DNA of 64,000 nucleotides from Prochlorococcus sp. AG-409-M05 (lineage in GTDB: Bacteria > Cyanobacteriota > Cyanobacteriia > PCC-6307 > Cyanobiaceae). The DNA is taken from positions 124,001-188,000 of the forward strand of contig QCKJ01000003.1 of NCBI GenBank assembly GCA_003215435.1, given 5' to 3'. A model generated the notes under the pieces. The model had not been told where the DNA came from and did no database searches. It saw nothing but the letters and a program-made list of their open reading frames with translations. The stretch's first letter is position 1. Every line of letters begins with the position of its first letter. A program made the position numbers and the translations under genes. This document shows positions 1-64,000 of the stretch, one piece after another.

Positions 1-747
1 TTGAGAGACTTGGGTAGCCATAGAAGACATCAAGGAATCATAAAAATGGCGTCGTTCTTCTTGAGTGCTAACTGAATTAACCTCAGCCCAATCAGCTGTA
101 CAAATATGTGCTGAAAAAAACTTATCACTCATCAACAAGCCTGAATTTGACTCAAAAACTAAAAGTCCACCAGGCCATCGAGGTGTCGGAACAGGAAGAA
201 GTCCTAATTGATGAGCAAAACTCTTTAAAAGTAGTTCTTCTTGCCTAATGACTCTGATAAGCGGCAGCGATGGAGAAGATTGCTGAGTCCTTTCTTCATT
301 GTGAGATAAAGGAGGTCTAGATTGTATCCATAGATCCTTAATTAACTTAGCTCCTGGATTAGAGCTAATAAGCTCCATAAAAGGGTATATATAAGCCAAG
401 CGTCTAAGGAGTTCGACTCGATTAGGATTGACATGGCCTACAACCACCTTCAATCTAGTAGTAGCCTTTGGTAACGCCTTGGCTAAAGCAGGTAAAAAAA
501 CATCACCATATATATCTCCTGGCGGATGAACTAAAACCACATCCTTTGAAGCATTCTCAGATGTATCTGAATCGAAAAAAAGAAAACTATTATCAGTACT
601 ACCTCGTTCTAAGGCATATTCCAATTCAAAACGAGTACGTTCTGAACTAAGTCCTCGTAGGCATATCAACCCTGGATGAACCGGTATACTAACTACATCA
701 AGCCGAGTTGATTGGTCAGTGGATTGTTGAAAAAAAGGAATCTTCAT
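1..747 (-). CDS. flv1: Diflavin flavoprotein, Flv1-like, partial (C-terminus beyond window)
   Basis: The visible 249 codons are the N-terminal metallo-beta-lactamase-like domain of a flavodiiron protein; the flavodoxin and flavin-reductase domains lie outside the window. The start ATG overlaps the stop of the upstream paralogue (TAATG), so the two are translationally coupled. Where the neighbour has the diiron signature HTEPDH, this protein reads HVNPNR, and the later HWPD motif is RWPG, so several iron ligands are replaced. In cyanobacteria Flv1 and Flv2 lack canonical ligands and pair with Flv3 or Flv4; Flv1/Flv3 reduces O2 to water downstream of photosystem I. Assignment as the Flv1 partner is inferred from ligand loss plus adjacency. 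Confidence 0.85.
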   Translation of the reverse strand, partial: MKIPFFQQSTDQSTRLDVVSIPVHPGLICLRGLSSERTRFELEYALERGSTDNSFLFFDSDTSENASKDVVLVHPPGDIYGDVFLPALAKALPKATTRLKVVVGHVNPNRVELLRRLAYIYPFMELISSNPGAKLIKDLWIQSRPPLSHNEERTQQSSPSLPLIRVIRQEELLLKSFAHQLGLLPVPTPRWPGGLLVFESNSGLLMSDKFFSAHICTADWAEVNSVSTQEERRHFYDSLMSSMATQVSQ

Positions 748-2501
748 TAATAATGGTTACCTACCTTACGATGATGAACAGCTGTTCTGGCTTCTGGATC
801 AGCAACGTTTCCCTGTTCAACAACGGCATAAATAATCCAATGGTCCGGACCCTCTAGCCTCTGTTCAACTCGACAACTCAAAAAAGCCAAAGCTTCAGTC
901 AGAACTGGTCCACCTTTAGCAAGGTTGTCAAGAATACTCAGTCCCTCAAAACGATCCGCACCAGGGGCAAATCGTTTCAAAAAATGCCTTAACAAGGGTT
1001 GGTAATTATCCTCTTTCAAAATATTCAATACAAAGTGATCACCAACTTGCATTAATCCCTCTATTGCCCGGTCCTTGGCTACTGCAACAGTTAAGCCGGG
1101 TGGTTTAAAACTAGCTTGTGTTACCCAACTAGCAACCATGGCACTTCGGCGTTGATCTCCCTTTTCCCCTTGACTCGCTGTCACGATATACAGACCTCCG
1201 CTAATACGTCCAAGAGCCTTATCTAAATCACCATCTAAACTTTTCATGGTCGCTATGGTTTTCTTTCGATTTAACAGTTGTCCAAGATCTGTTCCCGCTT
1301 CTTCAAATCGCTGATAAGTCATTGAATCCGGTGATTGACGAACTCTTAGAGGGCCAAAGGCTTCTTTCTCAGAGATATTTCGTAATTGATTCGCGACTGA
1401 ATCAATTGGCTCATCATTGCCGCCATATGCATCATAAGTTGACAACCATTGTTTAGAATTCAATGCAGCAAGCATAGTTCCTATCGATGCCTGTAAATCT
1501 GTTTCAGGATTAACGGGCCACGTTGGAACAACAACTGCATTAGCATCACCAAGCAAAGCACTTAACTCTTGATCATCAGATGCCCGTAGGTCTACCAATT
1601 GAACTTGCGCCTCTGCCTTCCCAATACCATGAGCCAAAGCTTGACTGAGTCGGTCACTAAAACCATATTGACTGATATAGCAAACAGCAACATAACTATT
1701 ACCTTTACTACGTTGACTACTCCAATCTCGATAACTATCAACCCAGTGCGTCAAATGATCTCGTAATAAAGGTCCATGGCCTACAGCAATAGTATTTATC
1801 TTTGGCAACCCATCAATTCGCTTCAAAGCTTGCAAAACACTTCTTGAATTAGGCCCCATTAAACAGTCATAATAAAAGCGAAAGTCTGGTGCAATTGCAT
1901 CGTAAGAAGTATCAAAAAGATCGTTAGAGCAATAATGTAAACCAAATGCATCGCATGTATAGAGGATGCCTGTGCCATGGTCATATGAAAAAATTGTGTC
2001 AGGCCAATGCAAATTAGGAGCACTTATAAACTCGAAAGAATGAGAGATACCGGATGATTTGTTGATACCTAAATCCAACTGATCACCACTTTTAACTGGT
2101 CTCGATCTAAAAGAACGATGAACTTGATCTTGCAAAAACTTAATGGCAACCTTAGATGCAATGATTTCAATTCCTGGATTGAGATCAAGCAAATCTCCAA
2201 TCAGGCCTGAATGGTCTGGTTCGGTATGGCTAACAATTAAAAAATCAATTTCCAAAGGATCAATTTGCTCTTTCAATAATGACAGCCAAGTGTCTTTAAA
2301 CTTGCTATGGCTTGTGTCAATAACTGCTACCTGAGCTCCTCTAATGAGAAAACTGTTGTAGGTAGTCCCATTTCGTAAACCAAACTCAATATCAAACCTA
2401 CTTCGATCCCAATCAAGAGAGCGAATTGCAGTTGTATCAATCGCGAGACCTTCGCATTGAAGCGACAAGTTTGAATCGTGGGAAATGGGTGAAGCGCCCA
2501 T
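747..2501 (-). CDS. flv3: Diflavin flavoprotein, Flv3-like, O2-reducing
   Basis: Three domains are visible in order: an N-terminal metallo-beta-lactamase-like diiron domain with the full ligand set (HTEPDH, HWPD, CDAFG, VGHGP), a flavodoxin-like domain beginning near VAVCYISQYGFSD, and a C-terminal flavin-reductase domain (GRISGGLYIVTA). This matches the about 570-600 residue cyanobacterial flavodiiron proteins that transfer electrons from NAD(P)H or ferredoxin to O2 without making reactive oxygen. ATG at 2501 is preferred; an in-frame TTG lies five codons upstream at 2516 directly after a stop codon. The gene is followed by its Flv1-like partner with overlapping stop and start. Canonical ligands indicate the Flv3 (or Flv4) type rather than Flv1/2. 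Confidence 0.92.
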   Translation of the reverse strand: MGASPISHDSNLSLQCEGLAIDTTAIRSLDWDRSRFDIEFGLRNGTTYNSFLIRGAQVAVIDTSHSKFKDTWLSLLKEQIDPLEIDFLIVSHTEPDHSGLIGDLLDLNPGIEIIASKVAIKFLQDQVHRSFRSRPVKSGDQLDLGINKSSGISHSFEFISAPNLHWPDTIFSYDHGTGILYTCDAFGLHYCSNDLFDTSYDAIAPDFRFYYDCLMGPNSRSVLQALKRIDGLPKINTIAVGHGPLLRDHLTHWVDSYRDWSSQRSKGNSYVAVCYISQYGFSDRLSQALAHGIGKAEAQVQLVDLRASDDQELSALLGDANAVVVPTWPVNPETDLQASIGTMLAALNSKQWLSTYDAYGGNDEPIDSVANQLRNISEKEAFGPLRVRQSPDSMTYQRFEEAGTDLGQLLNRKKTIATMKSLDGDLDKALGRISGGLYIVTASQGEKGDQRRSAMVASWVTQASFKPPGLTVAVAKDRAIEGLMQVGDHFVLNILKEDNYQPLLRHFLKRFAPGADRFEGLSILDNLAKGGPVLTEALAFLSCRVEQRLEGPDHWIIYAVVEQGNVADPEARTAVHHRKVGNHY

Positions 2502-2560
2502 TAATGACTTGTTCAACTAACTAGACTCTAGGGATAAGTTGGGTAGCACTGCGTAATTAG

Positions 2561-3931
2561 TCACGAGTAAGCAAGGTTGGGGAGCCAATTAACCAGTCCT
2601 GGAAAGGAAATTATTATTAGTAACACGAATACTTGCAAAGCAACAAAGGGCAAAGCTCCTCTATAAATTTCACGCGTACTAATTTCAGTAGGAGCGACAC
2701 CGCGCAAATAAAATAAAGCAAAGCCAAAGGGTGGAGTAAGAAATGAAGTTTGCAAATTTGCACCTATCACTACACCTAACCAGAGCAAGGCATCAACGCC
2801 TAGCAATTCTCGAGCAGCTGGAAGTAAAAGAGGTACAACAATAAAAGCTATTTCAAAGAAATCTATAAAAAATCCCAATAAAAAAATAGTAAGCATGCTT
2901 ACGGCGAGAAAGCCAAATCTTCCTCCAGGAATATTGAGCAAAAAATCTGCAATTAATTGATCCCCACCAACACCTCTAAAAACCAAACTAAATGCTGTTG
3001 AACCAATCAAAATCGCCATAACCATTGACGTAGTTCGCAATGTCTCATCACACACCCTTGTCAAAGACTTGCGACTAAAGCCACCGTTAAAAAAGGCTAG
3101 TGCCATTGCCCCAATAGCACCTAAAGTTCCTGCTTCAGTTGGAGTTGCTACCCCAAAAAAGATACTTCCAAGGACTAAGAAAATTAAGCCTAATGGAGGA
3201 AGCATTACACGAACTAATTTGACTAATTGCAAAGGAGCCAAGTTATTAGGTCTCTGCTGAGGTGCAAGGGAGGGTCTAAAAGCACTAATACCAACTACAT
3301 AAGCCGCAAACGTGAATGCCATTAACAATCCAGGAATCAAAGAGCCAAGAAATAAATCTCCTACTGAAATACCTAGCTGATCTCCAAGCACAACCAGAAC
3401 AATGCTTGGAGGAATAATTTGACCGAGTGTTCCAGAAGCTGCAATCACACCTGTCGCAAGAGATCGGTCATAACCTGCGCGAAGCATGGATGGCAAAGAA
3501 ATCAGTCCCATTGTCGTCACAGTGGCAGCCACTACTCCAGTAGTCGCTGCCAACAAAGAGCCCACAAGAACGACAGCAAGAGCAAGTCCACCACGAATTC
3601 TCCCAAGCAGTCTTGCCATACTCTCAAGTAAACGCTCTGCAATTCCCGAGGTCTCAAGCATTGCCCCCATAAACACAAAAGCAGGTATCGCTAATAAAGT
3701 GAAATTCGACATGATTCCAAAAATTCGCTGAGGAAGAGCTGTAAGAAACAAAGGCTCAAAAACCCCAAGAAAAATCCCAAGCAGTGCAAAAAAGACAGCA
3801 ATGCCACCTAAACAAAAAGCAACCGGATAACCACTCAATAGGGCTATAACTAGCCCTATAAACATTCCTGGACCTAAGAGGACTGAGAAGTCGAAGCTAA
3901 GAACATATCCAAGTAAATTAATCTCTATCAA
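2561..3931 (-). CDS. dctM: TRAP transporter large membrane subunit (DctM type)
   Basis: A 456-residue, strongly hydrophobic protein with about a dozen predicted membrane segments, typical of the ion-coupled DctM translocation subunit of tripartite ATP-independent periplasmic transporters. Conserved stretches include LLAIPAFVFMGAMLE near the first third and SFLTPPFGFALFYLRG near the end. The start is a TTG that overlaps the upstream dctQ stop by four bases (TTGA). It is the last gene of dctP-dctQ-dctM and would move a 2-oxoacid or related organic acid inward with Na+. The substrate is inferred from the receptor, not from this protein. Confidence 0.93.
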   Translation of the reverse strand: MIEINLLGYVLSFDFSVLLGPGMFIGLVIALLSGYPVAFCLGGIAVFFALLGIFLGVFEPLFLTALPQRIFGIMSNFTLLAIPAFVFMGAMLETSGIAERLLESMARLLGRIRGGLALAVVLVGSLLAATTGVVAATVTTMGLISLPSMLRAGYDRSLATGVIAASGTLGQIIPPSIVLVVLGDQLGISVGDLFLGSLIPGLLMAFTFAAYVVGISAFRPSLAPQQRPNNLAPLQLVKLVRVMLPPLGLIFLVLGSIFFGVATPTEAGTLGAIGAMALAFFNGGFSRKSLTRVCDETLRTTSMVMAILIGSTAFSLVFRGVGGDQLIADFLLNIPGGRFGFLAVSMLTIFLLGFFIDFFEIAFIVVPLLLPAARELLGVDALLWLGVVIGANLQTSFLTPPFGFALFYLRGVAPTEISTREIYRGALPFVALQVFVLLIIISFPGLVNWLPNLAYS

Positions 3932-4500
3932 GATTCTTCTCCTGAACTATCTTCATGTATTAACTCTTGAAAAGATAAGCTCTTAAGAGCAAACCAACTT
4001 CTAATCGCTTTTGAAATTCCCTGTAAAGAAAGAAAGAAAAAGCCAACTGGAATAAGAGATTTTATCCAATAACGAGGTAAACCATCAGGGTCAGGAGAAA
4101 GTTCATTAATAGTCCAAGAATGAATTGCGGGTCCAAGCGAAATCAACATTACCCCGAGTGCAAAAGGTAAAAGCAAAAACACTGTGCCAAGAAATTCGGC
4201 CCTGGTCTTAGCTTTTAATGACCATCGATTTTGTAAAACATCTACTCGAACATGATTATTACGTTGGAGTGTCCAACTTAATCCCAATAAAAAAACAAAG
4301 TCAAAAAAATACCATTGCCCTTCTATTAATCCGTTAGAGCTGAGATTCATACCAATTACGACTCCCAAATACCTCCCAACCACATTCCAAAGGCCTAGCC
4401 CCAGCATTAGGAGAACTGACCAGCGAGCTAAAACGGCTACTACTCTTGTACAACTATCTATCCGATCAGCTATTACCAGCCATCGATTGCTTTGTCTCAT
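3928..4500 (-). CDS. dctQ: TRAP transporter small membrane subunit (DctQ type)
   Basis: A 190-residue protein with four hydrophobic segments, including the region with WYFFDFVFLLGLSWTLQRNNHVRVDVL; the NNHVRVD portion is the usual DctQ signature before the third helix. DctQ subunits pair with DctM in the cytoplasmic membrane. ATG start lies two bases after the dctP stop, and the end overlaps dctM by four bases, so the three genes look like one transcription and translation unit. The C-terminus is slightly extended and acidic. Confidence 0.9.
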   Translation of the reverse strand: MRQSNRWLVIADRIDSCTRVVAVLARWSVLLMLGLGLWNVVGRYLGVVIGMNLSSNGLIEGQWYFFDFVFLLGLSWTLQRNNHVRVDVLQNRWSLKAKTRAEFLGTVFLLLPFALGVMLISLGPAIHSWTINELSPDPDGLPRYWIKSLIPVGFFFLSLQGISKAIRSWFALKSLSFQELIHEDSSGEES

Positions 4501-4502
4501 CC

Positions 4503-5615
4503 TTATTTGTTGTAGCTGTAATTCGCAAAGGAAAATTCATTCACTCTATTCCAGGCATATACCTCTTCACGGAATATTTGCCATTCTCTAAACAATGCAC
4601 GAAAGTCATTATCAGTATTAGCAATGTCTGAATAAATCTGAAATGCAGCTTCTTGAGCTGCCTGAAGAATTTGGTCATCATATGGAACCAATTGAGTGCC
4701 ACCTCTGAGAAGCCTCTGCAATGCAGAGCCATTCAGATTGTCATAACGATTAAGCATTGAAAGGTTTGCCTCATAACAAGCAGTTTTAAAGATCTCTTGG
4801 TACTCACTAGGCAATTTATTCCACGCACGCTGATTCACTAATGCAGTTAGCGTTGGTCCAGGTTCCCACCAGCCTGGATAATAATAAAAGCTCGCTGCAC
4901 GTGAGAGCCCTAATTTTTCATCGTCGTAGGGACCAGTCCACTCCGCTGCATCTATGGCACCTCGATCAAGCGCTAAATATATTTCACCCCCTGGAAGGAC
5001 TTGAACATTCACTCCAAGTTGAGCCATTACCTTTCCTCCTAAGCCAGGGATACGCATCTTTAAACCCTGGAGTGAATTCAGACCTTGAAGTTTGCGTTTG
5101 AACCAGCCCCCCATTTGGGCACCTGTATTACCTGCAGGAAAACTAAAAACACCAAAATCTGCATAAACCGCATTTAATAATTCATTCCCTCCTCCTTCAT
5201 ATAACCAAGCATTTTGCTGCTGAGCACTTAACCCAAAAGGAACCGAAGTGCCAAAGGCGAAAGCAGGGTTTTTCCCAATGTAGTAATAACTTGCACTATG
5301 ACCACACTCAACAGAACCAGCTTGGACTGCATCTAAAACCTCGAGTCCTGGAACAATTTCACCTGCTGCATAAGGCTTTATCTCAAAATTCCCACCACTT
5401 AATGCTTTAACACGTTGGCTTATGGTTTCAGCACCCCCATAAATAGTATCCAACGAATGAGGCCAACTAGTTGCCATCCTCCAAAGTATTTTGGGATTTG
5501 TGTTTACTGCGCTCGCATCCTCCTCTCGCCGGATTGTGCAAGAGCTTAAATAGCTAGCACCTAAAGCAGCAGTAAGCGCTGTTGCGCCTGTACCTAATAA
5601 CTTGCGACGTTGCAT
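4503..5615 (-). CDS. dctP: TRAP transporter solute-binding protein, TakP-like (organic/2-oxo acids)
   Basis: A 370-residue periplasmic receptor of the DctP family. The N-terminus has a twin-arginine pair (QRRKLLG), a hydrophobic stretch and then a lipobox-like LSSC with Cys26, so export by Tat or Sec followed by lipid anchoring is plausible. The mature part begins with WRMATSWPHSLDTIYGGAE, followed by GEIVPGLEVLDAVQAG and AAEWTGPYDDEKLGL, features shared with Rhodobacter TakP (a 2-oxoacid and Na+ binder) and the so-called mannitol/chloroaromatic group. It heads dctPQM. Substrate identity is inferred only; amino-acid-like or lactate ligands are possible alternatives. Confidence 0.92.
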   Translation of the reverse strand: MQRRKLLGTGATALTAALGASYLSSCTIRREEDASAVNTNPKILWRMATSWPHSLDTIYGGAETISQRVKALSGGNFEIKPYAAGEIVPGLEVLDAVQAGSVECGHSASYYYIGKNPAFAFGTSVPFGLSAQQQNAWLYEGGGNELLNAVYADFGVFSFPAGNTGAQMGGWFKRKLQGLNSLQGLKMRIPGLGGKVMAQLGVNVQVLPGGEIYLALDRGAIDAAEWTGPYDDEKLGLSRAASFYYYPGWWEPGPTLTALVNQRAWNKLPSEYQEIFKTACYEANLSMLNRYDNLNGSALQRLLRGGTQLVPYDDQILQAAQEAAFQIYSDIANTDNDFRALFREWQIFREEVYAWNRVNEFSFANYSYNK

Positions 5616-5689
5616 GGGGTAAAAACAAAGAAAAAGATGAAGCTAAATCCGAGAAAATGCCGATAGTTAATAATAATTTGGTTAATTAA

Positions 5690-6166
5690 CTATATAAAGT
5701 CCCAGTTAGAAAACGATGCTGCTTGACCTAAAGCATCCCCATTTTCATTCCAGATTGTCCAAATCAGAGCATTGTAAATTAAAAATTTTCGACCAAGACG
5801 ATCCACGCGAATACCTGAATAACCAACTGCCGACCCCCTTCGCAAAGCATTCTCTAAAACAAAGGCCCTGCTTTTACGCTGGTCCACTGGTGCAGTAAGG
5901 CAAGAAGGCTTTCCAACCAGTTGATCCCATTTACAGGCCCATAATTGCAATGCAGAGGAATTTGCATAATTAATTAGATTCTCTTGGCTACTATCATGAG
6001 CCATAACAGGATTACTAAAGGCAAAAAGTTCTTGGCTTAACAGTCTCAAAGAAGATTGCGACTTTTCAACTGACAACAAATGATGGCCAAAAGCTTGTCT
6101 ATAAGAAACAAGAAGACAAGCGACAAATCGCATTTTCTCTGGTCTTAACCAAGGAGGGTCACTCAC
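5690..6166 (-). CDS. MEKHLA-domain (PAS-like) protein
   Basis: A 158-residue stand-alone MEKHLA domain. Recognisable motifs are NPVMAHDS, INYANSSALQLW, the YSGIRVDRLGRKF segment and the terminal ALGQAASFSNW. MEKHLA domains resemble PAS sensor folds and are known at the C-terminus of plant HD-ZIP III regulators and as free bacterial proteins; no enzymatic activity is established. The start is GTG inside the last codons of the SWIM gene (8-base overlap), so it is translationally coupled to the SNF2/SWIM pair. A sensory or regulatory role for the helicase module is speculation from that coupling. The ligand is unknown. Confidence 0.85.
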   Translation of the reverse strand: MSDPPWLRPEKMRFVACLLVSYRQAFGHHLLSVEKSQSSLRLLSQELFAFSNPVMAHDSSQENLINYANSSALQLWACKWDQLVGKPSCLTAPVDQRKSRAFVLENALRRGSAVGYSGIRVDRLGRKFLIYNALIWTIWNENGDALGQAASFSNWDFI

Positions 6167-7061
6167 CTGCTGCCATCGCTTGAATCATGGCCTGTTGAGC
6201 CAACTTTTGCGACTGATCACGTAAATGAGACAAGAAATTTTGCTTGGCTTCTGGAAATCTTGGTTCCTCTGCCAATGGCAGTTCCCCAGCAATGTCAAGA
6301 CCTGTTTCACCTTCTAGTGCAGGTGTTATAACGACCAGATCAGCATCCAAATTTGCTTCATAACGCCACCATAAACTTGGATCAAGTACCGCCGGATGAG
6401 GCGCAACAGCACTTTTAACACTAAAAGATGGTTGCTCTGAAATATTTATTTTTTCATTCAAGGAATCTGCAAGACCTGCTAAAACAACACGTCGTTGTTC
6501 TGCAAGATCTGCAAGCAATTTTGAGCGTGAACGGCCTCGCAATTGAAATAATACAAACGGGTCTTCACTAAAACGATCGCCCATAAGGAAATAAATAGCG
6601 CTGATATGTTTACAAGGATTTGCTTTATCTGGACAACTACATTCACTTCTAACTTCTTGTAACTTAAAAGGAAATAATCGTCGGCCGCTAGCAGCAAATG
6701 CTCTTTCAATATCAGCTGGCATAATTCCTGCTAACAATTGTGCCGACCAACGAGCTCTTTGAGTCAAAGCTTCTAAAACATATCCCCAGTCTTCATCATT
6801 AAGTACATCAAGCCATAACTTGACTTTATATGGGTCTTCCCCAGTTCCCTGTACCCTGGCATGAACCCGTCTTCCCTCAAATCGAATTGAGGTAACATTG
6901 CCTTCTCTTGCATAAGTCCACGCACGTTCAAGTCTTTTTTTAAACCGATAAGAATTAATAAGCTCCATCCATTGTTCAACCCACCAAGGCTGTTGACCTA
7001 AGCCCTCTTCTCCAAGAGCAGTTGTAATTTCTACATTGTTATTATTTTGTTGAGAAGTCAT
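6159..7061 (-). CDS. SWIM zinc-finger protein, partner of SNF2 helicase
   Basis: A 300-residue protein with a SWIM zinc finger at about residues 140-160: CSCPDKANPCKH, the CxC...CxH arrangement that binds zinc and is found in DNA- or protein-interacting proteins. The first 100 residues hold a region seen in SWIM proteins paired with helicases (ARVQGTGEDPYKVKLWLD). The gene follows the SNF2 helicase gene by 15 bases on the same strand; in many bacteria such SWIM proteins occur next to or fused with SNF2 ATPases, suggesting one complex that remodels protein-DNA contacts or aids transcription or repair. The exact role is unknown. Confidence 0.88.
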   Translation of the reverse strand: MTSQQNNNNVEITTALGEEGLGQQPWWVEQWMELINSYRFKKRLERAWTYAREGNVTSIRFEGRRVHARVQGTGEDPYKVKLWLDVLNDEDWGYVLEALTQRARWSAQLLAGIMPADIERAFAASGRRLFPFKLQEVRSECSCPDKANPCKHISAIYFLMGDRFSEDPFVLFQLRGRSRSKLLADLAEQRRVVLAGLADSLNEKINISEQPSFSVKSAVAPHPAVLDPSLWWRYEANLDADLVVITPALEGETGLDIAGELPLAEEPRFPEAKQNFLSHLRDQSQKLAQQAMIQAMAAGE

Positions 7062-7076
7062 ATATTTTGTCTCCGA

Positions 7077-10000
7077 TCAAGAATCATCTAGAGAAACTAA
7101 TTCACGTAATTGATCCACCCCAAGTCCACCTAGCCAATCTTCACCAGAGCCAATTATATCCTCAGCTAAACGAGACTTTTCACGAATCATTTGATCAATC
7201 TTTTCCTCGACTGAGCCACTAGTAATAAATTTATGAACCATCACGCGTTTATCTTGACCAATTCGATATGCCCTGTCAGTAGCTTGATTCTCCACTGCAG
7301 GGTTCCACCAACGGTCAACATGAAAAACATGACTTGCTCTAGTCAAGTTCAAACCAACTCCACCCGCTTTAAGTGACAAAAGAAATATTTGAGGACCTCT
7401 GGGATCCTCTTGAAATCGATCAACCAATGCTTGACGCTCTTTCTTAGTTGTACTGCCATGCAAAAATGGAACTTCAAAACGCCATCTCTTTTGCAAATAA
7501 GATTGTAAGAGGTGCCCCCACTCAGCAAACTGCGTAAAGAGCAAAGCCCTATCACCAGCATCAATAACCTCTTCCAGAATTTCTTCCAAACGTTGTAATT
7601 TAGCCGACCTAGAAATAAAACTCTCATCAATATCCCCTTGTTTTAAAGCTAAGGCAGGATGATTACAAATCTGTTTAAGGCGAGTAAGTAGTCCCAACAC
7701 TTTTCCATGTCGCTGACCTCTAGGGGAGCATGCAATAGCATCTAATGTATCTTCAACAGTTTTCTTATAAAGGCTCGATTGTTCTTGACTAAGACCAACC
7801 CACTCACTCAATTCAACTTTCTCAGGCAAATCAGAAATAATTGCTTTATCAGTTTTCAATCGTCTCAAAATAAATGGGCTTACTCTTGCTTTTAAATCTT
7901 TTAAAGAAGACATATCGCCATAGCGCTCTATAGGCATCCGATATCTTTGGCGGAAAAAATCTTCCTCACCTAAAACTCTTGGATTTAAAAAATCCATGAG
8001 GGCCCATAACTCACTTACTCGGTTCTCTACAGGTGTACCTGTTAAGGCAATTCTAAAGCGATTACTTTTTGTAGACATAGCCATTTCACGCGCTGCTTGG
8101 CTTTGTTTCGCACTTGGATTCTTTATTGCCTGCGCCTCATCTATAACAACACCTTGCCAATCTATTGTTTCCAGTAGTTCACTATCCCTTTGCAACAGTC
8201 CATAACTCGTCAATACAAGATCAACACCCTTCAATGCCTTTTGCAAGTCAGAAGTAGTCGACGGTCTTCGAGAACCATAATGCTCATAAACATTTAACTC
8301 CGGAGTAAATATCAAGGCTTCTCTTTTCCAATTAGTTAAAATCGAAGTTGGAGCAACTAACAAAGTCGCTCTCTTTAATTCATTCTCAACTTTTAAATGC
8401 TGAAGAAATGCAAGAAGTTGGATGGTTTTTCCCAAACCCATATCATCTGCCAAACATGCCCCTTGATCAAAGCGATGTAGAAAAGCCAACCAACCCAATC
8501 CTCTTTCTTGATATGGACGTAACTGCCCAATAAAGCCTTCAGGAGCTGGTAGTGGATCTGGTGCTTTTTGTTGATGATATTGCTCTAAAACACCTTGCAA
8601 TCTTGGGCCAGCTTCAAACTTATGAACTGGTAGTTTCTTCAACGTATCACCTTCGGTTGCTGTCAAGCGAAGGGCATCATCCAAACTCAGATCTTGATTT
8701 GCACTACAAAATTTTTCAGCATTTTTTAAATCATTCGGTCGTAATTCAATCCAAGCTCCTTTATGACGAACTAATGGACTTCTCTTACCTGCTAAACGCT
8801 CCAACTCCCTAAGGGTAAGGGTAACGCCTCCAATCATTAGTTCCCAATTCCAGTCAAGACTTTCCCCCAGAGTGAATCCTCGCGATCTCTGAGATAACTC
8901 TGCCTTAATTGCTAAACCCAATCGACTCGCTAGCCCGCCCGAGAGACTTAAAGGTAATTCCACCCCAACTCCTACATCACGCAATTGTGCCGAAGCTGTT
9001 CTCACCAGAACAAAAGCCTCAGCAGGAGTTAACTTCATGGATTCAGGAGTAGGACTGTCAAGTCCTCTTTCAATTGGAGGGAAAACAGTTAACGCTCTTC
9101 CCATACCTTCCAAAAGCACTTCTCCAGGGTGCTCAACACGTATTTCCCCAAGCTGAAGAATTGCAGAGCCAGCTGCCCAGGCCGACGACGCCGGCAACTT
9201 CAAAGTAGGGTCAGCCTCTGCCTGCAAAGCAAATCTCAACTCCCATAATTCCTCTTCCTCTAAAGGGGTAAAAAGTTCAAGACATGCACGTGCTGGAGCG
9301 ACGGTGCCAGCAACACCCTCTCGCCAGTGATTACTTGCCATTGCTAAGCGCTCAACCTCTTCATCCGCAAGAGCTAAGACTCCCGTATCTGAACCCAATG
9401 CCTCCTCCCACGCAGAAAGCATTGGATCAAGAGCCTTTGCTTTTGGTTCAAAATTCTTACGAATCTGTGCATCTACTAACTCCTCAAGTAAGTTGGCAAC
9501 TCGCAAACGACCACTTCTCGGCCTGCAAGAAGCAACAGGATTAGCCTCTCTCATTGCCTCTGGCCTCAATCGAGTCATGCGATTAGTTCGTCTACCCATA
9601 GGTTCACGCCAAGGGAGAGCACATGTCGCAACAAGAGGCAGTCTTGCAGCCAATTCCTCTAATCTTCTGCGATCATCCTCTCTATTCAGAAGCGGTACCC
9701 AACGTGCTCTATGTGGATAACCTTCTCCTTTACTTAATTCAACTTGTGGTAGCAAACGTCCACGAGCAATAATGCTCAAAGACCAACGCTGAAGATGGCT
9801 CCACCAACGCAATTCATCCCCTAAATCAAGGCATTTTCCAGAAAGGGGTAATTTAGAAAGCCATGTCGTAGCAGAGCAGGGTTCAACAGCTAATCCCTGA
9901 ACCTGCCAAGGCCACCATTCAGACTTTTTAGGAATAGGTTCACCTGCTTGTAGTGGCAACCCAGCCCAGGCGGGTTTACTTCCACCTTCTTCTACTTCTA

Positions 10001-10286
10001 ATAATCCATTTCCTTTTAAATTAGAAAGCTTGGTTGATCTCACTGCACGGCTTGGAAGAGTAAGGCAAGCCGTTGCATCAATAATTCCTTCAGGTAAAAG
10101 GTCTCTTTCAGTTAACCAACCCCGCAAATCCTCTGGAGAAAGCGTAAAAGGATGAAGTGCTGGAGTAATGCCTGGGCCCGCTGGAGTGGCTACTCGCCAA
10201 GTATCTGCCCAAACAAGAAGAGCAGGTCGACCAGAACTGGTCGGAGTTCGTATCGCTGGAAGCCAGGTGGCGTGCAACAGGCTCAT
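7077..10286 (-). CDS. SNF2/HepA-family superfamily 2 helicase/ATPase
   Basis: A 1069-residue SNF2-family ATPase. The N-terminal about 560 residues are a helicase-associated region; the ATPase core follows with DDMGLGKTIQ (Walker A, about residue 615), DEAQAIKN (motif II, DEAQ rather than DEAH, about 715), LTGTPVENR (motif III) and the C-terminal RecA lobe with LLSLKAGGVGLNL and TDRAYRIGQ (motif VI, about 1000). Such proteins translocate on double-stranded DNA rather than unwind it; bacterial RapA/HepA recycles RNA polymerase. It is first in a three-gene unit with the SWIM and MEKHLA genes. Whether it acts in transcription, repair or defence is not shown. Confidence 0.93.
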   Translation of the reverse strand: MSLLHATWLPAIRTPTSSGRPALLVWADTWRVATPAGPGITPALHPFTLSPEDLRGWLTERDLLPEGIIDATACLTLPSRAVRSTKLSNLKGNGLLEVEEGGSKPAWAGLPLQAGEPIPKKSEWWPWQVQGLAVEPCSATTWLSKLPLSGKCLDLGDELRWWSHLQRWSLSIIARGRLLPQVELSKGEGYPHRARWVPLLNREDDRRRLEELAARLPLVATCALPWREPMGRRTNRMTRLRPEAMREANPVASCRPRSGRLRVANLLEELVDAQIRKNFEPKAKALDPMLSAWEEALGSDTGVLALADEEVERLAMASNHWREGVAGTVAPARACLELFTPLEEEELWELRFALQAEADPTLKLPASSAWAAGSAILQLGEIRVEHPGEVLLEGMGRALTVFPPIERGLDSPTPESMKLTPAEAFVLVRTASAQLRDVGVGVELPLSLSGGLASRLGLAIKAELSQRSRGFTLGESLDWNWELMIGGVTLTLRELERLAGKRSPLVRHKGAWIELRPNDLKNAEKFCSANQDLSLDDALRLTATEGDTLKKLPVHKFEAGPRLQGVLEQYHQQKAPDPLPAPEGFIGQLRPYQERGLGWLAFLHRFDQGACLADDMGLGKTIQLLAFLQHLKVENELKRATLLVAPTSILTNWKREALIFTPELNVYEHYGSRRPSTTSDLQKALKGVDLVLTSYGLLQRDSELLETIDWQGVVIDEAQAIKNPSAKQSQAAREMAMSTKSNRFRIALTGTPVENRVSELWALMDFLNPRVLGEEDFFRQRYRMPIERYGDMSSLKDLKARVSPFILRRLKTDKAIISDLPEKVELSEWVGLSQEQSSLYKKTVEDTLDAIACSPRGQRHGKVLGLLTRLKQICNHPALALKQGDIDESFISRSAKLQRLEEILEEVIDAGDRALLFTQFAEWGHLLQSYLQKRWRFEVPFLHGSTTKKERQALVDRFQEDPRGPQIFLLSLKAGGVGLNLTRASHVFHVDRWWNPAVENQATDRAYRIGQDKRVMVHKFITSGSVEEKIDQMIREKSRLAEDIIGSGEDWLGGLGVDQLRELVSLDDS

Positions 10287-10568
10287 GGCCGCGACGCGGA
10301 AATCATGCTTTGGGTCCCTCGAAGCAGGAGTGAACTAGCAATCAGTAACAACCATGTCCAAAGAAGTTCTACTCCTAAAGGTGGAAGGCTGTCTATGACC
10401 TTTTCATAGCACCAGAAAGCACAGTCTGCACATCAAAAATGGCTGGACAAATAAAAAGTCAAGGAAAACATTGCAAGGAATTATTTAATGCGAGTGATGA
10501 AATTAACTCGTTTGGTGGTGATTTTTAGAAGAGATTTGTATGCTCAAAGAGGATCCTGGCTCTAGAGG
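10287..10568. other. Divergent intergenic region, SNF2 gene / alaS
   Basis: These 282 bases separate two divergently transcribed genes and should carry both promoters. I see only very short reading frames (for instance 14 codons from an ATG near 10354) and no clear hairpin, repeat or RNA gene. Confidence 0.5.
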
Positions 10569-13274
10569 GTGCCCCTTTCCACGCAAAATTTCACTATGGA
10601 TGATGCTAATAATTGCTATTCACGAGAATCGTCACCTCGAACGAGTCTTGAAATCCGTAACGCATTTGTAAATTATTTTGCTGAGCGAGAGCATGAAGTA
10701 GTTAACAGTGCATCACTAATTCCGGAAGACCCAACGGTATTACTTACTATCGCAGGCATGTTGCCTTTTAAACCTATTTTTCTTGGACAGGTAAAAGCAC
10801 CCTCTCAAAGAGCAGTAAGCGTACAAAAATGTATACGCACCAACGATATAGAAAATGTCGGACGAACTGCTAGGCATCAAACATTCTTCGAAATGCTAGG
10901 AAACTTTTCCTTCGGCAATTATTTCAAGGAAGAGGCGATTAGATGGGCTTGGGAGCTCAGTACGAATGTTTACAAACTAGATCCACAGAGACTCATCATC
11001 AGTGTGTTCAGAGAAGACGATGAAGCTGCATCTATTTGGCAAGACTTAATAGGTGTTAACCCAAAAAAAATCATCCGAATGGATGAAAAAGATAACTTCT
11101 GGGCATCAGGACCTACAGGGCCATGTGGCCCTTGCTCCGAGATGTATTACGACTTTCTCCCGGAATTGGGAGATGACTCAATTGACTTAGAAGACGAAAA
11201 CAGATTCATCGAGTTTTACAATCTGGTCTTTATGGAATTCAACCGAGACAATAAAGGAAAACTAACACCACTTAAAAATCGAAGCATAGACACTGGCATG
11301 GGCCTAGAAAGAATGGCTCAAATCCTTCAAAGAGTTCCAAACAATTATGAAACAGATCTTATTTTCCCAATCATTGAGAAAGCAGCAAGATTGGCATCAA
11401 TCGACTATCTAAAAGTAGATGTAAAAACAAAAACTTCCCTAAAAATCATAGGTGATCACAGCAGAGCTATTACGCATCTAATAGCAGATGGTGTTAGAGC
11501 AAGCAACCTAGGGCGTGGATATGTCTTAAGAAGACTCCTGCGAAGAGTGGTTCGACATGGACGATTGATTGGTATTAATCAAACATTCCTCACGCAGATG
11601 GGAGAATCAGTAATTGAATTAATGAGCTCAATTTACCCAAACTTAATTGAAAACAAGGTGTATATCCTGAAAGAACTTGAAACAGAAGAAGAAAGGTTTT
11701 TAGAAACCCTTGAGCGTGGAGAAAAATTACTAAATAGCCTTCTCAAAAGTAATCCAAGCAAAATCAAAGGTGAGCAAGCCTTTGAGCTCTATGACACATA
11801 TGGGTTCCCTTTAGAATTAACCGAAGAGATTGCAAGCGAATATGGAGTAGAGGTGGACTTGAAAGGCTTCAACAAAGCCATGAACGAGCAAAAAAAACGT
11901 GCCAAAGCGGCGTCTATATCTATAGATCTAACTGTCCAAAGCTCTATTGAACAAATCGTAAAAGAAATAGAGCCAACAACTTTTAAAGGGTATGAGACTT
12001 TAGAAGAAAGAAGCCAAGTCAAAGCCCTTATCGTCAATGGTAAACCCTCCAACATTGGAGTATCAGGAGATGAGATTCAAGTGATCCTTGATAGCACTCC
12101 CTTTTATGGTGAGAGTGGTGGGCAAGTGGGAGATCGGGGACATTTAAAAGGCATCATTCATGACAACGATGCAGTGAGCATAGCCATCAATGCTGTCAAC
12201 ACAAATAAGAACGTTTTTGTACATAACGGCTTTATCGAAAAAGGTCAGTTGTCAGTAGGAGATGTAGTCAATGGTCAAGTTGATCGAATCTCTCGTAGCC
12301 GAGCACAGGCTCATCACACTGCTACCCATCTATTGCAAGCAGCTCTTAAAAAAGTCAAAGGACCTGACATCAGTCAGGCAGGATCTCTCGTTGACTTCAA
12401 CCGACTTCGTTTTGACTTTCACGCACCAAATCCTGTTACCTCTAAAGAGCTTGAAGAAATCGAACAGCTAATTAATCTTTGGATTAATGAAGCTTATCCA
12501 TTAGAAATCAGTCAAATGTCACTTGAGAATGCCAAGTCAGCAGGTGCAATTGCAATGTTCGGTGAGAAATACGAAGATATAGTAAGAGTCGTAAATGTAC
12601 CAGGAGTCTCACTAGAGCTATGTGGTGGTACACATGTAAAAAACACTTCGGAGATAGGGTTCCTGAAAATCTTGAATGAAACTAGTGTCGCTGCTGGTAT
12701 TCGGAGAATAGAAGCCATAGCTGGGCCAGCAATCATGGGTTTCTTAAACGAGCGAGATAAAATCGTCAAAGATCTAGCGGAAAGATTTAAATCGCAGCCA
12801 AATGAAATTATTGATCGGGTGATCTCCTTACAAGAAGAGCTCAAACTCACAACAAAAAGCCTAGAAAGATCACGCGAAGAACTTGCACTAACAAAAGCAA
12901 TATCCTTCGCAAGCAATGCAATTCATATTAACAATAGTCAATTAATAATAGAACGCCTAGATGGAATAGATGGAACCGGATTACAGGGTGCCGCGCAAGG
13001 GCTTGTTGCTCGTTTAGGGAAGAATAGTGTCGTAATTTTTGGAGGGCTACCAAATCCAAATGATGAAAAAAAAGTTGTCCTTATAGCGGCATTTGGTGAG
13101 ACAGTAATTTCATATGGTCTACAAGCAGGCAAGTTTATAGGTGAAGTTGCGAAAATATGTGGTGGTGGTGGTGGTGGGCGATCAAATATTGCACAAGCTG
13201 GTGGTCGTGATGGATCGAAGCTAGATCATGCATTAAAAGTTGCACGAGAAAAACTTATTACAAAGCTTCAATAA
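10569..13274 (+). CDS. alaS: Alanine--tRNA ligase
   Basis: Full-length class II alanyl-tRNA synthetase. The catalytic N-terminal part shows RTARHQTFFEMLGNFSFGNYF and the WASGPTGPCGPCSE loop; the editing domain carries HHTATH (about residue 580) and CGGTH (about residue 684), the zinc-binding residues that hydrolyse mischarged Ser- and Gly-tRNA(Ala); the C-terminal C-Ala domain ends with a glycine run (encoded by a GGT repeat) and AQAGGRDGSKLDHAL. The start given is GTG at 10569; an ATG nine codons later (10596) is equally possible, since the homologous region begins only around SLEIRNAF. The glycine repeat is normal for the family. Confidence 0.97.
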   Translation: MPLSTQNFTMDDANNCYSRESSPRTSLEIRNAFVNYFAEREHEVVNSASLIPEDPTVLLTIAGMLPFKPIFLGQVKAPSQRAVSVQKCIRTNDIENVGRTARHQTFFEMLGNFSFGNYFKEEAIRWAWELSTNVYKLDPQRLIISVFREDDEAASIWQDLIGVNPKKIIRMDEKDNFWASGPTGPCGPCSEMYYDFLPELGDDSIDLEDENRFIEFYNLVFMEFNRDNKGKLTPLKNRSIDTGMGLERMAQILQRVPNNYETDLIFPIIEKAARLASIDYLKVDVKTKTSLKIIGDHSRAITHLIADGVRASNLGRGYVLRRLLRRVVRHGRLIGINQTFLTQMGESVIELMSSIYPNLIENKVYILKELETEEERFLETLERGEKLLNSLLKSNPSKIKGEQAFELYDTYGFPLELTEEIASEYGVEVDLKGFNKAMNEQKKRAKAASISIDLTVQSSIEQIVKEIEPTTFKGYETLEERSQVKALIVNGKPSNIGVSGDEIQVILDSTPFYGESGGQVGDRGHLKGIIHDNDAVSIAINAVNTNKNVFVHNGFIEKGQLSVGDVVNGQVDRISRSRAQAHHTATHLLQAALKKVKGPDISQAGSLVDFNRLRFDFHAPNPVTSKELEEIEQLINLWINEAYPLEISQMSLENAKSAGAIAMFGEKYEDIVRVVNVPGVSLELCGGTHVKNTSEIGFLKILNETSVAAGIRRIEAIAGPAIMGFLNERDKIVKDLAERFKSQPNEIIDRVISLQEELKLTTKSLERSREELALTKAISFASNAIHINNSQLIIERLDGIDGTGLQGAAQGLVARLGKNSVVIFGGLPNPNDEKKVVLIAAFGETVISYGLQAGKFIGEVAKICGGGGGGRSNIAQAGGRDGSKLDHALKVAREKLITKLQ

Positions 13275-13276
13275 AA

Positions 13277-15202
13277 CTACCCATGAAGATACGTACTTTG
13301 GCGCAAACTTGTCTCAACATGATCCAATAGACGTCGAGCGTCACTAATTTTCAAGGTCCCTCTTTGAATCGCAGATTCACTAGCTATGCGTAACCTTTCA
13401 AGTAATTGTTCAGGATCATGATCCATCGCTTCAAGTACCTCGGAATTTGTATTTCCACGAACAACATGATCAAGCTTATACCCACCAGTAGATGTCAATC
13501 GAACATTGACTGAGTTAGTGCTGCCAAACAAATTATGTAAATTACCCATTACTTCTTGATATGCACCACCCAGAAAGACTCCTATCAAGTATGGCTGATC
13601 CTCAAGAAATGTGTGGAGTTCTAGAAATGACTTTTTATTGCCATTATCAATAAAATTAGCAAGTTTTCCATCGGAGTCACAAGTTAAATCCGCAAAATGT
13701 CCAAGGTGAGTGGGCTCTTCATTTAATCGATGTATTGGCATCACAGGAAACAACTGTTCAATCGCCCAGGTGTCTGGCGCTGAGCGAAAAATCGAGAAGT
13801 TTGCATAATAGGTGCTTGTAAGTACAGACCGAAGAGCCTTCAGCTCATCTGGAATAGTTCTATCCAGGGGAAGTCGCTGTACAAGGGCTCTCGCACAAGC
13901 AGATGTGAGTTGCTCAGCCATCGCTCTCTGAGGCAATCCAAGATAGCCAAGTCGAAATGCTGTTAAAGCATCATCCCTAAACTTGACTGCATCATTCCAA
14001 GCCTCCTGAAGACTTGAGAATTCTGCATCAGAGTCCAAAGGAATAATTTGAATATTTGACAACGTCTCCCGTAAATTGCGAACAACAAGTGGCTCTTCAT
14101 CAGTAACCTCAGGAACCGCAACTTGCATACTTCCCGTCCCAAGAACATTAAATACCAAAATAGAAAAGTGACTAGCGATAGCCCGTCCACTCTCACTAAC
14201 GAGGGTTGGTACCTCTATTTGATTGGCATCACAACATTCACGTACAGTTGCAACCACATCATTTGCATAATTTTGAAGAGAATAGTTTGTTGAAGCTGAG
14301 GTAGCTGTTCTACTACCGTCATAATCAATACCTAAGCCACCGCCAACGTCTAAATACCCCATAGGGGCCCCTAAACGTCTTAATTCAACATAAATCTGGG
14401 AAGCTTCTTGTAAGGCATCTTTGAGAACAGCAATATCATTAATCTGACTGCCCAAGTGAAAGTGCAGCAATCGCAAATCATTTAATAAGTCAGCATCCCG
14501 CAATGCTTCAACGGTCAACAAGATATCAGGAACAGTCAGGCCAAACTTGGCAGTTTCACCTACTGATGAACCCCAACGACCACTACTACGGCTAGCAAGC
14601 TTTGTTCGGATTCCAATTAATGGTGATGCACCAAGCTCACGGTTAGCCGCAATAATTCTGTCAACTTCATCTGGTTGCTCAATCACTACAACTGGTTGCC
14701 GTCCAAGTTGGCGAGAAAGAGTAGCTGTTTCTATATAGCGTTGATCTTTATATCCATTACAAATCAACAAAGCATCAGGATCATCAATTAAAGACAAGGC
14801 AATTAATAATTCCGCCTTACTACCCACCTCTAAGCCAAAATGCCAACGTTGACCACAAGTCATCAATTCTTCAACTACATGACGTTGTTGATTACATTTA
14901 ATAGGAAATACACCCTGAAAACGCCCCATATATTCGTAATGCTCAATAGCACTAGCAAAGGCCTCATGTAATCGACTCAGACGATCTTCAAGAATGTCAT
15001 CAAAGCGAATCAAAAGTGGTAGCTCTAGGTTTCTTCCTTCCAATCCATGTACTAATTCAACCAAATCAATTGTCGATCCTCCTTCTCCCTTAGGAGAAAT
15101 ACTGATATTTCCAAGCTCATTGATAGAAAAATAAGGAGACCCCCATTTCTCCAAACCAAACAATTGAGAACTATCACCAATAGACCAATCAGACTTTGGC
15201 AT
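13277..15202 (-). CDS. speA: Biosynthetic arginine decarboxylase
   Basis: A 641-residue PLP-dependent fold III decarboxylase converting arginine to agmatine and CO2, the first step of the agmatine route to polyamines. The PLP lysine lies in FPIKCNQQRHV (about residue 100); the glycine-rich phosphate loop is YLDVGGGLGIDYDGS, and the C-terminal half has the catalytic-loop region around FLGGAYQEVMGNLHNLFGS. Length matches SpeA. It converges on alaS with two bases between the stop codons. Its pathway partners speE and speB are about 10 kb away at 24270-26002. Confidence 0.96.
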   Translation of the reverse strand: MPKSDWSIGDSSQLFGLEKWGSPYFSINELGNISISPKGEGGSTIDLVELVHGLEGRNLELPLLIRFDDILEDRLSRLHEAFASAIEHYEYMGRFQGVFPIKCNQQRHVVEELMTCGQRWHFGLEVGSKAELLIALSLIDDPDALLICNGYKDQRYIETATLSRQLGRQPVVVIEQPDEVDRIIAANRELGASPLIGIRTKLASRSSGRWGSSVGETAKFGLTVPDILLTVEALRDADLLNDLRLLHFHLGSQINDIAVLKDALQEASQIYVELRRLGAPMGYLDVGGGLGIDYDGSRTATSASTNYSLQNYANDVVATVRECCDANQIEVPTLVSESGRAIASHFSILVFNVLGTGSMQVAVPEVTDEEPLVVRNLRETLSNIQIIPLDSDAEFSSLQEAWNDAVKFRDDALTAFRLGYLGLPQRAMAEQLTSACARALVQRLPLDRTIPDELKALRSVLTSTYYANFSIFRSAPDTWAIEQLFPVMPIHRLNEEPTHLGHFADLTCDSDGKLANFIDNGNKKSFLELHTFLEDQPYLIGVFLGGAYQEVMGNLHNLFGSTNSVNVRLTSTGGYKLDHVVRGNTNSEVLEAMDHDPEQLLERLRIASESAIQRGTLKISDARRLLDHVETSLRQSTYLHG

Positions 15203-15379
15203 GGAAATTAGGCCTCTGGAACTGACAAATGGGCAGAATCATCAAACACTATGCAATCGTCTACAGAACTCTTTAAGTAGGTCTAACATTCAGCCAGTAT
15301 TGGGGCTGCCAGGCTTGTACTTGCCAAGAAGGCAGGTCCCCGATGACTATAACCAGATTATTCACTTGCTTTAAATTTC

Positions 15380-15838
15380 ATGGACCGAGAAAAGACTTTT
15401 ATTGCTATCAAGCCAGATGGTGTACAACGTGGACTAGTGAGTGAAATCCTAGGGCGTTTTGAGCAAAAAGGTTTCAAATTAATAGGACTCAAATTTCTAA
15501 CCCCTAGCCGGGAGTTAGCTGAGCAACATTATGGTGTTCATAAAAACAAGCCTTTTTTCAATGGTTTGGTGGAATTCATAACCAGCGGTCCAGTAGTCGC
15601 TATGGTCTGGGAAGGAGAAGGAGTGATTGGAAGTGCGCGAAAATTAATTGGATCTACCAAACCCTTAGAAGCTGAACCAGGAACAATAAGAGGGGATTTT
15701 GCTGTGAATATCGGCCGAAATGTAATTCATGGCTCGGATGGTCCAGAAACAGCAAGTTTCGAAATCAGCCTTTGGTTCAAAGATTCTGAATTAACTAATT
15801 GGACACCTTCTGATGAAATTTGGCGTTTAGAAAACTGA
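15380..15838 (+). CDS. ndk: Nucleoside diphosphate kinase
   Basis: A 152-residue NDP kinase that moves the gamma phosphate from ATP to other nucleoside diphosphates through a phosphohistidine. The active-site His is in [12 protein letters not shown], and [10 protein letters not shown] near the N-terminus is the family signature. Length is normal. The gene is divergent from speA across 177 bases that contain a small GC hairpin (CTTGCC/GGCAGG near 15320) without a T-run; both promoters should be here. Confidence 0.97.
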
Positions 15839-15896
15839 CTAAACAATCATTTGATTCGTAATTACTGATTTAAATAATCATGTAATAAAACCAAAG

Positions 15897-17006
15897 TTAA
15901 GTTTCAACTTCAAACCTGTCCCAACGAAATGTTTGCAATAACTGCAGCAACTGATTACTGATCTGCTGACCACTTAAACAAGTAGCAATCAACTCTGCAG
16001 TTATTGCAGCTAGCAATACCCCATTTCGATGATGACCAGTAGCTAGCCATAACCCCTTTAAAGGAGATGGGCCAAGTAAAGGAGCCTCATCAGGAGTGCA
16101 AGGCCTAAAACCCCACCAACGTTCCATTGGAGGCCAGTTCCTTGCGTCTGGCAAAAGAGTGGTAATCCCATCTAAAAGTTCCTTCTGACCTAAGGGAGTT
16201 AAGCCTTCAGTAAAGCCAACAGAACGTTCACTGGTTGCACCAATAACAATTAAGCCATCCTCTCGAGGCACCATGTATGTACCCGGTCCAAAAATTACTC
16301 TCTTCAATGCATCTCGAGGAGCCTGTAAAGAAAACATCTGTCCTTTAACTGGAAATATTGGTAATCGATTCAAAACTTGGCCACTCCAAGCACCACTACA
16401 GAGAACTGCTTCATTACTCAGTATTATCTTCCTCTCTCCAGTTGCATCGCGTATTTCCACTCCATGAAAACGCTCCTGCTCATTCACTAGCTCAAGAACT
16501 TCAACCCCCTCTTGAAAATGAACACCAAGGCCAACACAAGCTTTCTCAAGAGCTCGCATTAGTCGCCTTCTATTATCTATCTGACCATCTTGGCTAAAAA
16601 GTAAACCAGCTTTCCAACAGGAACCAATTCCTAAAACTTCCTCTTCGAGTTCAGCACGATTCAAACATTGGCCAAAATCAGCGGTGGGATAAGAATCTCT
16701 TTCCTTCTCAGAAAGAAAAGGCACAACGATGCCACACAATCGGAGTCCACATGAAATGCCACTGTCATCTTCAATGGTCTTCACCCATGAAGGAATACGC
16801 TTCAAACTCAATTGACCTAACTTCAATAAATCCCCATTCAAACCTTCAGCATGAGGAGCAAGCATCCCAGCTGCTACAAAACCAGCAGCCTCGCTTCGCT
16901 GTCTACTTAAAATCTCAACTTTCCTGCCTTGACGGGCCAATTGATGCGCCACTGAAAGACCCATCAGCCCACCACCTAAAACCAATAAAGGATTATCAGA
17001 AATCAC
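15897..17006 (-). CDS. thiO: Glycine oxidase ThiO (thiamine biosynthesis)
   Basis: A 369-residue FAD-dependent amine oxidase. The N-terminal dinucleotide motif is VLGGGLMGLSVAHQL, followed by SEAAGFVAAGMLAPHAE, typical of ThiO, and the C-terminal FAD contact GLWLATGHHRNGVLL. ThiO oxidises glycine to iminoglycine, which feeds thiazole synthesis with ThiG and ThiS. The start is GTG at 17006; no ATG fits. No other thiamine genes are adjacent. A more distant paralogue is found at 51798-52874, so substrate division between the two is open. Confidence 0.88.
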   Translation of the reverse strand: MISDNPLLVLGGGLMGLSVAHQLARQGRKVEILSRQRSEAAGFVAAGMLAPHAEGLNGDLLKLGQLSLKRIPSWVKTIEDDSGISCGLRLCGIVVPFLSEKERDSYPTADFGQCLNRAELEEEVLGIGSCWKAGLLFSQDGQIDNRRRLMRALEKACVGLGVHFQEGVEVLELVNEQERFHGVEIRDATGERKIILSNEAVLCSGAWSGQVLNRLPIFPVKGQMFSLQAPRDALKRVIFGPGTYMVPREDGLIVIGATSERSVGFTEGLTPLGQKELLDGITTLLPDARNWPPMERWWGFRPCTPDEAPLLGPSPLKGLWLATGHHRNGVLLAAITAELIATCLSGQQISNQLLQLLQTFRWDRFEVET

Positions 17007-17114
17007 AAGTAGCGTATAAGTACGTAGGCTAAGGAAGTCAAAAGATCCATACCAATCAAATTCTGAAAGGTTAAAAGCCTTTTCATAAGATTCGACCCTC
17101 TAACAGGATAAGTA

Positions 17115-18587
17115 ATGTCATCAAAAACTCATTGGGAAGCTGTAATTGGTCTTGAAACCCATGTCCAATTAAATACACAGAGCAAAATCTTCACCGCTGC
17201 CTCTACAACATTTGGGGATGATCCAAATACCCATATTGACCCCGTAGTTTGCGGGTTACCAGGAACACTCCCAGTATTAAATCAAAAAGTTCTGGAATAT
17301 TCAGTCAAAGCAGCTATGGCACTCAACTTAAATATCGCAAGTCATAGCAAGTTCGATAGAAAGCAATATTTTTACCCTGACCTCCCTAAAAATTATCAAA
17401 TTTCTCAATATGATGAACCTATTGCAGAGGAGGGCTGGATTGAAGTAGAAGTTGCAGAGAAAGGGAAAGAAACCTATATCAAAAAAATTGGGATTGAACG
17501 TCTACATATGGAAGAAGATGCAGGAAAATTAGTTCATGCAGGTAGCGATAGGCTCGATGGCTCCACACACTCACTCGTAGACTACAACCGAGCTGGAGTC
17601 GCACTAGCAGAAATCGTAAGCAAGCCTGATCTTCGGACAGGTCGAGAGGCAGCTGAATACGCGTCTGAAATCCGACGAATCATGCGATACCTAGGCGTCT
17701 CTGATGGAAACATGCAAGAAGGCTCATTACGTTGCGATGTAAATATCTCAGTAAGGCAAGGCCCAAATGAACCCTTTGGAACAAAAGTAGAAATTAAAAA
17801 TATGAATTCGTTTTCAGCTATCCAAAAAGCCTGTGAATACGAAATTCAACGACAAATCAAGGCCTATGAAGAAGGTGAACCAATACTCCAAGAAACTCGT
17901 CTTTGGGATGAAAGCAAGCAATTTACTAAAAGTATGCGTAGCAAAGAAGGTGCAAGTGACTACAGATATTTCCCAGACCCAGATCTTGGTCCTATTGAAA
18001 TCAGCATCGAACAAAAAGAAGCATGGCGAAAAGAGCTTCCTGAATTACCTGCTCAGAAACGTAATCGTTATCGAGAAGAGCTTGGGCTTTCTCAATACGA
18101 CGCAAGGGTACTAACAGAAGAACTAGCTGTTACTAACTACTTCGAAGCAGCTGTCTTAGCAGATGCGGATCCAAAAACAGCATCGAATTGGATCACAGGA
18201 GACTTGGCAGCATACGTAAATTCAAACAAAATGACTTTCGCAGAACTACCTTTTTCCCCTGAATCATTAGCTGAAATGGTTCAAATGATTGAAGGAGGTA
18301 AAATTAGCGGGAAAATTGCTAAAGAAATACTTCCTGAACTCCTCAGTAAAGGTGGCTCTCCGAAGAACATTGTTGAGGAGCGTGGATTAGGAATGATAAG
18401 TGATCCAGACACTATTACCTCATTAATCGATGAGATTTTAAACAACCATCCAGAAGAAGTAAATGCTTTTAAAGGTGGGAAAAAAAAGCTTCAGGGATTC
18501 TTTGTAGGCCAATTAATGAAAAAAACTGGAGGTAAAGCTGATCCGAAGCTTAGCAATCAAATCCTTAATGAAAAGCTCAATAAATAA
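17115..18587 (+). CDS. gatB: Asp/Glu-tRNA(Asn/Gln) amidotransferase subunit B
   Basis: A 490-residue GatB. The start VIGLETHVQLNT and the motif ALAEIVSKPDLRTG are family hallmarks, as is the C-terminal YqeY-like tRNA-binding tail with GFFVGQLMKKTGGKADP. Within GatCAB it activates the side-chain carboxylate of misacylated Glu-tRNA(Gln) (or Asp-tRNA(Asn)) with ATP and transfers ammonia from GatA. GatA and GatC are not in this window. It converges with coaE, four bases apart. Confidence 0.97.
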   Translation: MSSKTHWEAVIGLETHVQLNTQSKIFTAASTTFGDDPNTHIDPVVCGLPGTLPVLNQKVLEYSVKAAMALNLNIASHSKFDRKQYFYPDLPKNYQISQYDEPIAEEGWIEVEVAEKGKETYIKKIGIERLHMEEDAGKLVHAGSDRLDGSTHSLVDYNRAGVALAEIVSKPDLRTGREAAEYASEIRRIMRYLGVSDGNMQEGSLRCDVNISVRQGPNEPFGTKVEIKNMNSFSAIQKACEYEIQRQIKAYEEGEPILQETRLWDESKQFTKSMRSKEGASDYRYFPDPDLGPIEISIEQKEAWRKELPELPAQKRNRYREELGLSQYDARVLTEELAVTNYFEAAVLADADPKTASNWITGDLAAYVNSNKMTFAELPFSPESLAEMVQMIEGGKISGKIAKEILPELLSKGGSPKNIVEERGLGMISDPDTITSLIDEILNNHPEEVNAFKGGKKKLQGFFVGQLMKKTGGKADPKLSNQILNEKLNK

Positions 18588-18591
18588 ATAA

Positions 18592-19230
18592 TTATAGTAA
18601 TCCTTTTACTTGAGAAATCCAACTAAAATGATCACCACTATTATCTATAACTACATCAGCGAAACTAATTTTCACATCTAAGGGCAACTGAGCAGATATA
18701 CGTGCATTAGCATCTGCTACTGTAAAGCCTTCTCGATCAATTAAGCGTCTTATCTGTTGATCTGGATTACATGAAACAACCCATATCTCAGAGCACATTT
18801 CTGTATATTTAGCCTCAAATAATAAAGGAATTAGCAAAACAACGATTGGCTCTTTTCTAAGATTCGTAAGCTCTTGTACGATGAGCTGAAAAACCTGAGG
18901 ATGGATAAGTTCCTCCAACCATCGCCTCTCTTGTGGGTCAGAAAAAATAATGTGACTTAAGGCAGAGCGATCTAACACATCATTATTTTCACAGCCATCA
19001 ACCACTACTGTTTTTCCATATCGATGAATGACAGCCAAAGTAGTTTTAGAACCTTTTGTGAGGAGATTTCTAGCTAAAACATCAGCGTCAAGGACCGGGA
19101 GGGCTTGCACGTTTTGAAGGTAATGAGCCACACTGCTCTTACCTGTGGCTATTCCACCAGTAATGCCAATACGTCGTTGTTTGCCGTCCCAACGAAATTG
19201 GCTGGAAGAGCTTTTCTGATGATGGGTCAT
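18592..19230 (-). CDS. coaE: Dephospho-CoA kinase
   Basis: A 212-residue kinase for the last step of coenzyme A synthesis, phosphorylating the 3' hydroxyl of dephospho-CoA. The P-loop is GITGGIATGKSS, followed by LDADVLAR and VLLIPLLFEA, both typical of CoaE. The N-terminus is slightly longer and basic. Its ATG start is only 17 bases from the divergent argJ start, so both genes must share a very compact promoter area or be expressed from sites within each other. Confidence 0.95.
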   Translation of the reverse strand: MTHHQKSSSSQFRWDGKQRRIGITGGIATGKSSVAHYLQNVQALPVLDADVLARNLLTKGSKTTLAVIHRYGKTVVVDGCENNDVLDRSALSHIIFSDPQERRWLEELIHPQVFQLIVQELTNLRKEPIVVLLIPLLFEAKYTEMCSEIWVVSCNPDQQIRRLIDREGFTVADANARISAQLPLDVKISFADVVIDNSGDHFSWISQVKGLL

Positions 19231-19247
19231 TGTTATAGGAGCTTAGT

Positions 19248-20510
19248 TTGAATCACCCAGAAAAAAAATTAGAAAACCACTTTGATGAATTGTGGTCTCT
19301 TACATCAGGAGGAATTGCGGCTCCAAAAGGCTTTCAAGCAGCTGGCATCAAAGCTAACTTAAAGCAATCAGAAAACTCAGATCTTGCATTACTAGTAGTA
19401 CCAAAAGGAACAATTTGTTCCGGTGTATTTACACAATCAATGATGAAGGCAAATTGTATAGAGCTTTGTCAAGAACGTCTAAAAGCTAGAAATGGCCTTA
19501 TTAGAGCTGTGCTAATAAATTCTGGTCAAGCAAATGCATGTACTGGGGAACAAGGAATACAAGATAATCTAAAAATCACGAATGCATTAAGTCAGAAGCT
19601 TGGATTAAGCAATAAGGAGATTTTAATCTGTTCTACAGGGGTTATTGGAGTTCGTATTCCGACAGGAAACTTACTACGTCATCTTGATAAACTAATAATG
19701 TCTCTAAACGAGATCTGTGGAAAAGATGCTGCTAAAGCAATAATGACTACAGATTTAAAGGAAAAAGAAATATCTATAGAAGCTAATTTGGGCAATAGAA
19801 GGGTGCGAATTGGTGGAATGGCTAAAGGTTCAGGAATGATTCACCCAAATATGGCAACGATGCTAGCTTATTTAACATGTGACGTGAAAATACCCAAGGT
19901 TATTTGGGATGAGATAATTAAAGACTCTGCACAAAAATCATTTAATGCGATAACCGTTGATGGGGACACCAGTACAAATGATACCTTTTTAGGGTTTTGC
20001 ACAGGAGAACCATTAGAAGCAAGTCATATAGAAGCCTTAAAATATGGTGTCGATAAAGTAACAAACTATCTAGCAAAAGAAATCGCAAGAGACGGCGAAG
20101 GTGCGACTTCTTTAATTGAAGTTAATGTAGAAGGTTGCGCGAATGATGATGAAGCAAGGCTAGTTGGAAGAAAAGTATGTAGTTCCTCATTAGTAAAAAC
20201 AGCTATTCATGGTTGTGATCCGAATTGGGGCAGAATAATATCCGCAATAGGAAATTCAGGAGTAGCAATTAATCCAAAAGAAGTAAATCTTTGGGTAGGT
20301 GAATTCCTGATTCTAAAAGATGGACTTCCAGTAGACTTTGACAAATCTGCATGTGTTCAATACATGAAAGAAACAAGGAAGAATATTGATGTTTCACATA
20401 ACAAAATAGGTATAAAGATTAGAATTGGTAATGGAATAGGGAAAGGCAGTGCATGGGGGTGTGATTTGTCAAAGGATTACATAACTATAAATGCCGATTA
20501 CACAACTTAA
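19248..20510 (+). CDS. argJ: Bifunctional ornithine acetyltransferase / N-acetylglutamate synthase
   Basis: A 420-residue ArgJ, which recycles the acetyl group from N-acetylornithine to glutamate in the cyclic arginine pathway. The self-cleavage site is in NMATMLAYLTCD (cut before the Thr of ATML gives two subunits), and ITVDGDTSTNDTF and DPNWGRI are conserved substrate-binding stretches. The only plausible start is TTG at 19248, since the next Met is about 60 codons in. Arginine supply links it to argG and speA in this window. Confidence 0.96.
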   Translation: MNHPEKKLENHFDELWSLTSGGIAAPKGFQAAGIKANLKQSENSDLALLVVPKGTICSGVFTQSMMKANCIELCQERLKARNGLIRAVLINSGQANACTGEQGIQDNLKITNALSQKLGLSNKEILICSTGVIGVRIPTGNLLRHLDKLIMSLNEICGKDAAKAIMTTDLKEKEISIEANLGNRRVRIGGMAKGSGMIHPNMATMLAYLTCDVKIPKVIWDEIIKDSAQKSFNAITVDGDTSTNDTFLGFCTGEPLEASHIEALKYGVDKVTNYLAKEIARDGEGATSLIEVNVEGCANDDEARLVGRKVCSSSLVKTAIHGCDPNWGRIISAIGNSGVAINPKEVNLWVGEFLILKDGLPVDFDKSACVQYMKETRKNIDVSHNKIGIKIRIGNGIGKGSAWGCDLSKDYITINADYTT

Positions 20511-20565
20511 ACTTTGACTAATAAATTTTCTTTTGAATATCAATTATCAAGACTCTTTTAATAAT

Positions 20566-21414
20566 ATGAACAGCATTAAGATGTCAAGTCTTGCCGATCT
20601 TCCATTACTACCCAAGCTAAAACTTGCAGTGGTTGGTCATGTTGAATGGGTAAACTTCTTGGCTTTAGACAAACTTCCTCAAGCAGGAATAATTGGTCAC
20701 GCAAACAATTCTTTCGAGGCCCCAGCAGGTGGAGGAGCTGTAATAGCTGTGAAAATGGCAGAGATCCTTAAACAGCCTGTTCACTTCATCACAGCTCTTG
20801 GGAATGATGAGTTAGGCGAAAAATCTCACCAAAGACTAAAAGAACTTGGCCTTGTCATGCATGTTGCTTGGAAAAATAAGCCAACACGGCGAGGGATAAG
20901 TATGGTAGACCAACATGGCGAAAGAGCTATTACCGTTGTTGGCGAAAGGCTAACTCCTACTTCAAATGATGAGCTTCCTTGGAATGAACTAGGAGATTTT
21001 GATGGGATATTTGTGACGGCAACAGATGCAAAAGGACTTCAATTTTGTAGAAAAGCTCGTTTAATTGCAGCAACCCCGAGAATAGGAATAGACATACTTC
21101 AAAAATCAAATGTTCATCTAAATGCTTTGATTGGCAGTGGACTAGATCCGGGAGAAACGATCGATCCTAAAAATCTTAAAAAAGAGCCAGAATTTCAAAT
21201 TGCTACTCTAGGGGCGAAAGGTGGAAAAATACTTCCAAATAAATACTTCGAGGCTGTAAATTTATCCTCTCCTATGGTTGATACCTATGGATGTGGGGAC
21301 ACTTTTGCTGCAGGAGTTACGACAGGACTTGCTGCTAATTGGAGCCTTAATCATGCAATAACTCTTGGAGCTCACATGGGAGCAAAATGCACAACTTATT
21401 TTGGCCCATATTAA
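20566..21414 (+). CDS. PfkB-family (ribokinase-like) carbohydrate kinase
   Basis: A sugar or nucleoside kinase of the PfkB family. The anion-hole and catalytic base motif is DTYGCGDTFAAGVTTGL (DTxGxGD) near the C-terminus, and the N-terminal region shows a glycine-rich GGGAVIAVKMAE substrate loop. The substrate cannot be told from sequence; ribose, fructose, adenosine or a modified nucleoside are all possible. ATG at 20566 is chosen; TTG at 20533 and ATG at 20581 are in frame. It follows argJ on the same strand with a short gap and may be co-transcribed with it. Confidence 0.88.
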   Translation: MNSIKMSSLADLPLLPKLKLAVVGHVEWVNFLALDKLPQAGIIGHANNSFEAPAGGGAVIAVKMAEILKQPVHFITALGNDELGEKSHQRLKELGLVMHVAWKNKPTRRGISMVDQHGERAITVVGERLTPTSNDELPWNELGDFDGIFVTATDAKGLQFCRKARLIAATPRIGIDILQKSNVHLNALIGSGLDPGETIDPKNLKKEPEFQIATLGAKGGKILPNKYFEAVNLSSPMVDTYGCGDTFAAGVTTGLAANWSLNHAITLGAHMGAKCTTYFGPY

Positions 21415-21437
21415 TCTCAATCAAAAAGGTAAAAGAC

Positions 21438-21707
21438 ATGCAGATTCAAAACAAACTTGCAAAAGGGGTCAAAAGGCTTAACACTCCAAAAAATATTTCG
21501 GTATTATTTGTCTTGTGTGGTAGCACTATCTTCTTTGGGTTGAACTTTAATAGCTACTCATCTAGGTTTGAAGCTGAAGTAGCCTGTAACAGATCCTCCC
21601 ATTATTGTCATCATGATAAAGAAACCAGGCAAATTCTAGGTTTAGATTATCAAGAGACTAAGGAGTTTAAACTTGGCTGGCCTGTGATGCAAAGATATCG
21701 ATACTAA
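21438..21707 (+). CDS. Small conserved-type hypothetical protein with one membrane segment
   Basis: An 89-residue protein beginning MQIQNKLAKGV. A basic N-terminus precedes a hydrophobic stretch (ISVLFVLCGSTIFFGL), then a domain with EAEVACNRS, CHHDKETRQILGLDY and a terminal QRYRY. The Cys-rich ETRQILG-type pattern resembles small cyanobacterial hypothetical proteins I have seen, which supports its being real. A longer in-frame start at 21387 would overlap the kinase gene; the ATG at 21438 follows AAAGGT at suitable spacing. Probably membrane-anchored. Function unknown. Confidence 0.65.
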   Translation: MQIQNKLAKGVKRLNTPKNISVLFVLCGSTIFFGLNFNSYSSRFEAEVACNRSSHYCHHDKETRQILGLDYQETKEFKLGWPVMQRYRY

Positions 21708-21764
21708 TCAACCATCAATAGATGGAAAAATTATTCAATGCAGAATTAAATTTGTAGATTAAAA

Positions 21765-21917
21765 TTACTTTCTTATATTTTTTCTATTCTTCCTTCGAAG
21801 TTTTTTTACCATTCTTCCTGATTGATGTGAATTCTTTAAAAGCTCCAACTGATTCCACTGGAAACCTAACCATGAGAGCACAAGAACTAGTAAGAACAAC
21901 AAAAAATAAATTAACAT
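21765..21917 (-). CDS. Predicted 50-residue single-span membrane protein
   Basis: An open frame starting MLIYFLLFLLVLVLSW and continuing with an amphipathic linker and a very basic tail (VKKLRRKNRKNIRK). One hydrophobic helix of about 18 residues followed by a positively charged C-terminus obeys the topology rule for an N-out/C-in or simple anchored peptide. AAGGA lies just upstream of the ATG. It fills an otherwise empty 350-base gap between two real genes. Codon use is AT-rich and not diagnostic. It is not identified with any known family; it could be chance, but composition and the ribosome binding site argue for a gene. Confidence 0.5.
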   Translation of the reverse strand: MLIYFLLFLLVLVLSWLGFQWNQLELLKNSHQSGRMVKKLRRKNRKNIRK

Positions 21918-22060
21918 CAGTCCTTGATTATGAGGTGAAAGAATTTAAATAAACCTTTTTAAAATTAGAAAGAGATCTTAATTCATTTTCATAATATATT
22001 TCTCTAAGCTACGTAATCAATGATGGCTCAATGGATAAACAATCATTACGATCTAAGAAA

Positions 22061-22396
22061 TCACTGATCAACATGAAGAACATGACGAAAACCGCCTCCA
22101 CAAGCGCAAATTTCTGTTCCTTCTGGAGGACTAATCAAAAATCCACCACCACTTAAATCCCCAAAATAATTAAGTATCAAGTCTTTTAAAAGTGGATATT
22201 GTTTTTCCGGTACAAACAAAGTAAGCCCATCTGTACGAGCCATGGGAACCCCAGAAAACTGCCCTGGCCGTAAGCGAATATGTAACCAACCCTCCCCACA
22301 TGGATCTTCAACTAAATCAAGATGCATCTGACCGGCAGATCCAGCAAAAGAAGCTTGTCTGCCAAGCTCAGCTGCAGCAGTTGAAGTAATTCTCAT
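22061..22396 (-). CDS. HesB/IscA-like (A-type Fe-S carrier) domain protein
   Basis: A 111-residue protein with the A-type carrier layout: one Cys at about position 33 (DPCGEGW) and a C-terminal CxC pair (EICACGGGF, Cys97 and Cys99), the three ligands that hold iron or an Fe-S cluster in IscA/SufA/HesB. The rest is divergent, so a specialised or non-cluster role is possible. ATG at 22396 is preferred over TTG one codon upstream. It stands alone, with no suf or isc neighbours in view. Confidence 0.7.
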   Translation of the reverse strand: MRITSTAAAELGRQASFAGSAGQMHLDLVEDPCGEGWLHIRLRPGQFSGVPMARTDGLTLFVPEKQYPLLKDLILNYFGDLSGGGFLISPPEGTEICACGGGFRHVLHVDQ

Positions 22397-22768
22397 CAAG
22401 CCTAAGCCTAAGTGAATAAAACTTAAGCTAGCACCAAAACTTCCCTATTGATTAAATGTAATGCAAAAATATGATTAATTATTCCATAGAGATAGGATCA
22501 TTTAATCAACTAATTTATGTGTGTCAAATAAGAGCGAAGCTAATATTTGTCTATTCTTTTTTAGCTAAATGATTTAAAAATTTTGCAATCTTGATAACTA
22601 TGGAACGGACATTAATAATAATATAGAAATTTAAAAATTGATCTTCCAATAACAGTTAATTTTTTCTTGAATATGAAAGAAAGTCAAAGTAATCAACAAT
22701 ATGCAGGCTTTGACTCAAGCGTTTAAGTAGAAAATTACTTATGTTTCCCAGTAAGAAGGTATTTAAAA
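22397..22768. other. Intergenic region without recognised gene
   Basis: Very AT-rich gap between the HesB-like gene and tRNA-Val. Only short reading frames occur (33 codons from 22471, 17 codons from 22673), with no ribosome binding site, conserved motif or strong hairpin that I can support. Confidence 0.5.
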
Positions 22769-22840
<72 letters not shown>

Positions 22841-22895
22841 ATTAATCCATTTTGACCTATGAGGGCATTGGAAGTATTCACAGTACCAAAATCGA

Positions 22896-23384
22896 ATGAC
22901 ATCCGGCAAAAATCATGAAACCGCAACCAAGTTTTGTTGCGTCCCTGTAGGAGTTTGTCTTTGGCTATTACTTGATTTGCAAAGTGGGCTAATAGGAGGG
23001 CTTGCCTTTCTTATAGGAGGGCTATGGCTCTCTCCTGACCTAGACACAAAATCAAAAGCACAACAACGCTGGGGAATTTTTCAAGTGTTGTGGTGGCCGT
23101 ATAAAAAACTTATTCCACACCGCTCAATATGGTCACATAGTCCAGTGATAGGAACAACCCTTAGGTTGACCTATTTGATTGGTGTGATGACAGTATGCCT
23201 TGTGCTTATAAGCCCAACTAATCTTGCGTCACCTCAGATTATTTTCGAATGGCTAAGAAAACTCATTGAATTTTATCCAAAGCCAATGCTTGCTTCTCTA
23301 ATTGGAATAGAAGCAAGCGTATGGCTGCACCTGATTCAGGATGGTGACCCTATTCCAAAAGAACTAAAGCGTTGGAAAAATTGA
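22896..23384 (+). CDS. DUF2227-type putative metal-binding membrane protein
   Basis: A 162-residue protein with three or four hydrophobic segments and the metal-ligand-like motifs SPDLDTKS, PHRSIWSHSPVIG and LHLIQDGDPIP, which match the DUF2227 family of cyanobacterial metal-dependent-hydrolase-like membrane proteins. No reaction is established. It begins 55 bases after tRNA-Val (opposite strand) and runs close to mazG, so they may be co-transcribed. Confidence 0.8.
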   Translation: MTSGKNHETATKFCCVPVGVCLWLLLDLQSGLIGGLAFLIGGLWLSPDLDTKSKAQQRWGIFQVLWWPYKKLIPHRSIWSHSPVIGTTLRLTYLIGVMTVCLVLISPTNLASPQIIFEWLRKLIEFYPKPMLASLIGIEASVWLHLIQDGDPIPKELKRWKN

Positions 23385-23419
23385 TAAGCGTTTATCGAAC
23401 AACTTCCCACCAAATAACG

Positions 23420-24244
23420 ATGGAATCCACTGACGCATCAGAAATCACGAAATTACTAGACCTAATAGCCAGGTTGCGCAATCCAAAAGATGGATGTCCG
23501 TGGGATTTAGAGCAAACACATCACACTTTGATTCCTTACGTTCTTGAAGAAGCACACGAAGTAGTAGATGCGATCAGAAACGGAAATGACAACGACCTCA
23601 TTGAAGAACTTGGCGATTTGCTATTACAAGTTGTTCTGCATGCTCAAATCGCCAATGAACAAGGCCGATTTGATTTTGGAGACATAACAAAAGCAATAAG
23701 TCAAAAAATCATCAGAAGGCATCCTCATGTTTTCATAAAAACAAAGTCTCTCAACTGCAATGAACTCAAAAAAAGCTGGGAAGCAATTAAAGCATCAGAA
23801 AAACCGCAAGCCCAATCAAATAGTCCATTAACAGAACATCTTCAAAAAAAGATAAGGGGGCAGTCAGAATTAGCCGGGGCAATGTACATCTCTAAAAAAG
23901 TGGCGGAGATTGGGTTTGAATGGGAATCAATAAATGGCGTTTGGGACAAAGTTAATGAAGAAATTGACGAGCTAAAAAAGGCACTCTCAGAAAATAATCG
24001 AATTGAAGCTGAGAGTGAGCTGGGAGACTTACTTTTTGCTCTTGTAAATATTGCAAGGTGGGCTGAACTAAACCCTGAAGAAGGTTTGGCAGGGACAAAT
24101 CAACGGTTTCTCAAGCGGTTTTACATTGTCGAGGAAACTCTTGACGGGAAATTTTCGGGCCATTCTCTTTCAAAACTTACTGATTTATGGAAAACTGCAA
24201 AAGCAAGACTCGAGGACAAAAAGAAGAAAACCAATCCATCATAA
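23420..24244 (+). CDS. mazG: Nucleoside triphosphate pyrophosphohydrolase MazG
   Basis: A protein of about 274 residues with two MazG repeats. The first has RLRNPKDGCPWDLEQTH, then EEAHEVVDAI and EELGDLLLQVVLHAQIA (EExxE...ExxD metal-binding sites); the second repeat has NEEIDELKKAL and ESELGDLLFALVNIARW. MazG hydrolyses NTPs and possibly (p)ppGpp-related or oxidised nucleotides to monophosphate and PPi. ATG at 23420 is chosen; an ATG at 23372 overlaps the previous gene by 13 bases and adds 16 poorly conserved residues. Confidence 0.95.
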   Translation: MESTDASEITKLLDLIARLRNPKDGCPWDLEQTHHTLIPYVLEEAHEVVDAIRNGNDNDLIEELGDLLLQVVLHAQIANEQGRFDFGDITKAISQKIIRRHPHVFIKTKSLNCNELKKSWEAIKASEKPQAQSNSPLTEHLQKKIRGQSELAGAMYISKKVAEIGFEWESINGVWDKVNEEIDELKKALSENNRIEAESELGDLLFALVNIARWAELNPEEGLAGTNQRFLKRFYIVEETLDGKFSGHSLSKLTDLWKTAKARLEDKKKKTNPS

Positions 24245-24269
24245 AAATAATAAAAGCTAATTTCTCTCA

Positions 24270-25124
24270 ATGAATAAAAACACAACCAACTGGATAGATG
24301 AATATCACAAAGGAAGCCGTTATGGGCTTGAAGGTCAAATATTAATTGACAAAAGAAGTAGGTTCCAGAGAATTACAATTATCGACAGCAAGCGATATGG
24401 AAAAGCACTGTTATTAAATGGCTGTTGGATGACAGCGGAGCGGCAAGAAAAAACTTATCACGAATGTTTAGCCCATCCTGCTCTATGTAGTGCGGGTGAT
24501 CTGAAGCGAGTATTAATAATTGGCGGAGGAGACGGAGGAACAGCAAGAGAGTGTTTAAGACATAGTGCTCTTGAATATCTAGATCTTGTAGAAATTGATG
24601 AGGTTGTTGTTGAAACAAGCCAAAAGTACTTACCTACTCTTGGAGGAAGTATTTGGAATGATCAAAGAATGAATCTAGCAATCGAAGATGGAGTTTCATG
24701 GGTTTCAAAAGCCAAGAATGACTATTACGACGTAGTCATTGTGGATGGCTCTGATCCTGTAGGTCCAGCAAAGGGATTATTCAATAAAGAGTTCTTTGAG
24801 AACTGCCGTCGAATACTGAAGACGAATGGAGTATTTGCTACACAAAGTGAATCCCCAGAATCATTCCATGAAGTCCATGTAGAGACCGTCAACCTACTGA
24901 AGAACATCTTCGAATATGCACAACCACTTTATGGCTGGGTACCAATATATCCAAGTGGATGGTGGAGCTGGACATTTGGAGCTATCGACAGTCCTCGTTT
25001 TCACAACCCTATAAATAGCAGAATTCAAGACATAGCTAGTAAATGTGAAATCTGGAGTCCTCGGTGGCAAAAGGGTGCTTTTGAAGCCATCCCGGCATGT
25101 ATCGAAAGAGAGCTAGAAAAATGA
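24270..25124 (+). CDS. speE: Spermidine synthase
   Basis: A 284-residue aminopropyltransferase that joins an aminopropyl group from decarboxylated S-adenosylmethionine to putrescine. The SAM-binding [10 protein letters not shown] motif, the acidic [13 protein letters not shown] substrate loop with catalytic Asp, and [10 protein letters not shown] fit SpeE. It overlaps speB by four bases (ATGA), giving a two-gene polyamine unit whose enzymes act in order after SpeA. Confidence 0.96.
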
Positions 25125-26002
25125 CTAACAATCTCAACGCATTCGAAACTGATGGAGGTCTCTTTCTGGGGGCACAACGAAAACCTGCTGGATGCAAAAT
25201 CGGTCTTTATGGTGTTCCATACGATGGAACAACTTCTTTTAGGCCAGGAGCAAGATTTGGACCATCAGCAATAAGGGAGGTAAGTGCTGGGATAGAAACC
25301 TATTGTTCACAACTAGATCTTGATCTAAATGAGTTGAAATTCGCAGACCTTGGTGCTGTTTCAATTCCTTTAGGTGCACCTGAACCTGTTATTAGAGCAG
25401 TTCAAAACTCAACCCAAACAATTCTGAAACTAGGTCTCAAGCCATTAATGCTTGGTGGGGAACATTCCATCAGCAGCGGAGCAATTTCAGCTATCACCAA
25501 TATCCATAAAGACTTGATTTTGGTACAACTAGATGCCCATGCAGACCTTCGTGAAGAATGGCTGGGCTCAAAACATAGTCATGCTTGTGCTATGCGGCGA
25601 TGTCTAGAAGTACTTCCAAGTGGCAAACTTTTTCAAATAGGAATTCGTAGTGGAACCCGAGAAGAATTTGCCGAATTAAAAAAGGAAAGTCGACTGATAA
25701 AACATTTTCCTGGCAAAGCCGCTACTGAACTATCAACAACACTTCAAAAATATATGGGACAACCTATTTATCTAACAGTCGATCTAGATTGGTTCGACCC
25801 AAGTGTACTTCCTGGAACTGGTACCCCAGAGCCTGGGGGATTTTTCTGGAATGATTTCGCTGCCATAATTAACGTTCTTCGAAAACACAATCTCATTGGA
25901 GCTGATGTAGTGGAGTTATCGCCACAGCTAGACATCACTGGTATCAGCAGTGTATTAGCCGCAAAAGTTACACGTAGCCTAATAATGCTTTTAAGCCTCT
26001 AA
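25121..26002 (+). CDS. speB: Agmatinase (ureohydrolase)
   Basis: A 293-residue arginase-superfamily enzyme. The binuclear manganese ligands are visible as GGEHSIS (His), QLDAHADLR (DxHxD) and [20 protein letters not shown] (DxD). In context with speA and speE it should cleave agmatine to putrescine and urea. The start chosen overlaps the speE stop as ATGA; an in-frame ATG at 25097 is less likely. Related ureohydrolases with other guanidino substrates cannot be fully excluded. Confidence 0.93.
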
Positions 26003-26020
26003 CAAAAGGTCCCGAAAAAA

Positions 26021-26245
26021 TCACTTAAAAGGTCGTCCCAACTCCAACTGCCTATCAATAAGGATGTCTGAAGGGTCAGGCTCAAAAATAGGCAATGAAG
26101 GTGGTTTTTCTGTCCAGTGATGACAAAAAGCCAATTTAGCTACATCATAAGAAAATTTAATTTTACGAAGACGGCACCAACACTCAGATAAATTTTCTTT
26201 TGCATTGCAATGCTCACAAGTTCTGCAGCACTCTTGAGTGGACAT
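26021..26245 (-). CDS. Small cysteine-rich, probable metal-binding protein
   Basis: A 74-residue protein with seven Cys and three His in the first 44 residues (CCRTCEHC, CWCRLRK, FCHHW), then a Pro/Asp-rich tail. The spacing suggests a zinc- or iron-binding site, possibly a small ferredoxin-like or zinc-ribbon fold. AGAGGA lies seven bases before the ATG at 26245, which decides this start over one seven codons upstream. It converges with speB and is divergent from gcvT. No known family recognised. Confidence 0.65.
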   Translation of the reverse strand: MSTQECCRTCEHCNAKENLSECWCRLRKIKFSYDVAKLAFCHHWTEKPPSLPIFEPDPSDILIDRQLELGRPFK

Positions 26246-26381
26246 TTGAAATCCTCTAAGAAACACAGGGTAAAGAGTCTTGATGGTTTCAACATGTATT
26301 ACTTCAAAATCTGCTGCTTTCCTTCCGCTTCTTAAGCGAAGATTTAGAAATTCCTAGCTTTTTACTCAAGACAAACGACTT

Positions 26382-27497
26382 ATGAAGCTTCAACGCACCC
26401 CCCTATATAAAGAATGTCTAGATGCTGGAGGACGGATGGTTCCCTTCGCAGGCTGGGAAATGCCCGTGCAATTTTCAAGTGTGATCAAAGAACATCAGGC
26501 AGTCCGTAACCAATCAGGAATGTTTGATATCTCTCATATGGGAATCATTCGAATTGAAGGAACAAACGCTAAACAGCACCTACAAAAACTTGTTCCATCC
26601 GATTTACAAAGAATTGGAAAAGGTGAAGCATGCTATTCGGTATTACTAAATGAAAATGGTGGAATCCTGGATGATCTAATTATTTACGATTTAGGAATAA
26701 GCAAAGACAATCAAGAGATGCTGCTTTTAATAATTAATGCAGCTTGTACAGACACAGACACTGAATGGATAAAGCAACATCTATCACCTGAAGGAATTTC
26801 GATATCAAAAGAAAAAGAGAATTATATTTTCCTTGCAATTCAAGGTCCAAAGTCCTGTACTTTGTTGCAAGGTCTTACCGAAGAACCAGTAATCAATATG
26901 CCGGCATTTAGTCACAAAAACATCTGTCTAAACGAACTCAACGGGAATGATTCCAATTCAACCTTCATTTCACGTACAGGTTATACAGGTGAAATTGGTT
27001 TTGAGCTCCTTTTGACTGAAGAAATGGGCCGAACACTTTGGTTCAAACTGCTTGAGCTAGGCGTTACACCATGTGGACTTGGTTGCAGGGACACATTGCG
27101 TCTGGAGGCAGGTTTCCATCTATATGGAAAAGAAATGGACAGCTCTACTACCCCATTTGAAGCAGGCCTGGGGTGGCTAGTCCATTTAGAAATGCCTAGT
27201 GAATTCATTGGGAGGAAAGTACTTGAGACCCAAACAAAAACTGGCGTTCATCGACGTCTTGTAGGCCTAGAGCTCGAAGGTAAAGCAATAGCGAGAAATA
27301 ATTACGATGTCTTTCATGAAGAGAAGCTGGTTGGAAAAATTACAAGCGGCTCTTGGTCACCTACGCTCAACAAAGCAATTGCGATGGCCTACGTACCACA
27401 AACACTTGCCTCACTAGGGAACAAGCTAGAAGTGGAGATCAGAGGTAAAAAACATCTTGCAACACTAATCAAACGCCCCTTCTATAGGCCCTCATGA
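26382..27497 (+). CDS. gcvT: Glycine cleavage system aminomethyltransferase (T protein)
   Basis: A 371-residue T protein. Motifs include [11 protein letters not shown] near the N-terminus, MFDISHMG, the [14 protein letters not shown] folate-site region and [20 protein letters not shown]. It transfers the aminomethyl carbon from the H protein to tetrahydrofolate, releasing ammonia. GcvH and GcvP are not in the window. The neighbouring aspS lies 76 bases downstream on the same strand. Confidence 0.96.
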
Positions 27498-27573
27498 ATC
27501 AATTTCAATGCCTCGTCAAGTCAGCTGAAAGGCTGTCTTATGAGAAACTTTCCTTTCATAATTAATTTTTCCT

Positions 27574-29394
27574 ATGCGCAGCAACGGTTGCGGTGAAATA
27601 AGAAATAAAGACATCTCATCCACAGTTGAGCTTTGTGGATGGGTTGATCGGTGTCGAGATCATGGAGGAGTGATCTTCATCGATCTCAGAGACCAAAGTG
27701 GAACAGTGCAGATCACTATTGACCCTGAGCAAGGGGAAGAGCTTTTTAACAAAGCAGAAAGCCTTAGGAGTGAAACAGTTCTCCAAATCACTGGTCTTGT
27801 GCAACCAAGACCATCTGAATCAATTAATAGAAAAATAGAAACAGGCGAAGTAGAAATCTTCGTTAAGACACTAAACATTCTTAACCCCGTTAGAAAGAAT
27901 TTACCTTTTTCAATTTCAATTCACGATGAAGAGCCAGTCAGAGAAGAGCTGAGGCTCAGACATAGATACCTGGATCTACGCAAAAGACGTATGAACCAAA
28001 ATCTAAGAACTCGACATGCAACACTTCGAGCAGCTCGAGAGTTCCTTGAAAAAGAAGGTTTTATTGAAGTTGAAACACCAATTCTTACAAAATCCACTCC
28101 AGAAGGTGCTCGCGATTATCTAGTCCCTTCAAGAGTATGTGGAGGTGAATGGTTTGCCCTACCCCAATCACCTCAACTATTCAAACAATTACTAATGATA
28201 GGTGGATTAGAACGTTATTACCAAATAGCTCGTTGCTTTAGAGACGAAGATTTAAGAGCTGATAGACAACCTGAATTTACACAATTAGATATAGAGATGA
28301 GTTTTATGAGTCAAGAGCAAATACTTGAACTTAATGAAAAGCTAATCTGTACAATCTGGAAAGAAGTTAAGGGGTGCACACTAAAACAACCTTTTCCAAG
28401 AATGACTTGGCATGAGTCTATGGAGCGTTTTGGGACCGATAGACCAGATACTCGCTATGGGATGGAATTAAAAAATGTAAATGACATCCTCGAAAATATT
28501 GGTTTCAAAGTTTTTTCAGGAGCCATTGCTAATGGAGGATCCGTAAAATGCATTACTATTCCAGGTGGAAACAAATTCATAAGTAATGTCAGAATTAAGC
28601 CAGGGGGAGACATTTTTACTGAGGCCCAAAAAGCAGGAGCCGGAGGTCTAGCATTTATAAGAGTTCGAGAAGAAAATGAAATCGATACAATTGGTGCAAT
28701 AAAAGATAATCTAAGCAATGAACAAAAAAGAGATCTCCTTAAAAGGAGTCAAGCAAAGCCAGGAGATTTAATATTATTTGGTGCAGGAAAAACCTCTATT
28801 GTTAATAAAAGTCTTGACCGAGTAAGGCAATTTCTTGCTCAAGAGCTAAAGTTAGTTCCTGATCAAAATAACAGCTCTAGTTGGAACTTTCTTTGGATAA
28901 TTGACTTTCCAATGTTCGAGTTTAACCCTGAAGAAAAAAGACTAGAAGCTCTTCACCATCCTTTTTGCGCCCCTAAAGAAGAAGATATTGGGAAAGATCC
29001 AAATCTCTGGATAAAACAACTTCCAAAAGCAAATGCACATGCATATGACCTTGTTCTAAATGGCCTAGAGCTCGGTGGAGGTTCTCTTCGCATTCATAAC
29101 TCTGAATTACAGAAAGCAGTACTGAAAGCGATTGGCATGAAGGCTAATGAAGCTGAAAATCAATTTGGCTTTCTCTTGGATGCTCTTGATATGGGGGCAC
29201 CGCCTCATGGAGGACTTGCGTTTGGTATTGACCGAATAGTGATGCTGCTCACTGGTGAAGATTCAATTAGAGACACTATTGCTTTCCCAAAAACTCAAAA
29301 TGCTCGTTGCCTAATGACAGGGGCTCCATCAGGAGTATCCGAAGAGCAAATGAAAGAGCTAAATGTCATAAGTACCTATCAAGATACTGAATAG
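27574..29394 (+). CDS. aspS: Aspartate--tRNA ligase
   Basis: A 606-residue bacterial-type class IIb synthetase with the N-terminal OB-fold anticodon domain ([19 protein letters not shown]), the catalytic core (FPQ-type [16 protein letters not shown] and [23 protein letters not shown]), the GAD insertion domain and a C-terminal motif 3 ([14 protein letters not shown]). With GatCAB present it might be non-discriminating, but that cannot be told from sequence alone. Confidence 0.97.
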
Positions 29395-29461
29395 ATTCTG
29401 AGCATTATGGCAAGCTGGTCAAAAAAAAGTAAACCATTAACTTATAAGCTGCTTCAAACCC

Positions 29462-30592
29462 TTGAAAAAAAGGTCTCATCCAAAAGGGGAAGCCCGACTA
29501 CCAAGAAAAAACACAACGGACCTAGTTCGTCTCTATCTACACGAAATTAGTCGAGTAGATCTGCTGAGCTCAGAAGACGAAGTGATTTTGGCAAGACAAA
29601 TCCAAAGAAGAAAAGTCTTGCTTAAACAGGAAACAGAACTGGCAACACAAAATAATGCCATAAAGGACTTAAAACATCTTCAAGAGCTTCAACAACGAGA
29701 AGCCCAACATTTTTGTCATTGGCCAACAAAAATCGAATGGTCTCGTGCTGCAGAAATCAGTATTTCTGAATTAGAAGACAAAGTGACTAAAGGCTACAAA
29801 GCCTGGGGAGATATATCTGGGTTAGAGCCAAAAACACTCAAGAAAGCACTGCGAGATGGCAGAAGAGCAAAAGATCAAATGATGCAAGCAAATCTCCGCC
29901 TTGTTGTTGCCGTTGCCAAAAAATACCAAAAACGAGGCATAGAATTATTAGATCTAGTCCAAGAAGGAACTCTTGGTCTGGAAAAAGCTGTTGACAAGTT
30001 TGATCCAACAAGAGGATTCCGCTTCAGCACTTATGCCTACTGGTGGATTCGTCAAGGAATAACAAGAGCTATTGCCACCCAGAGTCGCACAATCCGTCTG
30101 CCAGTACATATCAATGAGAAACTCACCCGTATCAAAAAAGTTCAACAAGAAATAGCAAGTCAGCAAGGTCATCTAGCCTCAATTTCAGACCTTGCAAAGG
30201 CTATGAAACTTAGTGAGGAAACAATCCGTGAAACGATGATGAGAATGCCAAAATCAATCTCTTTAGAAACACCTGTGGGGCCAAATAAAGACTCTCGAAT
30301 AATTGATCTGCTTGAAGATGACAACAAAACCCCTGAAGAATTACTTACACTTAATCAATTACATCATGATCTTGAAGCACTTCTTCAAGGGCTCAATAGT
30401 AGAGAAGCAACCATAATCAGAAAACGTTTTGGATTAGATGATGATCTGCCTCAAACCCTTACGCAAATCGGGGCAGATATGCACCTATCCCGAGAACGAA
30501 TCCGTCAGCTTGAGACTAGAGCCCTCTTGAAATTGCAACAACCAGAAAGACGCTGCAAAATTAACGACTACATCCAAAATCTAGACAGTTAA
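29462..30592 (+). CDS. Group 2 RNA polymerase sigma factor (RpoD-like) with long spacer
   Basis: A 376-residue sigma-70 family protein without region 1.1. Region 1.2 begins DLVRLYLHEISRV; an unusually long and charged stretch of about 80 residues separates it from region 2 (NLRLVVAVAKKYQKRG, LLDLVQEG, FSTYAYWWIRQ); region 4.2 ends with LSRERIRQLE. Such a spacer recalls the cyanobacterial SigC-like group, but that match is tentative. Start is TTG at 29462; the ATG at 29407 is out of frame. It would redirect RNA polymerase under stress or diel conditions. Confidence 0.9.
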   Translation: MKKRSHPKGEARLPRKNTTDLVRLYLHEISRVDLLSSEDEVILARQIQRRKVLLKQETELATQNNAIKDLKHLQELQQREAQHFCHWPTKIEWSRAAEISISELEDKVTKGYKAWGDISGLEPKTLKKALRDGRRAKDQMMQANLRLVVAVAKKYQKRGIELLDLVQEGTLGLEKAVDKFDPTRGFRFSTYAYWWIRQGITRAIATQSRTIRLPVHINEKLTRIKKVQQEIASQQGHLASISDLAKAMKLSEETIRETMMRMPKSISLETPVGPNKDSRIIDLLEDDNKTPEELLTLNQLHHDLEALLQGLNSREATIIRKRFGLDDDLPQTLTQIGADMHLSRERIRQLETRALLKLQQPERRCKINDYIQNLDS

Positions 30593-30657
30593 TTCAAAAA
30601 ACTTTCAGAATTCCTAATGTTCACCTGCAGATTCTATGCGAATCCGAGGTAAGTTGA

Positions 30658-32330
<1,673 letters not shown>

Positions 32331-32331
<1 letters not shown>

Positions 32332-32996
32332 TGGCAACCACCCTGCCAATAGTGGAAAGATTCCATTCCATTCAAGGAGAGGGCGCTCATGTAGGAAGAA
32401 GTGCATTTTTTATACGTCTAGCTAGCTGTAAAGTTGGTTGTCCATGGTGCGACACTAAAAACTCATGGGATGCAAGTGAACACCCCAACATCTCACTCAA
32501 TGTACTTGCAGTAGAAGCAAAAAATGCATTTAATAATGGTGCCGCTTTTGTAGTCATTACAGGAGGGGAACCCTTACACCATAATCTAGATCAACTTTGT
32601 AATGAAATAAATAAAAGGACAATAACTACGAAGAACGAATCAATGCCAATTCATCTTGAAACAAGTGGTGTTAATCCTATGAGTGGGAGCCTAAACTGGA
32701 TCACGCTCTCCCCAAAACGTCATGCACCTCCTTGCCAGGAATTATTGAGCAAATGTCATGAGCTAAAGCCAATCATTCATGAGAAAGAAGATCTTATTTT
32801 CGCAGAGGAAATGGCAATAGCAGCACAAAAAAGCAGAGGTCGCACAAATAAAAGTCAGATCAAAAAATCTCCATTGCTTTTTCTACAAGCAGGTTGGAAT
32901 AGCAAAATGGCCCAAGAACTAACATTTAATTATGTAAGGGAGCATCCCCAATGGCGGTTAAGCATGCAAACCCACAAATGGCTTGGGGTCAGCTAA
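32331..32996 (+). CDS. queE: 7-carboxy-7-deazaguanine synthase (radical SAM)
   Basis: A 221-residue radical SAM enzyme; the cluster motif is CKVGCPWC (CxxxCxxC) after FIRLAS, followed by WCDTKNSW and ITGGEPLHH, all typical of QueE. It contracts 6-carboxytetrahydropterin to 7-carboxy-7-deazaguanine for preQ0/queuosine. ATG overlaps the pyrG stop by one base. queC follows after about 70 bases. QueD is absent from the window. Confidence 0.94.
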
Positions 32997-33066
32997 ATGA
33001 TCTTTCAAAACCTATCATTGAAAAACATTTTTTAATTTAGAGGACTGCCTCACAACCCACATACCA

Positions 33067-33756
33067 ATGAAGAGGTACCAAGAAACAACAACTATTTCCC
33101 TTCTATCAGGAGGATTAGACTCTGCAACTGCAACAGCTTTAGCTCTTGAAGCAGGTCAAAAAGTAATAGGGTTGTCATTCGAATACGGCCAGAGACATCG
33201 ACGGGAACTAAATGCAGCTAGAGAAATCGCTAATTTCCTTAAGCTCGAAGAACATCATGTAATGAAAGTCGATCTTGGCTTATGGGGAGGATCATCGCTA
33301 ACTGACTTAGATCAAAACTTACCTAAGCAAGGAACAAGAGATGGCGAAATCCCAAATACCTATGTGCCTGGGAGGAATACTGTTTTTATAGCGATAGCCC
33401 TAAGTCTTGCTGAAGCAAAAAATGCCAATCAGATCGTATTAGGTGTAAATGCTATGGACTATTCAGGGTATCCGGATTGTAGAGCTGACTACCTCGAGGC
33501 GTACCAAAAGCTAGCAAATCTAAGTAATAAAGCTGGTCGACAAGGAAATGGAATAAAGCTATGGGCCCCTTTAATTGAATGGAGAAAAGTTAAAATTATT
33601 CAGGAAGCTATTCGACTCAATATCCCAATTGATCGAACTTGGAGCTGTTACAGCGGACAAAACAGCCCATGTGGAAAATGCGAAAGCTGTCAAATTCGTA
33701 ATGAGGGGTTAATCAAAGCTGGAAGGCCCGAAATGTGTAGTCATGGTCAAGAATGA
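33067..33756 (+). CDS. queC: 7-cyano-7-deazaguanine (preQ0) synthase
   Basis: A 229-residue ATP-dependent enzyme turning the carboxylate of the QueE product into a nitrile. The PP-loop is [14 protein letters not shown], and the C-terminal zinc site is [15 protein letters not shown]. The end overlaps the pabB start by four bases. Confidence 0.96.
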
Positions 33757-35093
33757 TCACACCTGAGAAAAGAAGGTGTCCCTGGATTGAACCAAGTCTT
33801 TTAGTTCAAAACCTCGTAAAAACATGGGGAGAGGAAGGGTTGGTATGGCTAGATGGCGATGGCAGCAAACTGGGTAGATGGGTCATCCTTGGAGTCGACC
33901 CAATAAACCATATTTATTGTGATGGATTACCTAGTAAGGAAAGTACTAAAAACCCATTCGAAGAACTGAATAATCTTGAACCTGGTCACTGGACTGGATG
34001 GTTGAGCTATGAAGCAGGTGCCTGGCTAGAGCCCAAAAACTCGTGGAAATCCGATCAGATGGCAATGCTATGGATGGTCAGCCATGACCCTGTAATCAAA
34101 TTCGATCTTCAACTGCAACAACTGTGGCTTGAAGGATGCAACAAAAAGCGACTTGATCAATTTGATCACTGGTTACAAGCAATCTCAAAGGAAAAAACAA
34201 ATCTTGAGATGCAAAAACTCGATTTGTCTTCGAAACATGAAATAAAAATTCCTTTAGAGAATTGGAAATGGCTAACTAATCGAGATGAATACTCCTCAAA
34301 TGTCAAAGCAATCAAAGAATTAATAGCTCAAGGGGATATTTTCCAAGCAAATCTCACTGCATGCTGCATTACATCAGTACCCAAAAAACAGATTGCATTA
34401 GAGCTTTTCCTAAGACTAAAAGCTCACAGTCCCGCACCCTTTTCGGGATTAGTAATAGGCACAGCCGAAGCAAGTGGTCAAGCAGTCATCTCTAGGTCGC
34501 CAGAGAGATTCCTAAAAGTACTCCCTAGTGGAGAAGTAGAGACTAGACCTATTAAAGGGACTAGACCACGTCATCAAAATCCAATTAAAGATGCCGATCT
34601 TGTAGGAGATTTGATTTGTAGTCCTAAAGATAGAGCAGAAAATATAATGATCGTAGATCTACTACGCAATGATCTTGGCAAAGTATGTAAACCCGGCTCA
34701 ATCATCGTTCCACAATTAGTAGGCCTTGAAAGCTACAGGCAAGTGCATCACCTCACATCAGTAATCCAAGGATCATTGATTGAAAATAAAACATGGGTTG
34801 ACTTATTAAAAGCTTGCTGGCCCGGAGGATCTATAAGTGGGGCGCCAAAACTAAGGGCCTGCGAACGACTCAATGAAATTGAACCCACATCTAGAGGACC
34901 GTATTGTGGATCATTAATGCACCTTGATTGGGATGGTCGATTTGACAGTAGTATTGTTATTCGTTCTCTTATACTTCACGGAGAGACATTAAGAGCCCAT
35001 GCGGGTTGTGGCATAGTTGCTGATTCCTGTCCCCAAAGAGAAGCAGAAGAGCTTACTTGGAAAATAATGCCTTTACTCCAAGCACTTGAATGA
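33753..35093 (+). CDS. pabB: Aminodeoxychorismate synthase component I
   Basis: A 446-residue chorismate-binding protein. The nucleophilic lysine motif [11 protein letters not shown] marks aminodeoxychorismate synthase rather than anthranilate synthase; other chorismate-binding motifs are [34 protein letters not shown] and CGIVAD. With a glutaminase partner (PabA/TrpG, not seen here) it makes 4-amino-4-deoxychorismate for folate. It overlaps queC and pabC by four bases each. Confidence 0.93.
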
Positions 35094-35923
35094 AAAAAAG
35101 CATTGCATGGGTCGATGGCAAATGGGGAGTTCCAGAAACTTTAGTGATCCCTCTAAAAGACCGAGGTTTACAGTTCGGGGATGGAGTTTTTGAAACCATC
35201 CTTATTCTAAATAAACAGCCTCAACTTATCCAAGCTCATTTAAAACGATGGCAAAAAAGCGCAGCAATAATGGGAATGGACTCACCTCCAAGAGAGGAAT
35301 GGTTAACACCGCTTGTTAATGAAGCAATCGACCGAATTGAACTAAAAGATGAGCATGCATCACTACGTCTCAATTGGAGTAGAGGTAATAATTATCAACG
35401 TGGGATAGACATCCCTATAGACAAAAAGTTGGAAGATACAACCCATCGATTCTGGCTAGAGCTTAATGCATCCCATTGCAGTTTTACACCTGTCAAAGTA
35501 CTAGTTAGCGAAAATGAATTTAGAAACGCAAGTAGTCGTATAAGTTTGTGTAAAACCTTTAACTATAGCCAATCTATTTCAGCTCGTTATGAAGCACTAT
35601 CTGTAGGTTTAGATGATGCATTAATGCAAAGTACAACAGGAGAATTATGCTGTAGTACTACAGCAAACATATTTATAAAAAGGAATAATCAATGGATTAC
35701 ACCAAGACTAAAAAGTGGGTGTTTGCCAGGAATAATGAGAGAACAAGCTTTAAAGAGAGGGATCGTTAAAGAGGATTTAATAAGTCGTAATCCAAAAGAA
35801 AATGATGAATGGATACTAATTAATAGTCTTAGCTGCCATCCAGTTGTTGAGCTAGATGGTAAGTCGATGAAGCGATTTCCTGATGCTCAAGAATTTTGGC
35901 TTTCCTTATTAGCAATAGCATGA
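35090..35923 (+). CDS. pabC: Aminodeoxychorismate lyase (class IV PLP enzyme)
   Basis: A 277-residue class IV aminotransferase-fold protein. The N-terminus has DRGLQFGDGVFETILI, the PLP lysine sits in CKTFNYSQ, and GELCCSTTANIFI is a phosphate-site region. Fold IV includes branched-chain and D-amino acid aminotransferases; immediate overlap with pabB makes conversion of aminodeoxychorismate to p-aminobenzoate and pyruvate the best assignment. Confidence 0.85.
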   Translation: MKKSIAWVDGKWGVPETLVIPLKDRGLQFGDGVFETILILNKQPQLIQAHLKRWQKSAAIMGMDSPPREEWLTPLVNEAIDRIELKDEHASLRLNWSRGNNYQRGIDIPIDKKLEDTTHRFWLELNASHCSFTPVKVLVSENEFRNASSRISLCKTFNYSQSISARYEALSVGLDDALMQSTTGELCCSTTANIFIKRNNQWITPRLKSGCLPGIMREQALKRGIVKEDLISRNPKENDEWILINSLSCHPVVELDGKSMKRFPDAQEFWLSLLAIA

Positions 35924-35985
35924 AAGTATCTCATTGTTAGGCTCAAGAAATGTCTAAAATTTTTAGCTAATAAAATGCCCAAAGC

Positions 35986-36774
35986 TTAGTCAAAAGAAAT
36001 AGGCATTGTAACTTTGGCAGGCTCCGAGAAACAACTATCCACTTGATAATCAACTACTGATCCAATCATGACAATAGATGGAGAAACAAATTTCTTATCA
36101 GCAACGTTCTTTAATAAGCTAAAAATCGGCGTTTTTATGTAACGTTGGCCGACAACCGTACCCTGTTGAATCACTATCGAAGGGGTGGCAGGATCCATAC
36201 CTCCTAAAATCAGTTCTTGAACAATGTATTCAAGATTATGTATGCCCATATAAATTACAAGGCATGAACTTGATGTTGCTAAGCCTCTCCAATCAACTTC
36301 GGGCCTTTGCTGATCTACTCCCTCATGACCAGTAACAAAAGTAACTGACGAACCAGCAAAGCGATGTGTCACTGGAATGCCTAAATAAGCTGGAGCAGCA
36401 ATTCCTGCTGTAATCCCAGGAACGACTTTTACGTCAACTCCATTTCGTTGCATATAAGCGGCTTCTTCTCCTCCTCGTCCAAACACAAATGGATCTCCAC
36501 CCTTTAGACGAACAACCACTTCATATCGCTTCGCGAGTTCTACAAGAAGCTTATTAGTCTTAACTTGTGGAACCGAGTGGTGTCCTCGCCTTTTACCAAC
36601 AAATCTAAGCTCAGCAGACTTTGGAGCCAACTCAAGAATTTCAAGTGGGACTAATGAGTCATATACAAGAGCACCACACTGACTAATCAAACGAGTTGCC
36701 TTAACAGTCAATAAATCTGGATCGCCAGGCCCAGCACCAACCAGGTAAACAGTTCCAAGGACTTTTTTTGTCAT
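35986..36774 (-). CDS. cobA: Uroporphyrinogen-III C-methyltransferase
   Basis: A 262-residue SAM-dependent methyltransferase converting uroporphyrinogen III to precorrin-2, for siroheme and cobalamin. Motifs: YLVGAGPGDPDLLT, VVRLKGGDPFVFGRGGEE, VPGITAGIAAPAYLGIPVTHR. It is a stand-alone SUMT without a fused HemD or CysG part. An in-frame start 20 codons upstream is not supported by homology; ATG at 36774 is preferred. It is divergent from the TrpD-like gene. Confidence 0.95.
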   Translation of the reverse strand: MTKKVLGTVYLVGAGPGDPDLLTVKATRLISQCGALVYDSLVPLEILELAPKSAELRFVGKRRGHHSVPQVKTNKLLVELAKRYEVVVRLKGGDPFVFGRGGEEAAYMQRNGVDVKVVPGITAGIAAPAYLGIPVTHRFAGSSVTFVTGHEGVDQQRPEVDWRGLATSSSCLVIYMGIHNLEYIVQELILGGMDPATPSIVIQQGTVVGQRYIKTPIFSLLKNVADKKFVSPSIVMIGSVVDYQVDSCFSEPAKVTMPISFD

Positions 36775-37056
36775 TATCAAAACATAGAATTTTTCAAGGT
36801 GAAGCGATGAAAACGAAATAAAAAAGATCGACAAAAATGGACTTGGTCAAGAGTCTAGAGAATACGCAAAGGCCTTTAATGCTTCAATTAGTCATATCGA
36901 TGCCCATTTCAAGAAATCGTAGAGACAACATTGATGCTGTAGAAAACACCTTTAAAAATCACGTGAATATTCATTTCTTAAAAGATGAAAAATAATCTAA
37001 AAGCAGCCTAAATTTCGTAATAGTGAAATTCTTGTTTAAGTCAACTGATCGTGATA

Positions 37057-38124
37057 ATGGCGAGCAACACCTCATCTGGAAGAACACGTTTCAAAAGTCA
37101 CTTAGGCAAATTAGGCAGTGGGGAAAACACAAGTCGCGGATTAGAAAGAGAAGAAGCCGCAGATGCATTGCATTTAATGCTGACGGGAGAAGCTAGTTCT
37201 GCCCAAATTGGTGCTTTTATGATTGCCCATCGGATTCGGCGACCTGAACCTCAGGAACTTGCAGGAATGATTGATACATATAGAAAGTTAGGACCAAGGT
37301 TAAAATCACAACAGAGACAAAATCGACCAATTTGTTTTGGAATGCCATTTGATGGCCGAACAAAAACAGCGCCGATTTATCCATTAACAACACTAATTCT
37401 TTTAAGCGCTGGTCAACCAGTGGTATTACAGAGTGGAAGGCGTATGCCTGTTAAATATGGTGTGACTGGAGAAGAGTTATTCAACACATTAGGAATAAGT
37501 CTCAAAGGAATTTCTATTACAGAAGTCAACGACTGTTTAAGAATTAATGATTTCGGGTTTATTTATCAACCTGATCACTTCCCTCTGGCAGAAACACTAA
37601 TTATTTATCGCGATGAAATAGGTAAGCGCCCACCATTAGCTAGCATGGAACTTATATGGACGGCACACGAAGGGGAACATCTAATAGTTAGTGGTTTTCT
37701 GCATCCACCAACTGAAAATAGAGCATTAAAAACATTAGGTCTCTTGAAAGAAAAAAATATTATTACTGTAAAAGGCCTTGAAGGTGGAACTGATCTTCCT
37801 ATAAGTCGTACATGCATACTCACAAGACAGAAAAATGATATCGCTCAAAGGATAATGCTTCATCCTAAAGACTTTAACTGTTCAGGGAAAGATGCTCCAT
37901 GGACAAATATCGATGAATGGAAAATTGATGCAATGGAAGCCTTAAGTAATCGTGGTCCATATGCAAAATCACTTCGATGGAATAGCGGTACTTACTTATG
38001 GCTTGCTGGTCTAACATCAACTCTAAATGAAGGGATCGAGCAAGCTGATTTTTACATGCGATCAGAATCGTCTAAAGAAATATTAGAGAAGCTAATTAAA
38101 TGGAGAAGTTCGATAAACCAATAA
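37057..38124 (+). CDS. TrpD-like (glycosyltransferase family 3) protein, atypical PRPP site
   Basis: A 355-residue protein with the anthranilate phosphoribosyltransferase fold: N-terminal helical bundle (EEAADALHLMLTGEASSAQIGAFMIA) and C-terminal alpha/beta domain. The usual PRPP-binding GTGGD is replaced by GMPFDGRTK, and the KHGNR element by LQSGRRM, so it is probably not TrpD itself. Related cyanobacterial and YbiB/TrpD2-like proteins bind nucleic acid or have unknown substrates. ATG at 37057 is preferred to GTG two codons earlier. It is divergent from cobA; function unknown. Confidence 0.78.
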   Translation: MASNTSSGRTRFKSHLGKLGSGENTSRGLEREEAADALHLMLTGEASSAQIGAFMIAHRIRRPEPQELAGMIDTYRKLGPRLKSQQRQNRPICFGMPFDGRTKTAPIYPLTTLILLSAGQPVVLQSGRRMPVKYGVTGEELFNTLGISLKGISITEVNDCLRINDFGFIYQPDHFPLAETLIIYRDEIGKRPPLASMELIWTAHEGEHLIVSGFLHPPTENRALKTLGLLKEKNIITVKGLEGGTDLPISRTCILTRQKNDIAQRIMLHPKDFNCSGKDAPWTNIDEWKIDAMEALSNRGPYAKSLRWNSGTYLWLAGLTSTLNEGIEQADFYMRSESSKEILEKLIKWRSSINQ

Positions 38125-38198
38125 AGAAACAACAAGTCAAACAAGGATCTTTTTCATTCAATATGGCATAGTTGAATTCTGCACCATGATCACAATTA

Positions 38199-39458
38199 GT
38201 GAGAAAGCCTGATCTCCGTATTCTCCTCTGCGCGTTTATTACTTTGCTCAACGATCGACTGGGAGAAACCGTATTACTACCTTTATTGCCGAAACTAAAG
38301 CAAAATTTTGGTGTCAGTGCTATCAGTTTAGGTCTATTAGCAGGGACTTATGCACTAGCACAATTTACCGTCGCACCTTTAATAGGCGCACTAAGCGATC
38401 GTTTTGGAAGAAAGCCAATAATTACATTTTGCGTATTTGGTTCAGTCATAGGGCTCAGCATTTTTGCTATCACGATCGGAATCTGGAACTCATATCTACC
38501 TATATGGAGCGGTGGAGCGCCAATCATGCTGACATTGCTGTTTTTATCAAGAATCATTGATGGGGCAAGCGGTGGCACCGTCGCGAGCGCAACCGCCATT
38601 CTTGCTGATATATCTAGTCCTAGTAATAGAGCAAAAGCATTTGGACTTATAGGTGTTGCATTTGGCTTGGGCTTCGTGCTCGGTCCTTTCTTAGGTGGTC
38701 TTCTAACAAACAAAAATATTATATTGCCAGGGATTTTTGCGACTATATTTGCAATCATCAACTTGCTAGTAGTTCTTTTTATTCTTAAAGAAACACATCC
38801 ACCTGTAGCACGAAAATTAATTCCAAAAAAAAGAGAGTTAAATCCTCTAAACCAATTAGTCAAGGTATTTACAAATCCTTTAATTAGACGTCTAGGTCTT
38901 GCTTTTTTTCTGTTCTTTATGGCATTTAATGGCCTGACCTCTTTTTTATTACTTTATCTAGAAGAGGTTTTTGGTTGGGAAGGTATTCTTCCTGGGCTTA
39001 GCCTGGCATGGGTAGGGGTGGTTGCAATGATTGTACAAGGTGGATTAATAGGTCCACTTGTAAATAAGTTTGGAGAATTGCGCCTAACTTTATTTGGAAT
39101 AGGCTTTGTAATAATTGGGTGCCTACTATTAGCTATAGCTACAAAAGAAAATTCAATCCCTATTGTCTTCACAGCCGAGGGTCTACTCGCTTTAGGAACA
39201 GGACTAGTTGTTCCATGTTTAAGAGCACTTGTATCGAAGAAACTAGATAACTCTGGTCAAGGTGCAGCACTTGGTAGCCTCCAAGGACTACAAAGTTTAG
39301 GAACCTTCCTCGGCGCAGCGGCTGCAGGGCTAGTATATGAAGAATTAGGGGCAAGAAGTCCTTTCTGGATTGGAATGATCATTTTAATTATGGTTGGATG
39401 GCTCGTCCGAGGAGGGCTGCCATCCAATCGAACAAGAGTCAAAAATTTTTCAATCTAA
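38199..39458 (+). CDS. Major facilitator superfamily transporter (TetA/DHA1-like)
   Basis: A 419-residue membrane protein with about 12 hydrophobic segments and the MFS motif GALSDRFGRKP after the second helix, plus GVAFGLGFVLGPFLGG (motif C, typical of drug/H+ antiporters). The start is GTG at 38199, immediately after an in-frame stop, since the nearby ATG at 38186 is out of frame. Probably an exporter; the substrate is unknown. It precedes ppk by 13 bases and may be co-transcribed. Confidence 0.88.
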   Translation: MRKPDLRILLCAFITLLNDRLGETVLLPLLPKLKQNFGVSAISLGLLAGTYALAQFTVAPLIGALSDRFGRKPIITFCVFGSVIGLSIFAITIGIWNSYLPIWSGGAPIMLTLLFLSRIIDGASGGTVASATAILADISSPSNRAKAFGLIGVAFGLGFVLGPFLGGLLTNKNIILPGIFATIFAIINLLVVLFILKETHPPVARKLIPKKRELNPLNQLVKVFTNPLIRRLGLAFFLFFMAFNGLTSFLLLYLEEVFGWEGILPGLSLAWVGVVAMIVQGGLIGPLVNKFGELRLTLFGIGFVIIGCLLLAIATKENSIPIVFTAEGLLALGTGLVVPCLRALVSKKLDNSGQGAALGSLQGLQSLGTFLGAAAAGLVYEELGARSPFWIGMIILIMVGWLVRGGLPSNRTRVKNFSI

Positions 39459-39471
39459 TCAATGGTGATAT

Positions 39472-41601
39472 ATGAATTCGCACGAAATTTCGGAAGGTAA
39501 TTATATTAATCGCGAAATTAGTTGGATCCAATTCAATGAAAGAGTCTTGGCCCAAGCAACCGATAAGCGAACGCCACTTCTAGAGCAAGCGAAATTCAGT
39601 TCTATTTTCAGCAATAACCTTGATGAATTTTTTATGGTGCGAGTGGCTTCATTAAAATCACAAGTGGATGCAGGCATAATCAAAAAGAGTGAAGATGGAA
39701 AAACTCCAATAGATCAATTAATTGCTATACGTAAAAAGATTATTCCTTTACTTGAAGAACAGCAAAATCATTTTGAATTAGACCTAAGAGAGAAATTATA
39801 TTCAGAAGGAATTTGTATCATTAACTATAATCAACTAACAAATAATGAAAAAAATTGGATAAATAATTACTTCAAAGAAACTATTTTCCCTATACTTACA
39901 CCACTAGCAGTAGATCCTACACATCCATTCCCATTCGTAAGTAATCTAAGCCTAAATATAGCCGCTGTTGTTCATGAGAAAGAAACAGGCCAAAAAGAAT
40001 TTGCGAGAGTAAAGATACCTCAAAGAAGTTTAAAGAGGTTTATTGAAATACCAATTGAATTATCTAGACAAAAGCGAAAAGCAGTTTTTATTGGGATTCC
40101 AATTGAACAAGTGATTTCAAACAATCTAAGTCAATTATTTCCTGGCATGGAAATCAAAGAATGTTACACATTTCGGGTCACTAGAGATGCTGACCTAGAG
40201 CTAAGAGATATAGAGGCTGATGATCTTATGATTGCTATTGAAGAAGGTTTGCAAAAAAGAAAACTGGGTGGAGAAGTAGTCCGGCTAGAGATCTCAGAAA
40301 ACATGCCTCCAAACATCAAAGATCTCTTAATGGATGGTATGGCAGTTAGTGAAGAAGATCTTTATAGAGTCAAGGGATTAATGGGATTAGATGATCTTTT
40401 TAGTCTCTCCAAACTACCATTTGAGAGCCTAAAATTCAGTGAATTTAAAGGTTCAACATCAAAACCATTAATTTCTATTCTCCGCCGAGATTCCTCAGCA
40501 GATCCGAGCAAAGAAGAAGAATCAAAAAATATCTTTTCGATAATTAAAAAACAAGATCTATTGCTTCATCATCCATATGATCTTTTTTCGACTTCCATAG
40601 AAGAATTTATTAATCAGGCAGCTGATGATCAAAGGGTTATGGGTATAAAAATGACGTTATACAGAACTTCTAAAGATTCCCCGATAATCGCAGCCTTAAT
40701 TCGTGCCGCTGACCAAGGTAAACAAGTTATGGCTCTTGTTGAGCTAAAAGCGCGGTTTGATGAAGATAATAATATCCAATGGGCCAAGCATCTGGAGCAA
40801 TCAGGTGTTCATGTTGTATATGGAGTGATGGGGCTAAAAACTCACACAAAAATTATCTTAGTAGTGAGAAAAGAAGAAGACAAATTACAGAGTTATGTTC
40901 ATATTGGTACAGGAAATTATAACTCAAAAACATCAAAACTTTATACTGATATTGGACTGTTATCTGCGAGAGAAGATTTAGGTGAAGATCTAGTCTTACT
41001 TTTTAACTATTTAACTGGTTTCTCAAAACAACAGTCATTTAAAAAATTGCTTGTAGCCCCTATAACATTGCGTAAGCAATTAGAAAGACTCATATGTAGG
41101 GAGATGAAACATGTCCAAGAAGGTGGTGAAGGACATATTTGTGCAAAAATGAATTCTTTAGTCGACCCGAAGATTATCTCTCTTCTATACAAGGCCTCTA
41201 ATGCTGGAGTAAAGATTGATCTAATTGTCCGTGGAATGTGTTGCCTATACCCAAATAAAAAAGGATTAAGTGAAAATATTAAAGTAATCAGCATTGTTGG
41301 AAGGTTCCTAGAGCATTCACGAATTTTCTGGTTTTCGAATAATCAAAAGCCCGAAATATTTATTGGTAGTGCAGATCTCATGCGACGCAATTTAGATAGA
41401 CGAGTAGAAGCCATAACTCCTATAGAAGATACAAAACTAAGGAAACGATTAGAAAAGCTCCTATGGCGTTACTTAAATGACAACAGATCTGCTTGGGAGA
41501 TGAAAAGCAACGGAGAGTTTATTCAGCGTCAACCCAACGGCAAAACAAGATGTTCACAAGAAGACTTGATTGAACAATGGAAGGATGAACTGAATAAATA
41601 A
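39472..41601 (+). CDS. ppk: Polyphosphate kinase
   Basis: A 709-residue Ppk1. N-terminal domain begins NREISWIQFNERVLAQA; the first catalytic His is in GLKTHTKI (about residue 457), the second in EHSRIFWF (about 614), and KMTLYRTS and FDEDNN are ATP-site elements. It polymerises the gamma phosphate of ATP into polyphosphate for phosphorus storage. A weak hairpin (CCAGG/CCTGG) follows the stop codon at about 41608-41626. Confidence 0.97.
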   Translation: MNSHEISEGNYINREISWIQFNERVLAQATDKRTPLLEQAKFSSIFSNNLDEFFMVRVASLKSQVDAGIIKKSEDGKTPIDQLIAIRKKIIPLLEEQQNHFELDLREKLYSEGICIINYNQLTNNEKNWINNYFKETIFPILTPLAVDPTHPFPFVSNLSLNIAAVVHEKETGQKEFARVKIPQRSLKRFIEIPIELSRQKRKAVFIGIPIEQVISNNLSQLFPGMEIKECYTFRVTRDADLELRDIEADDLMIAIEEGLQKRKLGGEVVRLEISENMPPNIKDLLMDGMAVSEEDLYRVKGLMGLDDLFSLSKLPFESLKFSEFKGSTSKPLISILRRDSSADPSKEEESKNIFSIIKKQDLLLHHPYDLFSTSIEEFINQAADDQRVMGIKMTLYRTSKDSPIIAALIRAADQGKQVMALVELKARFDEDNNIQWAKHLEQSGVHVVYGVMGLKTHTKIILVVRKEEDKLQSYVHIGTGNYNSKTSKLYTDIGLLSAREDLGEDLVLLFNYLTGFSKQQSFKKLLVAPITLRKQLERLICREMKHVQEGGEGHICAKMNSLVDPKIISLLYKASNAGVKIDLIVRGMCCLYPNKKGLSENIKVISIVGRFLEHSRIFWFSNNQKPEIFIGSADLMRRNLDRRVEAITPIEDTKLRKRLEKLLWRYLNDNRSAWEMKSNGEFIQRQPNGKTRCSQEDLIEQWKDELNK

Positions 41602-41793
41602 AGCCACCCAGGCCAGTCATACCTGGAAAAGCCAACCCACTGGAGAAAGCAACTTTTGATACATCAAGGCAATACATGACCATCAAATTGCGCTATTTAC
41701 CTAGTAAAACTTTCCTAGTTCTACTGAAAGATTTTTGATTCATATCAACTCAAATGCTGTGAAAGTGCTAAATTTTGGCCAAACATATTATTT

Positions 41794-41799
41794 AGGAGG
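41794..41799 (+). promoter_or_regulatory. Perfect Shine-Dalgarno (AGGAGG)
   Basis: AGGAGG lies eight bases before ATG 41808 and five before GTG 41805, favouring the ATG as start of the second sigma factor. It is one of the strongest ribosome binding sites in the window. Confidence 0.8.
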
Positions 41800-41807
41800 C
41801 CAGGGTG

Positions 41808-42803
41808 ATGGGGATCCCTCTGGAATCTAACAAGGAAGTTTTTGATGGAAATTCATCACAAACATCCTCACCGTCTACTTCAAGACGGCGTTTAGATAAA
41901 GCTCATCGACAAAGCGGTCGACTTGGAACTGATGCTATCGGGTTTTACTTGAGTAGCATTGGACGGGTGCCCTTGCTCACTCCTGCTGAGGAAATAGAGC
42001 TAGCTCATCATGTTCAATCAATGAAAGATCTTTTGGCGCTGCCGGAAGCAGAACATACGCCAAGACAACGCCACCAAATTCGGATGGGCAAGCGAGCAAG
42101 AGACAGGATGATGGCGGCCAACCTAAGGCTAGTTGTGAGTGTCGCTAAAAAGTACCAAAATCAAGGGCTCGAGCTTTTAGATCTTGTCCAAGAGGGCGCA
42201 ATTGGCTTAGAAAGAGCTGTGGATAAATTTGATCCTGCAATGGGATACAAATTTTCTACATATGCATACTGGTGGATTCGTCAGGGTATGACGCGTGCAA
42301 TTGATAACAGTGCAAGAACAATACGTTTACCTATTCATATCAGTGAAAAGCTATCCAAAATGAGACGGATCTCAAGGGAGCTTTCGCACCGATTAGGTCG
42401 ACAACCAAATCGACTGGAATTAGCTCATGCAATGGGCATAGAACCAAAAGACCTGGAAGATCTTGTTGCCCAAAGTGCACCATGTGCGTCTCTTGATGCA
42501 CATGCAAGAGGTGAAGAAGATAGAAGTACATTGGGTGAATTAATACCTGATCCAACTGGTGGAGAGCCGATGGAAGGTATGGATCGAAGTATCCAAAAAG
42601 AACATCTGGGCGGCTGGTTGTCTCAGTTAAATGAAAGAGAGCAAAAGATCTTGAAATTACGTTTTGGACTAGACGGTGAAGAGCCACTAACACTCGCTGA
42701 AATTGGACGGCAAATCAATGTCTCCAGAGAGAGAGTCAGACAACTTGAAGCAAAGGCTATTCTAAAACTAAGAGTTATGACTAACCATCAACAAGCTGCG
42801 TAA
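41808..42803 (+). CDS. Group 2 RNA polymerase sigma factor (SigB/SigD-like)
   Basis: A 331-residue sigma-70 protein with conserved regions 1.2 (AIGFYLSSIGRVPLLTPAEE), 2.1-2.4 (NLRLVVSVAKKYQNQGLELLDLVQEG, FSTYAYWWIRQGMTRAI), 3 and 4.2 (VSRERVRQLEAKAILKLR). The short spacer between 1.2 and 2.1 and the lack of region 1.1 mark a group 2 factor of the type cyanobacteria use for light, circadian or stress responses. Its start is set by the AGGAGG sequence noted at 41794. Confidence 0.93.
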   Translation: MGIPLESNKEVFDGNSSQTSSPSTSRRRLDKAHRQSGRLGTDAIGFYLSSIGRVPLLTPAEEIELAHHVQSMKDLLALPEAEHTPRQRHQIRMGKRARDRMMAANLRLVVSVAKKYQNQGLELLDLVQEGAIGLERAVDKFDPAMGYKFSTYAYWWIRQGMTRAIDNSARTIRLPIHISEKLSKMRRISRELSHRLGRQPNRLELAHAMGIEPKDLEDLVAQSAPCASLDAHARGEEDRSTLGELIPDPTGGEPMEGMDRSIQKEHLGGWLSQLNEREQKILKLRFGLDGEEPLTLAEIGRQINVSRERVRQLEAKAILKLRVMTNHQQAA

Positions 42804-42809
42804 AGCTAA

Positions 42810-43463
42810 TTGAATAATATCTACTCATCAATAGTAGTTATTGGATGGATAGCAACTGTCCTCTTTGGGGCGATTTTCTGTAAAAGAATTTGGCCCCATC
42901 AAAAAGAATTAAGTCGAAAAATAGTTCACATAGGAACAGGTCCAATTCTTCCCTTGGCTTGGTGGCTAGAAATTCCACAAAATTTGGCTGTTGGGATCGC
43001 CAGTTTAATAACAATATTACTTCTAATTAATAATCGATTAAGTCTTCTACCTGAAGTCGAATCTATAAAGCGGAAAAGCTATGGAACGGTGGCATACGGA
43101 TTGACCATCACTATTCTTTTAAGTATTTTTTGGCAAAAAAATCCTGAAATAGTGTGTATTGGTGTCCTAGTTATGGCTTTTGGTGATGGTCTCGCTGGAC
43201 TAATTGGACAAAATGTTTCTTCTCCTAAATGGAAAGTTTGGGGCCAAACAAAATCAATTGTAGGAACAATTACTTTAGCTTTAGTATCTTTTACTATCTT
43301 TGGAGTTTTCAACGAAATAACAGACGTCCATCTCAATTATCAACATTTATTAGCGATTACAATTGCAACAGTTGGTCTTGAGCAAATGAGTATGTGGGGC
43401 CTTGACAACCTCACTGTGCCAATAGGCGTTTCATTTGCTTGGGCTTGGTTGATTAGTCAATAA
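42810..43463 (+). CDS. Phytol/dolichol kinase-like membrane protein
   Basis: A 217-residue protein with about six membrane segments. SRKIVHIGTG near the N-terminus and the MAFGDGLAGLIG motif in the middle (CTP-kinase site of Sec59/VTE5 homologues) suggest phosphorylation of phytol freed from chlorophyll, supplying tocopherol or chlorophyll recycling. The start is TTG at 42810, six bases after the sigma-factor stop. The 3' end overlaps the convergent DAHP synthase gene by 11 bases. Confidence 0.8.
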   Translation: MNNIYSSIVVIGWIATVLFGAIFCKRIWPHQKELSRKIVHIGTGPILPLAWWLEIPQNLAVGIASLITILLLINNRLSLLPEVESIKRKSYGTVAYGLTITILLSIFWQKNPEIVCIGVLVMAFGDGLAGLIGQNVSSPKWKVWGQTKSIVGTITLALVSFTIFGVFNEITDVHLNYQHLLAITIATVGLEQMSMWGLDNLTVPIGVSFAWAWLISQ

Positions 43464-44526
43464 ATTCAAGATTTGAATGAGACAACTTAACAGCTGCAGC
43501 TAATTCATTAATTAGTCTTGAAGTAGTGCTTATATCAATGCATGCATCTGTAATGCTTTGACCATATACAAGCTCTGATAAATCAGATGGTATCTTTTGA
43601 TTCCCTTCAACGAGATGGCTTTCGAGCATTACTCCCATAATTTGACTAGATCCTTCTTTTATTTGCTTAGCAACCTCAGATAAGACATCAGCTTGACGTC
43701 GAAAATCTTTGTTTGAATTGTCATGACTGCAATCAATCATTAAGCGATCTACTAACTGTGCTTTAGCAAGCTCTGATGAAACTTCTTGTACTGCTTCTTT
43801 ATGATAATTACTTCCTTGTTTGCCACCTCTCAAAACCAAATGTCCATCAGGATTGCCTGTAGTACTAACTATGGAAGCGTGTCCTTCACTATTAATGCCT
43901 AAGAAATGATGAGGTCTTGATGCAGCCTGCATTGCATTAATTGCAATTCCTGCAGTCCCATCTGTACCATTTTTATATCCAATTGGCATGGATAATCCTG
44001 ACGCCATTTCACGATGAGTCTGACTTTCTGTTGTTCTCGCTCCAATTGCTGTCCAACTTATTAAATCTGCAATGTATTGAGGAACAACTGGATCCAACAA
44101 TTCAGTTGCCGTGGGCATTCCTTGACGAGCAAGCTCAAGAAGTAAGGTCCTAGCCCGCCGGAGTCCAGTATTGATGTCATAAGACCCATCCAAATGAGGA
44201 TCATTGATCAAGCCTTTCCAACCAACTGTCGTACGCGGTTTTTCAAAATAAACCCTCATAACAATCTCTAGCTGAGGAGAATATTTCTCTCGCAAAGGCT
44301 CTAATGCACAGGCATATTCTTTAGCGGCATCAACATCATGAACAGAACATGGTCCAACTATGACCAGTAGTCTCTGATCATCTCCTCGAAGGATTCGTTG
44401 AATATTGTTGCGAGCTGTTGAAACAGTTTTGATAGATACTGAGTCAATGGGTAAGTCACTGTGAAGCAATACAGGCGACACCAAAGGCCGTGTATCCACC
44501 ACATGTAAATCTGAAGTGGTGATCAT
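43453..44526 (-). CDS. aroF: 3-deoxy-7-phosphoheptulonate (DAHP) synthase, class I alpha
   Basis: A 357-residue enzyme for the first shikimate step (PEP plus erythrose 4-phosphate). Motifs: VGPCSVHDVDAAKEYA, MRVYFEKPRTTVGWKGLINDP, GARTTESQTHRE and RLMIDCSHDNSNK. This is the AroF/G/H type found in enterobacteria, commonly feedback-regulated by an aromatic amino acid; which one is not evident. The letter F is arbitrary among AroF/G/H. Gene products AroE and PabB elsewhere in the window lie on the same pathway. Confidence 0.94.
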   Translation of the reverse strand: MITTSDLHVVDTRPLVSPVLLHSDLPIDSVSIKTVSTARNNIQRILRGDDQRLLVIVGPCSVHDVDAAKEYACALEPLREKYSPQLEIVMRVYFEKPRTTVGWKGLINDPHLDGSYDINTGLRRARTLLLELARQGMPTATELLDPVVPQYIADLISWTAIGARTTESQTHREMASGLSMPIGYKNGTDGTAGIAINAMQAASRPHHFLGINSEGHASIVSTTGNPDGHLVLRGGKQGSNYHKEAVQEVSSELAKAQLVDRLMIDCSHDNSNKDFRRQADVLSEVAKQIKEGSSQIMGVMLESHLVEGNQKIPSDLSELVYGQSITDACIDISTTSRLINELAAAVKLSHSNLEFID

Positions 44527-44661
44527 TTCACCTTAATGAATGCCACTCAGGTTAGGAAAGATGCAAGCTTAAGGCAGGGCTTAATCTAATTTCACGACCT
44601 ATCTACAACAAATAGAGCCCCCAAACAAAGCAAAAGGGTAACTAATCAACACTTCAGGACA

Positions 44662-47268
44662 TTGAGCATGCTAAGTGCCTATCGCCAACTTGCTGCAGAA
44701 AGAGAAGCTTTGGGAATTCCCCCACTTCCATTAACTGCAGAACAAACTCAAGCGCTTACAAGACTCCTACAAGACCCACCGCTTGGGGAGGACCAGTTTT
44801 TACTTGATCTGCTAAGGAATCGGATACCACCAGGTGTAGATGAGGCTTCATATGTAAAAGTCAGCTGGTTAAGCTCCATAGCTGACCAAAAAAAACACAG
44901 CCCATTAGTGACTCCAATAGAAGCGACAGAACTTTTAGGAACAATGATCGGTGGTTATAACGTAGGGGTACTTATTGAATTACTGAAAAACAATGATGAA
45001 GACCTTGCAAATTGTGCAGCTAATGGTCTAAGCAAAACCTTACTTGTCTACGACGCTTACAACGAAATAATTGATCTTGCAAAAGCTAATCGATTCGCAA
45101 AAAAAGTTATACAAAGTTGGGCAAATGCGGAATGGTTCACCTCTAGACCAACACTTGCAAAAGAAATCACAGTAACTGTTTTTAAAGTCGAAGGAGAGAC
45201 AAATACAGACGACCTTTCGCCAGCCACTCACGCGACTACAAGGCCAGATATTCCTCTTCATTCTCTTGCAATGTTAGAAACTAGAGCCCCAGATGGTTTA
45301 GAAGATATAAAAAGATTAAAAGAGAAAGGCTATCCAATTACTTACGTTGGAGATGTTGTAGGTACTGGAAGTTCGCGTAAATCAGCTATAAATTCAATGC
45401 TTTGGCATATTGGCAATGATATTCCTTATGTGCCAAATAAGCGTAATGGAGGAATTATCCTTGGAGGGAAAATAGCTCCTATTTTTTTCAATACAGCAGA
45501 GGATTCAGGCTCTCTACCTATTGAATGCGACGTAAGTAGACTAAAAAGCGGTGATGTAATAACAATTAAGCCTCAAAAGGGAACAATTGAAATAGCTAAA
45601 GGAGAAAAAAATGAAGGAGAAATTATAGCCACCTTTGAGCTTAAACCAATCACAATTAATGATGAAGTTCGCGCCGGTGGACGCATACCTCTGATGATTG
45701 GCAGAGCATTAACAGATAAAGTACGGGCTCTTCTTGGTGTAGAGCCTTCTGACATATTCATTCGTCCTAATGTCTCAAATGAAGAGAAAAAAGGGTTTAC
45801 CCAAGCCCAAAAAATTGTTGGCCGTGCATGTGGTTTGCCAGGGATAAGGCCAGGAACAAGTTGTGAACCTCTAATAACAACTGTTGGAAGTCAAGACACA
45901 ACAGGGCCAATGACAAGAGACGAGATGAAAGAGCTTGCTTGCTTAGGTTTTTCGGCAGATTTAGTAATGCAAAGCTTCTGTCATACAGCCGCTTATCCGA
46001 AGCCTGTAGACCTACAAACACAAAAAGAACTCCCTGATTTCTTTGAGGAACGAGGGGGAGTAGCGCTCCGCGCTGGAGACGGAATTATTCATAGTTGGTT
46101 AAATCGAATGCTCTTGCCTGACACTGTTGGAACTGGGGGAGATAGCCATACTCGATTTCCACTAGGAATCTCTTTCCCTGGAGGTTCAGGAGTAGTTGCG
46201 TTTGCTGCTGCAATTGGAGCTATGCCTCTAGACATGCCTGAATCTGTATTAATTAGCTTTAGTGGTTCACTTCAACCTGGCATCACCCTTCGGGATGTAG
46301 TTAATGCAATCCCATGGATGGCAATTCAAAAAGGATTACTCAGTACAGATACAACCAACAAAATCAATATCTTCAACGGAAGAATAATGGAGATTGAAGG
46401 GTTACCAGATTTAAAGCTTGAACAAGCTTTTGAATTAACTGATGCAAGCGCTGAACGCTCTTGCGCAGGGTGCACAATCAAACTCTCAGAAAAAACCACA
46501 AGTGAGTACTTACAAAGCAATGTGGCATTGCTAAAAAACATGATCGCGAGAGGCTACAAAGACCCCAAAACACTTGCCCGAAGAATCAAAGCAATGGAAG
46601 CTTGGATAGCAAAACCACAATTGATCAGTGCCGATTCAAATGCAAGCTATGCAGGCATCATCAATATCAATCTAGACAAATTAGAAGAACCTGTTCTGGC
46701 ATGTCCAAATGATCCAGATAATGTGAAATTACTCAGTGATGTTGCAGGAGATTCAATTCAAGAAGTTTTCATTGGATCATGCATGACAAATATTGGCCAT
46801 TATCGAGCTGCTGCAAAAATTCTTGAAGGCGCTGGTACTAGCAAAGCAAAGCTATGGGTATGTCCACCTACAAGAATGGATGAAGCAATGCTCAAAAAAG
46901 AAGGATATTACAAAATCTTTGAGCAAGCTGGTAGTCGAATGGAAATGCCAGGATGCTCTTTATGCATGGGGAATCAAGCGCGAGTTGCAGATAACGCAAC
47001 CGTATTTTCGACAAGTACTCGAAATTTCAATAACCGCTTAGGGAAAGGAGCCCAGGTATATCTCGGAAGTGCTGAACTTGCAGCCGTTTGTGCACTGTTA
47101 GGACATATCCCTACCGTTGAAGAATATAAATCTATTGCAGCGGAGAAAATTGAATCTATTTCTTCCGAGCTATATCGCTATCTGAATTTTAATCAAATAC
47201 CCGGATTTGAGGATGAAGGTCGAATAATTAGTAGCTCATTAGAAGCTGAAGTCTTGCAAAACCTTTAA
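44662..47268 (+). CDS. acnB: Bifunctional aconitate hydratase 2 / 2-methylisocitrate dehydratase
   Basis: An 868-residue AcnB with the N-terminal HEAT-like domain (RQLAAEREALGIPPLPL), the swivel domain (EGETNTDDLSPATHA) and catalytic core. 4Fe-4S ligands are visible in SCAGCTIKL (about residue 601) and CSLCMGNQARV (about 764), and GDSHTRFPLGISFPGGSG is a substrate-binding stretch. It isomerises citrate to isocitrate, giving 2-oxoglutarate for nitrogen assimilation. Confidence 0.97.
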   Translation: MSMLSAYRQLAAEREALGIPPLPLTAEQTQALTRLLQDPPLGEDQFLLDLLRNRIPPGVDEASYVKVSWLSSIADQKKHSPLVTPIEATELLGTMIGGYNVGVLIELLKNNDEDLANCAANGLSKTLLVYDAYNEIIDLAKANRFAKKVIQSWANAEWFTSRPTLAKEITVTVFKVEGETNTDDLSPATHATTRPDIPLHSLAMLETRAPDGLEDIKRLKEKGYPITYVGDVVGTGSSRKSAINSMLWHIGNDIPYVPNKRNGGIILGGKIAPIFFNTAEDSGSLPIECDVSRLKSGDVITIKPQKGTIEIAKGEKNEGEIIATFELKPITINDEVRAGGRIPLMIGRALTDKVRALLGVEPSDIFIRPNVSNEEKKGFTQAQKIVGRACGLPGIRPGTSCEPLITTVGSQDTTGPMTRDEMKELACLGFSADLVMQSFCHTAAYPKPVDLQTQKELPDFFEERGGVALRAGDGIIHSWLNRMLLPDTVGTGGDSHTRFPLGISFPGGSGVVAFAAAIGAMPLDMPESVLISFSGSLQPGITLRDVVNAIPWMAIQKGLLSTDTTNKINIFNGRIMEIEGLPDLKLEQAFELTDASAERSCAGCTIKLSEKTTSEYLQSNVALLKNMIARGYKDPKTLARRIKAMEAWIAKPQLISADSNASYAGIININLDKLEEPVLACPNDPDNVKLLSDVAGDSIQEVFIGSCMTNIGHYRAAAKILEGAGTSKAKLWVCPPTRMDEAMLKKEGYYKIFEQAGSRMEMPGCSLCMGNQARVADNATVFSTSTRNFNNRLGKGAQVYLGSAELAAVCALLGHIPTVEEYKSIAAEKIESISSELYRYLNFNQIPGFEDEGRIISSSLEAEVLQNL

Positions 47269-47274
47269 AAGTTC

Positions 47275-48648
47275 ATGGAAAACAAAAATCCAAGACAAGA
47301 ATCTAATAAAAGCATACGAAAGCTCCTACAAAAAAATTGGCTAAGAGTTGTTTTAGCTCTTGTTTTAACAGGCTTAGGAGCTGCACTAACTGGCGTTTTA
47401 TTCAAAGCTGGTGTTCATTTACTTGATGAATGGCGCCTAACACTTTTAAAACAATTACCTGCATGGTTTGTCTTACCAGCACTTGGAGGTCTTGGTGGTT
47501 TTATATCAGCCACATTAATTTCTAAACTTTCACCATCTGCAGGAGGTTCAGGGGTTAGTCACATTATGGCTTTTCTCCGACATCGGACTGTGCCAATGGG
47601 ACTAAGGGTTGGTCTTGTAAAGCTTGCTGCAGGAATACTTGCTATTGGTAGCGGATTTCCACTTGGGCCAGAAGGACCATCCGTTCAAATGGGAGGATCA
47701 GTTGCTTGGAAAATGGCACAATGGCTAAAAGCTCCTATAGCCTTTCGAAGAGTCATTGTCGCAGCAGGAGGGGGTGCGGGAATAGCAGCAATTTTTAGCG
47801 CTCCAATAGGAGGCTTTATCTACGCAATTGAAGAACTTCTCAATTCAGCCAGACCAGTCGTACTGTTATTAGTAGTCGTTACTACCTTTTGGGCAGATAC
47901 TTGGGCAGATGTTCTACAAAATATAGGTCTTAATCAGGGTGCTGGAGGATACGATACAAACTTAGGGTTTCAACTTGAGCGTGAATACACCCCATTAGTT
48001 CACTTTCTTCCGATTGATCTTGGATACCTAATTGTATTAGGAATAGTTGTTGGTTTTTTAGCAGAGTTGTATTGCCGATATGTTTTAACAATGCAGAAAA
48101 AAGGCAACAAGTGGTTTGGGGACAAACTAGTTTTACGTATGGTAATTAGTGGTGTATTACTTGGGTGCACATACGCTTGTCTGCCAAAAGAGTTTCACCA
48201 TTTAGGTGAGCTACAAAAAGTAATAGCAGGGGGAGATGCAAGTATTTCTTTAGCAATTTGCACTTTTATTGTCCTATTCTTTAGCACTGGACTTGCAGCA
48301 GCTTCTGGCGCTCCTGGTGGATTATTTTACCCAATGTTAACTCTAGGGGGTTCAATAGGTTTAGCTTGTGGAATATGGGTTGAAGCATTAACAGGGCACG
48401 TACCAAGTACATATATTTTTGCTGGAATGGGGGCATTTATTTCTGCCTGTTCAAGGACTCCTATAACAGCAATGTTTCTAGCATTTGCACTTACCAAAAA
48501 TCTTCTTATCCTAAAACCAATACTTATTTCTTGTATTGCAAGTTTTCTAATTGCTCGATTATTCAATGAACATTCTATCTATGAACGTCAAATAGATATT
48601 GAGTACAATGATGGAAAACATAGAAAAGCTTTAATACACAATAAATAA
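47275..48648 (+). CDS. ClC-type chloride channel / H+ antiporter
   Basis: A 457-residue ClC protein with the selectivity-filter sequences GSGFPLGPEGPSVQ (containing the gating Glu, about residue 133) and AIFSAPIGGFIYAIEE (the second, proton-path Glu). The EriC-like GREGP is GPEGP here. Presence of both glutamates favours a Cl-/H+ exchanger rather than a channel. It begins six bases after acnB and is probably co-transcribed with it. Other anions such as fluoride are less likely given the filter. Confidence 0.9.
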   Translation: MENKNPRQESNKSIRKLLQKNWLRVVLALVLTGLGAALTGVLFKAGVHLLDEWRLTLLKQLPAWFVLPALGGLGGFISATLISKLSPSAGGSGVSHIMAFLRHRTVPMGLRVGLVKLAAGILAIGSGFPLGPEGPSVQMGGSVAWKMAQWLKAPIAFRRVIVAAGGGAGIAAIFSAPIGGFIYAIEELLNSARPVVLLLVVVTTFWADTWADVLQNIGLNQGAGGYDTNLGFQLEREYTPLVHFLPIDLGYLIVLGIVVGFLAELYCRYVLTMQKKGNKWFGDKLVLRMVISGVLLGCTYACLPKEFHHLGELQKVIAGGDASISLAICTFIVLFFSTGLAAASGAPGGLFYPMLTLGGSIGLACGIWVEALTGHVPSTYIFAGMGAFISACSRTPITAMFLAFALTKNLLILKPILISCIASFLIARLFNEHSIYERQIDIEYNDGKHRKALIHNK

Positions 48649-48709
48649 GCATGACAAATGTTAAATCTAGGATTGAAATTAATGAGTTTAATCATGACTC
48701 TATTTGCAT

Positions 48710-48713
48710 GGAG
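48710..48713 (+). promoter_or_regulatory. Shine-Dalgarno-like GGAG before a CTG start
   Basis: GGAG ends eight bases before CTG 48722, which opens the only frame matching the radical SAM protein. No ATG, GTG or TTG occurs in that frame until 48968, so this site is the main evidence for CTG initiation. Confidence 0.55.
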
Positions 48714-48721
48714 ATTAAACA

Positions 48722-50347
48722 CTGAAGAACGAAACTCTACTTTTTAATCCAAGCCTCCCTAAACAAGAAGCACTAAAAACTATTCTTGCATTTCCAAGTA
48801 CATACTCAGTTGGTATTACTAGTCTCGGATATCAACTAATATGGGCAACTCTTGCAAAAAGAAAAGATGTCGATGTAAGGCGAGTCTTCACTGATCTACA
48901 AGAAACCATCCCAAGAAGATGCGATCTTTTCGGGATCTCTCTAAGTTGGGAACTCGATGGACCAGTATTGCTAGAGCTATTAGAACAGCAAAGGATACCT
49001 ATATGGAGTCATGAAAGAAAGAATAATGACCCAATAGTGTTCGGTGGAGGTGCAGTTCTAACGGCAAACCCGGAACCATTCGCACCGTTTCTAGATGTGG
49101 TCTTAATGGGAGATGGTGAGGAAGTACTGCCCAAGTTTATCGAAATTATTCAAGAAACAAAAAATGAAGAAAAGTATTTCCGGCTCAAAGAGCTAGCAAA
49201 AATTCCTGGTATTTATATTCCATCATTTTATAAACCAATATATAACTCAGATGGACAATTACTCTCTATCAAGACAATTGAAAATGACATACCCAAGTCA
49301 GTTAGCAAACAAACCTGGAATGGCAACCTAACTCACTCTCAAGTCATTACACCAGATGCTGTATGGCCAAATATCCACATGGTTGAAGTAGTTCGAAGCT
49401 GTCCCGAAATGTGCCGTTTTTGCCTAGCAAGTTATTTAACACTTCCCTTTAGATACCCGTCAGTAACCAACGAATTAATACCTGCAATAGAAAAAGGGTT
49501 GAAAGTCACAAAAAGATTAGGTCTATTAGGTGCATCTGTAACTCAACACCCTGAATTTCCAGATTTAATTCAATGGCTTAATGAAGATTGCTTGCAGGAA
49601 ATTCGCTTGAGCATAAGTTCTGTAAGAGCATCAACCGTCAATCCAGAACTCACAAAGGTTCTAAAAAAACATGGGAGTAAGTCAATCACAATCGCGCTCG
49701 AAAGCGGAAGCGAGCGGCTCCGAAATGTAATCAACAAAAAACTATCTACTGAAGAAATTTTTACAGCAGCAAAAAATGCCAAAGAAGGCGGCTTAAAGCA
49801 CCTAAAGCTATATGGAATGGTTGGAATACCAACAGAAAGCGAAGAGGATGTTGAAGAAACAGCTGACCTTCTTTTAAAAATCAAACAAAAAACACCAGGT
49901 CTAAGGCTCACACTTGGGGTAAGTACGTTTATACCAAAAGCACAAACTCCCTTCCAATGGAATGGTGTACAAACAGACGCTCAAAAACGGCTCAAAATTT
50001 TGAACAAGCGTCTAAAACCAAAAGGAATTGAACTTAGAGCAGAAAGTTATCGGTTGAGCCTTATACAAGCATTGATATCCCGCAGCGATCGTCGCTTAGC
50101 AAGAGTCATTGCACTGCTTCGCGGAACAGAAAACAGCTTAGGAGAATGGAAGAAAGCTTACAAAACCATAAGTGAAGAAGAGAACACATCTCTAACGACT
50201 CTGAAGAGTACCCTTGCACCACTGCCAAGATGGGAAGAAGTTATTCATGAGAATTGGCAAGCAGAAAAAGTTTTACCCTGGACTCATCTGCAAGGTCCTG
50301 TAGATGAAAGCTTACTAATAAAACATCAAAAAAGATCTATAACCTGA
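48722..50347 (+). CDS. B12-binding-domain-like radical SAM protein, probable CTG start
   Basis: A radical SAM enzyme of about 541 residues. The 4Fe-4S motif is CPEMCRFC (CxxxCxxC, about residue 226) after VEVVRS. The N-terminus resembles the B12-binding-like domain of this family: ILAFPSTYSVGITSLGYQ, DLFGISLSWELDG and VFGGGAVLTANPEP. This part is in frame from 48722 but contains no ATG, GTG or TTG; a start at TTG 48968 would delete 82 family-like residues. A CTG at 48722 with GGAG upstream is the best start. An in-frame TAA sits at 48716. Substrate unknown; family members are often annotated only as Fe-S oxidoreductases. Confidence 0.85.
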   Translation: MKNETLLFNPSLPKQEALKTILAFPSTYSVGITSLGYQLIWATLAKRKDVDVRRVFTDLQETIPRRCDLFGISLSWELDGPVLLELLEQQRIPIWSHERKNNDPIVFGGGAVLTANPEPFAPFLDVVLMGDGEEVLPKFIEIIQETKNEEKYFRLKELAKIPGIYIPSFYKPIYNSDGQLLSIKTIENDIPKSVSKQTWNGNLTHSQVITPDAVWPNIHMVEVVRSCPEMCRFCLASYLTLPFRYPSVTNELIPAIEKGLKVTKRLGLLGASVTQHPEFPDLIQWLNEDCLQEIRLSISSVRASTVNPELTKVLKKHGSKSITIALESGSERLRNVINKKLSTEEIFTAAKNAKEGGLKHLKLYGMVGIPTESEEDVEETADLLLKIKQKTPGLRLTLGVSTFIPKAQTPFQWNGVQTDAQKRLKILNKRLKPKGIELRAESYRLSLIQALISRSDRRLARVIALLRGTENSLGEWKKAYKTISEEENTSLTTLKSTLAPLPRWEEVIHENWQAEKVLPWTHLQGPVDESLLIKHQKRSIT

Positions 50348-51689
50348 CTAGCTGACGTTCTTCTGCAGGAAGAATCATGCAACGCAAGCCAGCCAAAAGA
50401 ATCCACCCTGCAATATTCAAACGGCTATCAAAAGAAGGAATATCAGTACCATGAATGACAATTAGTATGAGACTTGACGTCCACCAAGCCCTATCAAAAG
50501 CGTTAAAAGATACACCTTCTGCTAAAAGTACTCCACGTCTTAAAGCCATTATAAGTAGAGCAAGAGCTGTTCCTACCACACAAATAGAAGCTGGGATACC
50601 ATGACTGACCGATAATTCCAGAGGAAGATTATGGGGGTGTCCAAACCAATTAGAGGTAATTGTGTAATAAAGAACTGGAAAAGCAGCTGCACCCCAACCC
50701 AACCAAGGCCGTTCAGCTATGAGAGTTAATGCAAAACCCCACTGACTCAGTCTCGTTTGAGAAAATGTTCGTTCTTCTGCATAACGAATATCGGTTAAAC
50801 GAGCCCAAATGTTATCTGGCACAAACTTGCGTGCCAATGACTGCAAGTTTGAATCAATTCCTGGTAAAGATGCGAGTGTCACAGGTACCAAAACAAAAGC
50901 CATTAATGGGAGTATTAACAACCAGCGAGACGGTCCTAAAACAAATGGAAGCGCAAGAATTAAACCACCCCAAGCGTTCCTAGAATCAGTCAAAACTAAA
51001 GCAGTAACTATCGAAATAGCTAAAATCAAAACCAACATACGTTGAGATTTCTTCAAGCTTGGTTGCACTAAACATGCCAAGCTAAAAGGCCAAACAAAAG
51101 CCAACCAGGTACCTGCAATATTTGCATAATCAAAAAGACCGGACAACCTACCCATAGGTTGTCCTCCAGGAGCAACAAACCAAACAATTAATCCATCGAA
51201 AATCTGCCATGGACCTTCCCAACCAAGCCAAAGTTGACCAAAACCTGTAATAAGAACAGGTACTGTTCCAGCAACAAACCAAGCAGCACATCTAGTACGC
51301 GAAAAACTATTCATTAAATAAGGCTGCAATGCCCAAAATGCCCAAAAAAATGGCAACCAATTAGCTAATCCAACCCATGCAGTCCATCCGGAATAAGCAA
51401 AGAAAGAACCACAAAGCATGAAAATACCAGCAACTAAAAACGGCCAATTCCAGCGATCGCGCAAAAATGGTTCTGTACGGGACCGACTACCTAAAACCAT
51501 TGATATCAATAGAAAGATGCCTGCCAAAAAAGCACTCGAAGGCAAAAAAAACAGACTCAACTGAAAAGCAGCCCAGCCAAATTGAAATGCTCCAGGAGGA
51601 CAAGCTCCACTCAATCTTTTCAACAGAGTCATGCAAAAACAGCCGCACAACCGCGGTAAACCATTACCTGCCTTCGCAGAGGAATTCAT
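50337..51689 (-). CDS. O-antigen ligase/polymerase-like (Wzy_C) membrane protein
   Basis: A 450-residue protein with ten or more hydrophobic segments and a large periplasmic loop between about residues 280 and 360 containing RLTDIRYAEERTFSQTRLSQW, followed by WLGWGAAAFPVLYY and the FGHPHNLPLEL motif seen in O-antigen ligase and IctB-type proteins. Cyanobacterial members were once called inorganic carbon transporters (IctB); polysaccharide ligation is now considered likely. The tail overlaps the radical SAM gene by 11 bases. A start at ATG 51632 is possible. Confidence 0.8.
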   Translation of the reverse strand: MNSSAKAGNGLPRLCGCFCMTLLKRLSGACPPGAFQFGWAAFQLSLFFLPSSAFLAGIFLLISMVLGSRSRTEPFLRDRWNWPFLVAGIFMLCGSFFAYSGWTAWVGLANWLPFFWAFWALQPYLMNSFSRTRCAAWFVAGTVPVLITGFGQLWLGWEGPWQIFDGLIVWFVAPGGQPMGRLSGLFDYANIAGTWLAFVWPFSLACLVQPSLKKSQRMLVLILAISIVTALVLTDSRNAWGGLILALPFVLGPSRWLLILPLMAFVLVPVTLASLPGIDSNLQSLARKFVPDNIWARLTDIRYAEERTFSQTRLSQWGFALTLIAERPWLGWGAAAFPVLYYTITSNWFGHPHNLPLELSVSHGIPASICVVGTALALLIMALRRGVLLAEGVSFNAFDRAWWTSSLILIVIHGTDIPSFDSRLNIAGWILLAGLRCMILPAEERQLVRL

Positions 51690-51785
51690 ACAATTCAGTT
51701 TAAAGCCTATTTTTTCCCAAATGAAGTAGATGAAAAGACATCTAAAATAGGTATCAAATAATGTTTAATATCAAAAACATATCTT

Positions 51786-51790
51786 AAAGG
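51786..51790 (+). promoter_or_regulatory. Shine-Dalgarno-like AAAGG before a CTG start
   Basis: AAAGG ends seven bases before CTG 51798, which begins the frame encoding the FAD-binding N-terminus of the oxidase. No conventional start codon lies in the frame between the upstream stop at 51759 and 51882. Confidence 0.5.
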
Positions 51791-51797
51791 TTCTCAA

Positions 51798-52874
51798 CTG
51801 ACACAAAAAATTGCTGTTATAGGGGCAGGAGTAATTGGATGCACTACTGCTTGGCAACTAGGGTGCCACGGACAAGAGGTAATGATTTTCGATATAGGTC
51901 TTGATAAGCAAATAAATAGAATAGGTAATCTCAACGGATCATCAGCATCTCTAGGTGTTCTCATGGGAAACACTTTTAAGAGAAATAAAGGAAGGGCCTG
52001 GGCACTAAGAAAAAGAAGTATGGAAATCTGGCCAGAGTGGATAAAGCAATTATCAACAAAAGAGAGTCCTTTAGAAATCAAGACACCACTAATTGCATTA
52101 GCAAGATCACAAGAAGAAGGAAAGTCAATGGAGAGACTGTGTAATGAAAGGAAAGATTGTGGGCTTGAAATAATACGAAGGAACGCGAAATTAAACTTAG
52201 TTGAGAAATGGCCAAGAACAGAATTTGGAGGACTAGTTTCACACAATGATGGAAGAATTGATCCTATTCAACTACAACAATCTATTAGGTTAGACATGAA
52301 AGATTTAAGAATAAGTGAAATAGCAGAAAATATAATCTCAATAAAAAGAGGGTTGTCAAAAAATCATTTCCGTTGGATACTTGAAGTAAAGGATGAAAAG
52401 CAATATTACTTCGACACAATAATAATTTGCTCAGCACTTAATAGTGAAATATTACTTAAGCAGATAGGATACGAAATTCAATTAGAACCTGTTCTAGGAC
52501 AAGTAATAGATCTTGAAATACAAACTGAGGGTTTTCAATGGTCAGACTGGCCAGCTGTACTTCAATTTAATGAAGTTAATTTAATCCCATACGCATCCAA
52601 TAGGTTATTAATGGGTGCAACACTTGAACGAGGAAAAACCGCATCAAAAGATGCATTAAAAGAAATGCACTACCTAAAAGGTAATTGCCCAATTTGGTTA
52701 CAACGAGCTATCATAAAAAATAAATGGTATGGAATACGAAGCAGACCAATAAATAGAAGTGCACCTATTCTAGAGACTTTAGAAAATGGATTAATAGTTG
52801 CCACTGGACATTATCGAAATGGAATATTATTAGCTCCTGCAACTGCTGAATGGGTGGCAAATCAAATTGATTAG
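51798..52874 (+). CDS. FAD-dependent amine/amino-acid oxidase (ThiO/DadA-like), probable CTG start
   Basis: A D-amino-acid-oxidase-family protein of 358 residues if it begins at CTG 51798. The N-terminal KIAVIGAGVIGCTTAWQLG is the Rossmann GxGxxG motif and lies before the first ATG (51882), so a start there would leave a non-functional protein. The C-terminal IVATGHYRNGILLAPATAEWVA closely parallels ThiO at 15897-17006. It may be glycine oxidase-like or use another amine. It stands alone between the O-antigen-ligase-like gene (divergent) and dnaK (convergent). Low GC and many AT-rich codons. Confidence 0.78.
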   Translation: MTQKIAVIGAGVIGCTTAWQLGCHGQEVMIFDIGLDKQINRIGNLNGSSASLGVLMGNTFKRNKGRAWALRKRSMEIWPEWIKQLSTKESPLEIKTPLIALARSQEEGKSMERLCNERKDCGLEIIRRNAKLNLVEKWPRTEFGGLVSHNDGRIDPIQLQQSIRLDMKDLRISEIAENIISIKRGLSKNHFRWILEVKDEKQYYFDTIIICSALNSEILLKQIGYEIQLEPVLGQVIDLEIQTEGFQWSDWPAVLQFNEVNLIPYASNRLLMGATLERGKTASKDALKEMHYLKGNCPIWLQRAIIKNKWYGIRSRPINRSAPILETLENGLIVATGHYRNGILLAPATAEWVANQID

Positions 52875-52918
52875 GAAAACCCTTTTAGCTTAGACTTAGT
52901 TGAAATTATCTCAATAAT

Positions 52919-54817
52919 TTATTTTGTTTCTGTGAATTCAGCATCTATAACATCATCCCCTGAAGCCGAATCATTACTAGTAGATGATTCATTAGAGTCA
53001 GAAGGTGGAGGTGTTCCAGCTTGTTGATAAACAGATGCTCCTAAAGAATACAATTCTTGCTGAAGTTCCTCAAGAAGTGATTTCATTAATTGGAAATCAT
53101 CCTTATCAACAGCTTCTTTCAACTGTCCTCGCTTTTCTTCAACTTTAGATTTCGCAGAATCATCTACTTTGTCACCTAGTTCCGAAAGTTGCTTCTCACA
53201 CTGATATACAAGTGTTTCGGCTTGGTTTTTTACATCTATACGTTCACGTTTCTCTTTATCAACAGAAGCATTAGCCTCTGCATCTTGCACCATCTTGTCA
53301 ACTTCTTTATCAGAAAGAGTCGAAGCGCCAGTAATGGAAATGCTCTGTTCCTTACCGCTCCCTTTATCCTTAGCTGTAACACTAAGGATCCCATTAGCAT
53401 CTATATCAAAAGTAACCTCTATCTGAGGTACACCTCTTGGTGCAGGAGGAATCCCATCAAGGCGGAAGGTCCCCAAACTTTTATTATCTGACGCCATTTC
53501 ACGTTCACCCTGAAGCACATGTATCTCAACATTTGTTTGCCCATCCACAGCAGTTGAATACGTTTCCGACTTCTTTGTAGGAACAGTTGTATTTCTAGGG
53601 ATCATTTTCGTCATAACCCCTCCAAGAGTCTCGACACCCAAAGAAAGAGGAGTTACATCCAACAACAAAATATCCTTAACCTCTCCAGCAAGAACACCGC
53701 CCTGGATTGCTGCACCAACAGCTACAACTTCATCGGGGTTTACCGTCTGATTAGGGTCTTTACCCGTTACACGTTTGACCAACTCCTGAACAGCAGGCAT
53801 ACGCGTAGACCCACCGACCATTACTATTTCATCAAGCTCACCAGAAGAAAGCTTTGCATCTTTTAAAGCTTGCTCAACTGGGACACGACAACGATCTATC
53901 AATTGAGCAGCTAATTCCTCAAATTTAGCTCTTGTTAAAGTCAAATCAACATGTTTAGGCCCCTCAGAAGTAGCGGTTATAAAAGGCAAGTTGATCTCAC
54001 TCTGAGTTGCACTTGATAATTCAATCTTGGCTTTTTCAGCAGCCTCAGTAAGACGTTGAAGAGCTTGTTTATCCTGACGCAGATCTATACCTTCATTACT
54101 TTTAAAGGTATCTGCAAGGTGATCAACTATCACCTTATCGAAATCATCACCACCTAAATGAGTGTCACCTGATGTTGAGAGAACTTCAAAGACTCCATCA
54201 CCTACTTCCAAAACAGAAACATCAAACGTTCCACCACCAAGGTCAAAAACAAGAATGCGTTCATTACTCTTCTTATCTAAGCCATAGGCAAGCGCTGCAG
54301 CAGTTGGCTCATTAATGATGCGCAAGACCTCTAGGCCTGCAATTTTGCCAGCATCTTTCGTGGCCTGACGCTGAGAATCATTGAAATATGCAGGAACAGT
54401 TATTACAGCCTGAGTGACATTTTCACCAAGATATTTACCTGCATCATCCGACAACTTGCGTAAAACTTGCGCACTCACCTCTTCCGGAGAAAACTGTTTA
54501 TCAAGAACTGGGCATTTTAATTTCAATTTAGACCCAGCTTTCTCAACTCCATAACTCACTTCCTTGGACTCTTCATTTACCTCATCAACCCGTCTTCCAA
54601 CAAAGCGTTTAGCGGAATAAAAGGTATTCTCTGGATTCATAACCGCCTGACGTTTCGCAATCTGACCAACTAACTGGTCTTGATTTTTTGTATACGCAAC
54701 AACTGAAGGCGTTGTTCGGAACCCTTCAGCATTAGCAATCACAATAGGTTTACCGCCCTCCATAACAGCTACACAGCTGTTTGTAGTTCCAAGGTCAATA
54801 CCAACAACCTTTCCCAT
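52919..54817 (-). CDS. dnaK: Molecular chaperone DnaK (Hsp70)
   Basis: A 632-residue Hsp70 with [27 protein letters not shown] and [12 protein letters not shown] (nucleotide-binding domain), substrate-binding domain [14 protein letters not shown], and a disordered Ser/Thr/Asp-rich tail ending DVIDAEFTE. The tail and length fit the essential DnaK2-like cyanobacterial paralogue. No CIRCE inverted repeat is visible in the 129 bases upstream. grpE and dnaJ are not in the window. Confidence 0.97.
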
Positions 54818-54946
54818 GAATTCCCAGCTCCTAAAAATTTCTTTCTTAAAACAATTGCATCCTCGGCAGTTAAGCCACTTACAGGCGAGGTGTGGTTCCC
54901 GAACAGCTAAGGATCAACCTTTGTTGAAATCGATGGAGATAGCGAA

Positions 54947-55864
54947 ATGATTACCGGCAAAACTGCCTTAGTGGGCCTCATAGGTCAGCCTGTTCAACAT
55001 TCACTTTCACCTGTCATACATAACGCTGCACTTAGAGAAATGGAGCTTGACTGGTGTTACTTAGCTTTACCCTGCGAATCCTTAGAACTAGGTAATATTT
55101 TGAAATCCCTGCGAGCTCTGAATTGCAAAGGTTTAAATGTCACGATCCCTCATAAGCAAACAATCACAAAATTCTGCAGCAAACTAAGTCCTGTTGCTCA
55201 ACGGGTTGGCGCGGTAAATACCCTGATCCCCAACAAAAGCGATGGTTGGATAGGCACTAACACTGATGTAGCAGGGTTTATAGCACCACTAATAGAGAAA
55301 AAAAAAGACTGGAAAGGAAATAAATCTATTATTTTGGGTTGCGGTGGTAGTGCCAGAGCCGTAGTCGCTGGACTACAAGATATGAAGATATCTGATATCA
55401 CTGTGATAGGAAGGAATCAAGAAAAACTTAAGCATTTCCTTAATCACTTCAAAAATGAAAAACTAAAAAACAATCTCCAAATGAAACCAACTCCATTAAA
55501 AGGACTTTTAGAGTCTGAAGGAAATCTCTCTAAAGATTTAAAAGAAGCTGACCTAATTATCAATACAACTCCTATAGGGATGAAAATGTTCAACAAGAGT
55601 GATTCTGATAACAAGAATATTCCACTCGGGATTAATTTCTGGAATGATCTAAAAGAAAATGTGACTCTTTATGACTTGATATATACACCACGGCCTACAG
55701 CTTGGTTGCAATATGGTGAGAGAAGAGGTTACAACTGTATCAATGGGCTAAATATGCTTATTCACCAAGGAGCCGCCGCTTTAAAGCTATGGAGCAATTA
55801 CAACGAAATTCCTATAAATGCTATGGAGAGTGCTGCAGAAAACTTCCTTATGCTTAATAGCTAA
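54947..55864 (+). CDS. aroE: Shikimate dehydrogenase
   Basis: A 305-residue NADP-dependent enzyme reducing 3-dehydroshikimate. Substrate-binding motif GQPVQHSLSPVIHNAAL, catalytic Lys in NVTIPHKQTI, Rossmann GCGGSARAVVAGL and the C-terminal NGLNMLIHQGAAALKLW are all present. Start ATG follows a GGAGA sequence about ten bases upstream. It is divergent from dnaK. Confidence 0.96.
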   Translation: MITGKTALVGLIGQPVQHSLSPVIHNAALREMELDWCYLALPCESLELGNILKSLRALNCKGLNVTIPHKQTITKFCSKLSPVAQRVGAVNTLIPNKSDGWIGTNTDVAGFIAPLIEKKKDWKGNKSIILGCGGSARAVVAGLQDMKISDITVIGRNQEKLKHFLNHFKNEKLKNNLQMKPTPLKGLLESEGNLSKDLKEADLIINTTPIGMKMFNKSDSDNKNIPLGINFWNDLKENVTLYDLIYTPRPTAWLQYGERRGYNCINGLNMLIHQGAAALKLWSNYNEIPINAMESAAENFLMLNS

Positions 55865-55879
55865 AAATAATAAAGATCA

Positions 55880-56341
55880 ATGAAAATCCCAGTTTTTCAA
55901 AGGATACTTGCAATTCTAATTTACCTGCTTCCTTGGAGTGATTCAATCCCATTTGGGTGGCATTTATTTCAAATATTTCCAACGCTGAGATTACTAATCA
56001 TTCCCGCCACCCCTATTTTCATCCTAAAGCAAGCAATCCCTTTTGGCAGTTTAATATTATTCTTTCTGCTTTTTATAGGTGTTATACGCAATCAAAATGT
56101 TCCTTATTACCTGCGCTTTAATGCCTTACAGGCACTATTACTTGACATAATCATTGTTTTATTGAGTTATGCATTAAGAATACTAATAGCGCCAATTGGA
56201 AGCAGTCTAATTCTGAGGGCTTTCTCCAGTACATTGTTAATTAGCATGCTCACAATAATGATCTTTATAATTATCGAAAATATTCAAGGGAAAGAACCAG
56301 ACCTGCCAGCCATCACTCAAGCTGTTCGGATGCAACTCTAA
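55880..56341 (+). CDS. Tic20/Ycf60-family membrane protein
   Basis: A 153-residue protein with four hydrophobic segments. The start PVFQRILAILIYLLPWSDSI, the RFNALQALLLDIIIVLL segment and the end EPDLPAITQAVRMQL match the Tic20/Ycf60 family. In chloroplasts Tic20 is part of the inner-envelope protein import channel; the cyanobacterial role is not settled. It lies between aroE (15 bases) and rpsF. Confidence 0.82.
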   Translation: MKIPVFQRILAILIYLLPWSDSIPFGWHLFQIFPTLRLLIIPATPIFILKQAIPFGSLILFFLLFIGVIRNQNVPYYLRFNALQALLLDIIIVLLSYALRILIAPIGSSLILRAFSSTLLISMLTIMIFIIIENIQGKEPDLPAITQAVRMQL

Positions 56342-56420
56342 GTGGAAAGCACCATGAAGAGATAATGTAGTTAATCCGTCGCTCATTTCGATGAGCCTTA
56401 TGTCCTAGTCGGATCTCCAA

Positions 56421-56849
56421 ATGACTATTCAGCCCTACTACGAAACAATGTACATTCTCCGTCCGGATATCCCGGAGGAAGAAGTAGAGAGCCATCTAAA
56501 AAAATACAGCGAAATCCTCGTAAAAGAAGGTGCAGAGGTTCTCGATAACCAAATGAGAGGCAAAAGAAGACTTGCCTACACAATTTCAAAACACAAGGAA
56601 GGAATTTATGTCCAGCTAAGTCATCAAGGAGATGGTCAACAAGTATTTGCTCTAGAAAAAGCCATGCGGCTCAGTGAAGATGTGATTAGGTATCTCACAA
56701 TCAAGCAAGAAGGTCCACTACCAACACCTCGACCAACACCTTCTCCGAATCCAAGCGAACCAGCAACAGCTAAAGAAAATTCAGAGAATAAAGAAAAAGC
56801 AACTGACAATAATCCAGCCTCCGAACCTGCTAATGAAGAAAGCAACTAA
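56421..56849 (+). CDS. rpsF: 30S ribosomal protein S6 with acidic Pro/Glu-rich tail
   Basis: A 142-residue S6. The core ([36 protein letters not shown]) covers about 95 residues and is followed by a low-complexity tail rich in Pro, Ser, Glu and Asn. S6 binds the central domain of 16S rRNA with S18 (not in the window). The stop codon overlaps that of argG tail to tail by four bases, leaving no room for separate terminators. Confidence 0.96.
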
Positions 56850-58069
56850 ATAGGTTTATTTTTGTCATCTTTTTTCCTTAATGCTGACCAAAGTCGAGTT
56901 GGAAGTCCCCATACATAAATAAAGCCCTTTGCCGCTTGATGATCAAAAATATCGTCCCTTCCATAAGTAGCCATTTCTGATGAATAAAGGCTGGTATCAG
57001 ATCTTCTGCCAATAACAATACAATTTCCTTTATGTAATTTTAAGCGAACTGTGCCATTTACATCTACTTGAGTTCGCTCAAAGAAACCATCTATCGCTTC
57101 CTTTAAAGGACCAAACCAAAGGCCCTGATATACCAAATCGGCCCATTTAGATTCTAAATTTCTTTTCATGCTAAGAACATCTCCTGACAAAGTTAGGCTT
57201 TCCATTTCCTGGTGAGCATTAATAAGAAGAAGCAAGCCAGGAGTTTCATAAATCTCCCTGCTTTTAATACCTACGACACGATTCTCAATGATGTCAAGTC
57301 GACCAAAACCATGTCTACCAGCAATCTGATTTGCTTCCTTGATCATCTCTACTGGTTTTAAAAAAACACCATCTAGCGCAACTGGATTACCACAATCAAA
57401 AGTAATCTCGAGTTCTTCTCCCTCCTCAGGTGAGTCATCTATAGAAGCAGTCATTGAAAAGACATCTTCTAATGGTGGTGTCATCAGATCTTCAAGAGGA
57501 CCTGCCTCAACACTTCGACCCAGCAAATTAAGGTCTATCGAATAAGGAGACTTTTTACTCACTGGAGCAGGAATACCACAGCGCTCTCCATAAGCAATTG
57601 TCTCTTCTCTACTCATGCCCCATTCCCTAGCAGGCGTAAGGACCATTAAATCGGGCGCCAAAGAAGCAATTGCAATGTCAAATCGCACCTGATCATTCCC
57701 TTTCCCTGTACAGCCATGTGCAACTGCATCCGCCCCTTGATCACGAGCAACCTTTACTAATTGCTGTGCAATTAATGGCCTTGCAAGGGCTGTAGAAAGT
57801 GGATATTTCCCCTCATAAAGAGCATTGGCTCTAATCGCAGGAAACGCAAAGTTTTCTATAAATGGCTGAATCAAATCACCTACTAAAGAAACGGTTGCTC
57901 CTGAATCCAAAGCTTTTTGACGAATTAATTGCAGTTCATCTCCTTGCCCAAGATCTGCTGCAAACGTAATAACCTCTTCAACTCCCCATTCTTTCTTCAA
58001 AAAAGGGATACAAACACTAGTATCGACCCCACCTGAATAAGCAAGTACGACTTTTTTAGCTCGCCCCAT
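56846..58069 (-). CDS. argG: Argininosuccinate synthase
   Basis: A 407-residue enzyme joining citrulline and aspartate with ATP. The PP-loop is [11 protein letters not shown] at the N-terminus; other conserved segments are [14 protein letters not shown] and [19 protein letters not shown]. It acts before argH (absent here). The upstream region, 58070-58543, is unusually long for this genome and should contain its promoter. Confidence 0.97.
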
Positions 58070-58512
58070 TAAATGATCTCATGCCCAACAAATATACGAT
58101 TTAACATTCAGAGTTGAAAGCTTATCCAAAGAGCGTAAAAAACGAATGAGAAACTTTTTGATATTCAAAGCACGCCATTACCATCTTGGATGAATCACAC
58201 GAAAAAGGCAATGCGTGTAAAAACCGATTGCACAAACATCAAAAGTGGAGGAACCTTTAATTAATCGAACACGGAGGCGTCCATGGACGACACGCCACCT
58301 GAGAATCTCTAGAAGCAGCTGACTGCGGCCCCTGCTCCAACAGTCTTAACCTAAAAGTGGGCTTTCGTCTGATGCGACATTTATAAGGTGCGTCAATTCA
58401 GTCGATACTCCTCTGCATCGTGATAGGTGCCCTTAAAGGAGAACAAGCTCAACACCTGGAACTCTGGCCCCAGGTGCCAATTTTCAGAAGCTTCGAAACT
58501 TTTCAAACCAAT
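58070..58512 (+). ncRNA. Candidate structured transcript (small RNA or leader) in argG upstream gap
   Basis: The gap holds no long gene, but from about 58260 it is GC-richer than its surroundings and has repeated pairing: TGATGCG with TGCGTCA (58370-58376/58389-58395), CACCTGG with CCAGGTG (58453-58459/58470-58476), a CGTCCATGGACG palindrome and GACTG/CAGTC. A strong terminator follows on this strand at 58513-58545, implying a plus-strand transcript that ends without a known gene. I could not match it to tmRNA, RNase P, SRP RNA or Yfr1; 6S RNA is possible but unproven. A nine-codon frame with a GGAGG site is at 58283-58312. The 5' end is unknown; 58070-58200 is probably the argG promoter area. 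Confidence 0.4.
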
Positions 58513-58545
58513 AAAAACCGACTCCATTAAGGGGTCGGTTTTTTT
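58513..58545 (+). terminator. Strong intrinsic terminator, probably bidirectional
   Basis: A 12-bp stem (58514-58525 with 58531-58542, five-base loop) is followed by a T-run on the plus strand. Because the stem starts with four As, it also has a T-run on the minus strand, so it may additionally end the gene at 58544-58747, whose stop codon touches it. Confidence 0.88.
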
Positions 58546-58747
58546 AATCAGAAGTAGAAAATCCCTCAAAAGCTATCCAAATTCCCAAAATAATTGAAGG
58601 GAAAAACAACAAAGTCAAAACCAGAAAAGGCCTAATAACAAAAGGGTCAGGATGATAAGAGCCCCAAACCCTTAAAGCAAAGCTCAACAAGGCTGCCAGG
58701 CCTAAAGAAAGAAACAATAAAAAAGACTTAGAAAACAAGGAGCGCAA
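58544..58747 (-). CDS. Small two-span membrane protein, function unknown
   Basis: A 67-residue hydrophobic protein with two likely membrane helices (FLLFLSLGLAALLSFAL and FLVLTLLFFPSIILGIWIAF) joined by a short polar loop containing WGSYHPDPF. The start is TTG at 58747, shortly after an in-frame stop; an upstream ATG at 58760 is out of frame. It is divergent from the DUF3134 gene and directly followed by the terminator. Probably real but unidentified. Confidence 0.65.
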   Translation of the reverse strand: MRSLFSKSFLLFLSLGLAALLSFALRVWGSYHPDPFVIRPFLVLTLLFFPSIILGIWIAFEGFSTSD

Positions 58748-58780
58748 AAAGCAAGTTCATGGTCTATGTTGACTTATTGA

Positions 58781-59071
58781 ATGAATTTGATAGCAATGAG
58801 CGGCCTCAATAAGGTCAACCTAAGTTCCCTTGACGATATTAATCCTGCACTTACGCGGTATGGGAGAACAGAACCAGCCCCTGTACTTCCACTTCGGGAG
58901 GAACCAGACCTACTTTCATGGCTTGAAGCCAGTGGGCGTCTAGTAGCAGATGAAGAATCAGAGTCTCCGGAAATTAATACCGTTGAAGAGGAAGAACTAT
59001 CTGCTTTGATGGGAGAAAAAGAAGATTACAAAGGAGATGAGGAGCAAACCGAGGAGGAATGGGAAAACTGA
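58781..59071 (+). CDS. DUF3134 protein
   Basis: A 96-residue cyanobacterial protein. NPALTRYGRTEPAPVLPLREEPDLLSWLEASGRL is split over the conserved core (residues 21-55); a strongly acidic Glu/Asp-rich tail makes up the rest. Function is unknown. ATG at 58781 is given; ATG five codons later (58796) is possible. It precedes mraY by 25 bases. Confidence 0.82.
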   Translation: MNLIAMSGLNKVNLSSLDDINPALTRYGRTEPAPVLPLREEPDLLSWLEASGRLVADEESESPEINTVEEEELSALMGEKEDYKGDEEQTEEEWEN

Positions 59072-59096
59072 ATTGATCATATTTAGCTAAACGGCA

Positions 59097-60203
59097 ATGA
59101 AGTTGCCGATTCAGACATTAAAAGTTCAATTCGATCTAGCGAAAGGAAAGTTTCCTGCTGGTCTGGTTGCTTTTATAGTTTTCACCTCAAGCTTTATCTC
59201 AGATCGCTTCATACCCAACAGCTTCCTAAGTTTCCCTCTAATAATTTCAACACTGATTTCAGCAATAGTTACCCAATGGGGCATTCCCAAACTTGCTTTA
59301 TTTCATATAAATCAATCAATTAGAAAAGAAGGGCCTAAATCACATCAAAAAAAATCTGGAACACCCACAATGGGAGGTCTATTAGTAGTTCCTATCGGTG
59401 TAGTGATTGGAAGTTTAATTAGCGTCCGAGGGACAAGTAGTGAGCAATTAATTGCATTAGGGTGTATTACCCTTAGCTACATGTTTATAGGTGGCTTAGA
59501 TGACTTAAGAAGTATCACTTTAAATACGAATACAGGCCTTAGTCCTGAAAAAAAATTAATCCTACAAGGAATAGCTGCAAGTCTTTTCCTCGCTTTTGCA
59601 AACTGGAAGAACTGGATTAATTCAAGCATTGCAATGCCATTCGATTCCTCTATTGAATTAGGATTCCTAATATGGCCTTTAGCAATATTTGTCTTTCTAG
59701 CAGAAAGTAATTCAACCAATCTCACTGATGGCTTAGATGGACTCGCAAGTGGTTGTTCTGTTCTTGTTTTTACTGGCTTGGCAATAGAGCTAATGCTACG
59801 AGGCAATGAAGGTAACCCTGCAATAGCTGGGTACTGCATGGCAATGGCTGGAACATGGATAGGCTTCCTCATCCACAATCAACATCCAGCTAAAGTTTTT
59901 ATGGGGGATACCGGTTCGTTAGCAATAGGAGCTGCTTTAACAGGAGTTGCTCTTCTAGCTAATAGCTTATGGCCACTATTGATAATGGGAGGAGTATTTG
60001 CTGCAGAATCAATATCTGTAATCCTGCAAGTATCTATTTTTAAAATCACTAAACAAATAAATGGTCAGGGATATCGACTACTAAAAATGGCGCCACTACA
60101 TCATCATTTTGAATTATCAGGGGTAAATGAAAAGAACATAGTGCAAAGTTTTTGGATAGCGACATTAATCTGTATCCTATTAAGTCTCATAATCCGACAC
60201 TAA
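59097..60203 (+). CDS. mraY: Phospho-N-acetylmuramoyl-pentapeptide transferase
   Basis: A 368-residue integral membrane enzyme making lipid I for peptidoglycan. Conserved sites: [49 protein letters not shown] and the HHHFELSG loop near the C-terminus. It is separated from other mur genes, as in many cyanobacteria. About ten membrane segments. Confidence 0.96.
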
Positions 60204-60219
60204 CTCTGATTTACCTTTT

Positions 60220-60468
60220 ATGAGTTACTTTACCTGGAAAGAAGCTGGCTTAACAAGCGATTGTTCGAGCCTAGAGGCAATGGCATCGCGATTTGAAGAA
60301 GCTGCAAAGTTAATGCGTCGAATGAGCAAAGATGGTTTTAAGCTAAGTCGAAAAAACAATAAACAAATAATCCAACATAAGAGTCATAATATTTTTAATT
60401 CTTGGGGCTTTATTAGTGAAGAACCTCCATATAGACAACTTGAGCTTATTGAAGATACTATAAAATAA
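60220..60468 (+). CDS. Small hypothetical protein after mraY
   Basis: An 82-residue, soluble, mildly basic protein. The first half is helical (LEAMASRFEEAAKLMRRM), then a Lys-rich stretch and a Trp/Pro-containing end (SWGFISEEPPYRQLELIED). The amphipathic N-terminus and end sequence resemble small picocyanobacterial proteins of unknown function; I do not recognise a domain. It begins 16 bases after mraY on the same strand and is likely co-transcribed. Confidence 0.7.
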   Translation: MSYFTWKEAGLTSDCSSLEAMASRFEEAAKLMRRMSKDGFKLSRKNNKQIIQHKSHNIFNSWGFISEEPPYRQLELIEDTIK

Positions 60469-60512
60469 CGAAAATCTAAATCAAACTATTTAATTGATTA
60501 AATAGAATTAAA

Positions 60513-62642
60513 TCATCTCGAAAGGAATCGATAATGATTAAGACCATCTATTATGCCATTATGTTTAGATCTTGATGCAAAAAATACCCTTTGCTGATTT
60601 TTTAAACCCTCCAAAGAAGGATCATGTTCTGCAGGAACAACAGCAGCTATTAATCCTCTTATCAATTCACCATCTCCTTGTTCGCTAGCAATAACTACAA
60701 CTTTACTCAAAGACAAGCCCCATCGAAGAGAAAGATACCTAATGGCTTCTGTTCTAGAAGCACGCAGAGGTACAACATCCAAATACCAATGACAGCGTAG
60801 ATGTGGGGAAGCTGCTTGAGAACGTTGTCTCAGGCGTTTACGAACCAAAGGCAAAATCATTTCATCTGGACGTTTTAACAAATAACTAATTTTATAAGGG
60901 CCTTGATGTTCTAAATCCTGAAGAACAATGTAATCCTTTAAATCAGACAAAGCATTCTCTACATTCTCTCTTTGCCAATTAACAGAAATTGATGATCTCC
61001 ATAAATCATCTTGTTGATTTTGTTGCCCATAATAAATTTCAGTGCCTGATCTAGTAATCCAGACTGCAGGGTCAGGAAGATGAAGCTCTGCATATCTATA
61101 TCTCGCTAATTTTAAAGAGCGACCGGTTAAAACCCCTAATGCATGAGATTTTTCGGATTGATTCGAATCAAGGAACTCCCTTAAAGCTCTCAAATTCTCT
61201 TCTTCTTGCTTATCAAGACTGCTGTCCAAATCCAAAAGCAGCAAATTCTCACCAATAGGATTCGCCAAAGCATCCTGATTAATAACACTTGGTCTTATTG
61301 GAAGTGTCTTTAAGCGTTTTTTCATAAGTGCCAAATAACGACACACGTGCGCGTCCCAACTGAAATGTCTTGTTATTGCCTCAATCCCGTTCTCACTCCA
61401 TTTATCCCATTGATGTTGATCTGATCCAGCCTGTTCCAAGACGTCTTGCAATGCCTCTAGGTCAGTTACATCAACCAACATGCCATTTTTACATCGAGAT
61501 AAAATATCTCTGGGACCCCCATCATCTGTTGCTACAACAGGTAAACCAGAAGCTGCTGCTTCTAATAAAGTTAAACCAAATGGTTCAGTTAAAGCAGGAT
61601 TTACAAACAACCCATGTTGATTAGCTGCCCATCTATAAATAGCAGGAATCTGCTCTCTTCGATGATATTTTGGATAAGCAATTTTTCCATACAGATCAAA
61701 ACGATCAACTAAATCAAAAATCTGTTGAAAAACATCACGTTGTTGCTTCTCCTGGTGACGAAGATCATCACGACAACCTAATAAAAGAACCAAGTTATAC
61801 CGTTCACGCAACACGGACGACCGACCAAAGGTTTCTACCAATGCAGGAATATTCTTTCTCCGAACAGCTCTGGAAATAGCTAGCAAAGGAGGTAAAGAAG
61901 GATCTCGTAAAAAAGGAGTTAAAAAATCAAGTACTTCAGATGACTCTGACTTCAAAGTAGCTGTATGAAAGCGAGAAGAGTCAACACCAGGGGGCACAAC
62001 CTCTGCCCTATTCTGCTCGAAACATCCATAGCGTGAATATTGTTGTTCAGATTCTTGTTGAGTACTAGTAATAACTAAATCACTATGAGCAAGAGCAAGT
62101 TCTTCTGCATCTATACGGCGACTAATCGAATATGATTGTTCTATCTGATGGTGATCAACCCCTGCAGCAATAAGCCTTCTTTGCTTCTCCCTGCCTAAAG
62201 AATGTCCAGTGAAAATCAATGGAATACCTAGTCTCCTAGATACAAGAGCACCTACATACCCAGCATCTGCATAATGAGCATGTATCCAATCAGGGAAACT
62301 ATTTTGCTCTTGTAAACGATTAACTAACTGATCGGCTAAATCATCTAAATAAGGCCAAAGCAGCTCCTTTCGCAAATACCTCTTAGGGCCAAATGGAAGA
62401 CGAATGATATTTGCTCCTGGAACAATCTCTTCCTTTGGCTGGGAATAATCTATTGAAACTCTACGATCTTGAATTAAACGGGTGATTAACTCAACCTGAT
62501 CTACTTCAGGTCGCAAAGCTAACCCTTTTACCAATTCAAGGACATAAAGGGTTTGTCCACCAGTATCTGCATCACGGCCTAATTCAAGATCGCGAGACCT
62601 AAGTAGGCCATGGAGATTCAGATGTAAGAGTCGAAGACCCAT
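60513..62642 (-). CDS. spsA: Sucrose-phosphate synthase with C-terminal HAD (phosphatase-like) domain
   Basis: A 709-residue GT4 glycosyltransferase making sucrose 6-phosphate from NDP-glucose and fructose 6-phosphate. N-terminal NLHGLLRSRDLELGRDADTGGQ and the C-terminal glycosyltransferase ENPALTEPFGLTLLEAAASGLP-type motif (here FVNPALTEPFGLTLLEAA) are clear. From about residue 470 a HAD domain has LLLDLDSSLD and GVLTGRS, but motif IV is only SEQGDGEL, so phosphatase activity is doubtful. ATG at 62642 is preferred to TTG 17 codons upstream. Sucrose is a compatible solute. Confidence 0.93.
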   Translation of the reverse strand: MGLRLLHLNLHGLLRSRDLELGRDADTGGQTLYVLELVKGLALRPEVDQVELITRLIQDRRVSIDYSQPKEEIVPGANIIRLPFGPKRYLRKELLWPYLDDLADQLVNRLQEQNSFPDWIHAHYADAGYVGALVSRRLGIPLIFTGHSLGREKQRRLIAAGVDHHQIEQSYSISRRIDAEELALAHSDLVITSTQQESEQQYSRYGCFEQNRAEVVPPGVDSSRFHTATLKSESSEVLDFLTPFLRDPSLPPLLAISRAVRRKNIPALVETFGRSSVLRERYNLVLLLGCRDDLRHQEKQQRDVFQQIFDLVDRFDLYGKIAYPKYHRREQIPAIYRWAANQHGLFVNPALTEPFGLTLLEAAASGLPVVATDDGGPRDILSRCKNGMLVDVTDLEALQDVLEQAGSDQHQWDKWSENGIEAITRHFSWDAHVCRYLALMKKRLKTLPIRPSVINQDALANPIGENLLLLDLDSSLDKQEEENLRALREFLDSNQSEKSHALGVLTGRSLKLARYRYAELHLPDPAVWITRSGTEIYYGQQNQQDDLWRSSISVNWQRENVENALSDLKDYIVLQDLEHQGPYKISYLLKRPDEMILPLVRKRLRQRSQAASPHLRCHWYLDVVPLRASRTEAIRYLSLRWGLSLSKVVVIASEQGDGELIRGLIAAVVPAEHDPSLEGLKNQQRVFFASRSKHNGIIDGLNHYRFLSR

Positions 62643-62869
62643 CTGATCCCGGGATGAAAGTAGAAAGGTATTAAATGATTTTTCGCATTTCAAACATAAA
62701 GAAAGAATTAGAAAAAATGACTATTCAATCAAGCTCGCGAAAATCATTGCTATGAAAGGCTTTTCAAAAAAAGAAAAAGCAAAGAAAGTACAAATAATGG
62801 CAAATTGCTAAGAAAAATGCTTGGAGCCACTGCCAACCCGATTATTCAATCTGTAAAAACCAAGGATGT

Positions 62870-64000
62870 TTATGAAGAATGAGCAATCAAGACTTTTTTT
62901 AGATAGCTAGCGGTATAACTCGACGAAATATCTACTAGATCCTCTGGAGTACCTGTAGCTAAGACCTCTCCACCACGCTCTCCACCCTCAGGACCCAAAT
63001 CAATAATCCAATCTGAACAACGAATAACATCCAGATTGTGTTCTATCACAATAATTGAATTCCCTTTATCTACTAGACGCTGGATGACGTCCATTAATTT
63101 ATGCACATCATAAAAACTTAAACCGGTTGTTGGTTCATCAATCAAATAAAGAGTTTTACCAGTGGCTCTACGAGACAACTCTGTCGCGAGCTTAACTCTT
63201 TGAGCCTCTCCACCAGAAAGCGTTGGGGCAGGCTGACCAAGTTTTATATATCCCAAACCAACATCAACAAGAGTTCTTAAACGATCGGAAGCTTGAGGAA
63301 TCGCAGAAAAAACATTAGCTGCCTGTTCTACGGTCATTTCCAAGACATCTGCAATAGTGTGACCCTTATATCTCACTTGCAGAGTTTCACGATTAAAGCG
63401 AGCTCCCTTACAAACGTCACACTGAACATAAACATCTGGTAAAAAATTCATTTCAATGACATTTACTCCTTGACCGCGACAAGCCTCACACCTTCCGCCC
63501 TTGACATTGAAACTAAATTGACCGACCTGATAACCCCGTGCTTTGGCTTCGATCGAAGCAGCAAAAATCTGTCTAATAGGATCGAAAGCCCCTGTATATG
63601 TAGCAGGGTTAGAGCGTGGTGTACGACCTATAGGAGACTGGTCAATAACAATTACTTTATCGATTGATTTAATTCCACGTAACTCATCCAAGCCTTTCGG
63701 AAATGGGACCTTTAAACCCAAAGAGTGATTTAAAGCAGGATGCAGTAATTCATTAATTAGTGTACTTTTTCCACTCCCACTGACACCAGTGATGGCAACC
63801 AGTCGACCAAGAGGGAATTTAACATCTATATTTTTAAGATTATTTCTATGGCAATTGATTAAATGTAAAAATCTATCACCTGTATCACGGCGTTTAATAG
63901 GTGTAGGAATAGAAGCTCTACCACTTAAATATGCGCCAGTAAGAGAATCCTTTGCTTTCAACAATTGATTTATAGAACCTTCAGCAACAATTTTTCCTCC
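62870..64000 (-). CDS. uvrA: UvrA, C-terminal part (gene continues past window end)
   Basis: The last 376 codons of excinuclease ABC subunit A, open to the window edge. Visible elements: [15 protein letters not shown] (second Walker A), zinc finger CEACRGQG...[12 protein letters not shown] signature [18 protein letters not shown] and Walker [13 protein letters not shown]. UvrA recognises bulky DNA lesions with UvrB in nucleotide excision repair. The internal Met at 63964 is not the start. Confidence 0.97.

Follow-up and report, generated by a model that had tools for sequence, protein, structure and literature searches.

The radical SAM protein gene described here raises a simple question: where does translation begin when the first codons of a conserved reading frame hold no ATG, GTG or TTG? 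The gene lies on the forward strand of the window, a stretch of 64,000 nucleotides from a picocyanobacterial draft genome (label G000; 1.69 Mb, 32 contigs, 88% complete). According to the list of open reading frames, its stop-to-stop frame covers 48719-50347 (+ strand), and the first in-frame ATG, GTG or TTG is a TTG at 48968..48970, 82 codons after the CTG at 48722. The earlier note had proposed this CTG as the start, and its description of the frame proved accurate: the 82 codons 5' of the TTG are free of stops and of ordinary starts, the frame from the CTG is open to 50347, an in-frame TAA (48716..48718, two codons 5' of the CTG) shuts it upstream, and the 2 quoted peptides, ILAFPSTYSVGITSLGYQ and LFGISLSWELDG, are present in the translation. 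Starting at TTG 48968 would indeed cost 82 residues, including the beginning of the N-terminal domain.

Read from the CTG, the gene (48722..50347, + strand) encodes 541 amino acids plus a stop. In profile searches, the product passed the gathering scores of Radical_SAM (PF04055; 77.4 bits vs a cut-off of 29.5) and of Radical_SAM_N2 (PF19864; 102 bits vs 29, residues 62-167), and the translation contains CPEMCRFC (49400..49423, + strand), a CxxxCxxC motif corresponding to the radical SAM [4Fe-4S] ligand pattern. The curated cut-off of TIGR03960, a B12-binding radical SAM protein, was not reached (292.9 vs 462.3 bits); the protein is a relative of that family and not a member by the cut-off test. 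The B12-binding domain PF02310 gave a weak match below its gathering score (21.7 vs 32.1 bits), leaving cobalamin binding plausible only. A PDB search returned one weak match and no close protein of known function.

The claim that the 82 codons are protein-like was borne out by homologues in 180 of the 201 family genomes, most of which align over the full length, beginning at residue 1 or 2, with an identity of about 60-68%. The matches come with synonymous variation; the stretch is real coding sequence and not a product of chance. Genera g17 and g56 and genome G003, several complete genomes among them, gave no match to the radical SAM gene or to its 900-residue paralogue.

We asked which codon occupies the proposed start in relatives. 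Homologues were taken from the 201 family genomes, from named species genomes and from the fetched 5' regions of 114 further copies; after removal of identical contexts, 159 picocyanobacterial sequences (relatives of Prochlorococcus and Synechococcus) were aligned with the query at their 5' ends. Results clearly showed that the codon aligned with CTG 48722..48724 (+ strand) is CTG in 157 of these non-identical sequences, closed single-contig genomes included, TTG in one (L128) and ATG in one (L217), counts that come from related genomes and are not independent events. The earlier note had reasoned that an ATG in relatives would indicate a sequencing error in the window; the opposite was seen, and the two sequences without CTG have another start codon instead. 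Within a gene, a leucine codon is expected to drift among the six leucine codons. This is what happens at the conserved leucines of codons 6, 7, 18, 22 and others, unlike at the start position, where CTA, CTC, CTT and TTA never occur (n=159) and only start codons are found. On the FastTree topology the start codon required 2 parsimony changes, compared to 24-49 at 11 conserved leucine columns of the same alignment. Even in the low-GC subset, where CTG makes up 5.3% of leucine codons, the position is CTG in 42 of 42 sequences. Clade-wide conservation therefore strongly supports CTG 48722 as the initiation codon, in agreement with the earlier proposal.

The alignment also located the beginning of the coding sequence. 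Codons -1 to -12 contain no conserved residue and many stops, and protein conservation runs from the second codon on (E4, L6, L7, F8, P10), with synonymous variation. The upstream in-frame stop stands at a median of 12 codons from the CTG, and in 125/159 sequences no in-frame ATG, GTG or TTG lies between the two. We thus observed directly the identity of the codon, its position, its conservation and the limit of coding. Two features of the surroundings of the CTG also fit a start. The fourth base is A in 143/159 sequences, vs 22% A at the first positions of codons 3-60, and bacterial start codons are known to be followed by an excess of A at this site (PMC5850271). The mean folding energy predicted for windows of 40 nt reaches its weakest value with the CTG at the centre (-4.8 kcal/mol, vs -5.4 to -13.9 kcal/mol elsewhere). 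The Shine-Dalgarno argument of the earlier note held only in part: the window does have a GGAG (48710..48713, + strand) ending 8 nt before CTG 48722, and a subset of marine Synechococcus carries a clear Shine-Dalgarno motif 6-7 nt before the CTG, but across the clade the signal is weak, with a core motif between -16 and -3 in 22/159 sequences vs about 10 in shuffled sequence. In some high-GC genomes (L138, L166, L202 and others) an inverted repeat, GTGAGACGC...GCGTCTCAC, ends directly before the CTG; it is possibly a terminator or a regulatory hairpin.

Taken together, we consider it highly probable that the gene truly starts at CTG 48722, the only plausible codon, that this codon is used weakly by fMet-tRNA, and that it was fixed long ago and has been kept by purifying selection, CTG serving as a rare but established fourth start codon. 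The ordinary fMet-tRNA would pair with the second and third bases of CUG, with weak pairing at the first position, so that formyl-methionine would be the first residue of the protein. Structures of CUG complexes formed with a variant initiator tRNA show that, in the P site, pairing at the first position is weak (PMC11497404). Inefficient initiation may in turn keep the enzyme at a low level; low efficiency is expected at CUG, as with the conserved AUU/AUA starts of staphylococci, which give about 10% of AUG in cvfC1, ccpN and citZ reporters in poor medium (PMC13009471). In one study a reporter with a CUG start was expressed in neither E. coli nor tobacco chloroplasts (PMC9845219), which, set against the CTG reading, suggests that context or organism matters. 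The use of fMet-tRNA, the low output and any regulatory meaning of the codon are what we infer.

Is the initiator tRNA of the clade unusual? It was sought in 61 genomes, 12 of which, mostly incomplete, gave no match. In all 49 genomes with a match the anticodon stem-loop region of tRNA-fMet is identical and has the three ordinary G-C pairs. A relaxed initiator tRNA was therefore rejected as the cause, and because the region is identical in every copy found, nothing obvious suggests that the clade depends on an altered one.

The fixation of the CTG probably predates the radiation of the picocyanobacterial family, and purifying selection would have kept it since then, as with other weak starts in the clade. 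In outgroup cyanobacteria the homologues begin a few codons 5' of the aligned position, three to five in most cases, and their start codon is most often GTG but can also be TTG or ATG. Weak starts are therefore usual for this gene, and within the sampled genomes the CTG is peculiar to the picocyanobacterial family. Two control genes starting with TTG in G010 remain TTG in most relatives, with an occasional GTG or ATG. Start-codon identity is thus conserved for weak starts in general, the radical SAM CTG lying at the strict end of the range. As these TTG controls are kept to a similar degree, conservation of the CTG by itself would point to no special regulatory role, nor would it need special regulation, and we do not claim a special upkeep of CTG compared to other weak starts.

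The explanation that survives best beside direct initiation concerns coupling to upstream translation. A ribosome terminating at a TGA that overlaps the CTG (C-TGA-A), after a chloride channel gene or a short frame, could reinitiate there, which would explain why a weak codon suffices. In the window a gene named by sequence resemblance as a ClC-type chloride channel (47275..48648, + strand) ends 73 nt before CTG 48722, and a short frame, ATG GAG ATT AAA CAC TGA, ends at the TGA overlapping the CTG. CTGA is found at the start site in 141/159 sequences, the ClC gene lies upstream in 86/159, and its own TGA overlaps the start as CTGA in 30/159. However, ClC was not detected upstream in the other 73 (mostly about 400 nt examined), all but one of which keep the CTG; 16 CTG genomes have CTGG or CTGC, hence no TGA; the upstream peptides in other frames have nothing in common across the clade; and the A at the fourth site is a general feature of start codons (PMC5850271). 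We therefore regard reinitiation as an unlikely account of the weak codon. ClC coupling may help initiation in some lineages, but as the reason for the CTG it was rejected, since the CTG persists where ClC was not found upstream.

It is very improbable that translation truly starts at an ordinary codon farther downstream and that the codons before it are untranslated or vestigial. In 68/159 sequences the first ordinary start is a GTG at codon 21, as this reading would have it, but the clade shares no downstream start position, the first ordinary start of the window comes only at codon 83, and the protein encoded by codons 4-32 is strongly conserved while the codons vary synonymously, the conserved residues including F24, P25, Y28, G31 and I32 besides E4, L6, L7, F8 and P10.

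A programmed frameshift, in which translation starts at an ATG of another frame, such as ATG 48708, and shifts into the radical SAM frame near the CTG, is scarcely credible. The frame of ATG 48708 does run to the TGA at 48723 in the window, and in 63/159 sequences this frame contains an ATG within 120 nt. On the contrary, neither a conserved upstream peptide nor a recurring slippery sequence nor a fixed ATG position was found, the TGA that the shift needs is missing in the 16 CTG genomes mentioned above, and a frameshift site would not predict that CTG is replaced solely by TTG or ATG. As neither the TGA nor the upstream peptides are conserved, the frameshift reading of the TGA overlap was rejected.

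Lastly, a sequencing or assembly error hiding an ATG or an indel has a negligible probability even in a draft of 32 contigs at 88% completeness, as independent genomes carry the same CTG (156 other non-identical sequences, closed single-contig genomes included), and on this comparison of sequences it is excluded.

We also looked for other non-standard starts that could have been missed. In the window, comparison of 34 genes with homologues in the fetched DNA flagged the radical SAM gene and a gene for a DAO-family FAD-dependent oxidoreductase (PF01266), the next gene, whose same feature had been overlooked in the earlier note. From homologue alignment, its probable start is CTG 51798 (51798..52874 within the frame 51762-52874, + strand); the first ordinary start, ATG 51882, would delete the VIGAGVIGC (GxGxxG) dinucleotide-binding motif. 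The aligned codon is CTG in 19, TTG in 2 and GTG in 1 of 36 homologues, the others starting elsewhere, so this start appears less fixed than that of the radical SAM gene.

Beyond the window, a pilot scan of 400 kb of each of two same-genus genomes (G010 and G064; 305 ortholog pairs, homology sought 5' of every ordinary start) recovered the radical SAM gene and pointed to 3 others, a chorismate-lyase-like gene, an Rce1-like gene and recF. For the chorismate-lyase-like gene (PF01947; the window genome's own copy is G000:C3:109458-110024, - strand; relatives' loci L323-L352 and L443-L462), the automatically picked start is CTG in 36/50, with ATG or GTG in several others. This CTG is the start in most Prochlorococcus and marine Synechococcus, often behind a clear Shine-Dalgarno motif, and a motif of this kind accompanies 30 of the 36. 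The gene encoding the Rce1-like membrane protease (PF02517; loci L353-L382) has CTG in most relatives and TTG in three. For recF (loci L383-L412 and L463-L482, the window genome's own copy being L476), the start is ATT in 33, ATC in 14 and ATG in 3 of the 50 loci, never ATA, and 43/50 have no ordinary in-frame start upstream. A CbiG/CbiH-like gene with a CTC common to G010 and G064 was dropped, as the CTC is not conserved in relatives.

How does this compare with known systems? In E. coli, infC starts with AUU. As in the proposed reading of the radical SAM gene, selection there maintains a weak start, which the ordinary initiator tRNA reads. The codon and the gene differ, and picocyanobacterial infC has an ATG start in 29/30 control loci; it was therefore rejected as a second non-standard start, and the regulatory circuit is not the same. 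The non-canonical start of E. coli infC and its IF3 autoregulation are discussed in a study showing by ribosome profiling that Staphylococcus infC (AUA), cvfC1 (AUU) and ccpN (AUA) have conserved non-canonical starts (PMC13009471). These resemble the picocyanobacterial CTG in being conserved across related bacteria; they differ in using AUU/AUA and not CUG, in concerning few genes, in staphylococci and relatives, and in being supported by extended Shine-Dalgarno motifs, absent from most of the radical SAM gene copies in picocyanobacteria. Annotated bacterial genes starting with CUG, in the figures quoted in PMC9845219, amount to 20 ORFs in 69 model genomes (0.024%); as that source quotes them, they share the codon but are scattered, whereas the radical SAM CTG is fixed across a family in which other genes behave alike. 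In Nostoc sp. PCC 7120, the portion of the proteogenomic report considered here gives ATA/ATT starts in eight revised genes and ATA in two novel ones (PMC8557916). There too a cyanobacterium initiates at non-standard codons, and peptides support it, but the case concerns one filamentous strain and ATA/ATT codons, and that portion describes no clade-wide conserved CTG. No earlier description of a CTG start conserved clade-wide in picocyanobacteria turned up in a search of the open-licence literature.

In conclusion, CTG initiation in bacteria was already known as rare and scattered, and what is new, relative to the literature searched, is its fixation across a family, together with further genes. 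Gene callers restricted to ATG, GTG and TTG likely mis-start the genes for the radical SAM protein, the DAO-family oxidoreductase, the chorismate-lyase-like protein, the Rce1-like protease and RecF; their protein annotations are therefore probably truncated or wrong at the start. We lean, by a small degree, towards a broader reading, that in picocyanobacteria CUG (AUU/AUC for recF) is an established, heritable start in roughly at least 1% of genes, missed by gene callers and in some cases regulatory through initiation fidelity. If true, the set of start codons in use would be wider throughout the clade. Bacterial CTG starts are generally dismissed as annotation noise; a family-wide CTG start in very abundant marine phototrophs, sampled here among tiny marine and freshwater cyanobacteria and bearing independent marks of a start codon, is strong comparative evidence of long-lasting bacterial CUG initiation, and the use and upkeep of a weak start codon become directly testable in cultured Prochlorococcus and Synechococcus.
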